Below, piece after piece: positions 1-64,000 of a DNA stretch of 64,000 bases. This DNA comes from Aliiglaciecola sp. M165 (GTDB lineage Bacteria > Pseudomonadota > Gammaproteobacteria > Enterobacterales > Alteromonadaceae), in the NCBI RefSeq assembly GCF_007197995.1, contig NZ_VKKH01000001.1, forward strand, positions 124,001-188,000. Reading direction: 5' to 3'. Both the position numbers and the translations under genes were made by a program. Numbering within the stretch: position 1 is the first letter of the stretch; each line of letters starts with the position of its first letter. A model generated the notes under the pieces. That model did no database searches and had not been told where the DNA came from. It saw nothing but the letters and a program-made list of their open reading frames with translations.

Positions 1-1940
1 ACAAATTCAAATTCCGCCCCTTTTACCTCAGCATCTACATTGGTATTAAATGTCGTGCTATCCGCTAGGATCCCGCCGACTTGAAGCCCGTCATATTTAT
101 AAAAAAACGTGGTAACGTTGGCCTGAAATGTTCGGTCGAACATAGTATTTTTTGTCCCAATTTCAATCGCGTTGATGTATTCGGGATCAAATGTTGGAAA
201 CGAGGTTGAGCTTGCACCTGGGTTGATTCCGCCACCTTTATAACCTCTTGAAAGAGTTCCAAAGAACAGGGAGTCATCCGTCATACTGAGGTCGGGAGTA
301 TAACTGAGCCCAATTTTTCCGGTGAATTCTTCCCACGCCCCCTCTCCTTCATTAAATTCAGTAGAACCGCCAGTCACAAATGTGATGGGAGATATTTGTC
401 TAGTGCGTATATCTTTTTCTTCTTCGGTGTATCTCAATCCTACAGTCAATTTTAAATCTTCACTAAAGTCATAATAAGACTCACCAAACACAGCCCAAGA
501 TGTAGTTTCAAATTCGGGAGTTTGGAAACTGAAAGGCTCTTGTTCAGGTGTTAACCCCAATATGCCTGCTAGAAGTCCAAGTTCTGGAAGATAAAAGTCC
601 ACCTGAATGTCTGATTCGTACTTTAAATAGAAAGCCCCTAATGTGTAATTGAAATCGCCTGGAGAATAAGAAGCGAGTCTAATTTCCTGACTAAACTGTG
701 AGCTCCCGCCCTCGTCATGGCGCACCATGCTATGACGAGTGGTGTCGGTTAGCCTTTGATCAGGTGTCAATTGATACGATATTGGAACAACAAACGCATC
801 AGCGCCGTCAGCATTGTCAAAATCATCGAGCGAATCGAAGGATTTATGATGATAAGCCGTCACTGAGGTAAAGGTATGATCATCAAATTCATAGTTAAAT
901 TCGAACGATGCAAGTAATTCATCACTATCAATCTTTGGTTGAAAATCCAACCTAACTTGTCTTGGAGCATTTGGGTTAGATCTGACAGAACCATCCAAGT
1001 TTGTATTGTAAAAATCTGATCTTCGTAAACCCGCCAGTCCCAGCAACGCAGCTATTGAGCCATCGGTAAAATCTGAATTAGGAAAACCATTACCTAAAAC
1101 ATTTGGGTTGCAGCCTAGCTCTGCGTCTGGCTCACAAATTACGCCCGCTTGTACCGCTCTATCACTATGTTCCTTGAAATATTGTACAAACAAAAGACCA
1201 TCCGCTTTTTCGCTAAATTCAATAGCCGTGGTACTTCTGATTGACCATTGGTCACGCCCGTCCACCTCATCAAACCCCACATTTTCTGCGATATTGTCGT
1301 TGTAACCATCTCTTTTCACCGTATTAAAAGCGAATCGCTGTTGAACATGATCAGACAGCGGAATGTTAATAAACCCAGTTGTTCGTAAACTGTTAAAACT
1401 TGCTATTTCGGCCGTTAATTTGGCTTCGAATGTGTCTTCAGGACGATTGGTGATAGCGTTGATCACTCCGGCAGTTGTATTACGTCCGTACAATGTTCCT
1501 TGCGGTCCACGTAAGACTTCTATCGACTGCAAATCGTAGAATTCGTTCTGAATTGTATTTGAGGTTAAGTAAACACCATTTATATGCACACCAGCACCCG
1601 GATCAGAAGAGGATGAAACGGCATTATTCCCAACTCCGCGGATATTGTAATTTGAGTTACTTGAAATCATCGTATTAGGTATCGCGAACTGAATGTCTAG
1701 TGCATCCTCAATATCCCTATCAGCGAGCATATCCTCGTTAAAAGCGCTAATAGCAATTGGTGTTTCTTGTAGCGATGTGACCCGTTTCTGCGCAACAACA
1801 TCTATAACCTCTATACCAATCGAATCATTCTCTGTATCGGCTGAAACTGAGTTTCCGACTTCTTCAGCAAGCGCTGAAAAAGCGAATGGCAACATAAATG
1901 CGAATTTAATTGCGGCTGGAATTTCTGCGTGCTTTGACAT
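1..1940 (-). CDS. TonB-dependent outer membrane receptor (3' end outside window)
   Basis: The frame is open from the ATG at 1938-1940 to the left edge, so about 646 residues are visible and the last barrel strands and stop are missing. A signal peptide ends near residue 25 (ALA-EE). The plug domain follows, with QETPIAISAF, NIRGVGNN and the plug motif LRGPQGTLYGRNTTAG. The rest alternates aromatic-rich strands and polar loops typical of the barrel. In this family TonB/ExbB/ExbD energy drives uptake of a scarce or large ligand across the outer membrane. The substrate cannot be read from sequence. The gene is divergent from the dehydrogenase operon at 2315-6282, which suggests it imports that operon's substrate (inference). 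No extra N-terminal signalling domain is seen, so it is not a FecA-type transducer. Confidence 0.95.
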   Translation of the reverse strand, partial: MSKHAEIPAAIKFAFMLPFAFSALAEEVGNSVSADTENDSIGIEVIDVVAQKRVTSLQETPIAISAFNEDMLADRDIEDALDIQFAIPNTMISSNSNYNIRGVGNNAVSSSSDPGAGVHINGVYLTSNTIQNEFYDLQSIEVLRGPQGTLYGRNTTAGVINAITNRPEDTFEAKLTAEIASFNSLRTTGFINIPLSDHVQQRFAFNTVKRDGYNDNIAENVGFDEVDGRDQWSIRSTTAIEFSEKADGLLFVQYFKEHSDRAVQAGVICEPDAELGCNPNVLGNGFPNSDFTDGSIAALLGLAGLRRSDFYNTNLDGSVRSNPNAPRQVRLDFQPKIDSDELLASFEFNYEFDDHTFTSVTAYHHKSFDSLDDFDNADGADAFVVPISYQLTPDQRLTDTTRHSMVRHDEGGSSQFSQEIRLASYSPGDFNYTLGAFYLKYESDIQVDFYLPELGLLAGILGLTPEQEPFSFQTPEFETTSWAVFGESYYDFSEDLKLTVGLRYTEEEKDIRTRQISPITFVTGGSTEFNEGEGAWEEFTGKIGLSYTPDLSMTDDSLFFGTLSRGYKGGGINPGASSTSFPTFDPEYINAIEIGTKNTMFDRTFQANVTTFFYKYDGLQVGGILADSTTFNTNVDAEVKGAEFEF

Positions 1941-2000
1941 CGTATCCCCTCATACTTTCCAATCTATTACGAAATTATTGTTTAAATCGTCAATAAGGGG

Positions 2001-2029
2001 AATTTATTGACTATTGTTATAATAGTCAA
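2001..2029 (-). promoter_or_regulatory. Receptor promoter overlapped by a perfect palindrome
   Basis: On the minus strand TTGACT (2024-2029), a 17-base spacer and TAAATT (2001-2006) form a good sigma-70 promoter for the receptor gene starting at 1940. The spacer and -35 lie inside a perfect inverted repeat: arms TTGACTATT (2007-2015) and AATAGTCAA (2021-2029) with a 5-base centre. That placement fits a repressor operator. The TetR protein at 6279-6917 is the nearest candidate binder (inference). The rest of the 374-base gap 1941-2314 is AT-rich and shows only this site and the one at 2193-2230. Confidence 0.55.
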
Positions 2030-2192
2030 CCAGTATTTGTAATTATTTTGTTAATTAATAGAAATATGTTTAATTATTTGCCTTCTTTACAATTAGGATG
2101 AGAAACATCAATAATGCAAACAGCCCTATAAACAGCAGAATTGTCTGTCCTATTGATATCTACACTTGTTATTGCTGATAACTAATTTTTTA

Positions 2193-2230
2193 TTGACTAT
2201 AATTTCAATAAAGTTTAATAATAAACTTTA
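2193..2230 (+). promoter_or_regulatory. Candidate promoter and palindrome upstream of the PQQ dehydrogenase operon
   Basis: A TTGACT box at 2193-2198 sits in the sequence TTATTGACTAT, which also occurs at the receptor promoter. Just downstream is a second perfect inverted repeat, TAAAGTTTA (2209-2217) and TAAACTTTA (2222-2230) with a 4-base centre. No strong -10 is spaced 17 bases from the TTGACT, so the exact start point is uncertain. The location 85 bases before the operon's first gene fits operator control. The two palindromes differ in sequence, so they may bind different proteins. Confidence 0.35.
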
Positions 2231-2314
2231 CTAATAGGATTTGACACAAATACATGTCATTGGCGCGACGCTATTTAGATATAAACAAGCCACCCCAACT
2301 AAGAGGTATTGAAT

Positions 2315-4174
2315 ATGCTTGGAAAAACAAACCATATATTGACTATGTTTGCATTTATTCAATTTATCTCAACATACGCCAGTGCTTCACCAGCTTTAGA
2401 TGAGCGAGACAAAAAACTGGGCCAACAAGCATTTGATGCATACTGCAAGGCGTGTCATATGGGTGCACTGCCAGAAGCGCCAAAAACGGCGGCACTCGAG
2501 CTTTACCCTCCTTCTCGCATTGTCGAGTCCTTGGAATCAGGTGTCATGAGCACTCAGGGAATGCAATTATCTCGAGCCGAAAAAAGACAAATCGCTTTTT
2601 TCCTGACCGGCAAAAGGGCAGATAGCGCGTCGGTAGTACCCACTATGTTAGCGTGTAGTAGTGCAAAAAAAGACTCGATGCCCAAGTCTTCTGAAACCAT
2701 TTGGAACGGATGGGGCAATGACCATAATAATTCACGTCATCAAAGCAATGAATCCAAACTCACAACAAATAATGTGAAGAACTTGAGTCTTCAATGGGCT
2801 GTTTCATTTCCAGATGCTACTCGCGTACGTTCACAACCTTTGGTAACCAAGAAAATAACTTATATTGGTAGTCAGTCGGGAACTATCTATGCACTTGATA
2901 CTGACACAGGCTGCCTACACTGGCAGTTTGAAGCCAGTGCGGAGGTTAGAAGCGCGTTATATATGCAACACGATGAAGTCGGCTCACCAAAGGCACTTTT
3001 ATTTGGCGATTTCAAGACTAATGTCTATGCAATTGACCCGCTATCAGGTCAATTGCGTTGGAAAAAGCATATAGGTTATCACCCGGTTGCAACCATCACA
3101 GGATCGCTGATTGCCGATCAAGAAAAAGTATATGTGCCTTTATCGTCAATGGAAGTCATCCCTGCCGCAAGATCCGATTATGAATGCTGTACTTTCCGAG
3201 GAAGCCTAGTCGCATTGGATATAGAAACAGGGGAGCAGCGCTGGACTAGTTACACTACAGAACCGCCGACTCTTAGGGGTAAAAATTCTGCAGGGGCATT
3301 TCAATATGGACCATCAGGTGCACCTATATGGTCAAGTCCTACTATAGATATAAAACGAGGCCTTATTTATGTCGGCACAGGCCAAAATTACTCTTCACCA
3401 GCTACCGGCACGAGTGACGCGATTCTAGCAATAGACATACTAGATGGAAAAAGACGCTGGGTATCTCAGGTTACACAAAATGATGCTTGGAACGGCGGTT
3501 GTGTTCGCAAAACTGCAAATTGCCCTAAAGAAAATGGTCCGGACTTTGATATCGGCGCTTCACCCATTTTAAGTTCGGATGATAAGGGGCGTGAATGGCT
3601 CATTGTAGGTCAAAAATCGGGGTTGGTTTATGGTCTTGACCCCGACCAACAGGGCAAGGTCATATGGACAACTCGAGTTGGTAGTGGGGGCACTATGGGT
3701 GGCGTGCATTGGGGAATGAGTGCCGCTCATCAAGATGTTTTTGTAGGTGTATCTGACCTGCCCACAAACAATCCATACAAGAAAGGCGAACCTAAACCGG
3801 GAGTTGCCAAATTAAACTTATCAGATGGACAAATTAAGTGGCATTACTCTCCTCCTAACGTGTGCAAAAAAGGAAGTAAATATATGTGTTTCAACGGTAT
3901 TTCGGCAGCTGTCAGCAGCTCACCTGGGTTGGTCTATTTCGGTGGATTGGATGGTATGTTTCGAATATTGGCTGCTGATGATGGAAAACTGCTGTGGGAA
4001 TTTAATACAAAACAAAGTATTTGGACCGTAAATGGTGTGAAAGGTTTTGGAGGTTCGATTGAGGCAGACGGCCCTGTAATAGCTGATGGCAAAGTGTTTG
4101 TGACGTCGGGTTATGACAAATGGGGAGAAGCGCCAGGTAACCTTTTGTTAGTTTTTTCACTTGATAAGAAATAA
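2315..4174 (+). CDS. Periplasmic cytochrome c-PQQ alcohol dehydrogenase (PVA dehydrogenase-like)
   Basis: The protein has 619 residues from the ATG at 2315. This start is preferred because AAGAGGT at 2301-2307 is 7 bases upstream; an in-frame TTG at 2309 is too close. A signal peptide ends near residue 24. A short cytochrome c domain follows, with CKACH at residues 44-48, and then an eight-bladed PQQ-type propeller with repeated ALD..TG..W blades. It includes an adjacent-cysteine pair (YECC), a feature of quinoprotein alcohol dehydrogenases. The heme-first order matches polyvinyl alcohol dehydrogenases, which oxidise secondary alcohols in the periplasm and pass electrons to the fused heme. 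No pqq biosynthesis genes are in the window. It starts an operon with the VOC and hydrolase genes (gaps 27 and 14 bases). The substrate is unknown. Confidence 0.88.
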   Translation: MLGKTNHILTMFAFIQFISTYASASPALDERDKKLGQQAFDAYCKACHMGALPEAPKTAALELYPPSRIVESLESGVMSTQGMQLSRAEKRQIAFFLTGKRADSASVVPTMLACSSAKKDSMPKSSETIWNGWGNDHNNSRHQSNESKLTTNNVKNLSLQWAVSFPDATRVRSQPLVTKKITYIGSQSGTIYALDTDTGCLHWQFEASAEVRSALYMQHDEVGSPKALLFGDFKTNVYAIDPLSGQLRWKKHIGYHPVATITGSLIADQEKVYVPLSSMEVIPAARSDYECCTFRGSLVALDIETGEQRWTSYTTEPPTLRGKNSAGAFQYGPSGAPIWSSPTIDIKRGLIYVGTGQNYSSPATGTSDAILAIDILDGKRRWVSQVTQNDAWNGGCVRKTANCPKENGPDFDIGASPILSSDDKGREWLIVGQKSGLVYGLDPDQQGKVIWTTRVGSGGTMGGVHWGMSAAHQDVFVGVSDLPTNNPYKKGEPKPGVAKLNLSDGQIKWHYSPPNVCKKGSKYMCFNGISAAVSSSPGLVYFGGLDGMFRILAADDGKLLWEFNTKQSIWTVNGVKGFGGSIEADGPVIADGKVFVTSGYDKWGEAPGNLLLVFSLDKK

Positions 4175-4201
4175 ATACGATTAAAGTAGGAAACAAAAAC
4201 A

Positions 4202-5269
4202 ATGACCAAATACAATAATTTGTGGCTATTCACCTTAGTCTTTAGTTTTGCTTTACAAGGCAGTGTTTTGGAGGTTGACGAGTCGGCTTCAATAAAAAAT
4301 ACCACCACGACTATTGTTGGTATTAATCATATTGGATTATCGGTCAAAAATCTTGATCAGGTGCTAAAATTTTATCAACGGGCCACTGGTTTTGAAATCG
4401 TCAAACAAGAAGTGATCACCTTCAACGACACAGCTGATATGTTGTATGCAACAAACAATGTTGAGTTGAGAAAGGCTACGCTTAAAGCACCTAATATGTT
4501 GTTTGAACTCACTCAATTTAGTGGCAATGAAGACATTCCGCTGGAAAGAAAGCCAGTGATAGGCCCAGGCATGACGCATACTTGCTTTCAATCTCCCATA
4601 ACAGATCCCGCCTTCACAAAATTCGTGCATGCTGGCGCACAGGTACTGACAAAAAGTAACGCGCCTGTAGACATTGGTGGTTATGGAGTCACCTACGCTT
4701 ATGCCTACGATCCTGAAGGAAATATGTTTGAAATTGAACAATTGGATAAGACCATATTGACCCGTTCCGGTTATGACGCTTCTTGGCAGGACGCCGGCAA
4801 AAAAATGTGGATGTCCCAAGTAGCGCTAGCGACTCACGACATAGAAAGATTGATGCAATTCTATCAAAAGGTATTGGGGTTCAAGCCTTATCGGATGGGA
4901 ACATATAGCAATAGCAGCAAACTCGATGACATAGTCAATATCGATGGAGTGTCTTTGAAAGGGGGATGGTTTAAGTTAGGAAAACGATCCAAAGTCATGG
5001 AGCTATGGCAGTTTGTCAATCCGCAAACACCGTCTACAACGTATAAACGAAAACCGACAGACTTGGGTTATACCTATTCACTAGAAGTCACTGACATACA
5101 AGCAGAATACAAGAGGCTCACAAATTTGGGCGTATATTTTTTCAGTAAGCCTTTACCCTTAGGTGAATTTTGGCATGCCTATGCAAGAGATATAGATGGC
5201 AACGTGTTTTCTTTAAGACAACCGCTAAACCCAGAATCCTCCTATGCTCTAGCATCAATTGAAGACTAA
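4202..5269 (+). CDS. Exported two-domain VOC (glyoxalase/dioxygenase-fold) protein
   Basis: The protein has 355 residues. A hydrophobic N-terminus (about residues 7-20) looks like a signal peptide, which is unusual for this superfamily. Two vicinal-oxygen-chelate domains follow. Domain 1 (about 38-175) keeps likely metal ligands: His in NHIGLSV, His in MTHTCF and Glu in FEIEQ. Domain 2 (about 200-345) has SQVALATHD in place of the first His motif, with Glu in MELWQF, so its site may be altered. The family includes glyoxalase I, extradiol dioxygenases and epimerases, so the reaction cannot be fixed. Its place between the PQQ dehydrogenase and a hydrolase suggests it acts on an oxidised intermediate in the periplasm (inference). 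Confidence 0.82.
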   Translation: MTKYNNLWLFTLVFSFALQGSVLEVDESASIKNTTTTIVGINHIGLSVKNLDQVLKFYQRATGFEIVKQEVITFNDTADMLYATNNVELRKATLKAPNMLFELTQFSGNEDIPLERKPVIGPGMTHTCFQSPITDPAFTKFVHAGAQVLTKSNAPVDIGGYGVTYAYAYDPEGNMFEIEQLDKTILTRSGYDASWQDAGKKMWMSQVALATHDIERLMQFYQKVLGFKPYRMGTYSNSSKLDDIVNIDGVSLKGGWFKLGKRSKVMELWQFVNPQTPSTTYKRKPTDLGYTYSLEVTDIQAEYKRLTNLGVYFFSKPLPLGEFWHAYARDIDGNVFSLRQPLNPESSYALASIED

Positions 5270-5283
5270 TAGCAGGAACCAAA

Positions 5284-6282
5284 ATGTCGATTTTTTATCT
5301 TTACATGCTCTCGAGAAACATCAAATTAGTAAAGGGTGTATTTTGCGGTATTGTCCTGCTTATCAGTCCCCTACTACATGCAAAAACACCGGGGCATACG
5401 ATGGATTTCCCTAGTGAATATGTGACAGTCAATGGTGTGAATTTGCACGTAATTGAAAGTGGTGAGGGTCAGGCTATGCTGTTCTTGCACGGTTACCCGT
5501 TTTTCGGTGCTGGATGGCAACCTTTATTAAAGCGGTTTAAATCTACACATCATGTTATTGCGCCGGACAATCGCGGATACGCATACAGTGACAAGCCACA
5601 AGGCGTTAATCAGTACCATATAAGCAAATTAGTCGACGATGTGCTCGGCCTAATTAACACATATTCGAAAGATCGAAAGGTGATATTGGTAGGACATGAT
5701 TGGGGAGGGACACTAGCCTGGACAGTGGCACAAGTTTACCCAGGACACATTGAAAAAGTCATCGCAATAAATGCACCGCCACTAAACGTGTTATTAAAAA
5801 GTTTGGCGACAATTCCAGAACAGCAAAAAGCGTCTAGCTACATGGAGATATTGAAAAGCGATCGGGTTGAAGAGCACTTCTCCAAGTTGGGACCAGAAAT
5901 CCTGTGGCGATATGGTTTTGATAAAATGCAGGACCGTGGATACATCAATCAAGATTATAAAGATGCATTTTTTGATGCATGGCGCCAGCCTGGGACGATT
6001 CGTGCTGCGCTGAATTGGTATCGTGCCAACCTGCCTGCAATCAATGATATCAAGGATGAGATTTATTGGCCTGATAAAAATGCCAGGGTGACAATTCCTA
6101 GTTTATTGATAACTTCTGAAAACGAAAAAGTATTTGTCCCCGAAACCTTTGCTTTAATTTCAGAATATGTAGATAACCTGGCAATTGAGGTGATACCTAA
6201 TGCTGGACATACGCCATATTTTGAACAACCTGATGAGGTCGAAGCAGCAATACGCGCGTTTATTGAGCCGCAGCCACGTTAA
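5284..6282 (+). CDS. Exported alpha/beta hydrolase, epoxide hydrolase/dehalogenase type
   Basis: The protein has 332 residues. AGGA lies 6 bases before the ATG and supports this start. A hydrophobic stretch at about residues 15-33 ending in LLHA is a likely signal peptide. The alpha/beta hydrolase fold shows the oxyanion motif HGYP (69-72), DNRGYAYSDKP, a nucleophile elbow VGHDWGG with Asp139, and the catalytic His309 in NAGHTPYF. An aspartate nucleophile in GHDWGG is the signature of epoxide hydrolases and haloalkane or fluoroacetate dehalogenases, not of serine esterases. That argues against an oxidised-PVA hydrolase despite the PVA-dehydrogenase-like neighbour. It is the last gene of the operon, and its stop overlaps the convergent TetR gene by 4 bases. 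Confidence 0.87.
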   Translation: MSIFYLYMLSRNIKLVKGVFCGIVLLISPLLHAKTPGHTMDFPSEYVTVNGVNLHVIESGEGQAMLFLHGYPFFGAGWQPLLKRFKSTHHVIAPDNRGYAYSDKPQGVNQYHISKLVDDVLGLINTYSKDRKVILVGHDWGGTLAWTVAQVYPGHIEKVIAINAPPLNVLLKSLATIPEQQKASSYMEILKSDRVEEHFSKLGPEILWRYGFDKMQDRGYINQDYKDAFFDAWRQPGTIRAALNWYRANLPAINDIKDEIYWPDKNARVTIPSLLITSENEKVFVPETFALISEYVDNLAIEVIPNAGHTPYFEQPDEVEAAIRAFIEPQPR

Positions 6283-6917
6283 GAATTTAATTTTTTTTGC
6301 AATGGTTTGAGGGACGTCTCGTATTTGCCAAGCAATGCTTCAAATGTGCCAAGGATCATAGTGACTGAAATATTTTCAACAGTCTGACGATCAACGTCAT
6401 GCCTGGTTAGATAATGGCCAGCTGCAGCAGGAATACCAAAGGATATATCTACCGCAGGCACTGCAATACTCATATCAATACCAAAGTTGACATGAACCAC
6501 TTTTGCTAAAGAGTACACTGCACTCTCTCTACTATATTCAGTAGGATCACCTTGTTCAGAAAGACTAGGCTCCGCTGCAAGTCTGTCTAAAATAAGCCCG
6601 CGCTCTTCAATGTATGACAGATAAGCTCGCGTTACTCGCCTCACTAGTTGCTCAAATGTTTCTGCCTTGATCGCTTCTTCATTTTGAATGTTTCTCAGTC
6701 GTTTGTACTCACGACGCAATAAAGTTTGAAGCAAATCTTTCATACTAGGAAAGTAGGCGTAAACTAACGACTTACTCACACCTGCTTCTTTGCCCAACCT
6801 ATCCATGCTCAAAGCCGATACCCCCTCTGCACTTATCACTTCAGCAGCATGGTCGAGTATCAAGTTTTTGCGCACATCAGGAGAAAGCCGAGTTCTTGTT
6901 TTACCAGTTTGCGACAT
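6279..6917 (-). CDS. TetR-family transcriptional repressor
   Basis: The protein has 212 residues. The N-terminal helix-turn-helix (about residues 20-65) contains ISAEGVSALSMDRLGKEAG and SKSLVYAYFPSMKDLL, a clear TetR DNA-binding domain. The C-terminal part is the usual helical ligand-binding domain with no recognisable family. It converges on the dehydrogenase-VOC-hydrolase operon and is divergent from the tricorn-type protease. It is the likely regulator of the catabolic cassette, perhaps through the palindromes at 2007-2029 and 2209-2230 (inference). A TTGACTA at 6936-6942, just upstream of its own start, resembles the half-site of the first palindrome. Confidence 0.93.
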   Translation of the reverse strand: MSQTGKTRTRLSPDVRKNLILDHAAEVISAEGVSALSMDRLGKEAGVSKSLVYAYFPSMKDLLQTLLRREYKRLRNIQNEEAIKAETFEQLVRRVTRAYLSYIEERGLILDRLAAEPSLSEQGDPTEYSRESAVYSLAKVVHVNFGIDMSIAVPAVDISFGIPAAAGHYLTRHDVDRQTVENISVTMILGTFEALLGKYETSLKPLQKKLNS

Positions 6918-7114
6918 CTTACAAGCTTATCCAATTTGACTAAGGTAATTGAACCAATAGTATGGATACTCGTAATAATTGCAAGAAAAGCAATAAACTA
7001 GCAATAATGTAACTCCAAGTGTTGAGTGAACGCAGCATAGTTGCATTGCTTAATCCCAAGCTAAAATGAAGTGTCGTACTTCTAAGCGAAAAAACAATAA
7101 CAAAGGCAAAGTGA

Positions 7115-10100
7115 ATGAAAGCAGGTTTCGCCATTCTTTTTATAATTTTACTTACTGAAAATGTCCTAGCTAATCCAGGCTACTTTAGACATCCATCAAT
7201 GCACAATAACACCGTGGTTTTTACCGCTGAAGGTGACCTATGGCGCATGCCTTTGGATGCAGAGGGTGCCGCTATTCGTCTCACCACTCATCCAGCAGAA
7301 GAGCATAGCGCGGTCATTTCACCGGACGGTAACGAGGTCGCATTTGCCGCCAACTATGAAGGTACAACCGAAGTTTATGTCATGCCAATAGATGGTGGAT
7401 TAGCTAAAAGAGTGACCTTTGAAAGTAGCAGCCTGCGATTGCATCAGTGGGATAAAAGCGGTCATATTGTCTATGCAACAAATAGCCGTGTTGGCCCAAC
7501 TGGCAGCTGGATCTTAAAACGAGTTGACCCTAATTCGCTGAATGTTCAAGCAATCCCATTATCAGACGCGGTTGAAGGAGTGATAGATGATAAAGCCAAA
7601 GAAGTCTTTTTTACGCAGTTTGGCTTGCAAGTTTCTAGCGACAACGCCAATCAGTACAAAGGTGGTGCAAAAGGTGAAATTTGGCGTTTCCAACTCGGAG
7701 GAGCCCGCGAAGCAACGAAATTAACATCGGATCATGATGGCTCCTTTAGGTCCCCTATGTTGGCAAACAATACACTGTATTTTGTGAGCAACCAGAGCGG
7801 TTTAGATAATATCTGGTCGATGTCACTCAATGGAAAAAACAAGCGCCAAATTACCCAGTTTGACGACTGGGGGGTGCGCGACCCGATGTTGTACGGTGAG
7901 CGAATTATTTTTCAGCATGGTGCTGATCTTAAACTACTAAACCTTTCAGATGATTCATTAAAAAGCTTAGCCATCAAGCTCACCTCAGATTTCCCAAATT
8001 TGCGCGAAAAGTGGGTCAATAAGCCGCTCAAATATCTCAATTCAGCACGCTTTAACGAGAAACAAAAGAAGGTTGTGATGACCGCGAGAGGAAAAGTCGC
8101 TGTTGCCGGTACCACTGCCGCCAGACTTGTAGAAATTGCCACGGATCCTGCGTCAAGGACACGCAACGCGCTGCTCAGTCATGATGGGAAGTGGGTGTAT
8201 GCGTTAAACGATAGCAGTGGCGAAATGGAGATATGGCGCTATGCTGCAGATGGAAGTAGTAAAGCAGAACAATTGACCAATGATGGCCGCGTGTTTCGTT
8301 GGAATCTATACCTCTCACCTGACGGAAAATGGCTCGCTCATGATGACAAAGCAGGCAATGTTTGGCTCTTAGAGCTAGCCAGCGGTAATAACAAACGTAT
8401 CATTGATGACAATACCGGCACTAGCGAGTTAGCCAGCCTAGCTTGGTCACCAGACAGCCGACATATTGCTGTTACCTACAACAAACGACATAGTGAACGC
8501 CGTGCCGTTTTACTTTACTCGCTTGATGAAGATAAAAAGCAAGTACTTACTTCGCAGAAATATGAGTCATTTTCTCCGACGTTTAGCCCAGATGGCAAAT
8601 GGTTATATTTCCTCTCGAATAGAAACTTCAAGGCAACGCCAGGAGCCCCATGGGGAGATAGAAACCTTGGACCTACGTTTGACCGCAGAACACAGATCTT
8701 TGCTTTGAGTTTAACGGAAGATGTCGCTTTTCCATTTGAGGCTCCTAATGAATTAGACCATAACAATGTCGACAAAAGCGCTGAAAAAAATAACGACGAT
8801 TCAAGCGAGCAAAACGAAGACGACACTTCTTCTTCTAACGTTGATTGGGAGGGTCTTAGTAGTCGATTGTGGCAGGTGCCTGTCGGTTCGGGCAACTATT
8901 CAAAGCTGTCCATGAATAAAGGCTTTTTGTATGTCGTCGACAATGTGACAGAGCCTGGCAGCAAACCGAGTCTCAAATCCATTGCGGTTAAACACAAAAC
9001 CAAAGTCGAAACCTTCACAAATGGTGTGGAGGATTATCAACTTGGACAGGATGGGAAACTTTTGTACGTTCGAAAACAGGGCGGTGATAACAGCAACCAG
9101 TTTGTTGTTGCAGCCACGGCGAAATTCCCCAAAAATGTCAATGATTCACAAGTCCAGAGCAAGGATTGGAAATTGCGGATAAGCCCTCAACAGGAGTGGG
9201 CAATGATATTCAAAGATGCCTGGTTGATGCATCGTGACTCCTTGTTTGATGCAAATATGCGTGGAACCGATTGGAATGAAGTGAAATCCAAATATTTGCC
9301 ACTATTAAGCAGAGTGACGGATAGACACGAACTTAATGACATCTTCAAACAGATGATGGGTGAACTTAATGCACTGCATTCGCAAGTAAGAGGTGGAGAC
9401 ACCTCTAACGACCCCAACTCACCGCGAGCGGCTAGCCTCGGTGCTACGTTTGAAGAGACGCAAGATGGTTTGAGAATAGCGCATATTTATCGCCACGACA
9501 TCGAGATCCCAAGTCTAGCCTCTCCTTTGAACGCATCAGGTGTCGATGCGCAAATAGCAGACGTGATCACCCACTTAAATGGCCAAAAAATCACGAATAA
9601 AGCATCCCTTGTAAAACGTCTACGCAATCAAGCAGGAAAACAGGTTCGACTCTCTTTGATGCGCAAAGGCACTAGTCATGAAACCATTGTTAAACCCGTT
9701 AGTGCATCCCGTGATTTTCGCTTGCGTTATCAAGATTGGGTGCATACCAATGCTGCCATTGTCGAAAACGAAAACCAAAACATCGGCTATTTACACTTAT
9801 ATGCCATGGGGTCAAATGACATTGCATCATTTGCCAAAGAATTCTATGCGCAATACAAGAAACCAGGTTTGATTATCGATGTACGACGTAACCGAGGCGG
9901 TAACATTGATGCATGGGTGTTAGAAAAATTGCTTAAAAGAACGTGGATGTTTTGGCAAACCACCAATGGTGAGAAATTTGCTAACATGCAACAAACGTTT
10001 CGCGGTCATTTGGTCGTACTTGCCGATGAATTTACCTACTCTGACGGCGAGACATTCACGGCCGGCATCAAAGCTCTAGGCTTAGGCAAAGTTATTGGCA

Positions 10101-10399
10101 AGCAAACCGCTGGCGCCGGAGTGTGGTTGTCAGGTAGGAACCGTGTAGTCGATGGGGGCATTGCTCGCGTCGCCGAGTACCCAGTATTTGCCATGGATGG
10201 GCGTTGGATAGTAGAAGGCACTGGGGTTAAACCAGACATTGAAGTTAACAACCTACCCAACGCGACTTTTAATGGAGAAGATGCGCAGCTTGCAGCCGCT
10301 CTTAAATACCTTCAGAAAAAAATGAAAGATGAGCCGATTGACGATTTCGAGGCGGCGCCGCTGCCCAAAAGCACAGCGCCTGCAGGTGGAATTAACTGA
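7115..10399 (+). CDS. Tricorn-type S41 serine protease, exported
   Basis: The protein has 1094 residues with a signal peptide ending near residue 20 (NVLA-NP). Order: an N-terminal beta-propeller with WD40/TolB-like blades (LSPDGKWLAHDD, FSPDGKWLYFLS), an acidic linker rich in N, D, E and S near residues 545-580, a second propeller region, a helical core domain, a PDZ domain, and the S41 catalytic core. Candidate catalytic residues line up with archaeal tricorn: His755 in NALHSQ, Ser976-Asp977 in TYSDGE and Glu1034 in WIVEGTG. The residue before the His is Leu, where tricorn has Ser745. It probably degrades peptides in the periplasm. It is monocistronic, followed by a terminator, and divergent from the TetR gene. 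Confidence 0.93.
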   Translation: MKAGFAILFIILLTENVLANPGYFRHPSMHNNTVVFTAEGDLWRMPLDAEGAAIRLTTHPAEEHSAVISPDGNEVAFAANYEGTTEVYVMPIDGGLAKRVTFESSSLRLHQWDKSGHIVYATNSRVGPTGSWILKRVDPNSLNVQAIPLSDAVEGVIDDKAKEVFFTQFGLQVSSDNANQYKGGAKGEIWRFQLGGAREATKLTSDHDGSFRSPMLANNTLYFVSNQSGLDNIWSMSLNGKNKRQITQFDDWGVRDPMLYGERIIFQHGADLKLLNLSDDSLKSLAIKLTSDFPNLREKWVNKPLKYLNSARFNEKQKKVVMTARGKVAVAGTTAARLVEIATDPASRTRNALLSHDGKWVYALNDSSGEMEIWRYAADGSSKAEQLTNDGRVFRWNLYLSPDGKWLAHDDKAGNVWLLELASGNNKRIIDDNTGTSELASLAWSPDSRHIAVTYNKRHSERRAVLLYSLDEDKKQVLTSQKYESFSPTFSPDGKWLYFLSNRNFKATPGAPWGDRNLGPTFDRRTQIFALSLTEDVAFPFEAPNELDHNNVDKSAEKNNDDSSEQNEDDTSSSNVDWEGLSSRLWQVPVGSGNYSKLSMNKGFLYVVDNVTEPGSKPSLKSIAVKHKTKVETFTNGVEDYQLGQDGKLLYVRKQGGDNSNQFVVAATAKFPKNVNDSQVQSKDWKLRISPQQEWAMIFKDAWLMHRDSLFDANMRGTDWNEVKSKYLPLLSRVTDRHELNDIFKQMMGELNALHSQVRGGDTSNDPNSPRAASLGATFEETQDGLRIAHIYRHDIEIPSLASPLNASGVDAQIADVITHLNGQKITNKASLVKRLRNQAGKQVRLSLMRKGTSHETIVKPVSASRDFRLRYQDWVHTNAAIVENENQNIGYLHLYAMGSNDIASFAKEFYAQYKKPGLIIDVRRNRGGNIDAWVLEKLLKRTWMFWQTTNGEKFANMQQTFRGHLVVLADEFTYSDGETFTAGIKALGLGKVIGKQTAGAGVWLSGRNRVVDGGIARVAEYPVFAMDGRWIVEGTGVKPDIEVNNLPNATFNGEDAQLAAALKYLQKKMKDEPIDDFEAAPLPKSTAPAGGIN

Positions 10400-10412
10400 T
10401 CAGGTTATGACG

Positions 10413-10443
10413 AAAAGGCAACAGTAAGCGTCTGTTGCCTTTT
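10413..10443. terminator. Bidirectional intrinsic terminator
   Basis: A perfect stem GGCAACAG (10417-10424) / CTGTTGCC (10432-10439) with a 7-base loop is flanked by AAAA on the left and TTTT on the right. It can end transcription of both the protease gene and the convergent DUF4112-hemH pair. Confidence 0.85.
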
Positions 10444-10532
10444 AACAAATCAGCGGCTTTTGTCTATCTTGACTAGGATGTAAATACCGGATTGCGAGTG
10501 AAGATATTCCAATCCAACTTGGGCTTTTTGGG

Positions 10533-10952
10533 TTAGCTATTTTCTTTTTCCCATTGTTCGAGCATTTGAGCTGTTCGCTCATCCAAATCGGTTTTGTTTG
10601 ATTGCAGCCACCACAGCTCCATGATCCGTACGTTCTTCTGATTAGACTTATAGAAAATATCGACAACATCACCAATGAGCGGGATCAGGCCCAATATAAA
10701 GTCTAATGCACTGTTCCTGAACATCGCCCAAAGCAGTGTTTTGGGCATGCCTATCGAGTGCCCCATGACGATGATACTCCCTGCCACTGCAAGCATGATC
10801 GCATCGCCAATACCGGGTATCAGTCCAATTAAAAAATCTAAACCCAGTTTTATTCGGGTAAAAGGAATGCGCACAGCTGTATCCGTGATATTTGCGATTT
10901 TTTGCGTCATGAGCAATGACTTTGGGACTTTCAGAACTTCGGTTTTATTCAC
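10533..10952 (-). CDS. DUF4112 membrane protein
   Basis: The protein has 139 residues from a GTG start. It shows two related hydrophobic segments, LDFLIGLIPGIGDAIML and LDFILGLIPLIGDVVDIF, each with the LIPxIGD motif that marks DUF4112. The function of this family is not known. The start overlaps the hemH stop by 4 bases (GTGA), so translation is probably coupled and the two genes share a transcript. The C-terminus is hydrophilic and Glu-rich. Confidence 0.85.
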   Translation of the reverse strand: MNKTEVLKVPKSLLMTQKIANITDTAVRIPFTRIKLGLDFLIGLIPGIGDAIMLAVAGSIIVMGHSIGMPKTLLWAMFRNSALDFILGLIPLIGDVVDIFYKSNQKNVRIMELWWLQSNKTDLDERTAQMLEQWEKENS

Positions 10953-12028
10953 TGTTTGGCTCCTAGCTCTTTGGCCAGTGAGGCTCGTTGAGAATTATCC
11001 GATTGCACTCGCCAACCGGCTATATTTTCTTCAACAAGTTGGTCGAGGAGATCAATGTGTGAGGGATCACTGTTGAGGGCAGCAATGTATTCATAGCGCT
11101 CCCCACCAGCTTCCAAAAAGTAGTCACGGTTTTCCATGCCAATTTCTTCAATGGTTTCCAAACAATCTGAACTAAACCCAGGGCAGACCACCTGAACAGA
11201 CTTCACTCCTTTTTCAGGAAGGCTTTGCAAAGTGTGATCGGTGTAAGGTTTCAACCATTCTTCACGACCAAATCGCGACTGGAAGGTTGTCATATATTCG
11301 TCGCTGCTAATGCCAAGCTCTTGCGCTATCAATCGGGAAGTTTTGTGACACTGACAATGATAAGGATCGCCATTGGTTAGATAGCGCTTGGGGATCCCAT
11401 GGTAGGAAAAAAGTAACTTATCGGCTTTTGCATGCTGTTGCCAGTGAGCACGGATCTTGTTAGCAACGGCTTTTATGTACATGTCATGATCACAATACTG
11501 ATTTACGAATCGCAGCTCAGGTAACCAACGTCGCGATTGAAAATCTTGCGCCACGGCATCGAAAGTTGAGCCTGTTGTCGATGCACAATATTGAGGATAA
11601 AGCGGTAACACCACCAGTTTTCTCACACCCTGTTGCAACATGTGATCAATCGTTGTTGCCATTGCGGGATTACCATAGCGCATGGCAAATTCGACGACTA
11701 CATCTTGTCCATACTTGTCCTGTAACCTTTTTCGTAATGCTTCTGCCTGATTCTTGGTGTGTGTTAGCAAAGGAGAACCACTCTCTTCCCATACTTCGGC
11801 ATAGGCTTTGGCAGACCGTGCCGGGCGGATATTGAGGATCACCAAATTCAGAATCATCCACCAAATGAATCTTGGTATTTCTACCACTCTAGGATCAGAC
11901 AAAAACTCTTTTAAATAGGGTTTTAATGCCTTTTTTGTTGGTGCATCAGGGGTACCTAAATTGGTGATCAACACACCAATCTTATCGCCTTGGGAATGAG
12001 TAAATTTAGGGCTACCAGTGTATTTCAT
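10949..12028 (-). CDS. hemH: Ferrochelatase
   Basis: The protein has 359 residues, normal for the family. It inserts Fe(2+) into protoporphyrin IX, the last step of heme synthesis, at the inner face of the cytoplasmic membrane. Family motifs are present: GVLITNLGTPDAP at the N-terminus, VLPLYPQYCASTTGS, the catalytic His in FSYHGIPKRY, and the C-terminal GFSSDCLETIEEIGMENR. The PxxCxC-type iron-sulfur cysteines found in some homologues are not obvious. DUF4112 follows with a 4-base overlap. The second heme gene of the window, hemE, is about 30 kb away. Confidence 0.97.
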   Translation of the reverse strand: MKYTGSPKFTHSQGDKIGVLITNLGTPDAPTKKALKPYLKEFLSDPRVVEIPRFIWWMILNLVILNIRPARSAKAYAEVWEESGSPLLTHTKNQAEALRKRLQDKYGQDVVVEFAMRYGNPAMATTIDHMLQQGVRKLVVLPLYPQYCASTTGSTFDAVAQDFQSRRWLPELRFVNQYCDHDMYIKAVANKIRAHWQQHAKADKLLFSYHGIPKRYLTNGDPYHCQCHKTSRLIAQELGISSDEYMTTFQSRFGREEWLKPYTDHTLQSLPEKGVKSVQVVCPGFSSDCLETIEEIGMENRDYFLEAGGERYEYIAALNSDPSHIDLLDQLVEENIAGWRVQSDNSQRASLAKELGAKQ

Positions 12029-12092
12029 CTATCTTCTTTTTGAATTATTGAACTCAGTTGCAATAATTACGCAACAAATCAGAATATGGACT

Positions 12093-12122
12093 TGGCCAAT
12101 GAAGGGTTTTCTTCATCGGCCA
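12093..12122. terminator. Hairpin between AbgT gene and hemH
   Basis: An imperfect stem TGGCC-ATGAAG (12093-12104) / CTTCAT-GGCCA (12111-12122) sits 8 bases after the AbgT stop. The T run (12123-12126) is on the plus side, so it is not an ideal intrinsic terminator for the minus-strand gene. It may instead act as a 3' stabilising hairpin. Confidence 0.45.
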
Positions 12123-12129
12123 TTTTATT

Positions 12130-13725
12130 CTATGGCGTAAAATAAGTTGCGGCGCCAGGACCAACAGGCATACCAAAAACGAATACCCATAAATAAAACA
12201 AGCAAGTCCAGCCCACAAAGAACGTCAATGAGTAAGGTAACATCGTAGCGATTAGCGTGCCCATCCCCAGATCTTTTTTATACCTCGCAGCAATAGCTAA
12301 GATAAGACCAAAATAACTCATCATGGGGGAAATAACGTTAGTGACCGAATCACCGATACGGTATGCAGCTTGTATCACTTCGGGCGCAAAGCCAATTAGC
12401 ATTAGCATGGGAACAAAAATAGGTGCTGTTACAGCCCATTGCGCGGAAGCACTGCCCAAAGACAAGTTCACCACGCCACACATTAGTATGAATAGAACAA
12501 ATACTTCTGGGCCGTCAAGGCCGAGAGATGTAAGCAGTGCAGCACCTTTTACTGCGAGCACTGTTCCCAAATTCGTCCACTTAAAGAACGCGACAAACTG
12601 CGCAGCAAAAAATACTAATGTGATGTAAAGCCCCATTGAGCCCATGCTTTTCGACATCGCATTGATAATATCTTTATCATTTTTCATGGTTCCTGCAACG
12701 CGGCCATATACAAAACCCGGGATAGCGAAAGTGATAAAAATGAAGGCAACGATACCCTTTAAGAACGGCGAACCGGCCACAGCGCCGGTTTCAGGATGCC
12801 TTAATATACCGTCTTCAGGAACAATAGTAAGCGCCAGAACTGCACACACTGCAACAAAGGCCAGGCCAGCCATTTTAAGCGCTTTTTTCTCCTGCGCTGT
12901 AGGCGAGGTCATCTCTTGATGGTCGAGTTCAATCGACGCTTCACTGGGATCATAAGTACCTAGGCGTGGCTCGACGATTTTTTCTGTCACAAATGCCCCC
13001 ATCGCAGCCACGGCAAAGGTGCTAATTGCCATGAAGTAATAATTAACTTCCGGCCCAACAACATAGCCTGGAGCAATCATATGGGATGCAGGTTCGGTAA
13101 TTCCCGACAGTAGCGGGTCGACAGTACCTAACAAAAGATTGGCACTGTAACCACCAGAAACACCGGCAAAAGCAGCGGCTAATCCCGCTAATGGATGGCG
13201 ACCAAGGGAATGAAATATCATTGCGGCTAGGGGGATGAGTACGACATAACCAAGCTCAGACGCAGTATTCGACAAGATGCCTGCCAGTACGATTGTCACC
13301 GTAACCATGCGTTTTGATGCATTCATTACCATTGCACGCATAGCGGTAGACAGTAAACCTGAGTGTTCAGCGACGGACACCCCTAACAAGGCAACTAGCA
13401 CAGTGCCAAGGGGGGCAAAACCGGTGAAGTTGGTCACCAATCCTGTGACAATTCGTTGCAAGCCCTCGGCATTAAAAAGTGAAATCACTTCTATCATGCC
13501 ATCAGGGTCACGACCTTTAGCGCCTAAAGGTCTTGGGTCTGCGACTGCAACGTCAAAGTAGCCTAAAATGCCACTGAGCACGACGATAAAAAGGGCTAAA
13601 CTTGCAAATAATGTGATGGGGTGTGGGAGTAAATTACCCAGCCATTCAACGGTTGCCAGAAATCGATTAAACCAACCCGAATTCTGCGCAACAGGCGGCT
13701 GCTTGCCTGCTTGATTTTTAATCAA
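12130..13725 (-). CDS. AbgT-family transporter
   Basis: The protein has 531 residues and about a dozen hydrophobic segments. Sequence features such as VEWLGNLLPHPITLFA near the N-terminus, GLLSTAMRAMVMNASKR, and the conserved SASAQWAVTAPIFVPMLM region place it in the AbgT family. Characterised members export sulfonamides or import p-aminobenzoyl-glutamate using an ion gradient. No abgA/abgB peptidase genes are adjacent, so the substrate is open. The start is a TTG with AGAGGA 6 bases upstream. It is apparently monocistronic; its promoter must lie in 13726-13881. Confidence 0.93.
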   Translation of the reverse strand: MIKNQAGKQPPVAQNSGWFNRFLATVEWLGNLLPHPITLFASLALFIVVLSGILGYFDVAVADPRPLGAKGRDPDGMIEVISLFNAEGLQRIVTGLVTNFTGFAPLGTVLVALLGVSVAEHSGLLSTAMRAMVMNASKRMVTVTIVLAGILSNTASELGYVVLIPLAAMIFHSLGRHPLAGLAAAFAGVSGGYSANLLLGTVDPLLSGITEPASHMIAPGYVVGPEVNYYFMAISTFAVAAMGAFVTEKIVEPRLGTYDPSEASIELDHQEMTSPTAQEKKALKMAGLAFVAVCAVLALTIVPEDGILRHPETGAVAGSPFLKGIVAFIFITFAIPGFVYGRVAGTMKNDKDIINAMSKSMGSMGLYITLVFFAAQFVAFFKWTNLGTVLAVKGAALLTSLGLDGPEVFVLFILMCGVVNLSLGSASAQWAVTAPIFVPMLMLIGFAPEVIQAAYRIGDSVTNVISPMMSYFGLILAIAARYKKDLGMGTLIATMLPYSLTFFVGWTCLFYLWVFVFGMPVGPGAATYFTP

Positions 13726-13881
13726 AACGGTTCCTCTGTCGTATTATTATTGTTTTCCACTTTCACTAGTCGTGTCTTTGTGCACGTTTACTGCTAAGGG
13801 ATTATATTTTTTCACCATAATAACGAATTTTGTCTATAAAGGGCAGTTTCGATTCAATTCGAGCGGGCTTTTAACCAATCT

Positions 13882-15897
13882 TCAGTCACGGCTTTCAATA
13901 ATAAAGTTATCCATAGTCCGTTGCAGTGTTTTACCGTTAGTATCCATATTGCTGAAAATTCTTTCCAATTCTTTTGCAGTATCTAAACCAATATTGGCTG
14001 CATCTAATACTTCGCCAGTGTCCTGCGCAATCTGGCGAATAGTGATGGCTTGTTGCTCAGACGCTGTGGCAACGGTAGTGGACAACTGCTCTACTCCCGT
14101 GACTTGTGCCACAAGCTCACTGGATAACAATTTTACGTCCGCCGCTCGTTTTAAAGATTGCTCAGCGGTAGAAACGTTACTCTCAATTGAAACCACCACA
14201 TTATTACTGGCATCTTGCAAATCCGTAAGCAGATTGGAAATTCTGTCGGAGCTCTCTTTACTGCCTTTGGCCAGGTTTCTGACTTCATCCGCTACCACAG
14301 CAAAACCACGTCCCGCTTCACCAGCTCTCGCAGCTTCGATTGCAGCATTTAACGCAAGTAAATTTGTCTGTTCAGCAAGTGAATTGATAGTCTCTAAGAT
14401 CCCACTAATAGAAGAGACTTGCTCTTCCATTCGGCTTGCTTTTTCTCTCACCTCGAGCATATTTGTTGATATTTGTTCAAGTGCTTCACTATTAGCCAGG
14501 TTAGCTTCAATATTTACACTCACTTTTTCTTGTAAAGCGCCGCTTGCATCAAACGTCTGTGACGCTGAACGCGCTATCTCTTCACTTGTCTGCGACATTT
14601 CTTCCAAAGAGGTTGCTATGTTATTGGCTAATAAGTGGGTTTTATCAGCGCCTAGCAGGACATTTTGAGTCGCTGTATTTAAATCGTCACTAAGCCTGGC
14701 ACCCGAGCGGATTGATGAGGCTAAGCCAACGATCAAGTCTTTAAACGCGTAAATGGTTTGGTAAATCGCTCTGGAAATATCACCCAATTCATCATCGCCT
14801 TTCATTCTGACATCTAAGGTCAAGTCGCCATTTTCAGCAATTTTTCGCAGCAGCACAGTCAAACGATGCAGGCGGATCCTTAGTGAGCGCACCAAATGAA
14901 TATTTACGATAGCCAACATAGTAATAACGACTACAAGTGCTACGACTTCAAACCAAAGCATCGCTGATGCATTCATCCTATTAGTCTCGGCTTCTTCGTG
15001 TTGAAGTATCCACTGCGAATCCAAAATCTGTTTTATCTGACCAATCTGTCCTGTGGCCAACCCAAACCATTGCTCTGCTGGCATTAAATTTTGGTCAATG
15101 GTGCCCGGCTGACTGTTGATTATCGTCTGATGAACGAGTTGAATTTGCTTAGATTGCCCAGATGACATGGCGCTGCTGAATTTATTGATTTGTGCTTCGT
15201 TCAATAAAATCCGGATGTATTGTGATGCTCCGTTGATACCGTTGACGTAACTCGTTATATCGGCCTTAGCCTGTTGAGTTAGGTTTCTGCGTGCAAGCAG
15301 TCCGTTTATTTTACCTCTTGCCTGTCCTGCATACTCCTTGAACCAAGCTAAAGCAAGCGCACCATTTGTTCCCTTTCTTATGGTTTTGGTATTGATATAA
15401 AGTCGCAAATTTTGAGCCGCTTCAAGGGCATAGCGGTTCAATAAACTGTAGTAGGTAAATGCCCCAGGAGCATTTTGAGCGTTAACTTGCGAGCGAATAT
15501 TCTGTTTGCTTTTAACATGCTCGAGTAGACTACTGGCGTACCGCTGTACATTGATTTCGTCTGGCCATGACCGAGACAAAAAACTTTGCATGTCACGAAT
15601 GGATTGATCGGCTTTTTCTCGTTGAGTTGTTAATTTCGATTTAGCTGATTCGTTTGGAGAGCCGAGAAAACCCGCTGTAAGACCCCTTTCTACGGCGTGG
15701 TTGTGAGCAACTTTTTCAAAGGCATCAAGCAAGAACAGTAGCTGTCTGTCATAGTTGCTATCTTGCACATCTTTCCAAGCAGAATATATACTCAGAACGG
15801 CAAAAAATAACACAGTCGTTGAAAATGTGAATAGGCTGATAAAGGTTATTTGAACAATTGAAAATTTATTAAGCAGGCGATTGATTAGAGAAAGCAC
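13882..15897 (-). CDS. Methyl-accepting chemotaxis protein with NIT sensor domain
   Basis: The protein has 671 residues from a GTG start with AGAGGA 6 bases upstream. Order: transmembrane helix 1 (about 15-38), a periplasmic helical domain of about 270 residues with [19 protein letters not shown], typical of nitrate/nitrite-sensing (NIT) domains, transmembrane helix 2 (about 310-333), HAMP, and the coiled-coil signalling domain. The hairpin tip [19 protein letters not shown] and [12 protein letters not shown] is intact. It should report to CheA/CheW. No che genes apart from the distant cheX are in the window. Ligand identity is inferred from the domain only. Confidence 0.95.
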
Positions 15898-16061
15898 AAC
15901 AAGTCCTCTTTGTTTGGCGTTTACGGTTCCATTTCCATCCTATACCAATATGGTAAAAAAAATAGCCTGCGCATTAAAAAAACTGACAGCTTAGGTAAAA
16001 AAGAAGTAACTTTGTGGTTAACAGCGTTGATTTTCCTTAATTCACAGGAAATTCGATAAAA

Positions 16062-17354
16062 TCAAAGCATCGGCAATACTATCGTGAAGCATGCGCCATT
16101 GAGGATCTTTGATTGATTAACGGTGACATGTCCTTTGTGCCAGTGCACCACCCGACTCACAATGGCAAGGCCTAAGCCATAACTGTTGGATTGCCGATTT
16201 CGACTTCCTTCTGCTGTCACAAACGGGCTAAATATAGAATCCCATTTTTCATGTGGCACCCCAGGTCCGTCATCATGTACTTCTATTGTCAGTTTATTGG
16301 AGTGTTCGTTTAAAACGATCAACACCTTTTCTTGTGCATAATCGATAGCGTTAGACAACAAATTAGTGACTGCTCGCTGTATCCAATGAGGATCAATTTT
16401 TACCAGACTTTTACACAAAACTTTTCTTTCCAGAATGATATTGTTTTGTGCAGCCAGCGGCTCAAGTTCAATCGCACAAGACTCAACTATATCCTTCAAG
16501 TTCACCTCTTCGAGCAACAATGCCTGAGCTTTTCTTTCCATACTGGCGTAGGACAAAAAGGCATCTAGCATAGATTCTAGACGGGTAAGTTCATCCTCCA
16601 CACGTTCCAGATAATGAGACTTTTTGTCAACATCATGGGTATCCATAGCTGCTTCGATGCCAAATCTTAGACAGGAAACTGGCGTGCGAAGATCATGTGA
16701 AAGACTTTCGGCCAAGAGTTTATTGTCAGCGACCAGCGTTTCAATTTGTGCCGCCATACGATTGAAATTTAATTCTAAGTCTTGAATATAAGAAAACTTA
16801 CTCGGGACAATGCGTTTTTCCAGTTTGCCTGCGCCAAAGTCTTCGGCGGCACGGGTTAACAGCGATAACCTTGTGGTCAGAGGCACGAGCCACAATGCTA
16901 AAGAAATACCCACGCCAATATACAGAGCTAACGTCAGTGCAATTTCTAGGTTTTCATTCACTGGGCGTAGTTGAGCAATCTGCATTTGTAATAACATGTC
17001 TGGATGATTGCTCAGCGTTTTAAATAGCAGCGCAGTATCACTGGTTTGTAGGAGTAGTTTTCCACTTTGCCCAAGTTCGGTATTTAACTGTGCAGGAAGT
17101 GCCAAGTTTGCCAATGGCTCGATCGACAATGCCAGATCAAACTGTGAAGCAAGTTGTTCTGTTAAATCATCCAGATCTTGTTCCGGTGTTATATTAAGCT
17201 GCTTGGCGATACCATCTACAATGCGTTCATATATTTGCAGCTCTGAAACAGGCTCATATTGCAGCTCATTTTCAGCAATTAGATCTAGGATCCAACCAAT
17301 CAATATCAGGCTGCCTACAACGGTAAATAGAACGCTGAGATAAATCCTTTTCAT
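16062..17354 (-). CDS. Sensor histidine kinase, RstB/EnvZ-like
   Basis: The protein has 430 residues. Transmembrane helices lie at about 5-25 and 140-160 around a periplasmic domain of roughly 115 residues. HAMP follows, then the phospho-acceptor box SLSHDLRTPVS with His220, and a catalytic ATPase domain with the N box (NLLSNAIDYA), DDGPGVP and GLGLAIV. It lies 33 bases downstream of its response regulator on the same strand, so they form a pair. The upstream DUF3019 and MipA/OmpV genes suggest that it senses an envelope condition, but the signal is unknown. Confidence 0.95.
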   Translation of the reverse strand: MKRIYLSVLFTVVGSLILIGWILDLIAENELQYEPVSELQIYERIVDGIAKQLNITPEQDLDDLTEQLASQFDLALSIEPLANLALPAQLNTELGQSGKLLLQTSDTALLFKTLSNHPDMLLQMQIAQLRPVNENLEIALTLALYIGVGISLALWLVPLTTRLSLLTRAAEDFGAGKLEKRIVPSKFSYIQDLELNFNRMAAQIETLVADNKLLAESLSHDLRTPVSCLRFGIEAAMDTHDVDKKSHYLERVEDELTRLESMLDAFLSYASMERKAQALLLEEVNLKDIVESCAIELEPLAAQNNIILERKVLCKSLVKIDPHWIQRAVTNLLSNAIDYAQEKVLIVLNEHSNKLTIEVHDDGPGVPHEKWDSIFSPFVTAEGSRNRQSNSYGLGLAIVSRVVHWHKGHVTVNQSKILNGACFTIVLPML

Positions 17355-17387
17355 TTTGACCGCGGCTTAAAAAGTGGTTTACCCTGG

Positions 17388-18092
17388 TTATTCATCCCAA
17401 GCGTCCGCAACAAAAAGATATCCTTTACCCCAAATCGTTTTAATTTTTTTAGGCTCTTGCGGATTATCATTGAATTTTTTTCGAAGATTGGACACCAGCA
17501 CATCCATACGCCTGTCCAAACCATCGTATTCTCGACCAATTAGTGCTTTAAATACAGCATCGCGATCTAGCACTGTTCCAGCATTATTGGCCAGTAGCCA
17601 CAACAGTGAGAACAAACTTGTTGATAATTCAACATTGTCGCCCTTAAAACTTACTCGCTTCGAATCAGCGTTTACGTGGAGCTGTCCAAAAACTAACTCG
17701 TTAACGCTACGTACAGGATTGGTTTCCTGCATTCTTAAAATTGCTTTAATTCTTGCTAACAACGCTCTAGGACGCACCGGTTTAATGACATAGTCGTTTG
17801 CACCTACTTCCAAACCAACCACTTCATCAAATTCATCCGCACGGGCAGTCATCATGATTATCGGTACATGGGAAAACTGACGGAGAGCTTTACATACATC
17901 AATTCCATCCATTCCCGGTAACATCACATCCAACAAAATCAGGTTAAACGTGTTCTGTTTTACACAGTCGACGACCTCGTCACCCCGAGCGATGTGGGTG
18001 ACATTAAATCCATGTTCTTGTAGATATTCCGTTACCCATTGTGCCAGTGTGATGTCGTCTTCCACCAACAGGATATTTGCGTACTCAATCAT
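17388..18092 (-). CDS. OmpR-family response regulator
   Basis: The protein has 234 residues. The receiver domain has the acidic pair in VEDD (11-13), the phospho-acceptor Asp55 in LILLDVMLPG, the Thr in MMTA and the Lys in VIKPVRP. The C-terminal winged helix (about 130-228) ends with RRMDVLVSNLRKKF and IKTIWGKGYLF, typical of OmpR/PhoB regulators. It is cotranscribed with the kinase at 16062-17354 and sits behind the MipA and DUF3019 genes. It may bind the inverted repeats upstream of the mipA-like gene (inference). Confidence 0.96.
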   Translation of the reverse strand: MIEYANILLVEDDITLAQWVTEYLQEHGFNVTHIARGDEVVDCVKQNTFNLILLDVMLPGMDGIDVCKALRQFSHVPIIMMTARADEFDEVVGLEVGANDYVIKPVRPRALLARIKAILRMQETNPVRSVNELVFGQLHVNADSKRVSFKGDNVELSTSLFSLLWLLANNAGTVLDRDAVFKALIGREYDGLDRRMDVLVSNLRKKFNDNPQEPKKIKTIWGKGYLFVADAWDE

Positions 18093-18117
18093 AATATTGT
18101 GACTCTCTCACCATAAA

Positions 18118-18552
18118 TTAAAATAGCCGCCAGCGCCGTTTCCTTGCGCTTCCTTCATATAACCAACTTACCTCGATAGTAGCACTTGTAATCACTAAAG
18201 GCTCTTCTGCAGGTGAGCTGCCTAATGGCATAAGAGACAAAGTTACATCTTCCGCTGACGCCATTTCATAGGTAAATTGACCTTGACGTTTTTGCTCCCA
18301 ACAATTTAATTTTAACGATGTATTCGATTCGATCAGACACACAGTGGTTGGGATCTCTGATTGCCAGGTAATGTTCACTTGCGCATAACAACGCCTTCCT
18401 TGAGTTAATGCCACACATTTATTCGGCTGCACGATCATCTCAATATCATTAACAGGCATAGACTCTTTGCCCAATTGCTCTTGCGCGTCTCCAGACTTGA
18501 TGAAGGCAAACAACCCGACAACGACTGCAATCCGTTTGCAGTTAAAATACAT
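18118..18552 (-). CDS. DUF3019 secreted protein
   Basis: The protein has 144 residues from the ATG at 18552. An upstream in-frame GTG at 18561 is possible but has no ribosome site at a usable distance. A signal peptide (MYFNCKRIAVVVGLFAFIKS) precedes a small beta-rich domain with paired cysteines: CVALTQGRRCYAQV, then VCLIES and LNCWEQ. This Cys pattern is typical of DUF3019, a family found beside two-component and MipA/OmpV genes in Shewanella and Alteromonas relatives. The start overlaps the mipA-like stop by 11 bases, so translation is probably coupled. Its function is not known. Confidence 0.85.
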   Translation of the reverse strand: MYFNCKRIAVVVGLFAFIKSGDAQEQLGKESMPVNDIEMIVQPNKCVALTQGRRCYAQVNITWQSEIPTTVCLIESNTSLKLNCWEQKRQGQFTYEMASAEDVTLSLMPLGSSPAEEPLVITSATIEVSWLYEGSARKRRWRLF

Positions 18553-19381
18553 AGCTGACACTCATTTTAAAACGCAATACGTTTTGACGAGCCACCAAGG
18601 GACTGTCATAAATACTATTTGAGTAATGACTAAAGGTTGAGCCTATGGTGAACAACCAATCTTCGGCAATGGGATAATGAGCAACGGCCTCTAATTCAAC
18701 GCGATAGCCCGAACCTGGTTCGTAGAACGGCCGATTTTCTCTTATTTCATGACTATCCACCCCAAAGAAATAATCCGTCATATCCTCTGAAAATAAACTG
18801 GCGCCGATACCATAAGACACGTCCCAGTTTCGATACTCCATCGTACGATTGTAAAACGCGTCGACAACCCAACCGCGATGATAACCGGTAAGCAAATCTA
18901 CAGATACGTCTACCCAAGCGACGGCATTATCTAAATAGCGTAAATATCGAATACCCTGATTTGGAGCAAACTTCCGTGTATCAATACCTGACAATTCTGC
19001 AATTTCTTGGTCACTTATTAGGCCAACGTTGCGCTGATCAAATCCGGCAAGATAATTTTTATTGATAATGTTAATTTCAAAGTCTTTGTCTAAGTGCAGT
19101 TCGTAACCGATTTCTGTCGCACCAATGACACCAGATGATCGATAGCGATTAGATTGAATAAAAAAACCTTTGTAATAAAGGTCGATCCATACACTCAGCG
19201 CCGCAAAGTCATCAAAGTCATCTTGTTCACCGCCAACAATCAATGTCGAATCTTTGACCAAACCTAGTTCAATAGTTAGATTCCAATTAAACTCGTCTGA
19301 AAAATCCTGATCAGTGCTTGCATAAACGGGACAGCAAAGCAAAGCTAGGAAACTGCTAATCAGGAAGTAGGGTTTGAACAT
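18542..19381 (-). CDS. MipA/OmpV-family outer membrane protein
   Basis: The protein has 279 residues if translation starts at the ATG at 19379-19381. That start gives a clean signal peptide (MFKPYFLISSFLALLCCPVYA); the frame is open further upstream but the extra 72 residues look non-coding. The mature protein is a series of amphipathic strands and ends in FKMSVSYVF, with the C-terminal Phe expected of an outer membrane barrel. MipA/OmpV proteins are small barrels, some linked to murein synthesis complexes or osmotic and antimicrobial responses. It heads the mipA-DUF3019-regulator-kinase operon. Confidence 0.86.
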   Translation of the reverse strand: MFKPYFLISSFLALLCCPVYASTDQDFSDEFNWNLTIELGLVKDSTLIVGGEQDDFDDFAALSVWIDLYYKGFFIQSNRYRSSGVIGATEIGYELHLDKDFEINIINKNYLAGFDQRNVGLISDQEIAELSGIDTRKFAPNQGIRYLRYLDNAVAWVDVSVDLLTGYHRGWVVDAFYNRTMEYRNWDVSYGIGASLFSEDMTDYFFGVDSHEIRENRPFYEPGSGYRVELEAVAHYPIAEDWLFTIGSTFSHYSNSIYDSPLVARQNVLRFKMSVSYVF

Positions 19382-19530
19382 GAAAGGCCACTGTAAATTA
19401 TTGTTATCACGATGAATAATAACAAATCCACTTGATTGAGGGCAGAATCTATCCCGCTTAAAGTGTTTATAAATTGTAATTTTTTGTACAGTTTGGCAAA
19501 AGCTTGCACAAAGATGCCTGTTACAACACG

Positions 19531-19579
19531 AGCTGTTTACATACAGCTTGGCATATACCGATGTATTAAAAACGGTATA
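19531..19579. promoter_or_regulatory. Two inverted repeats in the mipA / coiled-coil divergent promoter region
   Basis: A perfect inverted repeat AGCTGT (19531-19536) / ACAGCT (19543-19548) has a 6-base centre. A second, TATACCG (19554-19560) / CGGTATA (19573-19579), has a 12-base centre. Both sit in the 278-base gap between the divergent genes at 19381 and 19660, about 150-200 bases from the mipA start. They are candidate operators, possibly for the OmpR-type regulator of the same locus. The CTGT-N6-ACAG core does not have LexA spacing. Confidence 0.35.
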
Positions 19580-19659
19580 AAATTCAAATATATCCACTGC
19601 CTATGTGACAATTTTTAGGCTATGCTTGTCGAATAATGCATCAATATTAGGAAGGCAGC

Positions 19660-20208
19660 ATGGCAGCGAAAAAGAATCAATCGACTTCAAGTGAGCAGAC
19701 CCCCCCAGAAAATAACGATGTTCATTCAGAGTTAGACACTCTGCGGCACATTGTGTTTGGTGTTGCTAAAGCACAAATTGAAGCGGATCTTGCAGATCTA
19801 AGAAGCCAGATGGGAATCCAATTTGAGCAGCTTCAACATTCTATGGAGAGCAAATTTGAACAAATGCATAAAGACATGCAGCAAGGATTTGATGCGCTCA
19901 ACGCACGACTAGAGGACGTCAACAAACATCACGAAAATCGCTCGGATGAGATACAGTCTTACGCTGATAAGTTGTCTTCTGAACTTGAAATGTCCGACAC
20001 CAATAGTCGACAAGATGCTGATGAGTTGCATTCTCGAGTTGACAAAGAAGTGAGTAAACTAACTGAGAAATATGATGCTCGCTTTGCAGAAGCACTAGAA
20101 AGGCTGGATCAAGTTACCAAAGAGCTTAGCTCTTCAAAAACAGACCGCAAAACCTTGGCCAAACTACTTTCGACTATGGCTGTGAACCTTGAGACAGACG
20201 AAGATTAA
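19660..20208 (+). CDS. Cytoplasmic coiled-coil protein of small-GTPase operon
   Basis: The protein has 182 residues, very hydrophilic, with no signal peptide or membrane segment. After a disordered N-terminus, residues 26-45 (LDTLRHIVFGVAKAQIEADL) resemble residues 18-37 of the next gene product (LEKLREILLGNEKQQIKQVL). The central part (about 45-165) is strongly helical with heptad spacing (FEQLQHSMESKFEQMHKDM), a predicted coiled coil. AGGAAGG lies before the ATG. The 6-base gap to the next gene implies one operon with the OmpA-like, GTPase and EAL genes. I do not recognise a named family. A scaffold or adaptor for the GTPase system is an inference. Confidence 0.85.
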   Translation: MAAKKNQSTSSEQTPPENNDVHSELDTLRHIVFGVAKAQIEADLADLRSQMGIQFEQLQHSMESKFEQMHKDMQQGFDALNARLEDVNKHHENRSDEIQSYADKLSSELEMSDTNSRQDADELHSRVDKEVSKLTEKYDARFAEALERLDQVTKELSSSKTDRKTLAKLLSTMAVNLETDED

Positions 20209-20214
20209 CCTTGC

Positions 20215-21981
20215 ATGACAAAGGATGTTAAAAGCACTACGCGGGAATCTGATCAGGCTGATTTAGAAAAGCTTAGAGAGATCTTGCTAGGCAATGAAAA
20301 ACAACAGATCAAGCAGGTCTTACAAGACAATGCACGACAGGTCGTCGGTGATGTGGTGATCGAAGCGCTGCATGACCGACAAAGGCAGGATGGCGGATTG
20401 AACAGTGTGTTGGTGCCCATTGTCGAAAAATCCGTGGAAAAATCGGTTAACGATCACAGTGATCAATTTGTTGGCTATTTATATCCACTGGTAGGCCGGT
20501 TGGTGCGAAAATCGGTTACCGCATTTTTAGCGGAATTTCTCGAAAAAACCAATGAGCTAATTGAAAATAGTTTGACCTTTAAAGGTATAGCTTGGAGGTT
20601 TAAGGCTTGGCAGGCTGGAGTCAGTTTTTCTCAGTATGTAGCAAGTAGAACCTTTGTATTCCGGGTTGAACAAGTCTTGTTGATTCATGCTGATACCGGC
20701 ATCTTGCTGAATTCAGTGTCGCGTAATGAAAGTGATTCAAAAAACGCCGACTTAGTATCTAGTATGCTAACGGCCATCAATGACTTTGTTGCAGATTCTT
20801 TTAATGTTCAAAATGACAACAGTGAGCAAAATCTCGAAGTTGTAAAAACCGAAGATTTTTCGTTGGTAATAAAGCGCGGCCCTCAATTAGTTTTGGTGGC
20901 AGCAGTCACTGGCAATATTCCACAGGATATCTCCACCCAATTTCAGGTTTCACTCGAATATATTCACAAACTTTTTGCCAAGGAAATCGCAGAATTTTGT
21001 GGTGACACCATTCCCTTTGAAAGTACTGAACAACAACTTCAGGAATGTTTAGTTGCAGAGCTTCACCCAGACGCCGAGAAGAAAAAGAAGACGCCGTTTT
21101 TAGCCATCTTTGTTGTTCTACTTGTGCTTTGCGGTGTTGGCTATTTTGCCTGGTTAAGTTACGAGCAGAATAGTCTTTTTGATAAGGTGAGTGAGCTAAA
21201 TAACGAACCAGGGATCGTGATAAATGAAATAGAGACACTGGGGATAAGCGAGATTTCGGTGCAACTATTGAGAGATCCTTTAGCGATCAATGTTGAACAG
21301 TGGATAACTGAAAATGGGCTTAATCCAGCACTCGTACATATTGAGGAAACTCAGTTTTTGTCACTTGAAGCCGATATAGTGAAGTCGCGGTTACAAAAAA
21401 TCGCAGACCGTTATTCAGGTGTATCGTTACAATGGATGGATGAAACCCCGCAATTGTCTGGCACCTTGCCTAATAATCTGCGTCAGCAATTATACCGAGA
21501 CGTACAGGCTATTCCTGGTATTGATAATGTCGACAATTTGACTCGCAATGTCACGTCAAAAGAAATTGAATTGGCGGATGAAAAAAGCCCAGAGATACTC
21601 GAGGCGTTATTTGAAATTAATGCCGCGAGGATAGACAGTACTCAAATTGAGTTTGCTCAAGGACAAAGTGCTTTAAGCGATGATGCCAAAATTCAACTCG
21701 ATCAACTGGCAAATACATTAAAAAATAGTATCGAGTTGTCTAAAAGTTTGGAGTTGAACGTTGGATTGATTATTATGGGGGCAAGTGACTCCAGCGGCTC
21801 ACCGCAATTCAATCAATCGTTAAGCCGTAAACGTGCTCAAATGGCACAACAATATTTGATAGAGCGAGGCATTGAACCCGGTTATTTGAACGCCGTTGGT
21901 CTAGGCGTAGTAGAGCTAAAAACCACCGGCGAAGGAGCTAGAAAAGTAATATTTAACTTAATCGATTTTGAAGCGAAGTAA
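20215..21981 (+). CDS. Inner-membrane protein with cytoplasmic regulatory domain and periplasmic OmpA domain
   Basis: The protein has 588 residues. There is no signal peptide: residues 1-292 are hydrophilic and presumably cytoplasmic, followed by one transmembrane helix (about 293-315, TPFLAIFVVLLVLCGVGYFAW) and a periplasmic part. The cytoplasmic part has the shared LRxI..G..K.QI motif, a helical region, and a segment at about 150-260 (VEQVLLIHADTGILLNSVS...LVIKRGPQLVLVAAV) whose strand pattern resembles roadblock/longin folds. The periplasmic part has a BON-like region and a C-terminal OmpA peptidoglycan-binding domain (IEFAQGQSALSDDA, ASDSSGS, NQSLSRKRAQMAQ). It could link a cytoplasmic GTPase to the cell wall. 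The roadblock/longin reading is from pattern only. Confidence 0.85.
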   Translation: MTKDVKSTTRESDQADLEKLREILLGNEKQQIKQVLQDNARQVVGDVVIEALHDRQRQDGGLNSVLVPIVEKSVEKSVNDHSDQFVGYLYPLVGRLVRKSVTAFLAEFLEKTNELIENSLTFKGIAWRFKAWQAGVSFSQYVASRTFVFRVEQVLLIHADTGILLNSVSRNESDSKNADLVSSMLTAINDFVADSFNVQNDNSEQNLEVVKTEDFSLVIKRGPQLVLVAAVTGNIPQDISTQFQVSLEYIHKLFAKEIAEFCGDTIPFESTEQQLQECLVAELHPDAEKKKKTPFLAIFVVLLVLCGVGYFAWLSYEQNSLFDKVSELNNEPGIVINEIETLGISEISVQLLRDPLAINVEQWITENGLNPALVHIEETQFLSLEADIVKSRLQKIADRYSGVSLQWMDETPQLSGTLPNNLRQQLYRDVQAIPGIDNVDNLTRNVTSKEIELADEKSPEILEALFEINAARIDSTQIEFAQGQSALSDDAKIQLDQLANTLKNSIELSKSLELNVGLIIMGASDSSGSPQFNQSLSRKRAQMAQQYLIERGIEPGYLNAVGLGVVELKTTGEGARKVIFNLIDFEAK

Positions 21982-22026
21982 TTAAGGTCAATTACAACAA
22001 CCGAACATTAAGGAAAGAACACTGGC

Positions 22027-22518
22027 ATGATCCAAAAAAAGATATGCTTGTTGGGTGCCTCAGGGGTAGGCAAAACAAGTTTGGTGAAACAATATGTTGA
22101 GGGTATTTTCTCGGAAAAATACCTCACAACTATTGGTGTCAAAATCGATAAAAAGCAAGTCGACCTCGGCGTTGAGCAAGTTCAGTTAATGTTATGGGAC
22201 ATCGAGGGTATTGACCGCTATTGCGGCTTCCAGCCTAAATATCTACGTGGCGCTTCCGCGTACATCATCGTTACAGACCAAACCCGTTCACAAAGTCTCG
22301 TCGAGGGCATGGAAATTCATCGCATGGCCAGAGAGGTATCCGATGTGCCCTCGTTACTAGTGATCAACAAGTGCGACTTAGAAGTTGCTTGGCATTGGAC
22401 AGAAGGAGAGCTTAATGGTTATAGCAAAGAATTTGTTGGATGCTTTACAACTAGTGCAAAAACTGGCGAGCAAGTGGACGACTTGTTCAAATGTCTTGCT
22501 CAGATTTCACTGAAGTAA
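22027..22518 (+). CDS. Rab/Ras-like bacterial small GTPase
   Basis: The protein has 163 residues, a single G domain. The P-loop is GASGVGKT (10-17), switch I Thr lies in YLTTIGVKI (34/35), the G3 motif is WDIEG (57-61), G4 is NKCD (114-117) and G5 is SAK (143-145). This order and length are those of Ras-superfamily GTPases rather than TRAFAC translation factors. Ile62 stands where Ras and Rab have the catalytic Gln, so intrinsic hydrolysis is probably slow and a partner may be needed. There is no C-terminal lipidation motif. It sits between the OmpA-domain membrane protein (45-base gap) and the EAL protein (6-base gap). Confidence 0.92.
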   Translation: MIQKKICLLGASGVGKTSLVKQYVEGIFSEKYLTTIGVKIDKKQVDLGVEQVQLMLWDIEGIDRYCGFQPKYLRGASAYIIVTDQTRSQSLVEGMEIHRMAREVSDVPSLLVINKCDLEVAWHWTEGELNGYSKEFVGCFTTSAKTGEQVDDLFKCLAQISLK

Positions 22519-22524
22519 CCCACT

Positions 22525-24654
22525 ATGCAACAGTCTCTCATTCAAGCACTTGGGATCATTAACTGCACAATCCTAAAGCGGCTCAAAGACAAAAACTTTG
22601 AAATCGTACACTGCAGTGATGATTGGTTTTATTCACTCGCCCCAGAAGCGGTTGGCAAAAAACAATTTGAATTCGGTGATAGCTCCGTTTATTTGACCGA
22701 TTTCTTTTTAGATGCAGAAGATTTTTGGCAAATTGGTAATGATGGTCAAATACAATCAGGCGTTTGGACAGAGCAATCTCAAGACAAATTACTTCGACTA
22801 GAGGCCATTGCTGCCGTGTCAAAAGGCGAATGCTATCTGGTCATCAACAATCTCGAAGTAGAATATGCCAAACAACAAAAAACACTTCAAGTCGCCAGAG
22901 AACTGTTAATTTCCAACGACAAAATCCTTGCTCAGCATGAATATATCCATGAGAGACTTGATGAAGTCTTAAAACAAAATCTTGATCTAATCTCTCTTCA
23001 GGAACCACTTAAAAAAATTGTTGAGAGCGCTAATTTTGGCATCTTAATATGTGATGCACAACTACAGCCAGAAAGCCAAAATCCAAACGCTTACTCTTTG
23101 TTTGAGATAAACCCCAAGAGCACAGAAAGCAGTCCGGTTGGGGTTGTGTTAGATCTGATGCAAAAGCAGGTCGCGGAATTTGAAAGAGTATTGCAAACCG
23201 GCAGTCGTTGGCACGGCGAGCTGTTTTGGCACAAACCCCCTTTCACAAGCAAATGGTTACAGCTAGCGCTTTACCCTGTCAAAGATGAGAATGGGAACAC
23301 TCAACATTGGGTGTTTATCTTCAGCGACATTTCGAAAATTAAGTATCTTTTGCAGCGCAACGAAAAACTCAGTCTTTATGACAATGTTACTGACTTGCCT
23401 AATCGTCAATTTTTCTGGCAAGAACTTGAGAATAGCATTGAAACGGATGCACCTTTTTTTGTTCTTTATATTGACGTTAAACACTTCAAACGAATTAATG
23501 AATTGTATGGTCACCTTGCCGGCGATCATTTGCTGGTTAATTTGGCAGAAAGGCTGCTACCGTTATTAAACAAAGAAGATATTTGTGCCCGTATTGGCGG
23601 TAACGAATTTGGCATTCTGTTAAGAAATCAAAAATCTCAACAGCACTGCATTGATTTTGCTCGGCGGATGATTGAAGCCGTTGAAAAGCCTTTTTACAAC
23701 GATTTAAAACAAAAAATTCAAATAGGTATTAATATCGGCGCAGCTCATTATCCTGCTGATGCGTCAGACTCCGAAGAATTAATGAAGTTTGCCGATTTAG
23801 CCATGTTTGCCGCCAAAACATCGTCGAAGAGTACATTGAAATTTTACTCTAAAGAGCTTAAGGACGCTTCACAAAAGCGTTTGGAATTGGAAGCTTCATT
23901 ACGTTATGCCATTGAAAAGGAGCAATTTGAGCTATTTTTACAGCCCATGCTGGACCTTAACACAGGTGAGATTGTTAAAGCTGAAGCATTGATCCGCTGG
24001 CGCCTAGATAATGATGTGTTGGTAAGCCCAGACGAGTTTATTCCTCTTGCTGAACAAACCGGTTTGATCGTTCCCATTGGGAAATGGGTGCTGTCCAAAG
24101 CTGGGAAGATGCTCAAGTTACTATTGCAACACAAATCCAATTTAAAAATTTCAGTCAACCTATCGCCACGACAAATCGCTGATCGCCATTTATTTGAGTT
24201 TATTCAGTCGGTGATTGAACACTGCGGTATTCCAGCAAAAAACCTTGAGTTGGAGTTAACTGAGGGCGTATTAATTGATAACTTTGAAAAGGTCCAGATG
24301 TTGTTGCAAGAATTTCGAAAATTGGGAATAACCATTTCGATCGACGACTTTGGTACAGGTTACAGTTCACTCGCCTATTTACAAAAATTGCCTATCGATC
24401 ACCTGAAAATTGACCGATCGTTTGTGCATGAGCTTGATGTTAATGAAAGCAATAAAGCGATTGTATTGGCTGTTATCGCAATGGCCCATAGTCTCAAACT
24501 CGGGGTCATTGCAGAAGGCGTCGAGACCAGCGAACAACATCAATTTTTGGTCTCTAATCACTGTGATACGGCACAGGGTTTTTTATTTAGCAAACCCGTG
24601 CCCTTTGATGATTTTTGTCAGCAGTTAATTAAAGAGACTAAAGCCAAAAACTAG
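22525..24654 (+). CDS. PAS-GGDEF(degenerate)-EAL c-di-GMP protein
   Basis: The protein has 709 residues and no membrane segment. Order: an N-terminal domain of about 115 residues of unrecognised type, a coiled coil (about 116-150), PAS (about 160-272), GGDEF domain (about 280-440) and EAL domain (about 455-700). The GGDEF signature reads GGNEF (358-362), with Asn at the catalytic acidic position, so cyclase activity is doubtful. The EAL domain keeps EAL (487-489), NLSPRQ, ELTEG, DDFGTGYSSL, KIDRSFV and AEGVET, so it is likely an active c-di-GMP phosphodiesterase. It is the last gene of the GTPase operon and converges on the E1 gene with a 2-base gap. Confidence 0.93.
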   Translation: MQQSLIQALGIINCTILKRLKDKNFEIVHCSDDWFYSLAPEAVGKKQFEFGDSSVYLTDFFLDAEDFWQIGNDGQIQSGVWTEQSQDKLLRLEAIAAVSKGECYLVINNLEVEYAKQQKTLQVARELLISNDKILAQHEYIHERLDEVLKQNLDLISLQEPLKKIVESANFGILICDAQLQPESQNPNAYSLFEINPKSTESSPVGVVLDLMQKQVAEFERVLQTGSRWHGELFWHKPPFTSKWLQLALYPVKDENGNTQHWVFIFSDISKIKYLLQRNEKLSLYDNVTDLPNRQFFWQELENSIETDAPFFVLYIDVKHFKRINELYGHLAGDHLLVNLAERLLPLLNKEDICARIGGNEFGILLRNQKSQQHCIDFARRMIEAVEKPFYNDLKQKIQIGINIGAAHYPADASDSEELMKFADLAMFAAKTSSKSTLKFYSKELKDASQKRLELEASLRYAIEKEQFELFLQPMLDLNTGEIVKAEALIRWRLDNDVLVSPDEFIPLAEQTGLIVPIGKWVLSKAGKMLKLLLQHKSNLKISVNLSPRQIADRHLFEFIQSVIEHCGIPAKNLELELTEGVLIDNFEKVQMLLQEFRKLGITISIDDFGTGYSSLAYLQKLPIDHLKIDRSFVHELDVNESNKAIVLAVIAMAHSLKLGVIAEGVETSEQHQFLVSNHCDTAQGFLFSKPVPFDDFCQQLIKETKAKN

Positions 24655-24656
24655 CC

Positions 24657-26894
24657 TTAATGACGAAGTTCATTAACGAGGTTTTTTGCTGCATCGATAA
24701 TATTCTCTTTACTGGGCAACACTTCATAAGACGCTGTACCCAGCGGTATGAATGAGTCCTCTGCAGTCACTCTAGCGCAAGATATTTTCTGTTTTGGTTG
24801 AGATTCTTCCATTATCAGTGTCATTAATGCCTCGCTGATAGAGCCTGTCTTGCGACATTCATCCACGATCAACGTATGTTTACACTGTTTAACCTGTTGC
24901 AAAATAGCCTCTTCATTCAGTGGTGCCAGCCAGCGCAAGTCAATAACGCGAACGTAGATCCCCATGTTTTCGAGATCTGCTTGAGCCTGACATGAAAGAT
25001 AAAAACCATTGCCGTAGGTTAAAATGCACAGATCTATTCCCTCACCTCTGACACCTATATCTCCGAGCAAAATAGGGGTATCGTTTTGTGGCTCAACATA
25101 ATCATGGCACCAAAGTTGATCACCATCTTCGAGCAAATCCTTTTTCATATAGAGCGCGATAGGTTCAAGAAATACGATCACTCTTCGTTCGACCTGAGCA
25201 ATGTGAATGCATGATCTGAGCATACTTACTGCGTCTGCCCCATTAGATGGGCAGGCGATTATCACACCGGGAATGTCACGAAAGACCGCAAATGAATTAT
25301 CATTGTGAAAATGCCCACCGAAACCTTTTTGATAGGCCAGACCAGCAATTCTGATCACCATAGGATTAGTAAACTGGCCATTCGAGAAGAAGGATAATGT
25401 CGCTGCCTCACCTCGAATTTGATCTTCTGCATTGTGTACATAAGCTAAAAACTGGATCTCAGGGATCGGTAGGTAACCATTGTGGGCAAGGCCAATAGCG
25501 GCCCCTAAAATAGACTGTTCATCTAGTAGCGTATTAACAACCCGGCTAGGGCCGAATTTTTCGCTAAGCTTTGCGGTTACGTTGTACACTCCACCTTTTT
25601 TGCCCACATCTTCGCCAAATATCAGGGTGTTTTCATGGCTTGCCAACACATCCATTAATGCCCAATTGAGTAATTTGGCCATGTGCTGCTTTTTACTCAA
25701 GTTATGCTTTTCATGTTCAAACAAAGTTTGTCTTTGCTGCTTGTTAGGCGGCTTATATAAACTTTTACCATTGGCTTGTGGGATCAAACTCGCTTTGATC
25801 ATCTGTGCATTAGTGAGTTTAGGCCGGGTACTCGCTTTGACACTCAGCTCTTCAATGGTGGCGTCCATTCGATTGTACAAACTAACAATTTGCTCGCCAG
25901 TCATAACGTTATTTTCTAGCAAAATTGCAGCTGTGTGCAGTAATGGATCTTGAGCCTCGGTGCGGGTAATGGCGTCGTTGCTCCGATAAGCAAATTCGGA
26001 GTCGGAGCCTGCATGGCCGAGTAACCTCACGGTATGAACGTGTAAAAAAACAGGCTTATGCAACTGTCGAGCAATTTGTGCCGCTTGTTGAGCGTTTCGA
26101 TAGGTATCTAACACATTGAGCCCATCACATTCTAAGTAATGGATCCCAGGTTTGTTTTGAAAATTTGCCTTAATCCAGCCCTTAGGTGTTGCGGTTGAAA
26201 TACCGATATCATTGTCTTCGCAGACAAATACTATGGGCAATGGCACCGATTGAAATGCCGCCCAGGCAGCCGTATTGAATGCGCCTTGCGCCGTGGAGTG
26301 ATTAACCGAAGCATCACCAAAACTGCAAATAATCACACTGTCGTCGGGCAAATTAGTGAAACTGGCAGAAGAAGACAGGTGTTCACGATGAGCCAAGGCC
26401 AAGCTAAAGGCTGCCCCAACAGCTTTAGGTAAATGTGAGGCAATGGTACTGGTTTGTGGCGGGATATTTAGTTCATGACTGCCCAAAACTTTGTGTCGCC
26501 CGCCCGAAACAGGATCATCTGCGGCGGCGCAGAAACTAAGCAACATATCAAATATTGGATCCTGACCAGTTTCATGTTTAGCCCGTTGTATAACAAACGC
26601 GCCACTTCGGTAGTGCAAAAATGCCATATCTGTAGAACGAAAAGCCATGGCAATGGCAGCATTACCTTCGTGACCGGCACTACCTATCGTATAAAAGCTT
26701 TTTCCTTGTTTCTGTAATTCTCTGGAACGTAAATCCAGATGGCGACTCATTACTTGTGTTTCAAAAAGATCTTTTAGCTGCGCCGCGTTCATAGACGCGG
26801 CCTCAAGAGAGAGATTTACAGAAGAGTCAGGCAACCTTCCGTTTAAAACGCACTCGACAAATTGCTGCTTAAATATTTGATTGCGGTCTTGCAC
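24657..26894 (-). CDS. Fused alpha-beta E1 component of a 2-oxo acid dehydrogenase
   Basis: The protein has 745 residues from a GTG start with AGAGG upstream. The alpha part (about 1-370) has FLHYRSGAFV, a thiamine-diphosphate region starting CSFGDASVNHS and VCEDNDIGIST, and a regulatory-loop-like region. The beta part (about 400-745) has FGEDVGKKGGVY, LLDEQSILGAAIGLA with the catalytic-type Glu, and the C-terminal transketolase domain VLTYGNGF-like segment ILTYGNGFYLS. It decarboxylates a 2-oxo acid and passes the acyl group to an E2 not found here. Branched-chain 2-oxo acids are the default guess. The gcdH gene 73 bases upstream on the same strand makes 2-oxoadipate an alternative (inference). 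Confidence 0.9.
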   Translation of the reverse strand: MQDRNQIFKQQFVECVLNGRLPDSSVNLSLEAASMNAAQLKDLFETQVMSRHLDLRSRELQKQGKSFYTIGSAGHEGNAAIAMAFRSTDMAFLHYRSGAFVIQRAKHETGQDPIFDMLLSFCAAADDPVSGGRHKVLGSHELNIPPQTSTIASHLPKAVGAAFSLALAHREHLSSSASFTNLPDDSVIICSFGDASVNHSTAQGAFNTAAWAAFQSVPLPIVFVCEDNDIGISTATPKGWIKANFQNKPGIHYLECDGLNVLDTYRNAQQAAQIARQLHKPVFLHVHTVRLLGHAGSDSEFAYRSNDAITRTEAQDPLLHTAAILLENNVMTGEQIVSLYNRMDATIEELSVKASTRPKLTNAQMIKASLIPQANGKSLYKPPNKQQRQTLFEHEKHNLSKKQHMAKLLNWALMDVLASHENTLIFGEDVGKKGGVYNVTAKLSEKFGPSRVVNTLLDEQSILGAAIGLAHNGYLPIPEIQFLAYVHNAEDQIRGEAATLSFFSNGQFTNPMVIRIAGLAYQKGFGGHFHNDNSFAVFRDIPGVIIACPSNGADAVSMLRSCIHIAQVERRVIVFLEPIALYMKKDLLEDGDQLWCHDYVEPQNDTPILLGDIGVRGEGIDLCILTYGNGFYLSCQAQADLENMGIYVRVIDLRWLAPLNEEAILQQVKQCKHTLIVDECRKTGSISEALMTLIMEESQPKQKISCARVTAEDSFIPLGTASYEVLPSKENIIDAAKNLVNELRH

Positions 26895-26967
26895 TAGCCA
26901 CCTCTTTTATTGGTTTTTTGGGTGAGATGCACCATAGGTTGATACGAAAACTGACCGTTGATAAAAA

Positions 26968-28146
26968 TTACATGAATGCCTGGATACCAGTTTGTGCCCG
27001 TCCCAGGATCAGCGCATGGATATCATGAGTGCCCTCATAAGTATTCACCGCCTCAAGATTCATAACATGGCGAATGACGTGAAACTCATCGGCAATGCCA
27101 TTGCCGCCATGCATATCTCTGGCAACACGGGCGATATCTAAGGCCTTTCCACAGGAGTTTCGTTTGATCAAGGATATGGCTTCAGGAGGTAATTGGTTGT
27201 TGTCCATGAGACGGCCAGCTTGCAAACAACCGAGCAAACCAACACTAATTTCAGTTTGCATGTCTGCCAACTTCTTTTGAATTAGTTGTGTTGCCGCTAA
27301 AGGGCGGCCAAATTGTTCACGATCTAAACAGTATTGCCGTGCCGCATGCCAACAGAATTCTGCCGCACCTAGGGCGCCCCAGGCAATCCCATATCGCGCT
27401 TTATTTAAGCACCCAAAAGGTCCCTTTAAGCCGCTGACATTTGGCAGAAGGTTTTCTTCTGTCACCAACACGTTGTCCATGACAATTTCACCTGTGATAG
27501 AAGCACGTAAGGAAAATTTGCCTTCTATTTTTGGGGCGGACAAACCAGGCATACCTTTTTCAAGAATAAAGCCTCTGATCACGCCATCAAGTTTCCCCCA
27601 TACAACAAATACATCAGCGATTGGCGAATTGGTGATCCACATTTTGTTGCCTGTTAGGGAATAACCACCATCAACCTTTTTTGCATGAGTTGACATACTT
27701 GCTGGATCAGAGCCAGAATTTGGCTCAGTTAATCCAAAACAACCAATCCACTCTCCAGTTGCAAGCTTAGGTAAGTATTTCTTTCGTTGTTGTTCGCTGC
27801 CGTAGGTGTAAATCGGATGCATAACGAGAGAAGATTGCACACTCATTGCGCTTCTATAACCGCTGTCTACACGTTCTACTTCACGGGCAATTAATCCATA
27901 GGCCACGTAGCTAACTTCGGCGCAACCATATTCTGTTGGCAAGGTGGCGCCCAATAAACCGAGTTCGCCCATTTCGCGCATGATGGCCGGATCAAAATGT
28001 TCTTCGCGATTCGCCTTTAACACCCGGGTCATCAACCGATCCTGGCAAAATTGGTGAGCGGAATCACGAAGCATTCTTTCCTCTTCACTCAACATCGCAT
28101 CTAGATTTAAAGGGTCTTGCCAATTGAATTCGGGTTGTTTAGACAT
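26968..28146 (-). CDS. gcdH: Glutaryl-CoA dehydrogenase
   Basis: The protein has 392 residues and the acyl-CoA dehydrogenase fold throughout. Recognisable parts are [17 protein letters not shown] (FAD/substrate region), [16 protein letters not shown], the [14 protein letters not shown] helix, and the C-terminal [20 protein letters not shown], in which the Glu of the TYEGT segment is the catalytic base. The overall sequence is of glutaryl-CoA dehydrogenase type, which oxidatively decarboxylates glutaryl-CoA to crotonyl-CoA in lysine and tryptophan breakdown. It is probably cotranscribed with the E1 gene downstream. The upstream gap contains a structured-RNA candidate with an intrinsic terminator. 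Confidence 0.93.
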
Positions 28147-28315
28147 ATGGTTTCCGCAAAGTATTGAAGGATATTGTCCTAACCTATCATGTTAAATTTA
28201 AGTTAACTACGGCGAAAACCAAATAATTTGCATGCTTTTTTCGCAGTTCTGTAACTTGCAAATTACACTTGTTGCATCATCAAATGATCCCGTTAGCTTT
28301 CATCTGTTTTTGGAC

Positions 28316-28445
28316 AAAAAAAAGCGCAACACCAAGAGATGTTGCGCCAAAGCACTGAGTACAAGGGTTACGATTTAGCGTATGGCCACAAGAAGAGTCA
28401 TACCAGGTCCAAATAGGGATGAACCTGAGAGTAAATCGTATAGGT
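28316..28445 (-). ncRNA. Candidate structured small RNA or leader with intrinsic terminator
   Basis: In the 405-base gap 28147-28551 the minus strand can fold into a three-way junction. An outer 9-bp perfect stem pairs 28432-28440 with 28369-28377 (TAAATCGTA/TACGATTTA on the plus strand). It encloses a 6-pair hairpin with one mismatch (28405-28410 with 28421-28426) and a hairpin of 5-7 bp (28380-28384 with 28399-28403). It is followed by a textbook terminator: GCGCAACA (28324-28331) paired with TGTTGCGC (28340-28347), then eight U on the minus strand. No known family was recognised and no strong promoter is seen. It may be a free RNA, the 3' end of the GNAT transcript, or a leader of gcdH 170 bases downstream. 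The rest of the gap holds nothing I can name. Confidence 0.5.
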
Positions 28446-28551
28446 AAAACGTTGTGGGGGAATGATCGGATCAATTTTTTTATTAAAAAATTTTGCGACA
28501 CTTTTTAGATCTCAAAAGTTCTTTTGAGTCTGCATCCTCTATAAGGATTAC

Positions 28552-29106
28552 TCACATAGCATTAGCAAGTTGCATCGAAACAACTTTGCTGTGGTCTTCC
28601 GAAGACAGTCGCCCAACTTGATGAAAGCCAAATGATTGGTGAAAATCAGCGGATATAGGGTTAGCGGGTATGAGATTATACTCGCAGCATATGTGCCCTA
28701 TTTTTTGATCACGAGCAAATTTAAAAAGGTCATCGTATAACATTTTGCCCAAACCGATCCCATGTAAGGTCTGGTCAATCACGATCCGATCAACGTACAA
28801 GAAGTTTTTGTAACGTAAATCAAACCAACGATAGTTCTCACTGTCATACTCCGTCTTGGGTGCCATAGCCATCAAGAAACCGACTATTGATGGGACTGAT
28901 ACGGCATTTTCTTTTAATGTGTCATGGCCGTTATGCACGTCATTTTTCGGCAGCTTTTCGATCACTTTATGATAGGCGCAGCGATTGTGCAGATGTTCAA
29001 CTCTGGCCAAATCCATAGGGCTGGTGAACTGCACAAAGTTATCATTCAATTGCTTGATAAATTTGAAGTCATTTAATTTTGCGTTCCTGATGCGAAATTC
29101 TGTCAT
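28552..29106 (-). CDS. GNAT-family N-acetyltransferase
   Basis: The protein has 184 residues. The acetyl-CoA-binding segment VDRIVIDQTLHGIGLGKMLYDDLFKFA contains the Q/RxxGxG/A-type turn (HGIGLG). The C-terminal HQSFGFHQVGRL is typical of the last strands of GNAT enzymes. The N-terminus (IRNAKLNDFKFIKQLND) matches RimI-like starts. The substrate is unknown. The gene is alone between the hflC terminator and the structured-RNA candidate. Confidence 0.88.
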   Translation of the reverse strand: MTEFRIRNAKLNDFKFIKQLNDNFVQFTSPMDLARVEHLHNRCAYHKVIEKLPKNDVHNGHDTLKENAVSVPSIVGFLMAMAPKTEYDSENYRWFDLRYKNFLYVDRIVIDQTLHGIGLGKMLYDDLFKFARDQKIGHICCEYNLIPANPISADFHQSFGFHQVGRLSSEDHSKVVSMQLANAM

Positions 29107-29165
29107 TGTCGACCCGTAGATAGAGAGGGATAAACTGTTGTACTAGTATTATCGTAAAAAGGAGC

Positions 29166-29193
29166 AAAAAAAAGCGCCTGTGCGGCGCTTTTT
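29166..29193. terminator. Intrinsic terminator after hflC
   Basis: Stem GCGCC (29174-29178) / GGCGC (29184-29188) is extended by the flanking A and T runs. It lies 6 bases past the hflC stop and can work in both directions. Confidence 0.85.
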
Positions 29194-29198
29194 AAGTT

Positions 29199-30089
29199 TT
29201 ATTTAGTGTTGCCACTTCCTGCGCTATCCTTCATGAATCTGAAGAAGTCACTATCCGGTGCAACAATTAACACGTCTTGTTTGTTATCGAAACTTGCTTT
29301 GTACGCATCCATACTGCGAAGGAAGGCGTAAAACTGTGGGTCTTGCGAATAAGTTTCAGCGTAAATTTGTGCAGCCTGGGCTTCACCTTCACCTTTAATC
29401 TTACGTAAATTACGCTCAGCATCAGCGAGCATTACAGTGACTTTTGCGTCAATGTTGGCCTTGATGACCTCTGCTTGTTCGCGACCTTCTGAGCGGTGCT
29501 CTCTCGCTACAGCTTCACGTTCAGCACGCATCCGTTGGAAAATAGAATTACTGACTTCTTGAGGTAAATTTATTTGTTTCACTCTCACGTCAACAATTGC
29601 AATCCCGAGTTCGTCTGAGCTACTAGAAGCTTGATTCATTGCTTCATCCATTAATTCAGAGCGCTCTCCAGAAACGATTTGCGAGATGGTACGGGTACCA
29701 AATTCTGAACGCAGTCCGTTATTCACTTTCTGTTTAAGAAGTGCTTCGGCTTGTAGTTTATTACCGCCTGTAGACAAGTAATATGTCGCAAAATCTTTGA
29801 TTCGCCACTTCACGTATGAATCAACAATCAAATCTTTTTTCTCTGCAGTAACAAAACGGTCAGCCGGATCGTCCAACGTTTGTATGCGCGCATCCAGCGT
29901 GACAACGCGATCAATCAAAGGCCATTTAAAATGTAGGCCCGGGTCGAATACCGTGGTAAGGCCTTCAGTGTCGCGCTCGACTTTACCAAATTGGATCACA
30001 ATGGCTTTTTCGCCTTCAGGTACAACAAATAGTGAACTGAAACCCACCAGCAACAAAACAACGATCAAACCTAAACTTAAATTTTTCAT
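29199..30089 (-). CDS. hflC: Protease modulator HflC
   Basis: The protein has 296 residues. One N-terminal membrane anchor (LGLIVVLLLVGFSSLFVV) is followed by the SPFH/band-7 domain (FVVPEGEKAIVIQFGKVER) and a long coiled coil (EREAVAREHRSEGREQAEVIKA). HflC and HflK form a large periplasmic-side cage that surrounds and moderates the FtsH protease. The gene starts 3 bases after hflK, so the two are tightly coupled. Length and order match the family. Confidence 0.97.
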   Translation of the reverse strand: MKNLSLGLIVVLLLVGFSSLFVVPEGEKAIVIQFGKVERDTEGLTTVFDPGLHFKWPLIDRVVTLDARIQTLDDPADRFVTAEKKDLIVDSYVKWRIKDFATYYLSTGGNKLQAEALLKQKVNNGLRSEFGTRTISQIVSGERSELMDEAMNQASSSSDELGIAIVDVRVKQINLPQEVSNSIFQRMRAEREAVAREHRSEGREQAEVIKANIDAKVTVMLADAERNLRKIKGEGEAQAAQIYAETYSQDPQFYAFLRSMDAYKASFDNKQDVLIVAPDSDFFRFMKDSAGSGNTK

Positions 30090-30092
30090 ATT

Positions 30093-31247
30093 TTAGTTTC
30101 TCCCTGTTCTGCTTCTGTCACCACGAAGGGTGGCATTTGGCGTGGAGTTGGAGCTTTGCCCCGTCGTATCATTCTGACGCAATCCTTCCAAGGTGCTTCG
30201 AGAGTTGGGGCGGTTTTGTCCAACGCCTTGTCTATCGAGTATCTTGTCTAGCGGCAAATACATCATGTTACCAGTGCCTTCGTTATCGACCATGATCTTA
30301 CTAGTGCTTTGATACACCTGCTCCATGGTTTCAAGGTAAATGCGCTGTCTGGTTACTTCAGGGGCAGCAATATATTGTGGTAAAAGTTCAGCAAAACGTG
30401 CGACTTCACCTTGTGCTTCCAAGGTAACTCGCTCTTTATATGCTTGCGCTTCTTCAGCCATACGATTGACTTGTCCACGAGCCCGAGGTTCGATTTCTCG
30501 AGCATAAGCTTCTGCTTCACGAATAAAGCGCTGCTCATCTTCCTGTGCGGCAATTGCATCATCAAATGCTTCTCGCACCGCATTAGGTGGGCGAGCATCT
30601 TTAAAGTTGATATCGACAATTGACATGCCCATGTCGTAAGGCTCGATAATCGATTCCAATTCTTGCCAAACTTGTTGACGTGCGTTTTCACGACCACTAG
30701 TTAGAATGTCGTCCATCTTCGAGTGACCAACAACATAACGAATGGCACTGTTAAGTGCTTGATTCAAACTTTGCGTGGGATCCGTGACTGCGAAGGTAAA
30801 CTTATAAGGTTCAACGATTCGATACTGCACTTCCATCTCAACCCCAACCACGTTCTCATCTTCAGTAAGCATGCTACCTTCTGATGACATGGATTTGATT
30901 GATTGCACGTTGACTGGAATAACTGAGTCGATAAAAGTTGGCTTCCAACGCAAGCCTGGCTCAACAAATTGGCTAAACTCACCAAAACGCAACACCACAC
31001 CACGCTCTGCTTCACGAATAGTATAAAAACCACTGATGAACCAGATTACAACAAGAAGAACGGCGATAACTGTAAGCCCTACGCCACCGAGGTTTTTTCC
31101 TCCAGACGCGCCACTGCCGCTGCCACCTTTATTCAATTTTCCAAAAAGGTTTTTGAATATATCATCTAAATCCGGTGGTCCTTGGTCACGTCCGCCCTTA
31201 TTTTTCCAGGGGTCGTTGTTATTTCCACCAGGCTCATTCCAAGCCAT
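30093..31247 (-). CDS. hflK: Protease modulator HflK
   Basis: The protein has 384 residues. A Gly/Pro/Asn-rich cytoplasmic N-terminus (MAWNEPGGNNNDPW) precedes a single transmembrane helix (about 55-80, VGLTVIAVLLVVIWFISGFY). The SPFH domain (REAERGVVLRFGEF), a coiled-coil region and a low-complexity C-terminus rich in Asn, Ser and Arg follow. It partners HflC in regulating FtsH. It lies in the order hfq-hflX-hflK-hflC seen in Escherichia coli and most gammaproteobacteria. Confidence 0.97.
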   Translation of the reverse strand: MAWNEPGGNNNDPWKNKGGRDQGPPDLDDIFKNLFGKLNKGGSGSGASGGKNLGGVGLTVIAVLLVVIWFISGFYTIREAERGVVLRFGEFSQFVEPGLRWKPTFIDSVIPVNVQSIKSMSSEGSMLTEDENVVGVEMEVQYRIVEPYKFTFAVTDPTQSLNQALNSAIRYVVGHSKMDDILTSGRENARQQVWQELESIIEPYDMGMSIVDINFKDARPPNAVREAFDDAIAAQEDEQRFIREAEAYAREIEPRARGQVNRMAEEAQAYKERVTLEAQGEVARFAELLPQYIAAPEVTRQRIYLETMEQVYQSTSKIMVDNEGTGNMMYLPLDKILDRQGVGQNRPNSRSTLEGLRQNDTTGQSSNSTPNATLRGDRSRTGRN

Positions 31248-31325
31248 GTTTACTCTCCGTTAAGGTTAAAGCTAAAACCGAACCAACGTGATTTTATTAA
31301 CTCAACGTTAGAACGTATGAATTTA

Positions 31326-32615
31326 TTAATGTTTGACCACCAAGCTCGATAAATCGACTTCAGTGCGTTTTTCCAAACGGTTCCAGTCGCTTGTTGGCAT
31401 TCGAATGTCAACTAGCCAGTCACCGTCTTCCGCGTAAGATTCTGCCGCGATACAGTTCATACGAAATAAAGTGCCACGAAGTTTACCTTCTTTGGGCGGA
31501 ATTCGTAATGTAAATTGAACCATGCTCTTTGATAAACATTCAGTGAGGGCAATAAATAATAAATCAATCCCTATCTGCTGCTGTGCTGACAACCAAACAC
31601 GAATAGGCGTACCTTCATCATTACGGTCAATCCTTGGCTCTACCCCTTCCAGCCGATCTATTTTGTTACAAATCATTAGTTGAGGGATGTCAGAAGCGTC
31701 AATTTCTTCCAAAACGTCATTAACTTGGTCGATGTTGTCCATATGTTGATCATCGGAATAATCAATCACATGAAGGAGTAAATCAGCTTCTTGAGTTTCC
31801 TGCAAAGTCGCTTTGAACGCCGCAACGAGATCGTGAGGAAGATGGCGAATAAACCCTACCGTATCAGCCAAAATCGCCGAACCCACGTCTTGTAATTGTA
31901 TTTTCCGAAGTGTTGGGTCTAGCGTGGCGAACAATTGATCGGCTGCATAAACTTCAGCATTGGTAATGGTGTTAAACAAGGTCGATTTGCCAGCATTTGT
32001 ATAGCCAACCAGAGACAATGTCGGCATTTCAGCCCGCTTTCGTGCCCGACGGCCTTGTTCACGTTGTTTCTGTACTTTTTCCAGGCGTCGTAAAATACTT
32101 TTGATTCTGGCACGCAGTAGTCGTCTGTCTGTTTCCAACTGGGTTTCGCCCGGACCACGTAAACCGATACCACCTTTTTGGCGCTCCAAGTGAGTCCAGC
32201 CGCGTATCAAACGGGTCGATATGTGTCGCAATTGGGCTAATTCAACTTGAAGTTTACCTTCATGAGTTCTGGCTCGTTGAGCAAAAATATCCAATATCAG
32301 CCCAGTACGATCGAGCACACGACACTTACACAAGGCCTCTAAGTTGCGCTCTTGCGAAGGTGATAGCGGGTGATTGAATATGACGATATCCGCATTATTC
32401 GCACGCACGGAGTTGGCAATCTCTTCTGCTTTTCCGCTGCCGGTGAAATATTTTGGATGTGGGGCATGGCGGGAACCAGTGATTACGTCCACTGCGTTCA
32501 CCCCTGCAGACGAAACTAGCATTTGCAATTCTTGAAGGTCTTCTTTGCTAGTATCGTCAGAAAAATCGATATGAACTAAAACAGCCTGTTCGCCTGCTTC
32601 ATAACGGTCAAACAA
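31326..32615 (-). CDS. hflX: Ribosome-associated GTPase HflX
   Basis: The protein has 429 residues from a TTG start with GGAG 6 bases upstream. The N-terminal HflX domain contains HPLSPSQERNLE and the signature RLIRGWTHLERQKGGIGLRG. The G domain has GYTNAGKST (P-loop), DTVGFI (G3) and CNKID (G4). HflX splits stalled or heat-damaged 70S ribosomes. It lies 19 bases after hfq, so it is probably cotranscribed with it. Confidence 0.97.
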   Translation of the reverse strand: MFDRYEAGEQAVLVHIDFSDDTSKEDLQELQMLVSSAGVNAVDVITGSRHAPHPKYFTGSGKAEEIANSVRANNADIVIFNHPLSPSQERNLEALCKCRVLDRTGLILDIFAQRARTHEGKLQVELAQLRHISTRLIRGWTHLERQKGGIGLRGPGETQLETDRRLLRARIKSILRRLEKVQKQREQGRRARKRAEMPTLSLVGYTNAGKSTLFNTITNAEVYAADQLFATLDPTLRKIQLQDVGSAILADTVGFIRHLPHDLVAAFKATLQETQEADLLLHVIDYSDDQHMDNIDQVNDVLEEIDASDIPQLMICNKIDRLEGVEPRIDRNDEGTPIRVWLSAQQQIGIDLLFIALTECLSKSMVQFTLRIPPKEGKLRGTLFRMNCIAAESYAEDGDWLVDIRMPTSDWNRLEKRTEVDLSSLVVKH

Positions 32616-32634
32616 GCCGCTCTCCTAACTGGTT

Positions 32635-32892
<258 letters not shown>

Positions 32893-32968
32893 TTATCCTT
32901 TTATTTTTATTATGGTTTTCACCTGATAGGCAAATTATACAGTAAAACTCGGGGCTGTATAGTTGCGC

Positions 32969-33922
32969 TCAAGTGACAGTATTGCTGACATTCATAATGG
33001 TAGTCAAATTGTGTTTTACAACTCCGTCCAGAAAATTTAATTTTTCCCAATTTCGTAACCAGGTAATTTGTCTTTTAGCTAACTGCCTTGTAGCAGCTAT
33101 CCCTTTGAATATCATCTCATTGTGGTCTATCTCACCGTCAAGGTATTGCCACATCTGACGGTAACCCACACAACGCATAGATGGCATGTCTAAATGCAAA
33201 TCTCCGCGATTTTTTAAGGTTTCAACTTCTTGCTGAAACCCGTATTCCACCATTTGCAAAAATCGCTTTTCGATTCGCTGGTGCAGTATAGCGCGATCTT
33301 GAGGCATTATGGCAAATTCTTTTACCGAAAATGGGATAGGTTGCGATTTTTCCTTGGTGAGTTGGGTTAATGACTTTCCGCTTAGTGCGTGCACCTCTAA
33401 AGCTCTAATTAATCTTTGAGGATCGTTAGGATGAATACGTTGCGCAGACACTGGGTCTATTTCTGCTAGCTTGTTGTGCATTTCTTGCCAACCAATGGCT
33501 TCGGCCTGTTGCGTTAAATCTGTGCGCACTGCTTCATTTGCCTGTGGTAAGTTAGACAAGCCGTCTACCAAGCTTTTGAAATACATCATGGTGCCCCCAA
33601 CTAACAGTGGGATCTTTCCTTTTTGTGCGATGTCATGCATGTGTGCTAACGCATCTTGACGAAAATTGGCAACCGAATAGGTCTCACTTGGGTCGAGGAT
33701 ATCTATTAATCTATGCGGTGCCAGAGACAACTCTTCTGTTGTAGGTTTTGCTGTTCCGATATCCATGCCTTTGTATATCAACGCTGAATCGACACTTATG
33801 ATCTCGCAAGGAAGTTGCTGGCAGAGTTCGATTGCGAGGGCTGTTTTACCAGAGGCGGTCGGCCCCATGATAGAAATGGCCAACGGCAGTGTTTTGTCTT
33901 CTTGGATCTGATTAGTCATCAT
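32969..33922 (-). CDS. miaA: tRNA dimethylallyltransferase
   Basis: The protein has 317 residues. The P-loop [46 protein letters not shown] and the C-terminal [14 protein letters not shown] are all family motifs. MiaA adds a dimethylallyl group to A37 of tRNAs reading UNN codons. Two ATG codons occur at the start (33920-33922 and 33917-33919). The start overlaps the mutL stop by 11 bases and has no clear Shine-Dalgarno site, so coupling to mutL is likely. Confidence 0.98.
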
Positions 33923-35738
33923 ATTGACTTAACCATTCTTGCATAGGCACTTTTTTTGCCACCCGTTTTACCAACTCTGCACCATCTGTTTGCTGAAGCA
34001 GCCACTGAAATATAAATTCAGCTTCGTTTTGATGATCCACTACTCGATTAATTTGTGCTGTGGACAACGCGTAATAATAAAGCTCGGCGGCGGTTTTTTT
34101 TTGTCCCTGTGTTTGCAGGCCATCAAGAATGTCGGACAAAATATCGGCCCAATTTAAAGCTCGGGTGCCGGAAGGCACTTGTTTTAGCAAAATCCGCGGG
34201 CCCGCAATTTGTATTTCTAGTCCACATATCTGTAGTTGCTCAATGATCGGTTTGGCAATGGTGAGGTTGTCGCGAGTAAGTGAAACGGGCATTAGTAGCG
34301 GCTGTTTGACCGGTGGTGTTGATCCCATTTCCCGACGCAACCGCTCTACGTTGATATCGACTAAATTGGCGTAATAGACGAGATTGTTGATGCCAAATAG
34401 CGCTTTGTCTGGCGCAGTAGAGAAAATGGTCATTGGTAGAGAACTATTTTTTGCTAGCTCATTAGTCCGCATCAATGACTGATAATTGCTAAATGAAAGG
34501 TGCTCATCTTTATTCGCTGAACGCCCGTAATGTGTTCCTGATCTACTTTGTAAGTTAGCACCAACTTGTGATTTAACACTTTGATTCAATGAGGATCGTA
34601 CGGAAACATCTTGAGTATCTGACGAATAATCGTGATGTTGCAAAGGTCTAATGTATTGATGTTCTGGAAGTGGCTGCTCAAGAACTTTTGACGCCTTATC
34701 GCTTGCGACATGACAAGGTTCACTATTTTCAGAGATTTGCAACGAGGCACTCAACGCTTCGTTACTTACCCGGAAAATAAAGTCGTGTACGAGTCGTGCT
34801 TGGTGAAACCTGACCTCATGTTTAGCCGGATGGACATTGACATCAACTTGTTGTGGGTTGACTTCAAAATACAATACATAGGCCGGATGGGTATTGGGAT
34901 CAATCAGACCTTCATATGCTTGCCTTAATGCGTGATTAATCAATTTATCGCGCATCACCCGGCCGTTAACATACACATATTGAATATCGTTTTGGGGTCG
35001 CCCATTGCCCGGAAATGACAACCAACCTTTCAGTGTCATATCGCTGTATTCACTATTTACGTAAATACTGTTGTCGGCAAACTCTTTTCCGCAAACTGCT
35101 TCAACTCGTTTCAGAGGGTTCGTAAGACTTTGGAGTTTGGGGTACTTTCGCACAATTTTGCCATTGTGTTTTAAGATAAAGCCAACATCAGGGCGACTTA
35201 ACGCGATGCGTTTAAGTGTCTCATCAATATGCTGAAATTCGGTTTTCTCCGCTCGCAGAAACTTGCGCCGAGCCGGCGTATTAAAGAACAGGTCGACAAC
35301 GTCAATACAGGTGCCTTGCGGATAGGCAGCGGGTTCGACCTTTACTTGCATATCACGGCCTTCCGTTGACGCCTGCCAAGCTTTGTCTTGGTCCAACGGC
35401 TTAGACGTTAAGGTTAAACGAGAAACAGAGCTAATACTGGCAAGCGCTTCGCCCCTAAACCCTAAACTCATGATATTTTCTAAATCGTCCAGGTTGAAAA
35501 TTTTGCTTGTCGCATGTCGGCTCAACGCCAATGTCAGTTCATCTTTGGCTATACCTTTACCATTGTCTTTGATACACAGACGCTTGTGCCCACCGCGTTC
35601 TACTTCTATTTCAATAAGTGTAGCGCCCGCATCCAGGCTATTTTCGACAAGCTCTTTGACCACCGAAGCAGGCCGTTCGACCACTTCGCCTGCAGCAATT
35701 TGGTTAGCGAGCTCAGTAGAGAGGATTTGAATTGGCAA
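33912..35738 (-). CDS. mutL: DNA mismatch repair protein MutL
   Basis: The protein has 608 residues from a TTG start with AAAGG 6 bases upstream. The GHKL ATPase domain has [28 protein letters not shown] and TPARRKFL. A poorly conserved Ser/Gln-rich linker (about 350-430) joins a C-terminal dimerisation domain. The DQHA endonuclease motif of MutH-free bacteria is not seen, which fits a MutH-dependent system as in Escherichia coli. It belongs to the tsaE-amiB-mutL-miaA-hfq superoperon. Confidence 0.97.
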
Positions 35739-35778
35739 GGTGAACCTTTTTAATTTTGCGCAGGTAAATAGCAGTCGA

Positions 35779-37119
35779 TCAGGTGCTGGGAATGGTAAGT
35801 ACCTGTCCGATCCTTACTGTATCAGTGCGCAGGTTGTTCGCTTCTTTGATGGCTTTTATTCTAACATTGTAGCGTTGCGCCAGCAAAGACAATGACTCAC
35901 CACTTCGAACTCGATGGGTGCGTTTTTCTGCTTTGGAAAGGCTCGCCCACATAGTGCCATCCGGTGGTAATTTCTTGAAATATTGTCTGATTGCCTGAAA
36001 CACTGAATCAGCCAAACGTTGACGATGTTTTGCCCAATTCAGATTCTTCTCTTCTTTAGGGTTAGAGATAAAACCTACTTCAACCAAAATCGATGGAATG
36101 TCTGGTGACGTTAACACCGCCAAACTTGCGGCCTGCGGTCGTTTTTTATGAAGCTTAGTGACATCTTTAAGTTCTTTGATGACGATCTTACTGATGTCAT
36201 AACTGGTGGTTAAAGAATGATCCATCGACATGTCTAACAGTGCTTGAGCTAAGTATCGTTCGCTAGCGGTGTCTTGGATCACCTCGGCGGCCCCGCCTAA
36301 CAACTCTGAATGTCGCTCAGTTCTTTCCATCCAGCGCCCCAATTCAGAGTTTGCGCGGCCCATGGACAATACCCAGACTGACGCACCATTTGGTTGAGGC
36401 GTCGTGAATGCGTCTGCATGAATGGATACAAATAAATCTGCTTTACTACGGCGGGCAAGTTCTGGACGGTCGTTGGGTGAAATATAATAATCACCCGTTC
36501 GGGTCATCACCGCTCGCATTCCAGGCTCTTTGTCGATCTTTTCCGCTAATTTTTTACTTACGCTCAGGGTGATGTTTTTTTCATAGGTGCCACTTGGCCC
36601 AATGGACCCCGGATCTTCACCACCATGTCCAGCATCAATTGCGATAATGATGTCACGATCCCTTGTCGAACGATCTGAGGTCATCACCGCCTGTTGAGGC
36701 TGTTCATTTTTATCACTTAAATCGATGACCAACCTGTTTTTGTAAGGAGCTGTTGGCGGAAGAGCAAAAATTTCGGTGTTGGCGGGGATGTCTAATTCCA
36801 ATACCACACGAACTGAATTTTTATTTTTCGGTGTGCTGTACCTGACTTTTTTAACGAGTTTGCTAGTGCTTTTCACGTTACTGAGATCGAAATTCGACTG
36901 GGTATTAGCCAGATCGATCACCAATCTCGTTGGATTTGAAAGGGTAAAATAAGAATATTCAGGTTGCGCGGAGAGATCTAACACAACACGAGTGTTAGAT
37001 GGTGAAGGCCAAACTCTTAGCCCTTCAACCACATTCGTGGCAAAGCCATTCTGACTGACAAGTATCAGCAGTACGCACAAACATGCACGGATTAATTGAT
37101 TAGGTTTTACAGGTTTCAT
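35779..37119 (-). CDS. amiB: N-acetylmuramoyl-L-alanine amidase AmiB
   Basis: The protein has 446 residues from the ATG at 37119. This start puts a signal peptide ([17 protein letters not shown]) at the N-terminus; in-frame codons up to 37158 would bury it. Order: an AMIN domain (about 30-130) that targets septal peptidoglycan, an Amidase_3 domain with zinc-ligand motifs [10 protein letters not shown] and SIHADAF, and a C-terminal LysM ([16 protein letters not shown], ending IGQVLTIPS). It cleaves stem peptides from glycan strands during cell separation. The tsaE stop lies 19 bases inside the gene. Confidence 0.95.
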
Positions 37120-37576
37120 TATTTTTATAGTTATCGACAATCTTAGCGCCATAATCACTGGCAGCCTCTACTGTAATCGTTCTGCCGTGTAAGTGATACT
37201 CTATACTAATCTGCAGGTCAGCGGAAGCCAATAAGCCCGCGCCTTTTTCCGGCCATTCAACGAGGCATAAACAATCACTGTCAAAGTAATCTCTGATACC
37301 CATGTATTCTAGCTCTTCGGGATCAGCCAATCGATACAAATCAAAGTGAAATACACGCCATTCACCGATTTCATAGGGTTCAACCAACGTGTAAGTCGGG
37401 CTTTTTACATTGCCTTGATAACCCAATCCATGCAAGAACCCGCGACTGAAAGTCGTTTTTCCAGCTCCCAACTCGCCGGACAGGTATATCACGGTATGTT
37501 GATCGCACTGTTGTGCTAGTTTACTTGCAAACTCTACAGTGGCCTGTTCATTTTCTAGTTGAAGCTTTAGTGTCAT
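37100..37576 (-). CDS. tsaE: tRNA threonylcarbamoyladenosine biosynthesis ATPase TsaE
   Basis: The protein has 158 residues. It shows the P-loop [19 protein letters not shown], the segment [12 protein letters not shown], and the Trp-Pro-Glu region [12 protein letters not shown]. These define the TsaE/YjeE family. It works with TsaB and TsaD to place t6A at position 37 of ANN-reading tRNAs. It begins 3 bases after nnr and overlaps amiB by 20 bases, so the operon is tightly packed. Confidence 0.97.
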
Positions 37577-37579
37577 AGG

Positions 37580-39094
37580 TCAATTAACTAACTGTCGTAA
37601 AAATGGAAATAAATCTGAGGCAATCATACCACGCTGGCCATCGCGCTTAGCAACTAAATCAGCTGCGCCAGAGTGTAAACATGCTCCATAGATACTCGCC
37701 TGAGCACTGGACATTCCCTGGGCAATGAGCCCGCCGAGTACGCCTGAAAGCACATCTCCCATGCCCGCAGTCGCCATTCCTGGGTTTCCGTCGGCACAGA
37801 CAAACATCCCTTGATGGTTATGGACTATGCTGCCAGGACCTTTTAATAGTGTGTTGCCACTGTATTTTTCGAAAAGCCTTTTTGCACTTACAAAACGATT
37901 CTTTTCAATGTCGTGGGGGGTTACGGCTAACATTCTCCCCGCTTCGGCGCTATGCGGAGTGATCACTAATTGTTCCGATTGGAATTTTCGCAAGTGGTGA
38001 CTCAACAAGTTGAGGCCATCTGCGTCAATTACCACCGTTTTTTGCTCGTGAACTAAATAGCTAAGAACCTGGTTAAAGGTTTCTCGGCTCCAAGAGTCTT
38101 GCCCCAAACCCGGGCCAAAGACGATACAATCTGCCCACGCCATCCATTGATGAAGGTTGTCGCTCGTGACCATGACTTCGGCCCTGTCTAAAGCCACTTG
38201 GACCTCACTATTGGAATGGCAATAGACTTTGACTAACCCCGCCCCTACTCTCAAGGCCGCTTCGGCGCTTAATCTAATGGCGCCCGCCATTCCTTTGTTC
38301 CCACCAATACAAAGTAGACGACCATTGTTGCCTTTATGTCCGTTTAACGGGCGTTGCTTGAGCGGCATAAAATCCTTGAAAGAGATGAGTCTTCCTATGG
38401 GTTTAACCAATTTTGCGAATTCTTCACCGATATTCAGCGGCATGAATTGCAGCTGTCCAACATGTTGACGTGCGTCTCCCGTTAACAAACCTGACTTGAC
38501 TCCGACAAATGTCAGTGTGCAATTTGCTTGCACAGCTGAACCTAATACTTGCCCTGTGTCCGCATCGATGCCTGAAGGTATATCAACGCTCAGTACATCC
38601 GCGTCGGCCCCATTGATTCGCTTAATGATGTTTGCGTAATCCTCAGATACTTGCCCCTTAACGCCGGTGCCTAACATGGCATCCACAATTAAATCAAAAT
38701 TGCTAAGTTCTGTCGTTGATGCCTCTAGAATTGCCTGATTGGAAATTTTGCTCCAGTGTCGCTGTGCGGTTAACGCATCGCCCTTGAGGCTTCTTTTGGG
38801 GTCGATCGATGTGACCGATACAGTGAACTTATTTTCAAATAACAAACTGGCCAGCACATAACCATCACCGCCATTATTTCCTGTTCCTGTGACGATAACG
38901 ATTTTGGTCTTTTGCGGATAATGTTTGGAGACCCAATTAAACAAGGACTCCCCGGCACACAACATTACCTCGTATAAAGGGATAGATAGATTAGCAGCAG
39001 CTTTTACTTCGCCATCTCTAAAGGACTGCGAAGAATAAATATTTTGTGATAACCTGCACGAGGATAATTCAGCGTTCAAGGACCTATGTGACAC
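37580..39094 (-). CDS. nnr: Bifunctional NAD(P)H-hydrate epimerase / dehydratase
   Basis: The protein has 504 residues from a GTG at 39092-39094 with GGGAG 6 bases upstream. The N-terminal YjeF_N epimerase domain (about 1-225) has GTGNNGGDGYVLA and VDIPSGIDADTG. The C-terminal ribokinase-like dehydratase domain (about 235-500) has KGPGSIVH and GNPGMATAGMGDVLSG. Together they repair hydrated NADH and NADPH. The gene starts head to head with queG and their first codons overlap by 7 bases, so each promoter must lie inside the other gene. Confidence 0.95.
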   Translation of the reverse strand: MSHRSLNAELSSCRLSQNIYSSQSFRDGEVKAAANLSIPLYEVMLCAGESLFNWVSKHYPQKTKIVIVTGTGNNGGDGYVLASLLFENKFTVSVTSIDPKRSLKGDALTAQRHWSKISNQAILEASTTELSNFDLIVDAMLGTGVKGQVSEDYANIIKRINGADADVLSVDIPSGIDADTGQVLGSAVQANCTLTFVGVKSGLLTGDARQHVGQLQFMPLNIGEEFAKLVKPIGRLISFKDFMPLKQRPLNGHKGNNGRLLCIGGNKGMAGAIRLSAEAALRVGAGLVKVYCHSNSEVQVALDRAEVMVTSDNLHQWMAWADCIVFGPGLGQDSWSRETFNQVLSYLVHEQKTVVIDADGLNLLSHHLRKFQSEQLVITPHSAEAGRMLAVTPHDIEKNRFVSAKRLFEKYSGNTLLKGPGSIVHNHQGMFVCADGNPGMATAGMGDVLSGVLGGLIAQGMSSAQASIYGACLHSGAADLVAKRDGQRGMIASDLFPFLRQLVN

Positions 39095-40248
39095 AGTTTT
39101 CTCCCGAATATCTCGACGATTTAGCTAAAAGTATCAAGGCGTGGGCAAAATCGCTAGGTTTTCAGCAAGTGGGAATTACAGATACCGACGTTTCCCAACA
39201 TAACCATGCATTAAAAAGCTGGGTGGAACAGGGTTACCACGGTGACATGGCCTTTTTTGAGCAAAACCACGAGCTGCGCACTGATCCCGCTAAACTTGAG
39301 CAAGGCACATTGAGAGTTATTAGTGTCAGAATGAACTATTTACCGCCTGATGCCAGTTTTGCCCAAGATCTTAAAAACGATAGTACCGGATACATTAGCC
39401 GCTATGCGCTTGGGCGTGATTATCACAAATTAATCCGTAAGCGGTTAAAACAACTGGGCGACAAGATACGCGAACATTGCGAGCAGATTCAATTCAGACC
39501 GTTTGTCGATTCTGCCCCCATCTTGGAACATGCCTTAGCCGAGAAGGCCGGGATCGGGTGGACTGGTAAGCACTCACTTACACTTAACAAAGATGCTGGC
39601 TCGTGGTTTTTCCTTGGCGAATTGTTTATCAATATTCCATTGCCTGTCGATCAACCCGTTGAAGAAAATTGTGGTGCTTGCACTGCATGTATGACGATTT
39701 GTCCAACACAAGCAATTGTAGCGCCTTACACTGTCGATGCGCGAAAGTGTATTTCCTATCTGACTATCGAGCACAAAGGCCCCATCCCCCTAGAGTTAAG
39801 ACCATTAATTGGTAACCGAATTTATGGCTGTGATGACTGCCAACTCATCTGTCCCTGGAACCGTTTTGCAGATGTCACCGATGAAAGTGATTTTTTGCCA
39901 CGAAGTCTGCTTAAAAGCCAACCGTTGACCGAATTATTTGCCTGGGATGAAGAAACTTTTTTGCAAAATACCACCGGCACCCCCATTCGGCGCATTGGAT
40001 ATCAAAAATGGAAACGCAACCTTGCCGTTGCCATGGGCAATGCGCGTTACTCCACAGAGATATTGCAAGCCTTACGAGAGGCACTGCCTTTGCAATCTGA
40101 ATTGGTTCAAGAACATATTATTTGGGCGCTTGCACAACAGGAATCAAAAAGTCGTTTAATTGAGACCACGTCTAATGCCAACGACGTCGAGCGATTGAAA
40201 TCAAGACTGGTGCGCAGTGTTGAAAAAGGACTACCTCGAGACGCTTAA
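39088..40248 (+). CDS. queG: Epoxyqueuosine reductase QueG
   Basis: The protein has 386 residues from the GTG at 39088, where AAGGA lies 5 bases upstream; homologues begin at about this point. A GTG at 39046 is in frame but lacks support. Motifs: LGFQQVGITDTD, RYALGRDYHK, FVDSAPILEHALAEKAG and two 4Fe-4S clusters (CGACTACMTICPTQAI and YGCDDCQLICPWNRF). The C-terminus GLPRDA is typical. QueG uses cobalamin and Fe-S clusters to make queuosine from epoxyqueuosine in tRNA. Confidence 0.96.
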   Translation: MTQFSPEYLDDLAKSIKAWAKSLGFQQVGITDTDVSQHNHALKSWVEQGYHGDMAFFEQNHELRTDPAKLEQGTLRVISVRMNYLPPDASFAQDLKNDSTGYISRYALGRDYHKLIRKRLKQLGDKIREHCEQIQFRPFVDSAPILEHALAEKAGIGWTGKHSLTLNKDAGSWFFLGELFINIPLPVDQPVEENCGACTACMTICPTQAIVAPYTVDARKCISYLTIEHKGPIPLELRPLIGNRIYGCDDCQLICPWNRFADVTDESDFLPRSLLKSQPLTELFAWDEETFLQNTTGTPIRRIGYQKWKRNLAVAMGNARYSTEILQALREALPLQSELVQEHIIWALAQQESKSRLIETTSNANDVERLKSRLVRSVEKGLPRDA

Positions 40249-40289
40249 TGAGATCTTGCAGGCATAACACATCAAACCGACTTTTCCAG

Positions 40290-41468
40290 TTATTCTTTTT
40301 CTGCAAAACGCGCCCTAATGCGCTTAGCTAAAGGTTTTTCCAAAAAATGCGTGCTAAGCGTTGCCAAGGTTAATACCATGACAATAGCGAGTGACACCTG
40401 ATAGGGGCCAATTTGCGGATAGATACTTAGCGATAAAAACGCCAGCGCCAGCACAAATGCCTGCCAAATAAAAATGGAAAATCCTAAGTCACCCAAGGAT
40501 TTCGTTCCGGGTAGCGTCATAAGCTTGGCGAGCAGTCCTCTTCCCCGGGCTAAATCGACGATGATCAACATATAAAGCGGCATCAACAGTCCATAACGCA
40601 ATACGTACATAAAATGCAATTCAATGGCGGGAACGCAAGCAATCGCAATCAGAATGACGGTCGCCACATCTCCCCATGCAAATAATGAAGACGATTGTCT
40701 GCCCACCGCTTGGTTGTGCATTGGAAACACGCGCGCAAGTAGCATCCCAGCAACAAAGTAAGGCAACCAGAACACTGGAAAGTTACTAAAGAACAATTGC
40801 AAGGTCATACTCCACTGAACCCCGGATAACACTAATCCTCCGTAGAATGCGGCGGGAATAAGGGAAACAATCGGAATAACAGACAACAAGATCTTTTGCT
40901 GACGCACCGACAATTTGCTTAATTTGGCGACCAACCACGGCATGATCAAATATAAAAACACCATGACTGAGATCGTCCAAGTAGGCCAACTCCAGACCGG
41001 AATCAATGGCGGGATCCACGCTTGAATCAGTGCAGCCGTTGCCACAATACTAACCATTAAAAGGCCGACTGGGCTCCCTTGGCTCACATAAGCACCAATA
41101 TTGAGCGTCACCAGCAAAAATAAGACGAACAAATGGATCGGATAAATACGTGCAAATCGCTGTATCCAAAATTGTTTTTTACTGATTTTAAACTTCCCGT
41201 TTTCTCCCCAATAAAGATAAGCCAAAATAAAACCTGACAACATGAAAAAGAGATTTGTGGACACCCAACCATTAGACATGATTGTCATTACAAATTCAGG
41301 CGCATTCTCAAGGCTAATGAATAACCCTTTGGTTTCCTCATTCTTGCCACTGTGAAAAGTATAAACGGCCCAAAGGTGGTGCAGGAAAATATGGAAGATA
41401 GCGAAAAACCGAATGCCAGTCAGTGCAGGTAGCTGTTTCGGATGATGGTTCTTTTTGGGGCAGTTCAC
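40290..41468 (-). CDS. Acyltransferase family 3 membrane protein
   Basis: The protein has 392 residues from a GTG with GAGGA 8 bases upstream. About ten hydrophobic helices and the N-terminal LTGIRFFAIFHIFLHHLW (with the catalytic-type His pair) mark the OafA/YrhL acyltransferase-3 family. The family moves acetyl or other acyl groups onto sugars, lipids or antibiotics at the inner membrane. No glycan synthesis genes are nearby, so the acceptor cannot be guessed. It is convergent with queG (41-base gap). Confidence 0.9.
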   Translation of the reverse strand: MNCPKKNHHPKQLPALTGIRFFAIFHIFLHHLWAVYTFHSGKNEETKGLFISLENAPEFVMTIMSNGWVSTNLFFMLSGFILAYLYWGENGKFKISKKQFWIQRFARIYPIHLFVLFLLVTLNIGAYVSQGSPVGLLMVSIVATAALIQAWIPPLIPVWSWPTWTISVMVFLYLIMPWLVAKLSKLSVRQQKILLSVIPIVSLIPAAFYGGLVLSGVQWSMTLQLFFSNFPVFWLPYFVAGMLLARVFPMHNQAVGRQSSSLFAWGDVATVILIAIACVPAIELHFMYVLRYGLLMPLYMLIIVDLARGRGLLAKLMTLPGTKSLGDLGFSIFIWQAFVLALAFLSLSIYPQIGPYQVSLAIVMVLTLATLSTHFLEKPLAKRIRARFAEKE

Positions 41469-41612
41469 GCTGACGATCCTCGTGATTTACATTAGTGCAT
41501 TGCAAACACTATAAAACCTGAACCATACCTTAGGTAAAGAACTTTTTTCGCGACTTTTAACGCCATATTCGCGAAATGGAATGCACAAATATATGTGACA
41601 AATTTTTGATAG

Positions 41613-41646
41613 GCATCAACTGACCAAAATCCTAGTCAGTTGATGC
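41613..41646 (-). terminator. Perfect 12-bp hairpin after hemE
   Basis: GCATCAACTGAC (41613-41624) pairs perfectly with GTCAGTTGATGC (41635-41646) around a 10-base loop, 10 bases past the hemE stop. The bases that follow on the minus strand (CTATCAAAAATTTG) are not a proper U run. It may be a weak terminator or a 3' end protected from exonucleases. Confidence 0.5.
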
Positions 41647-41655
41647 TACAAGCAA

Positions 41656-42720
41656 TTAGCTATTATGATAAGGCTTGCTCAACCTATGTACGGCATCAAC
41701 AAAAACCCCGGCATTTTCAGGCGGTACATCAAGGTGAATTCCGTGCCCAAGGTTAAACACATGACCATTTCCTTTGCCAAACCCTTCCAATATAGTTGCG
41801 ACCTCTTGCTCGATTCGGGCAGGCGGAGCATATAAAATAGATGGGTCCATATTGCCTTGTAATGCAACTTTGTCACCCACTCTGGCTTTGGCATCGGCAA
41901 TATCAATCGTCCAATCCAAACCTAGTGCGTCACAACCCGTCGCTGCGATGGATTCAAGCCACATCCCGCCGTTTTTCGTGAACAAGGTGACCGGGACTTT
42001 TCTACCGTCATGCTCTCTGATTAAGCCGTCGACAATTTTATGCATGTACTGCAATGAAAACTCTTTGTAGTCGCGGGGACTGAGCACACCGCCCCAGGTG
42101 TCAAAAACCATTACTGATTGAGCACCTGCTTTGATTTGCGCATTCAAATAGAGGATCACTGAATCAGCAAGCTTATCCAGCAGTAGATGCAGTGCTTGCG
42201 GGTCAGCAAACGCCATTTTTTTGATTTTGGTAAACGCCTTACTTGAACCGCCTTCAACCATATAGGTAGCTAGTGTCCAAGGGCTTCCTGAAAATCCAAT
42301 TAACGGCACTTCACCGTTTAACGCTTTGCGTATAGTACGCACGGCATTCATTACATAACTCAACTCATCTTCAGGGTCGGGAATCGGAATTGCTTTAATT
42401 TGCTCCATTGTTGTTAAAGGGCGCTCAAATTTTGGACCTTCCCCGGTTTCAAAATACAAACCTAAACCCATCGCATCGGGAATAGTTAAAATATCCGAGA
42501 ACAATATCGCCGCATCAAGCGGAAATCGTCTTAAAGGTTGTAATGTGACTTCGCAGGCCAACTCAGCGTTTTTACACAGGGACATGAAATCACCTGCTTG
42601 TTTGCGAGTTTCTTTGTATTCGGGAAGATAGCGGCCAGCTTGTCTCATCATCCAAACAGGGGTCGTATCAACAGGTTGACGAAGAAGAGCTCGCAAATAA
42701 CGATCGTTTTTTAGTTGCAT
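41656..42720 (-). CDS. hemE: Uroporphyrinogen decarboxylase
   Basis: The protein has 354 residues from the ATG at 42720, the usual family length, with GGA 8 bases upstream; in-frame codons to 42759 add a poor extension. Signature motifs are present: [13 protein letters not shown] with the substrate-binding Arg residues, [16 protein letters not shown] with its Asp, and [17 protein letters not shown]. It removes four carboxyl groups from uroporphyrinogen III to give coproporphyrinogen III. It is apparently monocistronic, with a strong hairpin downstream. Confidence 0.98.
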
Positions 42721-42902
42721 TAAAAATTCCGCAAAAATGGTGAAACTGAAGTGAGTCAATGTCCGAAAAATCAGGGTAATACCGTTGCAAAAAGGTATTA
42801 AACAGCGACTGTTTCATAAAGTCCGACATTGTATTGAAAAAGCAAGAAGATCGCACGTATAACGAAAAATCACTTCATTTTACATTTAAAGTTACAAATA
42901 AC

Positions 42903-43025
42903 TTGCAAAACGGTTCAAAATGCTGCTATAACACGTCTGCGTTACAAAATTATAACAATAAAGAAGCTCGTTGACGGGCCCTCCACGCTAAAAAATTCTA
43001 GCCCTGCTTATGCAGGGCTTTTTTA
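42903..43025 (+). ncRNA. Candidate small RNA: promoter plus intrinsic terminator in hemE/nudC gap
   Basis: In the 277-base gap between hemE and nudC the plus strand has TTGCAA (42903-42908), an 18-base spacer and TATAAC (42927-42932), a plausible sigma-70 promoter. About 60 bases later is a strong terminator: AGCCCTGC (43000-43007) / GCAGGGCT (43012-43019), loop TTAT, then a T run to 43025. A transcript of roughly 85-90 bases is predicted, with no ORF of note. The terminator also serves nudC on the other strand, so its presence alone does not prove an RNA. The rest of the gap shows nothing I can name. Confidence 0.35.
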
Positions 43026-43843
43026 TTGCTAATCAGCTCTTTGGTTTTCTCTATAAGTCGCCCTGCGATGGACATATTGGGCGGTACAAAGGGCATTTCA
43101 TCTAATTCGTACCAGGCTGCTTCCAAGATCTCATGACCATCTACGTTTATCTCCCCCGAGTCGTGCTCTGCAATAAACCCCATCATCAAAGAATGAGGAA
43201 ACGGCCATGGTTGACTGGAAAAATACTCCAGGTTTTTAATTTTGATGCCGACTTCTTCGAAAACTTCTCGATGCACGGCCTCTTCAAGGCTTTCTCCACT
43301 CTCCACAAATCCTGCTAAAACTGAAAACATCTTGCGCTCTTTCTGAGATTTACCTTGAGCTAGCAGTATTCGATCTTGGTTACGAATCGCCACAATAATG
43401 CAAGGTGACACCCTCGGATAACAGCGGTGCTTGCAGGTATGACACTGCATTGCCATTTCCCAATCGACTTGCTCCATGCTGCTTCCGCATTGCCCACAAA
43501 AACGGTGAGTGCGCTTGAATAAAATAAATTGCCATGCCCTTGCCGCAACGGAAAACAAATCTTCATTGTTACTTAAAAATATACCTCTGAGACTCATCGT
43601 ATCTAACTCGCCCAAGGGTAATGTTTCCAGCCCTACATCAATGGCATAGCAGGCCAATCCACCAAACTCGCCGATGTTGATAATCTGATCACCATAGTGA
43701 TGAACAAAAGGTAAATCTTGCCATGTCGCTTTTAACCAACCACTGTGTTGCTTATTTGCGACTACACGTTCACCACTGAAAATTAACCAATGGGCAGTTG
43801 TGTCATGCCCAATACTACTAATGTCTACTAGCATCTTGTTCAC
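42998..43843 (-). CDS. nudC: NAD(+) diphosphatase / RNA decapping Nudix enzyme NudC
   Basis: The protein has 281 residues. A zinc ribbon (CGQCGSSMEQ and CHTCKHRCYP) is followed by the Nudix box GFVESGESLEEAVHREVFEEVG and the SQPWPFPHSLM motif that marks NADH pyrophosphatases. It hydrolyses NAD(H) to NMN and AMP and removes NAD caps from RNA. The start is a GTG at 43843; an ATG three codons in is an alternative. The last codons (HKQG) are part of the stem of the terminator at 43000-43019, so stop and terminator overlap. Confidence 0.95.
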   Translation of the reverse strand: MNKMLVDISSIGHDTTAHWLIFSGERVVANKQHSGWLKATWQDLPFVHHYGDQIINIGEFGGLACYAIDVGLETLPLGELDTMSLRGIFLSNNEDLFSVAARAWQFILFKRTHRFCGQCGSSMEQVDWEMAMQCHTCKHRCYPRVSPCIIVAIRNQDRILLAQGKSQKERKMFSVLAGFVESGESLEEAVHREVFEEVGIKIKNLEYFSSQPWPFPHSLMMGFIAEHDSGEINVDGHEILEAAWYELDEMPFVPPNMSIAGRLIEKTKELISNKKALHKQG

Positions 43844-44030
43844 ATATGTTGCCTTATAGATACGTAAAGGATAACGCGATTTAATTAAGATAGGCGATCA
43901 CTAATTTTGCATCTGTGAATTCTAACTTTAAGATTCTTAGGTAATTTTATCCTTGAGTAGTGTTTTGTTGAGTAGGTGCAAATGATATACTTAAAATTCA
44001 GCTGACACGTGCTCCTGCTAAGGAAGATTT

Positions 44031-44489
44031 ATGTTAGGCCAAGTAGAAACTGCGAAACAAAAATATGCGGGTATTGACCAGTCTGTCGATACTTGGCTTC
44101 AAGAAAGACAACAACTGCTTGTGCAGTATTGTCAGCTCGCTGGTTTGCCTCCTTTCGAAAATCGAAGTGGTGGGTTGCCTAGCCTAGAGAGTATTCGGTC
44201 GTTCTGCGAAACCTTGGTTGATTACGTCTCAGCGGGACATTTCGAAGTCTATGGCCAACTCACTGCAGACACGAAAGACTTTGACCATAACAACACTATT
44301 AATCCGATTATCTCAGAAACAACTGAAGACGCATTGGCCTTTAACGATGCCTATGCAGAAATCGGTGAGCAAGACCAATTAGCTTCTTTTGACAAAAGTT
44401 TGTCGCATTTAGGGCAACGACTTGAAGAAAGGTTTGCTTTGGAAGATGAACTATTGAATGCAATCAAGACACAACCCTCTGCCCTTTAG
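44031..44489 (+). CDS. rsd: Rsd/AlgQ-family anti-sigma-70 regulator
   Basis: The protein has 152 residues, all-helical, with AAGGA before the ATG. The segments WLQERQQLLVQYCQLAG and SLESIRSFCETLVDYVSAGHF match Rsd and AlgQ. Rsd binds region 4 of sigma-70 and favours alternative sigma factors in stationary phase. It precedes zur by 15 bases, so the two may be cotranscribed. Confidence 0.93.
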   Translation: MLGQVETAKQKYAGIDQSVDTWLQERQQLLVQYCQLAGLPPFENRSGGLPSLESIRSFCETLVDYVSAGHFEVYGQLTADTKDFDHNNTINPIISETTEDALAFNDAYAEIGEQDQLASFDKSLSHLGQRLEERFALEDELLNAIKTQPSAL

Positions 44490-44504
44490 GAATGCATTAG
44501 AAAA

Positions 44505-44936
44505 ATGAAATATGGTGAGCAACTCTCCAAAGCAAGGGAATACTGTGAACACAAAGGTGCAAGATTTACGCACCTTAGAGAAAAAGTCTACGAATTATTG
44601 TTGAAAAAAGAAGGCTCCATCGGTGCCTATGAGCTGCTGGATGAGCTCAAGCTAACTGAAGCTAGTGCTAAACCAGCGACGGTATACAGAACTCTCGACT
44701 TTTTGCTGGAGTTTGGACTGATACACAGGCTTGAATCAACCAATGCTTTTGTCGCTTGTCATCATTTTGACTGCAATCACCCCGTACAATTTCTGATATG
44801 CGACAACTGTGGTTTGGTAAAAGAAATTCAGTCTGAAGGTCTGAAAGAAAAACTAGATAAACAGGCACATTCGGTTGGCTTTAACGTAACTAAACAAACC
44901 ATCGAAGCGCATGGAACTTGCGCAAAGTGTCAGTAA
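44505..44936 (+). CDS. zur: Zinc uptake regulator Zur (Fur family)
   Basis: The protein has 143 residues. The winged-helix N-terminus (FTHLREKVYELLLKKEG, KPATVYRTLDFLLEFGLI) is followed by the dimerisation domain with metal ligands: CHHFDCNHP, ICDNCG and C-terminal CAKC. The CxxC pairs and the HFDCNH motif fit Zur rather than Fur. Zur represses zinc import genes when zinc is ample. No znu genes are in the window. Confidence 0.92.
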   Translation: MKYGEQLSKAREYCEHKGARFTHLREKVYELLLKKEGSIGAYELLDELKLTEASAKPATVYRTLDFLLEFGLIHRLESTNAFVACHHFDCNHPVQFLICDNCGLVKEIQSEGLKEKLDKQAHSVGFNVTKQTIEAHGTCAKCQ

Positions 44937-45013
44937 ACTGGCGTAACAAAGTGTCACGCAAACCCACATTAACAATTGGGTTAACGTAAATCGTATAAGG
45001 ATAACTAACAACT

Positions 45014-45478
45014 ATGAACGCTGATTTTATCAACCCGTTTATCTCCGCGTTGACAAACGTTCTCAAAACCATGGCTCAAACAGAGCTCAAACCGGGTAAA
45101 CCGCAAAAGAAAAAGGACGCCAAATCTTTTGGTGATGTGTCTGGATTAATAGGCATGGTGGCCCCAGAAACTCAAGGATCACTTTCCATCACATTTGAAG
45201 CCTCGTTGGCCCTAGACATAATGGAAAAAATGTTAGGTGAACGCCCAGCAGAATTAAACGATGAAGTGTCTGACATGGTTGGTGAAATAGCTAATATGGT
45301 TTGTGGTGGTGCTAAACTGGCGCTAGCTGACAAAGGGTTCGAATTTGGAATGGCTTCTCCAGTGGTTGTGTCAGGCAAAGACCATTCGATTAACCATCAA
45401 GTTGACGGTCCAAAAATGATCATGCCATTCCAGGGCGAATCTGGAAAAGCCTACTTAGAAATTTGTTTTAATAAGTAG
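45014..45478 (+). CDS. CheX-type chemotaxis phosphatase
   Basis: The protein has 154 residues. The active-site motif ExxN is present as E91-I-A-N94 in [13 protein letters not shown], with [16 protein letters not shown] before it. CheX enzymes dephosphorylate CheY-P. It is orphaned from a che cluster: its neighbours are zur and yjbQ. The chemoreceptor at 13882-15897 is the only other chemotaxis gene in the window. A role on another receiver protein is possible. Confidence 0.9.
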
Positions 45479-45485
45479 TGTCGCA

Positions 45486-45917
45486 ATGTGGATACAGAAT
45501 TTGATAAGCCTGCGGCCAATGAGCCGGGGCTTTCATCTCATTACTGACGATGTAGTTAGTCAAATACCACAAATCCATTCTTGCTCGATCGGCGTATTAC
45601 ACCTTTTTATACAGCACACCAGTGCTAGCTTGACTATCAATGAGAACGCCGATCCGACGGTTCGACAAGATTTGGAAGCACACCTTTGTCGCTCGATCCC
45701 TGACGGAACGGAACGATACTTGCACAACTATGAAGGTGATGACGACATGCCTGCACATATTAAAGCCAGCGTATTAGGTTCGGCTTTGACGATTCCGGTT
45801 TCCAATGGCAGGCTAGCGTTAGGTACATGGCAAGGCATATACCTTGGAGAACACCGCATTCATGGAGGCTCACGGAAAATTATTGCAACATTGAACGGTG
45901 ATATAAACAATAATTAA
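45486..45917 (+). CDS. yjbQ: YjbQ/UPF0047-family protein
   Basis: The protein has 143 residues. Family motifs: GFHLITDDV, the segment [20 protein letters not shown], and the C-terminal [12 protein letters not shown]. Conserved His, Asp and Glu residues suggest a metal site. Some members show weak thiamine-phosphate synthase activity, but the true role is unsettled. It begins 7 bases after cheX and is probably cotranscribed with it. Confidence 0.93.
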
Positions 45918-45985
45918 TATAATAAGACTGAGTCTCAACTCAGCATTGGATAACTTTTAAAAACCACAAAAATCAGGATGGAAGA

Positions 45986-47260
45986 ATGAAAAAATTACAC
46001 ATAGCACTGGCAGTTGCCGCTGCCATCACAACACATGGTGTCGTTGCTGACGAACCCGATTACAAACAATGGGTCGGTGGATTTGCAGAAGTCTACAAAC
46101 CCGATGAAGAAAAGTTTTTTGATTTCACCTCTTATGACGCTGGATTAGGTTTGGGCTTGGAATATGGATTCAGACATGATGAGCATTGGGGTGGTCGTGT
46201 AGAATATTCGAAAATCAACCTGGAAAGTGATGCCAATCTCGATGATGACACTGCGGATCGTTTTGGATTTGACGCAATGTACTTTTTGGAAGATGACTTA
46301 CTTTATATTTTTGGCGGTATCAAGCACCTAAACATGCCACAGTCTGGCGGAATGGCGAACTTGGGTTTGGGTAAGCACTTTAACGTAGGCGAAAACCTTA
46401 AACTTATTACAGAAGTCGCGGCTTACCATGATTTTGGTCAGGCTTATAATGACGTCAGCGCCAAACTAGGTTTAGCTTATGCCTTTGGTAAAACTGCGCC
46501 AAAACCGCCAGGTGATGCCGACCAAGATGGTATTAATGACAATCTGGATCAATGCCCGAACACCGCTATTGGAGCTCGTGTAGACAGCAAAGGTTGTAAC
46601 GTTGATCTAGATGGTGACGGAGTTCTCAATGGTGTTGATCAATGCCCTAACACTCCCGCAGGTACTCGCGTTGACGCAACTGGCTGTAACTGGGACAAAG
46701 ACATGGACGGTGTTGGCAATGATTTGGATCGCTGCCCAGACACACCAGCAGGTACGGTTGTTGGAGCTAAAGGCTGTAGCCTTGAAATCGACAGCGATCA
46801 GGATGGTGTTTTAGACACAGTAGATCAATGTGCTGACACACCTTTGACTGATAAAGTTGACGCCAATGGCTGTAGTATTTTCGAAGAAGTTGAAGTTCGT
46901 GAAACGCTAAATGTTTTGTTTGGTAACAATAGTGATGTTATTCAAAACCCTGATGATCCTAAATTCCAGGAATTTGCGGACTTCATGAATCGCTTCCCGA
47001 ATACCCAAACTGCTATCGAAGGTCACGCGTCTGCACCAGGTCGTGCTGATTACAATATGACGTTGTCGCTCAAGCGTGCCAGAGCCGTTAGACAGCTACT
47101 TATTGATAAGTACGACATTGCTGCAGATAGACTAAGCGCTGAAGGGTTTGGTGAGACACAACTACTTGATGAGAGCAATACTGCAGAAGCTCATCGCATC
47201 AACCGCCGCATTGAAGCACGCGTTACTGCAACACAAAAAGAAAAAGTGTTACGTGACTAA
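45986..47260 (+). CDS. OprF-like outer membrane protein: barrel, TSP3 repeats, OmpA domain
   Basis: The protein has 424 residues with a signal peptide (KLHIALAVAAAITTHGVVA). A barrel domain (about 22-172) is followed by at least four thrombospondin type 3-like calcium-binding repeats (DQDGINDNLDQCPNT, DGDGVLNGVDQCPNT, DMDGVGNDLDRCPDT and DQDGVLDTVDQCADT). The C-terminal OmpA domain (about 300-420) has IEGHASAPGRADYN and LSLKRARAVRQLL. It anchors the outer membrane to peptidoglycan and may form a pore. It is monocistronic with its own terminator. Confidence 0.94.
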   Translation: MKKLHIALAVAAAITTHGVVADEPDYKQWVGGFAEVYKPDEEKFFDFTSYDAGLGLGLEYGFRHDEHWGGRVEYSKINLESDANLDDDTADRFGFDAMYFLEDDLLYIFGGIKHLNMPQSGGMANLGLGKHFNVGENLKLITEVAAYHDFGQAYNDVSAKLGLAYAFGKTAPKPPGDADQDGINDNLDQCPNTAIGARVDSKGCNVDLDGDGVLNGVDQCPNTPAGTRVDATGCNWDKDMDGVGNDLDRCPDTPAGTVVGAKGCSLEIDSDQDGVLDTVDQCADTPLTDKVDANGCSIFEEVEVRETLNVLFGNNSDVIQNPDDPKFQEFADFMNRFPNTQTAIEGHASAPGRADYNMTLSLKRARAVRQLLIDKYDIAADRLSAEGFGETQLLDESNTAEAHRINRRIEARVTATQKEKVLRD

Positions 47261-47279
47261 GCTCGACTGATATAAACGT

Positions 47280-47307
47280 AAAAAGCGGCTTTAAGCCGCT
47301 TTTTTGT
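47280..47307. terminator. Bidirectional intrinsic terminator between OprF-like gene and dnaB
   Basis: Stem AAGCGGC (47283-47289) / GCCGCTT (47295-47301) with flanking A and T runs lies between the convergent genes and can end both. Confidence 0.88.
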
Positions 47308-47344
47308 TGTCTTCTCGATAACCCTGGATTGGGGTTAATCAAAA

Positions 47345-48733
47345 CTATTCGTCCGAGTAAGCAGGGCCTGCATAGTTATCGAAGCGCGAAAACTGTCCTT
47401 GGAAGGTTAATCTGACTGTACCAATTGGACCGTTACGCTGCTTACCAAGGATAATCTCAGAGATCCCTTTGAGTTCAGTGTTTTCGTGGTACACCTCATC
47501 GCGATAAATAAACATGATCAAATCCGCATCTTGCTCAATTGAACCTGATTCACGCAAATCAGAGTTAACCGGGCGTTTATCGGCCCGTTGCTCCAGACTA
47601 CGGTTAAGCTGAGACAATGCAACAACCGGCACTTCCAACTCTTTTGCCAGAGCTTTGAGTGAGCGTGATATCTCGGCAATCTCCAAGGTTCTGTTTTCAC
47701 TCAAAGAGGGTACTCGCATAAGCTGAAGATAATCGATCATGATCATGCTGATCCCGCCACGATCACGTGCCAATTTTCTTGCTCGGGTACGCACTTCCAT
47801 GGGCGTAAGACCAGAGGAATCATCTACGAATAAGTTGTCTTTGTCTTTAAGCATGGCCATGGTGTTGGAAATTCGTGCCCAATCTTCGTCATCAAGCTGT
47901 GCGGTACGAATTTTGGTTTGATCAACACGGCTGAGTGAGGCCAGCATCCTCATCATGATTTGTTCGGCAGGCATTTCCAGCGAAAAAACCAATACTGGCT
48001 TTTCTTCTAGCAACATGGCGTTTTCACACAGGTTCATCGCAAAGGTGGTTTTACCCATCGAAGGACGAGCAGCAACGATGATCAAATCCGATGGCTGCAA
48101 GCCACTGGTTTTTTTATCCAGGTCGGTATAACCGGTGGAGACACCCGTAACTTCCTTGTTGGTTTTTATCAACGCTTCCAAGCGATCGATGGTTTTACCC
48201 AGTACCGCTTCTACGTCTCTAGGCCCTTCGTTGGCGCCAGTTCGCTTTTCGGCGATTTCAAAGACTTTGGTTTCAGCTAAGTCTAATAATTCGTGGCTGT
48301 CGCGGCCCTCGGGGTTGTACCCCACGTCTGCAATATTATGTGCGACACCAATCAATTCACGAGTAATCGCCCGCTCTTTGACAATTTCAGCATACGCCAC
48401 AACGTTTGCTGCACTGGGTGTGTTTTGTGCAAGCTCACCCAAATAGGTAAAGCCACCAGCTTCTTCAAGTTCGTCGTGGTTTTCTAGTTCTTCAGAGACC
48501 GTAATGATATCAACCGGCAGATTGGCAGCAAGCAAACGCAGAATGGCTCGAAAAATTGTGCGATGGGAACGATTATAAAAATCTTCTTCAACAACCACTT
48601 CTGCTACTTTGTCCCAAGAATCCGGGGCAATTAACATACTGCCCAGCACCGACTGCTCTGCCTCCATGGAATGAGGAGGGATTTTCAACTTTTCTATTTT
48701 GTCGTCGGTATTTTTGTTTGGAACAGCTTTCAC
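47345..48733 (-). CDS. dnaB: Replicative DNA helicase DnaB
   Basis: The protein has 462 residues from a GTG start. The N-terminal collar domain has PPHSMEAEQSVLGSML. The RecA-like helicase domain carries the Walker A motif ARPSMGKTTFAMNL, Walker B IMIDYLQLM, and the arginine-finger region SDLRESGSIEQDADLIMFI. No intein is present. DnaB unwinds DNA at the replication fork as a hexamer. In many relatives it follows rplI; here it is 12 kb away from rplI, on the same strand. Confidence 0.98.
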   Translation of the reverse strand: MKAVPNKNTDDKIEKLKIPPHSMEAEQSVLGSMLIAPDSWDKVAEVVVEEDFYNRSHRTIFRAILRLLAANLPVDIITVSEELENHDELEEAGGFTYLGELAQNTPSAANVVAYAEIVKERAITRELIGVAHNIADVGYNPEGRDSHELLDLAETKVFEIAEKRTGANEGPRDVEAVLGKTIDRLEALIKTNKEVTGVSTGYTDLDKKTSGLQPSDLIIVAARPSMGKTTFAMNLCENAMLLEEKPVLVFSLEMPAEQIMMRMLASLSRVDQTKIRTAQLDDEDWARISNTMAMLKDKDNLFVDDSSGLTPMEVRTRARKLARDRGGISMIMIDYLQLMRVPSLSENRTLEIAEISRSLKALAKELEVPVVALSQLNRSLEQRADKRPVNSDLRESGSIEQDADLIMFIYRDEVYHENTELKGISEIILGKQRNGPIGTVRLTFQGQFSRFDNYAGPAYSDE

Positions 48734-48851
48734 GGGATCTAATGAGTTAGCAAACGGCCGATCATTATGCGCGATCTTTTGCTTAGACTAAAGAGGAAGT
48801 TGCCTGCCGTCTGTCTATTTTTCCTTCTAGCTTGCTCCTAGCACCCTTGGA

Positions 48852-50945
48852 TCAAGGAATAGGTTGTACTGCAGATGAGGGTAATAATTTTTGAAAGCGA
48901 GCTTGGTCCTTAAGCTGTTGCAAATCAGGATCCAAAGCTATGAACTGCCGATAATAAGGTTCAGCGGCCACCGCCTCTTCGAGTAGTGTTATTGAAGCCT
49001 CATCGCCACCATGCTCCAAGCTCGCCAGTGCTTTAAAATATAAAAGCTCAGGATAACGATTAGATTGCTCTATCGCATTATCTAAAAGCTTCATGCCTTT
49101 GTCTGGTTCTGCTAAATACACATAATATAACCCCAGTTGGCCGCGCGTCAGCCAATCTTCGTTATTGATATCGAGGTTTTTCAGGGCAAACTCTACAGCC
49201 TTGCTATAGGCATCTTGCGCCTCGGCTTCTTTGCCAGGAATAAATCGATAACTTTCCGCTAAACGCCCCCATATTCGGTGATCATCAGGCGCTAGTGCCA
49301 ATGCCTGCATTTGCATTTCTGCTGCTTTTTCAAACTGTCCAGCGTAATAGTAGGAGGTGCCGATATTAGTATATGCTTGGCGAGTTGGCTTTAATTGCAA
49401 GGATCGCTCGTAAGCGTCTAGTGCTTTTTGGGTTTCACCCATCATCCAATAGGCTGCCCCGAGTCCGCCAAATCCTAGGGCTGAGTCAGGAGTCAAGCGA
49501 GTGACAATTTCATAAGAGTTTGCAGAGTCAGCAAATTGTTCCCTTACGTAATAATAATTGGCAATGGCTTCATGCGCCTTCCAATAATTTCGTTTTAAAT
49601 CTACGGCACGCATAAAAGCCGCTTCAGCGTCCGAAAAAGCTTTCTCTTCGACAAAGACTTCGCCTAGCTCAATAAAGGCATCGACCGCGGTCGGAGACAG
49701 CTTTATTGCCGCATAAAGTTCATCTTTAGCTTTTTGATACCAGCCACGGTAACGATACAACCTGCCCAGAGCAACTTTGACATCTGAGTTAAGTCCTTTA
49801 TTCAGTTTCTGCGCTTGATCACATGCCTGTTCGGCACTTTCAAAATCATCAATAGCGTTTGAAATTTGATACAGGCGCAAATTTGTTTCGCATATACCTG
49901 CATAGGCTCTGGCAAACGACGGGTCGATTTCCAATGCCTGATTAAACAACTGTTTGGCAGTATTCATGACATCCGCATCTCGGGAACTGCGGAATTTTTC
50001 GCGGCCCTGCATATAAAAAATGTAAGCTTCAATATTGTCAGTTGGTGTTTCTTTTAATTGATTTTCTGAATTCACTGACAGCGCGATTTTAAGTTCATTA
50101 ACTACGGAAGAAGCAATCTCTTGCTGCACGGCAAAAATATCATTCAATGTACGATCGAAAGTTTTACTCCAGGTACGGTAACCTTTTTCGCCGTCAATAA
50201 GTTGAACCGTTACCCGAATTCTGTCGCCCTCTCTGCGTGCACTGCCCTCCATGACATGTTTTACGTTCAATAAGAGTGCGACTTCGCGAATATCAACTTG
50301 CTCACCTTGAAAACGAAATGACGAGGTTCTCGCCGCAACATTAAGCTCTTCAATACTTGCCAGATAGTTTAGGATTTCCTCCGCCAGCCCTGCAGAGAAA
50401 TAATCTGTGCCCGCAACGCCATCAAAGTTTTCAAACGCCAATACTGCAATTGAATTAGCAGGGAATTTGGACTCTTTAACCACTTCAGGTTTTTTATCGG
50501 GCTGCGGAAGCGTATCGAGTAGAAATACTACTAACCACCAGGTACCAGCCATCACAAGCGCGCACATCAAGATGGCTACCGCTTTGCCAGACTTTTTTTG
50601 CTCTGGTGTTTGGTTAAAATTCTCGCCACGCCACAAGGGCAGATCGAACATCAAACCCTTGCTGTTAAAATCAATAAGCCAAGCCAGAAAAAATACTGCA
50701 GGGAATCCGGCAATGGTGATAACAATGAGGACTCGAACACTCCAATCGGGTAAGCCCAAGGGTTCAAAGGTTAAGCCAGCCACTTGCAGTATTAACCACC
50801 CGGCCACTGCATAGGTTACAATTACCGAGGTGATTTCACGACGACGTACTTCTGCGACCAATTGTTTGAAAAAACGCGATATTATGATGACTTCCCCTGT
50901 TTTTATTCTTAAACGAGCGCCCAAATCAAAAGATTGCTTCACCAT
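48852..50945 (-). CDS. Membrane protein with TolB-like domain and TPR repeats (paralogue 1)
   Basis: The protein has 697 residues. Three transmembrane helices (about 38-58, 68-90 and 120-143) follow the motif VAEVRRREITSV. A TolB-like/FlgO-type domain (about 160-290; NSIAVLAFENFD...FSAGLAEEILNYLA...VKHVMEGSARREGDRIRVTVQL) precedes about nine TPRs. This architecture is often annotated as adenylate-cyclase-like, but no cyclase domain is present. The true start may be later, close to the RRR motif, as in the paralogue at 56667-58817. It is divergent from the GKPDNR peptide gene. Its role is unknown. Confidence 0.87.
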   Translation of the reverse strand: MVKQSFDLGARLRIKTGEVIIISRFFKQLVAEVRRREITSVIVTYAVAGWLILQVAGLTFEPLGLPDWSVRVLIVITIAGFPAVFFLAWLIDFNSKGLMFDLPLWRGENFNQTPEQKKSGKAVAILMCALVMAGTWWLVVFLLDTLPQPDKKPEVVKESKFPANSIAVLAFENFDGVAGTDYFSAGLAEEILNYLASIEELNVAARTSSFRFQGEQVDIREVALLLNVKHVMEGSARREGDRIRVTVQLIDGEKGYRTWSKTFDRTLNDIFAVQQEIASSVVNELKIALSVNSENQLKETPTDNIEAYIFYMQGREKFRSSRDADVMNTAKQLFNQALEIDPSFARAYAGICETNLRLYQISNAIDDFESAEQACDQAQKLNKGLNSDVKVALGRLYRYRGWYQKAKDELYAAIKLSPTAVDAFIELGEVFVEEKAFSDAEAAFMRAVDLKRNYWKAHEAIANYYYVREQFADSANSYEIVTRLTPDSALGFGGLGAAYWMMGETQKALDAYERSLQLKPTRQAYTNIGTSYYYAGQFEKAAEMQMQALALAPDDHRIWGRLAESYRFIPGKEAEAQDAYSKAVEFALKNLDINNEDWLTRGQLGLYYVYLAEPDKGMKLLDNAIEQSNRYPELLYFKALASLEHGGDEASITLLEEAVAAEPYYRQFIALDPDLQQLKDQARFQKLLPSSAVQPIP

Positions 50946-51009
50946 ATGGCATTTCTGAAAAACCAGTATATGCTTAGTATCACATCGAATCCAGAATACG
51001 GAAGAAGAT

Positions 51010-51183
51010 ATGCAAGATTCAACAAAATCAAATAGTTCCTGTGACTCAAATGTTCAGAAATCTGAATCTAACAAGTCTGTCGATTCAGCTGAACGTGTAG
51101 GTAAACCAGATAACCGACCAGGAAAACCTGACAATCGTGTCGGCAAACCGGACAATAGACCAGGTAAACCTGACAACCGTTAA
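51010..51183 (+). CDS. 57-residue peptide with tandem GKPDNR repeats
   Basis: A small ORF starts with ATG at 51010, with GGAAG 5 bases upstream, and is followed 10 bases after its stop by an intrinsic terminator. It encodes a Ser/Asn/Lys-rich N-terminus of 28 residues, then RVGKPDNR and three more copies of the hexapeptide GKPDNR separated by a single P or V-containing joint, ending exactly at Arg. It has one Cys, no signal peptide and no hydrophobic part, so it should be disordered and cytoplasmic. The codons of the repeats vary (AAACCAGATAACCGA versus AAACCTGACAATCGT), which suggests selection on the peptide. No family was recognised. Confidence 0.6.
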   Translation: MQDSTKSNSSCDSNVQKSESNKSVDSAERVGKPDNRPGKPDNRVGKPDNRPGKPDNR

Positions 51184-51192
51184 TCACAAACA

Positions 51193-51223
51193 AAGGCACC
51201 CGTTATTTGTGTGCCTTTTCTTT
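51193..51223 (+). terminator. Intrinsic terminator after the GKPDNR peptide gene
   Basis: Stem AAAGGCAC (51193-51200) / GTGCCTTT (51212-51219) with an 11-base loop is followed by TTCTTTT. It also faces the convergent caspase gene. Confidence 0.82.
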
Positions 51224-51236
51224 TCGCGCAACAATT

Positions 51237-53153
51237 TCATATCATCGGTCTTTTTAAAATGAATGAACGGTTTATCGCGAACCAATCCTCGTCTTGAAGA
51301 TCGTCACCCGTCCTGACCCCTTGTTGATGTAACCAGCTAAAATCGGCTTCCTTTGTCGAGAAGATGATTTTACAGGTCTCAATCCCCATATCGCTGGGAA
51401 AATCACTGCTTAATGCGACGCTGAGTTGGTTTCTGCCTTTACCAATGTGCACAGCAGTTTGTGGGTTAATCAGCTCACAGGTCTTTCTTGGTGGATAAAA
51501 GTGGGCGATTTCCTTGTTAGCACTGATCCACAAGATAGTGAAAAACAGCGTTTTAGTAGTGTCATTGTTTTTTATCTCAAGCACCATCGATTCGCTAGGT
51601 TCAAACTGAGTTGTACCGCCATTTGCAAGCACGAGTGAACCATCAGACAACTGCTTATAAACATTGAATGCGACATCAAGCTCCGACTTAACATTGTTAA
51701 GTTGCATGACACGTTTAAACTTAGCGATTTTTTCCAGGTTGTTGAACAAAACCTGCGTAACATTCGGCTCAGTGACGCCATGCAGTGGCATACACAATTG
51801 ATCCTGCTGTTCTAAAAAAACCCATGCTGGAAAACCCGCCTGTTGTTTTGTTACCAAACCCTGTGGCAAACCTGATCGCTTATCGACTATTTTGGCAAGC
51901 ACTTGGCCACTGTGCTGAACAAGCTTTAATACACTGGATTGTTCAATTAGTGACTGCAACTCTGCCTTATCTGAAATTGCCACTTGACTTAAATCGACGC
52001 TGAGTAATTGCGCAGCGGCTACCGGTTCTACTTCGATACATCTCGCACCAGGGACAACCTTACCCGATGATTCAAGCAATTGTGCTTGGCTGCTTAACCC
52101 ACCAACCTCTTCAATTTTTAGAGAACCGAGTCGCTCCTGCGGATTAGCCGTTTTGCTTTGAGAGGGATAAATGTCCCATTTTGCACCCACGTGAATGCCA
52201 TGAGCGATACCGCCATCCAAGGTCACGGAATTACCTTGTACCTTGGTGATGCGTATGTGTGCAAAGGGTTCAATATCCGCGACACCAAATAACTCCCGGT
52301 CGATAGCGCCTTCAATCTGAGGGTTTTGATCCGCCACTTCGGCTACTACACCTGAGCATACTTGTTCGAAAGCGTCTCGATAGGTGTTGCCGGGTTTTGC
52401 GTGTAACAAAGCACGAGTTAAAAAGTACGTCATAACACCATGGCGGACCCCTTCGCCATCGATAGTAAATTCCCACTCTTTTGATGTTTGTGTGTCTCGG
52501 CAACCGGAGATGACCGTGTAGTTTTCACTTAGAGTTAGCCATCCACCTGCACCGATTTTTTCAGATCTACTTGATGATGACGAATGAGTTAATGCTGCGA
52601 TACTTGGCGATGCCGGTGAGCGTTTGTCCAGGTCACGAACCTCGGTAGGAATACTGCGACTTCTTGCTGTATCGGCGACGTCACGGGTCATAGTTCCAGA
52701 GTGACACGCATCAAAAATAAGCGTGGTGTATCGTGTTTTTTCTGCGATTCGTTGCAACCATGCATTAAATTCTTTGTCACGGATCTCACGCCAAATTACG
52801 TTTTCGCCATCAGGCTCGGAATCATCGGTAGGGAGAATACAGTTATCTTTACCGCTTCCCTCGGCAGAAAAATCCTCTTTGACTTTGCATTGATGACCAT
52901 GACCGCTGTAATGAAAAACTAAGATGTCGTCTTTTTGTATCCTTTGGGCAAGTCGGTCCATTTCGCCAATAATGGCGTCACGTGTGGCACTTTCATTATG
53001 CAAACTGGTGATATTTGCAGGGTCAAAGTTGAATTTGTTTATAAGGACGTTTTTCATCAGTTTGGCGTCATTAACACAACCTCGCAACTGATACTGTTCC
53101 TCCATATAAAGATAGGTGTTTATCCCTATTATGAGAGCATATTTTTTTGGCAT
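51237..53153 (-). CDS. Caspase-family (metacaspase-type) protein with DUF4384-like C-terminus
   Basis: The protein has 638 residues, with AGGGA 7 bases before the ATG. The N-terminal C14 peptidase domain (about 1-290) has YALIIGINTY, the catalytic His85 in HYSGHG and Cys150 in FDACHSG, so the dyad is complete. The middle part (about 300-400) has beta-rich stretches such as VQGNSVTLDGGIAHGIHVG. The C-terminus (about 480-610) has LEIKNNDTTKTLFFTILWI and IAHFYPP, like DUF4384. There is no signal peptide, so it is probably cytoplasmic. Metacaspases usually cut after Arg or Lys. Its convergent neighbour encodes an Arg-ended repeat peptide. Confidence 0.92.
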   Translation of the reverse strand: MPKKYALIIGINTYLYMEEQYQLRGCVNDAKLMKNVLINKFNFDPANITSLHNESATRDAIIGEMDRLAQRIQKDDILVFHYSGHGHQCKVKEDFSAEGSGKDNCILPTDDSEPDGENVIWREIRDKEFNAWLQRIAEKTRYTTLIFDACHSGTMTRDVADTARSRSIPTEVRDLDKRSPASPSIAALTHSSSSSRSEKIGAGGWLTLSENYTVISGCRDTQTSKEWEFTIDGEGVRHGVMTYFLTRALLHAKPGNTYRDAFEQVCSGVVAEVADQNPQIEGAIDRELFGVADIEPFAHIRITKVQGNSVTLDGGIAHGIHVGAKWDIYPSQSKTANPQERLGSLKIEEVGGLSSQAQLLESSGKVVPGARCIEVEPVAAAQLLSVDLSQVAISDKAELQSLIEQSSVLKLVQHSGQVLAKIVDKRSGLPQGLVTKQQAGFPAWVFLEQQDQLCMPLHGVTEPNVTQVLFNNLEKIAKFKRVMQLNNVKSELDVAFNVYKQLSDGSLVLANGGTTQFEPSESMVLEIKNNDTTKTLFFTILWISANKEIAHFYPPRKTCELINPQTAVHIGKGRNQLSVALSSDFPSDMGIETCKIIFSTKEADFSWLHQQGVRTGDDLQDEDWFAINRSFILKRPMI

Positions 53154-53331
53154 TGTTTTGTCCCTAACCCATTGTTCGACTAGTTTAGATGGGCGGTTGG
53201 TTTATCGCCAACTTTTGAACAAAAAGCGTTTGAACACAATAATATATGGTAGTTATTTTTACCGAAGCCAGGTCTTTCCCGAAACACTTAAAAAAATCCC
53301 GAGATTCCCGAGTGCAAAAAAATCCACGTCG

Positions 53332-53493
53332 TTCCCGAGTGCTCTTATCGGGAATCCAGTCAGGTTTTTAGAAATGAGAATGCAACTGCGTTCAAGAGAT
53401 CCCGCACTAAGAGCGCCTGCGGGAGGACGTTGTATTGTGGTGCGGGATGACGTTGTATTATGGTGCGTGATGACGTTGAATTGGAGTGAGGGA
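53332..53493. repeat. Palindromic repeat element, copy 1 (arms facing outward)
   Basis: This lies in the 429-base gap 53154-53582. Two hairpins of one family face away from each other: TTCCCGA (53332-53338) / TCGGGAA (53348-53354), and TCCCGCA (53400-53406) / TGCGGGA (53418-53424). Their loops share GCTCTTA in opposite orientation. To the right, three tandem copies of about 23 bases beginning GACGTTG run from 53426 to 53493. To the left are degenerate pieces of the same tail (TTCCCGAG near 53304-53312). It resembles the GTCATCCCGC-type REP-like repeats common in proteobacteria. Apart from this and the terminator at 53534 I see nothing else in the gap. Confidence 0.75.
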
Positions 53494-53533
53494 CGGCTTT
53501 GAATTCCAGAACTGGATGACATGCAATTGAACG

Positions 53534-53562
53534 AAAAAAGGCGAGTACGAAGCTCGCCTTTT
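53534..53562 (-). terminator. Intrinsic terminator after the DUF4097 gene
   Basis: Stem AAAAGGCGAG (53536-53545) / CTCGCCTTTT (53553-53562) with a 7-base loop gives a U run on the minus strand, 20 bases past the DUF4097 stop. Confidence 0.85.
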
Positions 53563-53582
53563 AATCTACTCTTTATTCGATT

Positions 53583-54533
53583 TTATTTTTCGTCAATTTT
53601 TATCCGGCCGCTGACGGTTGAAACATTTACTCGGCCATTTCCACCGTTATGAGAGAACTCTAACCAACGGCTGGGGCCATACTTGGCTTTTTGTGGTTTG
53701 TCGTCTGTCAGTTTGTTGACAATCCGACCACCGGCATGTCCTTGCAAGTCAAAACGGGCCGACACATCGCGATTAAAGTATAGGTTTACATCGCCGCCGA
53801 CACTACTTGCTCTAACATCTCCTTGGCGTGCCAAGTCTAATTTGGCTTCGATAGAACCGTTCACTGTGCTCAGATTCAATTGCTCTACTTTGCCCAATTG
53901 CAATTCAATATCACCATTGACGGTTTCAGCTTTGACTTCCAAACTCCCCACATTAACGTCGATATCACCATTGACAGAATCGTATTGGGCTTCACTGGCT
54001 TGAGAATCGCGATCCCTGATATCACCGTTTACGGTTTCGATTTTGATGTCACCACGGAGGTTTTTAGCATTAATATTACCGTTCACTGCTTCAATTCTCA
54101 GACGACCAGATAAATCCCCTACTTCGATGTTTCCATTAACGGTATCGATATCCGAACTACCGTTGACATCGTACACCTCAACATTGGCATTAGTAGAGGT
54201 ATAGTTAACATGACTTGCCTTGGGTACGAAGATTTCCAGGTTATCTCCATCATCGCTGTCCCACGTCCAACTGCCACGGTTTTTCTTCACTTTGACTTTG
54301 ATCAGCACTTCATTGCCGTCACGTTCAAAAATGAATTTAGTGGTGCGATCACCTAACTCGCCAACCACACGCACTTCGTTTTTATCCCAGCCCTTGATCG
54401 ACGCATAACCGCCTAAGTGCTCAATTTGCACATATCCATCTTTGTCTGCTTTAAGCGTTTCATCGACCTTCTCTCCTGCTAAAGCGGCGAGGCTTAGCAA
54501 CGACAGTCCTATTCCGAGCATTATCTGCTTCAT
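53583..54533 (-). CDS. DUF4097 beta-repeat exported protein
   Basis: The protein has 316 residues from the ATG at 54533, 7 bases after AAGGG; the adjacent ATG at 54536 is also possible. A signal peptide (MLGIGLSLLSLAALAG) leads into a right-handed beta-helix-like domain with repeated VNG(D/N/S)I turns (VNGNIEVGDL, VNGNINAKNL, VNGDIRDRD, VNGDIDVNV, VNGDIELQL and VNGSIEAKL), as in DUF4097/DUF4098 proteins. It is the last gene of a sigma/anti-sigma operon. In many bacteria such proteins lie beside ECF sigma genes. It may act as an envelope component or sensor of that system (inference). Confidence 0.85.
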   Translation of the reverse strand: MKQIMLGIGLSLLSLAALAGEKVDETLKADKDGYVQIEHLGGYASIKGWDKNEVRVVGELGDRTTKFIFERDGNEVLIKVKVKKNRGSWTWDSDDGDNLEIFVPKASHVNYTSTNANVEVYDVNGSSDIDTVNGNIEVGDLSGRLRIEAVNGNINAKNLRGDIKIETVNGDIRDRDSQASEAQYDSVNGDIDVNVGSLEVKAETVNGDIELQLGKVEQLNLSTVNGSIEAKLDLARQGDVRASSVGGDVNLYFNRDVSARFDLQGHAGGRIVNKLTDDKPQKAKYGPSRWLEFSHNGGNGRVNVSTVSGRIKIDEK

Positions 54534-54619
54534 CATCTTACCCTTACTTAATATTCTGTTTTTACCGCTTACCTGATGACAGGTGCCGTCGAAAAAATTT
54601 CTTTTCTTTACACTATTCA

Positions 54620-55126
54620 TTAGATTTGTCTCCACTTTGGAGAGTGCACTCGTTCAATTAAGTCAATTTGTTGCTGATGGACGCTTTGTAGCATCTTGAG
54701 CAACGCCAAATTATTTGGGTCCTGTTTGAGCGCCGCTTTTATCGCAGTTGCGGCTTCATCTAACTCTTCTAGTTGTTTTTGCCAGTTTTCAGTGAGTGCT
54801 GGCTGGTCCTGGAATTTCACTAATAAGGCATCTTTTTGTGCCTGGTGCTGGGTGCTCAGCGCTGCAATTAACTCGTCTCCACCGATTTGAGGATCTGATT
54901 GCTGCATACCAAACCAAGTCAACGCACCGACAAAAGCGACCGAGGCGGCAATGGCATAAATCTTTGGTTTATCACTACGCTGTGTTTGTTGGCTTATCTC
55001 ATTGGGAGAGGCCTCATCTGCCAACGCAATCTCAATACCTGCCCACAAGTCACGCTCAGGCTGTTTGCTCTTATCAAGCGAGTCGATCTGAGTACGTAAA
55101 TCTGCTTCAAAATCTTTTTTATTCAT
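54620..55126 (-). CDS. Probable membrane-anchored anti-sigma factor
   Basis: The protein has 168 residues. A cytoplasmic N-terminus (1-52; includes LDKSKQPERDLWAGIE) is followed by a single transmembrane helix (about 55-75, IYAIAASVAFVGALTWFGM) and a helical periplasmic part with predicted coiled coil. No zinc anti-sigma HxxxCxxC motif is seen. Its position, overlapping the ECF sigma stop by 8 bases, and the one-helix topology support an anti-sigma role (inference). The DUF4097 gene follows. Confidence 0.75.
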   Translation of the reverse strand: MNKKDFEADLRTQIDSLDKSKQPERDLWAGIEIALADEASPNEISQQTQRSDKPKIYAIAASVAFVGALTWFGMQQSDPQIGGDELIAALSTQHQAQKDALLVKFQDQPALTENWQKQLEELDEAATAIKAALKQDPNNLALLKMLQSVHQQQIDLIERVHSPKWRQI

Positions 55127-55685
55127 AACCCATCCACTCCTTCAACAAATGCTTTGCGCGATGGAACTGCGCCTTACTGGAGCCCACTGCCATATCCATC
55201 ATTTTGGCAATATCTTCATGTCGATAACCTTCGATGGCATGTAATACAAACACTATCCTTGCCCGCTCTGGTAAACGTGCTACATAGCCCTCTAAATCAC
55301 CTAAATCGGTCTGCTGCTCTGCGGCATGATGCATGGCTTCTGAATCTTCAATGTTGAACATTCGTTGCCACCAACCACGCTGCTTACGCAAATACGAAAT
55401 CGTGATGTTTGAAGTAACCGTATGCAACCAGGTGGAAAACTTACTATCACCTTTAAAATTACCAATTTTGCGCCAAAGCTGAATAAACACTTCTTGCGCT
55501 GCATCTTCAGCCAACGCCTGATCACTGGTCAGGCGAAAACACAGGGCGTACACCTGACCAATATAAGTTTGGTAGAGTGTTTGATACGCTTTTCTGTCGC
55601 CTTGTTGCACAGCAGCAATCAAATCTCGTTCCGATTTCTCGGCAAAAGCTTTGTGCGCCTCAACAACATTTCCTTGTGTATTCAA
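55119..55685 (-). CDS. ECF-family RNA polymerase sigma factor
   Basis: The protein has 188 residues from a TTG start. Region 2 has LYQTYIGQVYALCFRLT, AEDAAQEVFIQLWRKI and KFSTWLHTVTSNITISYLRKQ. Region 4 has LPERARIVFVLHAIEGY and HEDIAKMMDMAVGSSKAQFHRAK. No C-terminal extension is present. It is coupled to the anti-sigma gene by overlap. An ECF-like promoter lies 34 bases upstream, which suggests autoregulation. Confidence 0.94.
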   Translation of the reverse strand: MNTQGNVVEAHKAFAEKSERDLIAAVQQGDRKAYQTLYQTYIGQVYALCFRLTSDQALAEDAAQEVFIQLWRKIGNFKGDSKFSTWLHTVTSNITISYLRKQRGWWQRMFNIEDSEAMHHAAEQQTDLGDLEGYVARLPERARIVFVLHAIEGYRHEDIAKMMDMAVGSSKAQFHRAKHLLKEWMGYE

Positions 55686-55718
55686 AGTGTTCTTCGTTTT
55701 CTTGTTTGTGTTGAAAGA

Positions 55719-55748
55719 TTAGTCGCAGGGTAGATCAGAAAGGTTTAA
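55719..55748 (-). promoter_or_regulatory. Candidate autoregulatory ECF promoter
   Basis: On the minus strand AAACC (55742-55746) is followed by a 16-base spacer and CGACTAA (55719-55725). This fits the AAC-type -35 and CGTC-like -10 of ECF promoters. The predicted start point is about 25 bases before the sigma gene. A hairpin ACTGGTT/AACCAGT (55843-55863) of unclear role lies in the rest of the 243-base divergent gap. Confidence 0.45.
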
Positions 55749-55928
55749 ACAGCCAAAAATAATTTTATTTTTGCCATTTTGGAGGCGATAACTGTCTGAT
55801 TTTTTTACAAACTTTCGATTAGAGAAATTAACCCACCCTGTTACTGGTTGTTTTTTAACCAGTTTATTATTGGGGCACGAATTATGCGTCCCAATTCGCC
55901 GTTATTCACTGACTAATAAGAATCTATC

Positions 55929-56708
55929 ATGAACACATCTATGGCACGGGTAGTATTTGTTTACGGTTTTGCACTTTCATTCTTTTTATTTCATGCGTTT
56001 GCGGATGCTGGGTTGATTAGAGGATCAGGAAGGGGTTCTCGCACCGCTTCTGCAGCGGAAGAGTTCTATTTAGTCAATAATATTCACGCTAATCGGCTTG
56101 GACTAGCCTTTGATTATCAAGCAATTAGCAGTACATCTTTGCAAGTTGGTCGGTTTGCCGCTGGTGCTGCTGAAAGAGGATGCTATCGAGAGTTTGAATT
56201 TGGTGATCCTGAATATGATAACTTCGTGGATGATCCATGTTATTACCAGTTCAATTTAGGTGAACGGCTTCAGTTTACAGGGTTTACTTCGATTTTCCTC
56301 AGCAATGCTGACCGTATAGAAGCTATCTGGTCAATCAGACAAGGACTGAATCGCTGGCAATTTGTGAGTGATGCATCAAACAGCGAAACCACCTTGGATG
56401 TGTTGATGCCCGCCGATTTGATTCCTGGTGAGTATTCTGTTTCATTGACGTATTATTTTTACTCCGGCAACGACACAAGCTTTTTTTATAACCCAGATAA
56501 TCACAATAATTTCCCAAATAACTGCGGAGAATTAATTCCTGGTGATCCAAATTCTTATACCTGTGCATATGATTACGAGCAACGAGACAGTCTTTCATTT
56601 GGTGCCACAGAAAGAATGGTAATATTGGCAGCTGTGATCGATTCACCGTCCAGCTTGGTATTGTTGTTATTCAGCGGGCTGTTGCTTATCAGAAGAATGA
56701 AGAATTAA
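55929..56708 (+). CDS. Secreted protein with PEP-CTERM-like sorting tail
   Basis: The protein has 259 residues. A signal peptide (residues 1-27, FALSFFLFHAFADA) precedes a soluble domain rich in Tyr, Asn and Asp, with at least four Cys (RGCYRE, DPCYYQ, NNCGEL and YTCAYD). The C-terminus SPSSLVLLLFSGLLLIRRMKN has the layout of PEP-CTERM signals: Pro-Ser, a hydrophobic helix, then an Arg cluster. Such proteins are sorted by exosortase (EpsH/XrtA) in exopolysaccharide-forming bacteria. No exosortase is in the window. The domain itself is not one I recognise. The gene's last 42 bases overlap the convergent TPR gene. Confidence 0.78.
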   Translation: MNTSMARVVFVYGFALSFFLFHAFADAGLIRGSGRGSRTASAAEEFYLVNNIHANRLGLAFDYQAISSTSLQVGRFAAGAAERGCYREFEFGDPEYDNFVDDPCYYQFNLGERLQFTGFTSIFLSNADRIEAIWSIRQGLNRWQFVSDASNSETTLDVLMPADLIPGEYSVSLTYYFYSGNDTSFFYNPDNHNNFPNNCGELIPGDPNSYTCAYDYEQRDSLSFGATERMVILAAVIDSPSSLVLLLFSGLLLIRRMKN

Positions 56709-58817
56709 GCGGGCTTTTTCCTTCTCTTCTTCAAGTTTTTGTTCGATGAGATTTATCAGCGATTCAATTTCTTCAATAGTTTTCAGTTCAGAAAAAATTG
56801 GATCTTGGCCTGTCCACCATTCTCTCCAACCATTTTTTATGGCTTTTTTTAGCTGCTGCGCTGCAGCATTTGGTTGGTTCTTGAGGGCGGCTATCCTCGC
56901 TCCCAAATGATCTACAAAGTTGTCTTGCATCCCCGAGTTTTTTGCTTCGACATACAAACTTTCGCATTTGGATAGTATTTCCTTAGATTTATCAATTTGA
57001 TTCGAATATTTAAAAGCCCAAGCAATCTCAATAGCTGGGCTGCACATGGGCATTGCGTAAAGTTCTTCTTCATTAAACAAGGGAAAAGCATCAACGAAAA
57101 TTTGGCTAGACAATGCCCTATCACCTACCAACGATTGGTACCAAGCAGCTTCAAACTTGACCCATGGATCATCTGGGTAGGAAGCGATTTGCTCGTCTAC
57201 GACTTTAAATAGAGTCTCATATCGTTTTCCTGCCAATAAAAAGGTCGCCTCGTAAAAAGGGTCATCGGTTAGATTTTTAGCTTCCTCTACAAACCCCAAG
57301 GTAATCAACGTACCAATGTAACTCTTCTGATAAAACTCATTTTCTGGAGAGAGAACAAAAGCTTTTCGCCAGAAGCTGAGGGACTCGGCCAATTCTCCTT
57401 GTAAAAAATGAAGATCGGCCAACCCCGCGTACCCTAGAGGAGATTGAGGGAAATCTTTTATGACCTGAGAATACAAAATCGCCGATTCTTCATTTCTGCC
57501 CAGTCGTGACAGTTCGTAGGCACGATTATGTAAAACGGCTAGAGAAATTGGATCTAAAGAATAGGCATATTCCAAGGACTCAAATGCTTCAGACTGCCGA
57601 TTGAGTTCAGAAAGTATCAGATACTTCCACAAATAAGCTTTAGCTAAACTTTGATTTATTCCAATGGCCTTGTCATATGCGCTAAGAGCCTCATCCAAAT
57701 TACCTTGCATCTGAAAGGATCTGCCCATAATCGCGTATGCTTCTGCAATAGTAGAATCTCTGGTAATAGCCTTCGCTAAACTGTTATCCGCCAATGCAAT
57801 TGCGACGTCAGTTTCCAAAATTCCAAAGTTTTCACTTCCTTTTTCCAACATCAACAAAGTATCTGCATTACCCACATAAGCCAGCGCGTATTCCGGATCC
57901 AGTGCAATGGCTTGTTCAAAGTATTTCCGAGCCTGCTTCATCCCTTCGGTGGTTTGCAGACGGTATTGCTCACGCCCTTTTAAATACATTACATACGCAT
58001 CTGTCACTGCAGTTTTGGCTGCACTGGTGACTTCACCCGCTTCCAAATAGCGATCTTCAAGAAGATTTACGATAGAGCGACTAATTTCTTCTTCAACGGC
58101 GAAGATATCTTTAAATTCGCGATTGAAAGTTTCGGTCCAGAGTGTCATGCCGTCGCCACTATCAATGAGTTCAGTGCGAATTTTTAAACGATTACCTGTC
58201 ACGCGAAGACTTCCGGTGACGATGGTGTCTACTTGCAGTCTTCTGCCAATATCAACAGGGGTGAGATCTCTTTTCGCCAGCGCAAAAGTAGAGCTTGCGG
58301 CAGCAACGTTCAATTCACTGACTTTACCTAACAAAGAGGTGAGCTCTTCGGTTAAACCTTCTGTAATAAAGGCTTGATCCTGGTCAGGGCTGAGGTCGCG
58401 AAACGGTAAAACAGCGATAGAGGTTGCGCTTTTAACCTGACGAATGCCCTCTTCTTGTTTAACGAGATCTTGTTTCACCTCATTGAAATAGACAAACCCT
58501 AACCAGCCAGAAAGCAGCACTATCGCGGTCAAACCCAGCCAATTACGCTTGCCAAAACGCGAAGGGGCGCCAGATTCCAAATCGGGTATGGGTTCCAGAC
58601 CGTCCCAGGTAAAATTAAAATACCAGGACAAATAAGCAACGACCGGAAAGCCTGCGAACAGCACAATGGCCACAAAGGTGCCAACCAGTTGGTGCATATT
58701 CAACATGGGCTGTATAACGGAAACGACCTGCAACAACAGCCACACCAAGCCCACATATGGCAACAAGGTTGGCAAAACGTTTCGACGACGTACTTCAGAC
58801 ACAAAGGTCTTAAACAT
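56667..58817 (-). CDS. Membrane protein with TolB-like domain and TPR repeats (paralogue 2)
   Basis: The protein has 716 residues. It begins MFKTFVSEVRRRNVLPTLL, closely matching the start region of the 48852-50945 protein, then has three membrane segments (about 18-35, 43-66 and 94-110). A TolB-like domain (SIAVLPFRDLSPDQDQAFITEG...ELTSLLGKVSELNVAAASS) and about ten TPRs follow. It differs enough from the first paralogue to be an old duplicate. No cyclase, kinase or DNA-binding domain is visible. TPRs suggest it scaffolds a complex at the membrane. Its 3' end overlaps the PEP-CTERM-like gene by 42 bases. Confidence 0.87.
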   Translation of the reverse strand: MFKTFVSEVRRRNVLPTLLPYVGLVWLLLQVVSVIQPMLNMHQLVGTFVAIVLFAGFPVVAYLSWYFNFTWDGLEPIPDLESGAPSRFGKRNWLGLTAIVLLSGWLGFVYFNEVKQDLVKQEEGIRQVKSATSIAVLPFRDLSPDQDQAFITEGLTEELTSLLGKVSELNVAAASSTFALAKRDLTPVDIGRRLQVDTIVTGSLRVTGNRLKIRTELIDSGDGMTLWTETFNREFKDIFAVEEEISRSIVNLLEDRYLEAGEVTSAAKTAVTDAYVMYLKGREQYRLQTTEGMKQARKYFEQAIALDPEYALAYVGNADTLLMLEKGSENFGILETDVAIALADNSLAKAITRDSTIAEAYAIMGRSFQMQGNLDEALSAYDKAIGINQSLAKAYLWKYLILSELNRQSEAFESLEYAYSLDPISLAVLHNRAYELSRLGRNEESAILYSQVIKDFPQSPLGYAGLADLHFLQGELAESLSFWRKAFVLSPENEFYQKSYIGTLITLGFVEEAKNLTDDPFYEATFLLAGKRYETLFKVVDEQIASYPDDPWVKFEAAWYQSLVGDRALSSQIFVDAFPLFNEEELYAMPMCSPAIEIAWAFKYSNQIDKSKEILSKCESLYVEAKNSGMQDNFVDHLGARIAALKNQPNAAAQQLKKAIKNGWREWWTGQDPIFSELKTIEEIESLINLIEQKLEEEKEKARLILHSSDKQQPAE

Positions 58818-59081
58818 CTGGGTTCCTAGTAAACATGTGACGACAATTGCGCTACAAACTAAGTGAATTCAGCCGAACAGCTGTTTAGGAGATATCGACT
58901 CACTTCGTTGAGTGTTTGTTTTTTATACGATTTATGTTGACTTAGTTCTGAATAAAAATCAATCGTCGTAATCACGATGGAGCCAAAATAATTTAATTAG
59001 ATTTGTGGTTTTTTTAACCTTTATAGTAATACTCAACTACAATTCGTATTTGCAAGAATCCGGTGAACCAAGGTAAGAATA

Positions 59082-59996
59082 ATGAAAAAGGATAGCTACG
59101 CTTTCTCGCATATACTCGTTGTTTTGAACTACAACGAAGACGCCACTGTGCCCCTGGCTCGCGCCACAAGGCTATGTAAAGCCTTTGATGCAAAAATGAC
59201 GGTGTTTGTTTCGTCGTATAAAATCATTAACGGGAGTTCTTTTGACGATATTGAGGATGACTTAACTCAATTCGTTAATCAGCGTCAAGATATAATCAAT
59301 CAACAACTGGCCAAATGGGAGGCCAGCGATTTCCTCAATAGAATTATCATCTCGTGGCAACAAAAACCCTCAAAGGCCGTGTCACAACTCATCGCCAACA
59401 CAGATTTCGATCTAGTATTAAAAGTACCATATCAGCAATCGGAATTTAAACATTTGTTCAGAAGCGGGCTTGATAAGTACTTTGTTAGCGAATGCCCACT
59501 GCCGGTTTGGCTGGTAAAACCGCGCCTATGGGATGATAGTTTTGAAGTGCTCGCCTGTGTTGACATGGGAGATGATGATCACGACAACCGTATGCTTAAC
59601 AAAAAAATACTGGCTGAAAGTGATTGCCTCTCTCAAGCATTGCAGGCGCAAATGCATGTAGTGGACTGTTTTTATGGTGAAATTGGCACCATGCGCATTG
59701 ATTACAACAGTAAAAGAGGATTTAAACGAGAAGCCAGTATCCAGCAACAACACGTGGAAAAGCTTAAGCTGTACATCAATGAATATGCTCTATCAGAGGA
59801 TGTTTTACACTTTGTTGAAGGTATGCCTGATCATGCATTACCCGACAAGGCAGCAGACATTAACGCTGAAGTTGCGGTGATTGGCAACAATGAAGATACC
59901 AATGTAATGGACAGAATTTTTGGTGATACTGCCGTCGAATTGGCTAAAGCCATGCCTTGTGACTTACTTGTCATCAAACCCAATATTCCAAAATAA
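59082..59996 (+). CDS. Tandem universal stress protein (UspA/UspE-like)
   Basis: The protein has 304 residues made of two Usp domains (about 8-148 and 155-303). Domain 2 ends with AVIGNNEDTNVMDRIFGDTAVELAKAMPCDLLVIKP, the nucleotide-binding C-terminal Usp motif in degenerate form. Domain 1 has ILVVLNYNEDATVPLARA at its start and a weaker motif. UspE-type proteins help survival under stress and in biofilms. It is followed 12 bases later by the DUF4287 gene, so the two may be one operon. Confidence 0.92.
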   Translation: MKKDSYAFSHILVVLNYNEDATVPLARATRLCKAFDAKMTVFVSSYKIINGSSFDDIEDDLTQFVNQRQDIINQQLAKWEASDFLNRIIISWQQKPSKAVSQLIANTDFDLVLKVPYQQSEFKHLFRSGLDKYFVSECPLPVWLVKPRLWDDSFEVLACVDMGDDDHDNRMLNKKILAESDCLSQALQAQMHVVDCFYGEIGTMRIDYNSKRGFKREASIQQQHVEKLKLYINEYALSEDVLHFVEGMPDHALPDKAADINAEVAVIGNNEDTNVMDRIFGDTAVELAKAMPCDLLVIKPNIPK

Positions 59997-60008
59997 AAAA
60001 ATTACATT

Positions 60009-60539
60009 ATGGAACAAAACCTTAAAGAAAAAACAGGTAAAACCCTCGAACAATGGAAGGCTTTACTCACGACTAAGGCATTTACTAAACATGGCGAGAT
60101 CATGGCTTTTCTCAAAGGAGAGCTTGGCCTGACGCATGGCTTTGCCAACTTTATTGCACTAAAGTTTCGTGAAGCTGATGCGGGCTCTTCTAATGCAGAT
60201 GACCTGATTGCATCCCAGTACCAAGGAAAAGATTCCTTGAAGCCGATATACGAAATGTTGAATGAGGTCATTTGCGCATTTGGCGAAGATGTTGAAGTTG
60301 CACCGAAGAAGGCAGCAGTAAGTTATCGCGTAAAACGTCAATTCGCCTTAGTGCAACCCTCGACTAAAACTCGCATTGACTTAGGATTAAAGCTTAATGA
60401 TGTCCCCCATGAAGGGCGTTTAGAATCCTCCGGCCCTTTTGGCACCATGTGTACTCATCGCGTTCAACTTAAGGGTGTGGATGACGTTGATGATTCAGTC
60501 CTTGTTTGGTTAAAACTGGCATACGAGCAAGCCAAGTAG
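60009..60539 (+). CDS. DUF4287-DUF5655 protein
   Basis: The protein has 176 residues and is soluble. The N-terminal part (1-62) has TGKTLEQWKALL and KGELGLTHGFANFIALK, the DUF4287 pattern. The C-terminal part (about 70-174) has IYEMLNEVICAFGEDVEVAPKKAAVSYRVKRQFA and LGLKLNDVP, the DUF5655 pattern. The function of both is unknown. It follows the Usp gene closely. Between its stop and rplI lie a repeat element and a shared terminator. Confidence 0.87.
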   Translation: MEQNLKEKTGKTLEQWKALLTTKAFTKHGEIMAFLKGELGLTHGFANFIALKFREADAGSSNADDLIASQYQGKDSLKPIYEMLNEVICAFGEDVEVAPKKAAVSYRVKRQFALVQPSTKTRIDLGLKLNDVPHEGRLESSGPFGTMCTHRVQLKGVDDVDDSVLVWLKLAYEQAK

Positions 60540-60553
60540 CGCATGCGAGGAGA

Positions 60554-60715
60554 TCCCGCATTAAGAGCGCCTGCGGGATGACGTAGAATCAGCGTGCGGG
60601 ATGACTTAGAATCAGTGTGCGGAATGACGTAGGTTTGGACTGCGGGAAGGCGTTTTTCTTTCCGTCTTTCCCAAATGCCCAAAACTACGTCTTTCCCGAA
60701 TGCTCTTATCGGGAA
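60554..60715. repeat. Palindromic repeat element, copy 2 (arms facing inward)
   Basis: The left hairpin TCCCGCA (60554-60560) / TGCGGGA (60572-60578) is followed by three 23-base tandem copies beginning GAC(G/T)TAG (60580-60648). The right hairpin TTCCCGA (60693-60699) / TCGGGAA (60709-60715) is preceded by inverted tail units (ACGTCTTTCCC). The whole forms an imperfect palindrome of about 160 bases. Hairpin loops share GCTCTTA with copy 1 at 53332-53493. It fills the gap between the convergent DUF4287 and rplI genes. Confidence 0.77.
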
Positions 60716-60745
60716 TCTGGTTGCAGTAGGTCGTTTTCAGACAAT

Positions 60746-60773
60746 AAAAAACCCTGCGTCAGCAGGGTTTTTT
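60746..60773. terminator. Bidirectional intrinsic terminator after rplI
   Basis: Perfect stem AACCCTGC (60750-60757) / GCAGGGTT (60762-60769) with loop GTCA and A/T runs on both sides. It serves rplI on the minus strand and the DUF4287 gene on the plus strand. Confidence 0.9.
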
Positions 60774-60798
60774 CAAAACTTTTAAAAAGTATAAAAGC

Positions 60799-61251
60799 TT
60801 AGGCTTCTTGAATGATGACCAATTTAACAGTAGTCGTCACTTCAGAGTGCAACTGTAGGTCAATATCAAACTCACCTGTCTCACGTAGAGTACCAGTAGG
60901 TAATCTAACTTCAGACTTAGCAATTTCAACGCCTGCAGCAGTGATTGCGTCGGCAATGTCACGGGTTCCTACAGAACCGAACAACTTACCTTCGTCACCC
61001 GCTGGAGCAGCGATAGTCACTTCACCTAGCTCTTGTACTTTTGCAGCACGAGCTTCAGCAGCCGCTAGCGCTTCAGCAATGTTTGCTTCAAGTTCAGCAC
61101 GTTGTGCTTCAAACTTTTCTACGTTTGCTTTTGTAGCAGGAACTGCCTTTTTCTGTGGGAAAAGGAAGTTACGTGCATATCCTGATTTTACTGTGACCTT
61201 GTCACCCAAGCCGCCCAGGTTGGCGATCTTGTCTAGTAGAATGATTTCCAT
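60799..61251 (-). CDS. rplI: 50S ribosomal protein L9
   Basis: The protein has 150 residues. [19 protein letters not shown] and the segment [16 protein letters not shown] form the N-terminal rRNA-binding domain. A long helix (about 42-75) leads to the C-terminal domain with [16 protein letters not shown]. It is the last gene of the rpsF-rpsR-rplI operon, followed by a strong terminator. Confidence 0.99.
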
Positions 61252-61280
61252 CTTTGCTACCTCTTAAATTACGCCAACGA

Positions 61281-61508
61281 TTACTTGTGTGAATCAGTAT
61301 ATGGAAGCAATGCTAGGAAGCGCGCGCGCTTGATAGCAGTTGACAACTGACGCTGATATTTAGCGCTAGTTCCAGTGATACGGCTAGGTACGATTTTACC
61401 ACTTTCAGTGATGTAGTTTTTCAGCAAAGCGATATCTTTGTAGTCGATCTCAACTACGCCTTCTGCTGAGAAACGGCAAAATTTACGACGTCTAAAAAAA
61501 CGAGCCAT
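61281..61508 (-). CDS. rpsR: 30S ribosomal protein S18
   Basis: The protein has 75 residues, the standard length. [36 protein letters not shown] and the [19 protein letters not shown] segment are diagnostic. S18 pairs with S6 on the small-subunit platform. It starts 11 bases after rpsF, so the priB gene found at this point in many gammaproteobacteria is absent. Confidence 0.99.
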
Positions 61509-61519
61509 TATCTGTCTCC

Positions 61520-61936
61520 TTATTCTTGATCTTGAGATTCAGCTGCTTCAGGAGCCGCTGCTGGTGCTTCTTGCTTTTCAGAACGCTCTGGACGACGATC
61601 TCCACGATCTTCGCGACGTTCTTCTTTAGCCATTGGTGACTGTTCAGTCACAGCACTCTTGGTACGCATAACTAGGTTACGCAATACAACATCATTGAAA
61701 CGGAAAGCAGTTTCTAACTCTTCAATTGCTTCTGCAGATGCTTCAGCATTGATTAGAACGTAGTGTGCTTTGTGCAATTTTTCGATTGGATAAGCCAACT
61801 GACGACGGCCCCAATCTTCTAAACGGTGGATAGTTCCGCCGTCGTTTGTGATAATTCCAGTATAACGCTCGATCATACCTGGAACTTGTTCACTTTGGTC
61901 AGGGTGGACCATAAACACGATTTCGTAATGACGCAT
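61520..61936 (-). CDS. rpsF: 30S ribosomal protein S6
   Basis: The protein has 138 residues. The N-terminus [20 protein letters not shown] and the segment [20 protein letters not shown] are typical. The C-terminal 35 residues are rich in Arg, Glu, Ala and Pro and end in DQE, a charged tail like those that receive added glutamates in Escherichia coli S6. It heads the operon; its promoter should lie in 61937-62140. Confidence 0.99.
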
Positions 61937-62140
61937 TGTTGCTCCTTACGGTTGTAGCCTCTTACAGCTCAGCCGACACTGTATTGAGACAAGGAACTAA
62001 AAGGTGATGGCTGATTTAAGGGCGCGAATTGTATAGAAATACATCTTTGATCACAAGCTTTTATTAGAAAAACCGTGAGATTGGGGAGATTATTTAACCC
62101 AAATCCGCGAAAAGTAGGAGAATCTATAAAAATCATGGGA

Positions 62141-63022
62141 TTAGCCATGCTCTAAGGCCACTAACACCCCAACGCCAACGAGCGCCATTAGCGACCAAAA
62201 CCCAGTGCGTTTATTGACTCTTTCACCGAGTATTTTTGCAACAAACAATGACAAAACCACACTGGTCGCAAACAGAGTCTGTACAACTGCCGCTTTGGTA
62301 TGAGTAAAAGCCAGCATTTGTAAATAAAGTGCGGCGAAGGTGCCAATAACTGTTGCCCCCAAAAAAAACATCCAGGTTTTTTTCACATTCGCCGTTTTTG
62401 GCAACCAACGCTTTTTTGTTAACAGCATCAAAATGACAATAATAAACAAACCACCAATCAATCTGATCTGGCTAGCATTAAACGCATCAATATTTGTTGT
62501 GGTTAACACGTCTCGACTGACAACGGCTCCTACTGCTTGACATAGTGCTGCGAGTCCAGCGTAAACATAACCAGAGAGCTCAAATTTGTCGACAGTGTCG
62601 CGCTTTTGAATTTTGATGATCATATCCACGCTGAATAGGACAAGCGCAACACCAAGCCACTGTTGCCAACTTAACCATTCAGCAATCCAAGCCATGGCGA
62701 GCAATGCGGTAAAGATGGGAGCCAGGGTTTCTGCCACCAAAATAGATTGACTGTCGCCAATTTTGTTCAGAGCTTGAAAAAAGAAGGTATCACCAAGACC
62801 AATCCCAATAACCCCGCTAAGTAGCAACCAGAACCACGTTTGATTGGATATTGACACCGGCGGCAAGAAAAACTCAGTAATTACTAACAAAATGGCAATT
62901 GCCGCTAAGCCTTTCCATAAATTTAGTGATAGCGGTGAAAAATGTTGTCCGAGTACTCGAAACATTCTCGCGGCAACAGCCCAACACAAAGCTGTGCTGA
63001 GCGCAGCGATTTCTCCGATCAA
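62141..63022 (-). CDS. EamA/DMT-superfamily transporter
   Basis: The protein has 293 residues with about ten hydrophobic helices in two EamA halves. The second half begins near residue 150 (YVYAGLAALCQAVGAVVSRDVL). The first half shows GVIGIGLGDTFFFQALNKIG and VAETLAPIFTALLA. The start is TTG with GGTGA 6 bases upstream. Substrates of this family are metabolites or amino acids; none can be assigned. It lies 21 bases downstream of the TPR gene on the same strand. Confidence 0.92.
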   Translation of the reverse strand: MIGEIAALSTALCWAVAARMFRVLGQHFSPLSLNLWKGLAAIAILLVITEFFLPPVSISNQTWFWLLLSGVIGIGLGDTFFFQALNKIGDSQSILVAETLAPIFTALLAMAWIAEWLSWQQWLGVALVLFSVDMIIKIQKRDTVDKFELSGYVYAGLAALCQAVGAVVSRDVLTTTNIDAFNASQIRLIGGLFIIVILMLLTKKRWLPKTANVKKTWMFFLGATVIGTFAALYLQMLAFTHTKAAVVQTLFATSVVLSLFVAKILGERVNKRTGFWSLMALVGVGVLVALEHG

Positions 63023-63043
63023 CTTAAATCACCCAGAATCAAA

Positions 63044-64000
63044 TTAAATGCTGTTGGAAGATTCTTCTTCCAATTCTCGTAACTGTTGACGAATAGTTGA
63101 CCGGAGCTTCTCTAGATCAGCATGCGCCCACATTTCTTGGGGCACTGCATCGGAAAGGACTTGTAAATCTGCTGTACGACTTTGAATCGTACAATATTCT
63201 ATGAATGCCAATAGTTCAGCCGGATCTGAAGGACTTTGAAACTGAATAGTGTCACTATCAAAAGAGGCTTTTCGAAGATTGGCTAAACGAAGCTGCCATT
63301 TTTGGACACTGGGTTCATCAGCATTTTCGAGCATTAAACCTGCTGCATCGAAAGCGCTTGAGTTTTCTCGTTGATGATGCATTCGAGCATACCAATATTG
63401 TCGTTCATAAGCCGCTTCGCGCCAATGTTCGTTAGCGATTTGCTGATTTTCATCCAACTCGGCATAACTCTTTTGGAAATAAGAGGAGGCAGCGTCTAGG
63501 CTTGCAGACAAAATCGCAACCTGAGCAAGCCGAGAATAAGAAAAAGCCAAAAGATACTGCCATTGAATATTTTCAGATCCCATTGAGTACTTTTCAGCTG
63601 CCAACAGCAGATCATTTAGTACTAAGTTTGCCTGCTTATGTTGGCCGATTAATATATGTTTATTCGCTAGTTGCCATTTCACACTGGCCAGTGAGAATTG
63701 GTTGTCCTCATTATCATCGCGCTTAACAAGTATTTCGCGGATCCGCTTCTCACCTTTTAACGCGTCAATTGATTCGCTGACTTTAAGGTCGTTAGCATAA
63801 CGGTCGCCCAACCATTGATAAGACTCTGATGCCGCTAGAAGCCCTTCGATGGTTGCCGAAGATTTTCCCTTTTCAGCAAATTTTACTGAATCGTAAAATA
63901 ATTGCGTGGCGCTCTCTATTTGACCTCGCTGTGCAGAAATTTTCGCTAAATGATAAAACGCTCGGGACAACTCTAACTTGGCCGCTGTGCTATCTGGTTG
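63044..64000 (-). CDS. TPR-repeat protein (5' end outside window)
   Basis: The frame is open to the right edge with no convincing start, so only the last 318 residues or so are seen. They form helical repeats of TPR type (AFYHLAKISAQRGQIESATQLFYDS and QWQYLLAFSYSRLAQVAIL). No catalytic domain is visible in this part. C-terminal TPR arrays of this kind occur in serine/threonine kinases and in TolB-like proteins such as those at 48852 and 56667, so the missing N-terminus decides the function. Confidence 0.8.
   Translation of the reverse strand, partial: QPDSTAAKLELSRAFYHLAKISAQRGQIESATQLFYDSVKFAEKGKSSATIEGLLAASESYQWLGDRYANDLKVSESIDALKGEKRIREILVKRDDNEDNQFSLASVKWQLANKHILIGQHKQANLVLNDLLLAAEKYSMGSENIQWQYLLAFSYSRLAQVAILSASLDAASSYFQKSYAELDENQQIANEHWREAAYERQYWYARMHHQRENSSAFDAAGLMLENADEPSVQKWQLRLANLRKASFDSDTIQFQSPSDPAELLAFIEYCTIQSRTADLQVLSDAVPQEMWAHADLEKLRSTIRQQLRELEEESSNSI

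Follow-up and report, generated by a model that had tools for sequence, protein, structure and literature searches.

The closest described systems are those of the Group 1 Rup GTPases (Wuichet and Sogaard-Andersen 2014; PMC4316618). According to the part of that paper dealing with Group 1, these GTPases lack the glutamine (Gln) of the G3 motif, and their gene neighbours encode a coiled-coil protein and a second protein that combines an unknown domain with an OmpA domain and, often, with a membrane helix. The output protein of the group carries an invariant N-terminal Gln and is typically a c-di-GMP enzyme or a histidine kinase, the typical c-di-GMP output being a cyclase/phosphodiesterase fusion. 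The supply of Gln in trans was already proposed in the same part, which names no fold for the unknown domain or for the N-terminal region of the output. As stated there, the sole experimental work on any Rup member is the transcription of one Nostoc gene; later experimental work on Rup members was not found in the open-access literature searched. In addition, a table of PMC4917890 gives Longin/Roadblock as present in Bacteria, an entry that carries no detail.

The four-gene operon and its relation to Group 1 Rup systems

The window (the whole 64,000-nucleotide stretch of DNA analysed here) contains four successive ORFs on the + strand, to which all feature coordinates below refer, with intergenic gaps of 6, 45 and 6 bases. 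Gene 1 (19660..20208) encodes a cytoplasmic coiled-coil protein of 182 aa, and gene 2 (20215..21981) an inner-membrane protein of 588 aa with a predicted longin-type domain, a transmembrane helix and an OmpA domain. Gene 3 (22027..22518) encodes a Rab/Ras-like GTPase of 163 aa (Group 1 Rup), and gene 4 (22525..24654) a 709-aa protein composed of a PAS-like domain, a helix, a PAS domain, GGNEF and EAL. The ORF list and the Pfam searches agreed with the earlier note on the four frames, their spacing and their domain content. On the - strand upstream (13882-19597) lie genes for a NIT-HAMP chemoreceptor, a histidine kinase, a response regulator, a DUF3019 protein and a MipA-like protein; the MipA-like gene is divergent from the four-gene operon.

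All four components of Group 1 Rup systems, as described in PMC4316618, have a counterpart in this operon. Its Ras-superfamily GTPase has the G1-G5 motifs and a G3 motif without Gln, its neighbours are a cytoplasmic coiled-coil protein and a protein with an unknown domain, a transmembrane helix and an OmpA domain, and its output combines GGDEF-EAL with an N-terminal Gln (Q122), assumed to correspond to the Gln of the published logo. Judged from these sequence features and from the published Group 1 description, the operon belongs to the Group 1 Rup systems. The earlier note had set the gene set apart from MglA/MglB in Myxococcus; that the set is new was rejected, since the components are described one by one in PMC4316618. 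The layout has thus been known since 2014, and new here are the predicted longin domain and the wide range of outputs, neither of which was found for Group 1 Rup systems in the open-access literature searched.

Conservation of this layout was examined at 80 named loci, the best 80 of at least 483 relatives of the cytoplasmic part of gene 2. The full four-gene order was found at 71 of these 80 loci, the GTPase gene directly after gene 2 at 74 and an output gene after the GTPase at 73. The coiled-coil gene stood directly upstream of gene 2 at 78, a count that is partly circular, as the genes used to seed the coiled-coil profile had been picked by their position at 15 loci. The same order at 71 of the 80 is far beyond chance. 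The loci belong to Pseudomonadota, Acidobacteriota, Cyanobacteriota, Gemmatimonadota, Thermodesulfobacteriota and other phyla, so that the search for co-occurrence proposed in the earlier note bore out a conserved operon, its order being kept far outside close relatives. The closest relative among the matches listed, Aliiglaciecola lipolytica, is 73% identical over the cytoplasmic part of gene 2.

The exceptions are varied. Four of the six loci without a GTPase gene after gene 2 end inside gene 2 at a contig edge; such an edge is found in L080, L085, L105 and L114. The contig of L071 starts about 180 bases before gene 2, L076 is rearranged, the coiled coil was not found in L104 nor the output in L113, and L120 has no adjacent GTPase gene. 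The possibility that L120 represents a system that has lost its GTPase was rejected. In its genome (G259, a gammaproteobacterial MAG; L120/L130), the genes are divided between two contigs: the GTPase lies on one, with a response regulator and a type B kinase, and the type A GGDEF-EAL output on the other, together with gene 2 and the coiled coil. The locus L111 is on a contig of a MAG recorded as Klebsiella pneumoniae, which groups with Acidobacteriota on the tree of GTPase and gene 2 and is probably a misnamed bin.

In a class-level sample, a GTPase match (E <= 1e-6) was obtained in 17 of 143 genomes. The 23 GTPase matches of this sample led to 15 fetched neighbourhoods (L028-L042), four of which (L038, L040, L041 and L042) were dropped from the counts as distant Ras-like matches with no gene 2 match. 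Apart from the window itself, the ten closest neighbourhoods are L028-L037, and nine of them have the four genes in the same order as the window. The exception, L029, has the GTPase and an HD-GYP output alone, with no adjacent coiled coil or gene 2; the same genome also carries the complete system at L032, where the output is a type B kinase. Class sample and named set overlap (L028/L088, L031/L100, L033/L094), and the 71 of 80 refers to the named loci only. The system was present in 32 of 118 genomes of the window's own family (E <= 1e-5) and in 46 of 299 genomes of a phylum sample (E <= 1e-10); of these 299, 43 had roadblock proteins (E <= 1e-6). Its distribution is patchy.

The coiled-coil protein and the predicted longin-type domain of the membrane protein

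Gene 1 gave weak Pfam matches to 42 families, and the 25 listed were all below the curated cut-offs; so many weak matches are typical of coiled coils. Near its N-terminus is the motif LxxLRxIxFG (residues 25-34; 19732..19761), detected by conservation and by pattern search. A second motif, EL..KxDRxxLAxLL..MAxxL (residues 155-177; 20122..20190), was defined at the C-terminus by column conservation, its L, K, D, R, L, A and A columns being 89-96% identical in 82 relatives. Gene 2 carries the pattern of the first motif as LxxLRxILLG (residues 17-26; 20263..20292), and the form LxxLRx(I/L)x(F/L)G near the N-terminus is therefore common to the coiled-coil and membrane proteins. The strict pattern was found in 77 of 82 coiled-coil frames searched over their full length and in 48 of the 92 frames of gene 2, against a background of 2 in 1284 other frames, each 150 residues or longer and searched over the first 150. 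This motif, which is added here to the description given in PMC4316618, may serve for docking to a common partner or for co-assembly of the two proteins.

The membrane protein with an OmpA domain announced in the earlier note was recovered in gene 2. The OmpA-type domain (residues 480-573; 21652..21933) matches PF00691 at 2.1e-10 and has D525 and R540. A transmembrane helix at about residues 294-314 (21094..21156) corresponds to a Kyte-Doolittle maximum of 2.58 at residue 296, that is, to the 19-residue stretch starting there. It is flanked by four K/R in residues 277-292 and one in residues 313-328, which is consistent with an N-in topology. The gene 2 alignment comprised 86 of the 92 matches, the window included; L034, the two L070 pieces and three duplicates were left out. 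In L034 (4085-7009), the gene 2 relative has 974 aa, its N-terminal helical part appears duplicated and it seemingly has extra periplasmic repeats. Two overlapping frames take the place of an intact gene 2 in L070 (a Paraglaciecola MAG) and in G145:C3:95462-96272, from another genome of the family, as a result of either decay or assembly error.

Between the N-terminal part and the membrane helix, residues 147-283 (20653..21063) are predicted to form a longin-type domain, on the basis of an AF2 model and its structural matches. The secondary structure assigned to the model by DSSP follows the order b-b-a-b-b-b-a-a, which is that of the longin fold, and the model gave a strong structural match to longin proteins across the whole domain. 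The match lists consisted of proteins of the longin and roadblock types, many of which regulate GTPases. When 50 match rows were classed by title, 28 were longin-type and ended at model residues 276-286, 25 of them at 281-286, which is the last helix; the other 22 were roadblock-type and ended at 252-260. The longin fold fits better because its rows reach the last helix. The roadblock fold is less likely, since its rows stop short of that helix and also, by starting at chain residues 16-27, leave the first roadblock helix unaligned; it remains the nearest alternative for the modelled domain. A PAS fold is less favoured, there being no PAS protein among the 50 rows listed. No sequence similarity was found between the domain and known longin or roadblock families, the roadblock comparison covering 26 of the 30 fetched loci. 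A profile search with PF13774 had no match in any control genome and was thus uninformative for the window's own genome.

In the eukaryotic Rab exchange factors Fuzzy-Inturned, TRAPP and Mon1-Ccz1, longin pairs act on Rabs, whereas here a single predicted longin domain is found on an OmpA-anchored bacterial membrane protein, and no sequence similarity of the gene 2 domain to those factors was found. By analogy with these pairs, the gene 2 domain would most likely be an exchange factor or a membrane platform that sets the nucleotide state of the GTPase. SNAREs and clathrin-adaptor sigma subunits have longin folds as well, and the domain could instead be a dimerisation module or scaffold only, with a GTPase that exchanges its own nucleotide and acts on gene 4 alone while the membrane protein merely positions the complex. 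The separated genes of G259 and L029 fit this alternative, but genes 1 to 3 are all present somewhere in both genomes, and the GTPase gene follows gene 2 directly at most of the best 80 loci. It is considered unlikely.

The GTPase and its exchangeable outputs

Gene 3 matches the Ras family over residues 5-159 (PF00071, 1.6e-28; 99 bits, compared with 21 to 30 bits for the three other PF00071 matches in the genome) and has no C-terminal extension past this domain. Among PDB sequences, it matches Rab35 (1.3e-22) and Rab23 (7.9e-22) best, in line with the Rab/Ras-like GTPase of the earlier note, and the motifs GxxxxGKT, WDxxG, NKxD and SAK are present in the GTPase alignment. In the G3 motif, WDIEGID (22195..22215), Ile takes the place expected for the catalytic Gln. 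This Gln was missing in 85 of 86 readable GTPases, a count in which L028/L088, L031/L100 and L033/L094, with identical profile scores, are each entered twice. No natural fusion of the GTPase with gene 2 or gene 4 was found among the reading frames examined.

The earlier note had named MglA/MglB as relatives in concept. They are not the closest comparison, because no roadblock protein was found in the genome and the model gives the membrane protein a longin-type domain. As in MglA/MglB and in the actinobacterial conservons, which also contain a kinase, a small GTPase is encoded here with a protein of the longin/roadblock class (a predicted one in the present case); different from both are the Rab-like GTPase, the OmpA anchor and the exchangeable PAS-headed outputs. 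The joint presence of a small GTPase, an envelope anchor and a c-di-GMP enzyme would also suit a polarity switch of the MglA/MglB kind. This reading is highly improbable: the roadblock family (PF03259) had no match in the window's genome, against matches in 3 of 14 control genomes. In addition, gene 3 has the G3 Asp (WD), which according to the statements on G3 in PMC4316618 is conserved in GTPases other than MglA, the latter being recognised by a G3 motif without it.

Gene 4 has Pfam matches to PAS_4 (1.5e-7), GGDEF (3.8e-38) and EAL (8.5e-73). Its GGDEF domain (23374..23829; Pfam and motif scan) has the motif GGNEF, and its EAL domain (23893..24597; Pfam) has all signature patterns searched for. 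Because of this GGNEF and the intact EAL patterns, gene 4 is probably phosphodiesterase-like, c-di-GMP breakdown being the likelier activity; the "turnover" of the earlier note was not upheld. Among 36 outputs scanned, the window included, the motif reads GGDEF in 14, GGTEF in 7, GGNEF in 3, GGGEF in 2 and GGAEF in 1, and the remaining outputs have no clear GGDEF motif. At least one EAL pattern as written was missing in 18 of 36 EAL outputs, the patterns being rough.

Residues 1-143 of gene 4 (22525..22953; AF2 pLDDT 82.5) gave PAS/LOV structural matches of moderate strength and are predicted to form a PAS-like fold followed by a C-terminal helix, here of type A. In this helix, Gln122 (codon 22888..22890) is near-invariant and Arg125 (codon 22897..22899) is near-invariant in type A. 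Gln122 is kept in 59 of 61 type A rows and the equivalent Gln in 29 of 30 type B rows; Arg125 is kept in 60 of the 61 type A rows and is not conserved in type B. The type A alignment held 61 of 67 matches, the window included (left out were L091, the short L064 and L097, and the duplicates L088, L094 and L100), and the type B alignment 30 of 33.

A type A or type B PAS-like start is common to output proteins with unlike enzymes. Their distribution was followed on a combined tree of the GTPase and gene 2, built by a quick method from 80 rows (left out were L029, L039, L070, L088, L094, L100, L106 and five loci without a GTPase match). The outputs of this tree set are GGDEF-EAL in 34 rows (window included), HD-GYP in 16, histidine kinase in 13, class III nucleotide cyclase in 7, kinase plus cyclase in 1 and SpoIIE phosphatase in 3; six rows have no recognised catalytic domain, among them L113, where no PAS-like output gene was found. 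The HD-GYP, class III cyclase and SpoIIE outputs are added here to those named in the Group 1 part of PMC4316618. The seven output labels require at least 11 changes on the tree, the minimum being 6, with 7 changes for histidine kinase and 4 for HD-GYP, and GGDEF-EAL forms one side of a branch with SH-aLRT 98. This result showed, at the level of sequence, that the output enzyme has been swapped between lineages of Group 1 Rup systems. The c-di-GMP output of the earlier note is thus correct for the enzyme of this lineage and does not hold in general, outputs differing between lineages. Versions with a type B kinase (L032, L035, L037 and L130) have a further response-regulator-like gene near the operon or the GTPase, judged in L032, L035 and L037 from the start of the sequence alone.

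Proposed mechanism and significance

Gene 2 would be an inner-membrane protein held to peptidoglycan through its OmpA domain, with an envelope input to the system, and its longin-type domain would bind the gene 3 GTPase on the cytoplasmic side. Gene 1 would be the cytoplasmic coiled-coil partner, with the putative docking motif that it has in common with gene 2. The loaded GTPase may then engage the PAS-like domain and helix of gene 4, and the near-invariant helix Gln (with the Arg in type A) may stand in for the Gln missing from the GTPase, so that the effector would also terminate the signal. The helix would relay the signal to the exchangeable enzyme, which here would be EAL c-di-GMP hydrolysis. 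A phosphatase activated by a binding partner, as reported in the relevant part of PMC12143880, is a precedent only for partner-driven outputs. It is moderately likely that a longin platform anchored to peptidoglycan governs the Rab-like GTPase and that this GTPase drives an exchangeable output, here probably c-di-GMP breakdown; less confidence is placed in the catalytic Gln taken alone.

The helix Gln and Arg could also be interface or packing residues, the GTPase being a slow, mostly GTP-bound timer. Both residues belong to the long helix that follows the PAS-like core, a place where linker residues pack; furthermore, the Arg is not kept in type B, and L091 has both Gln residues. On the other hand, the near-complete conservation of the residues across unlike enzymes, together with the loss of the GTPase's own Gln, argues for a catalytic role of the kind put forward in PMC4316618, and the split locus L120 is a weak hint about the role of the Gln. 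The interface reading, which falls a little short of an even chance, is compatible with the longin platform and competes solely with the hydrolysis step.

The partnership of Rab GTPases with longin regulators is regarded as eukaryotic and Asgard. A broader reading is that the Rab-GTPase/longin pair is operon-encoded across several bacterial phyla, that eukaryotic Rabs and their longin exchange factors descend from it or share its ancestor, and that longins are not derived from archaeal roadblock domains alone; this reading is quite doubtful. If confirmed by experiment, the longin fold would be new for the Group 1 Rup gene set, and if the operon partner does carry a longin domain, the origin of the Rab-longin pair would become open to test in cultivable, genetically tractable bacteria. 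The operon would offer a concrete, assayable model of a widespread, uncharacterised type of envelope-to-cytoplasm signalling with exchangeable outputs.
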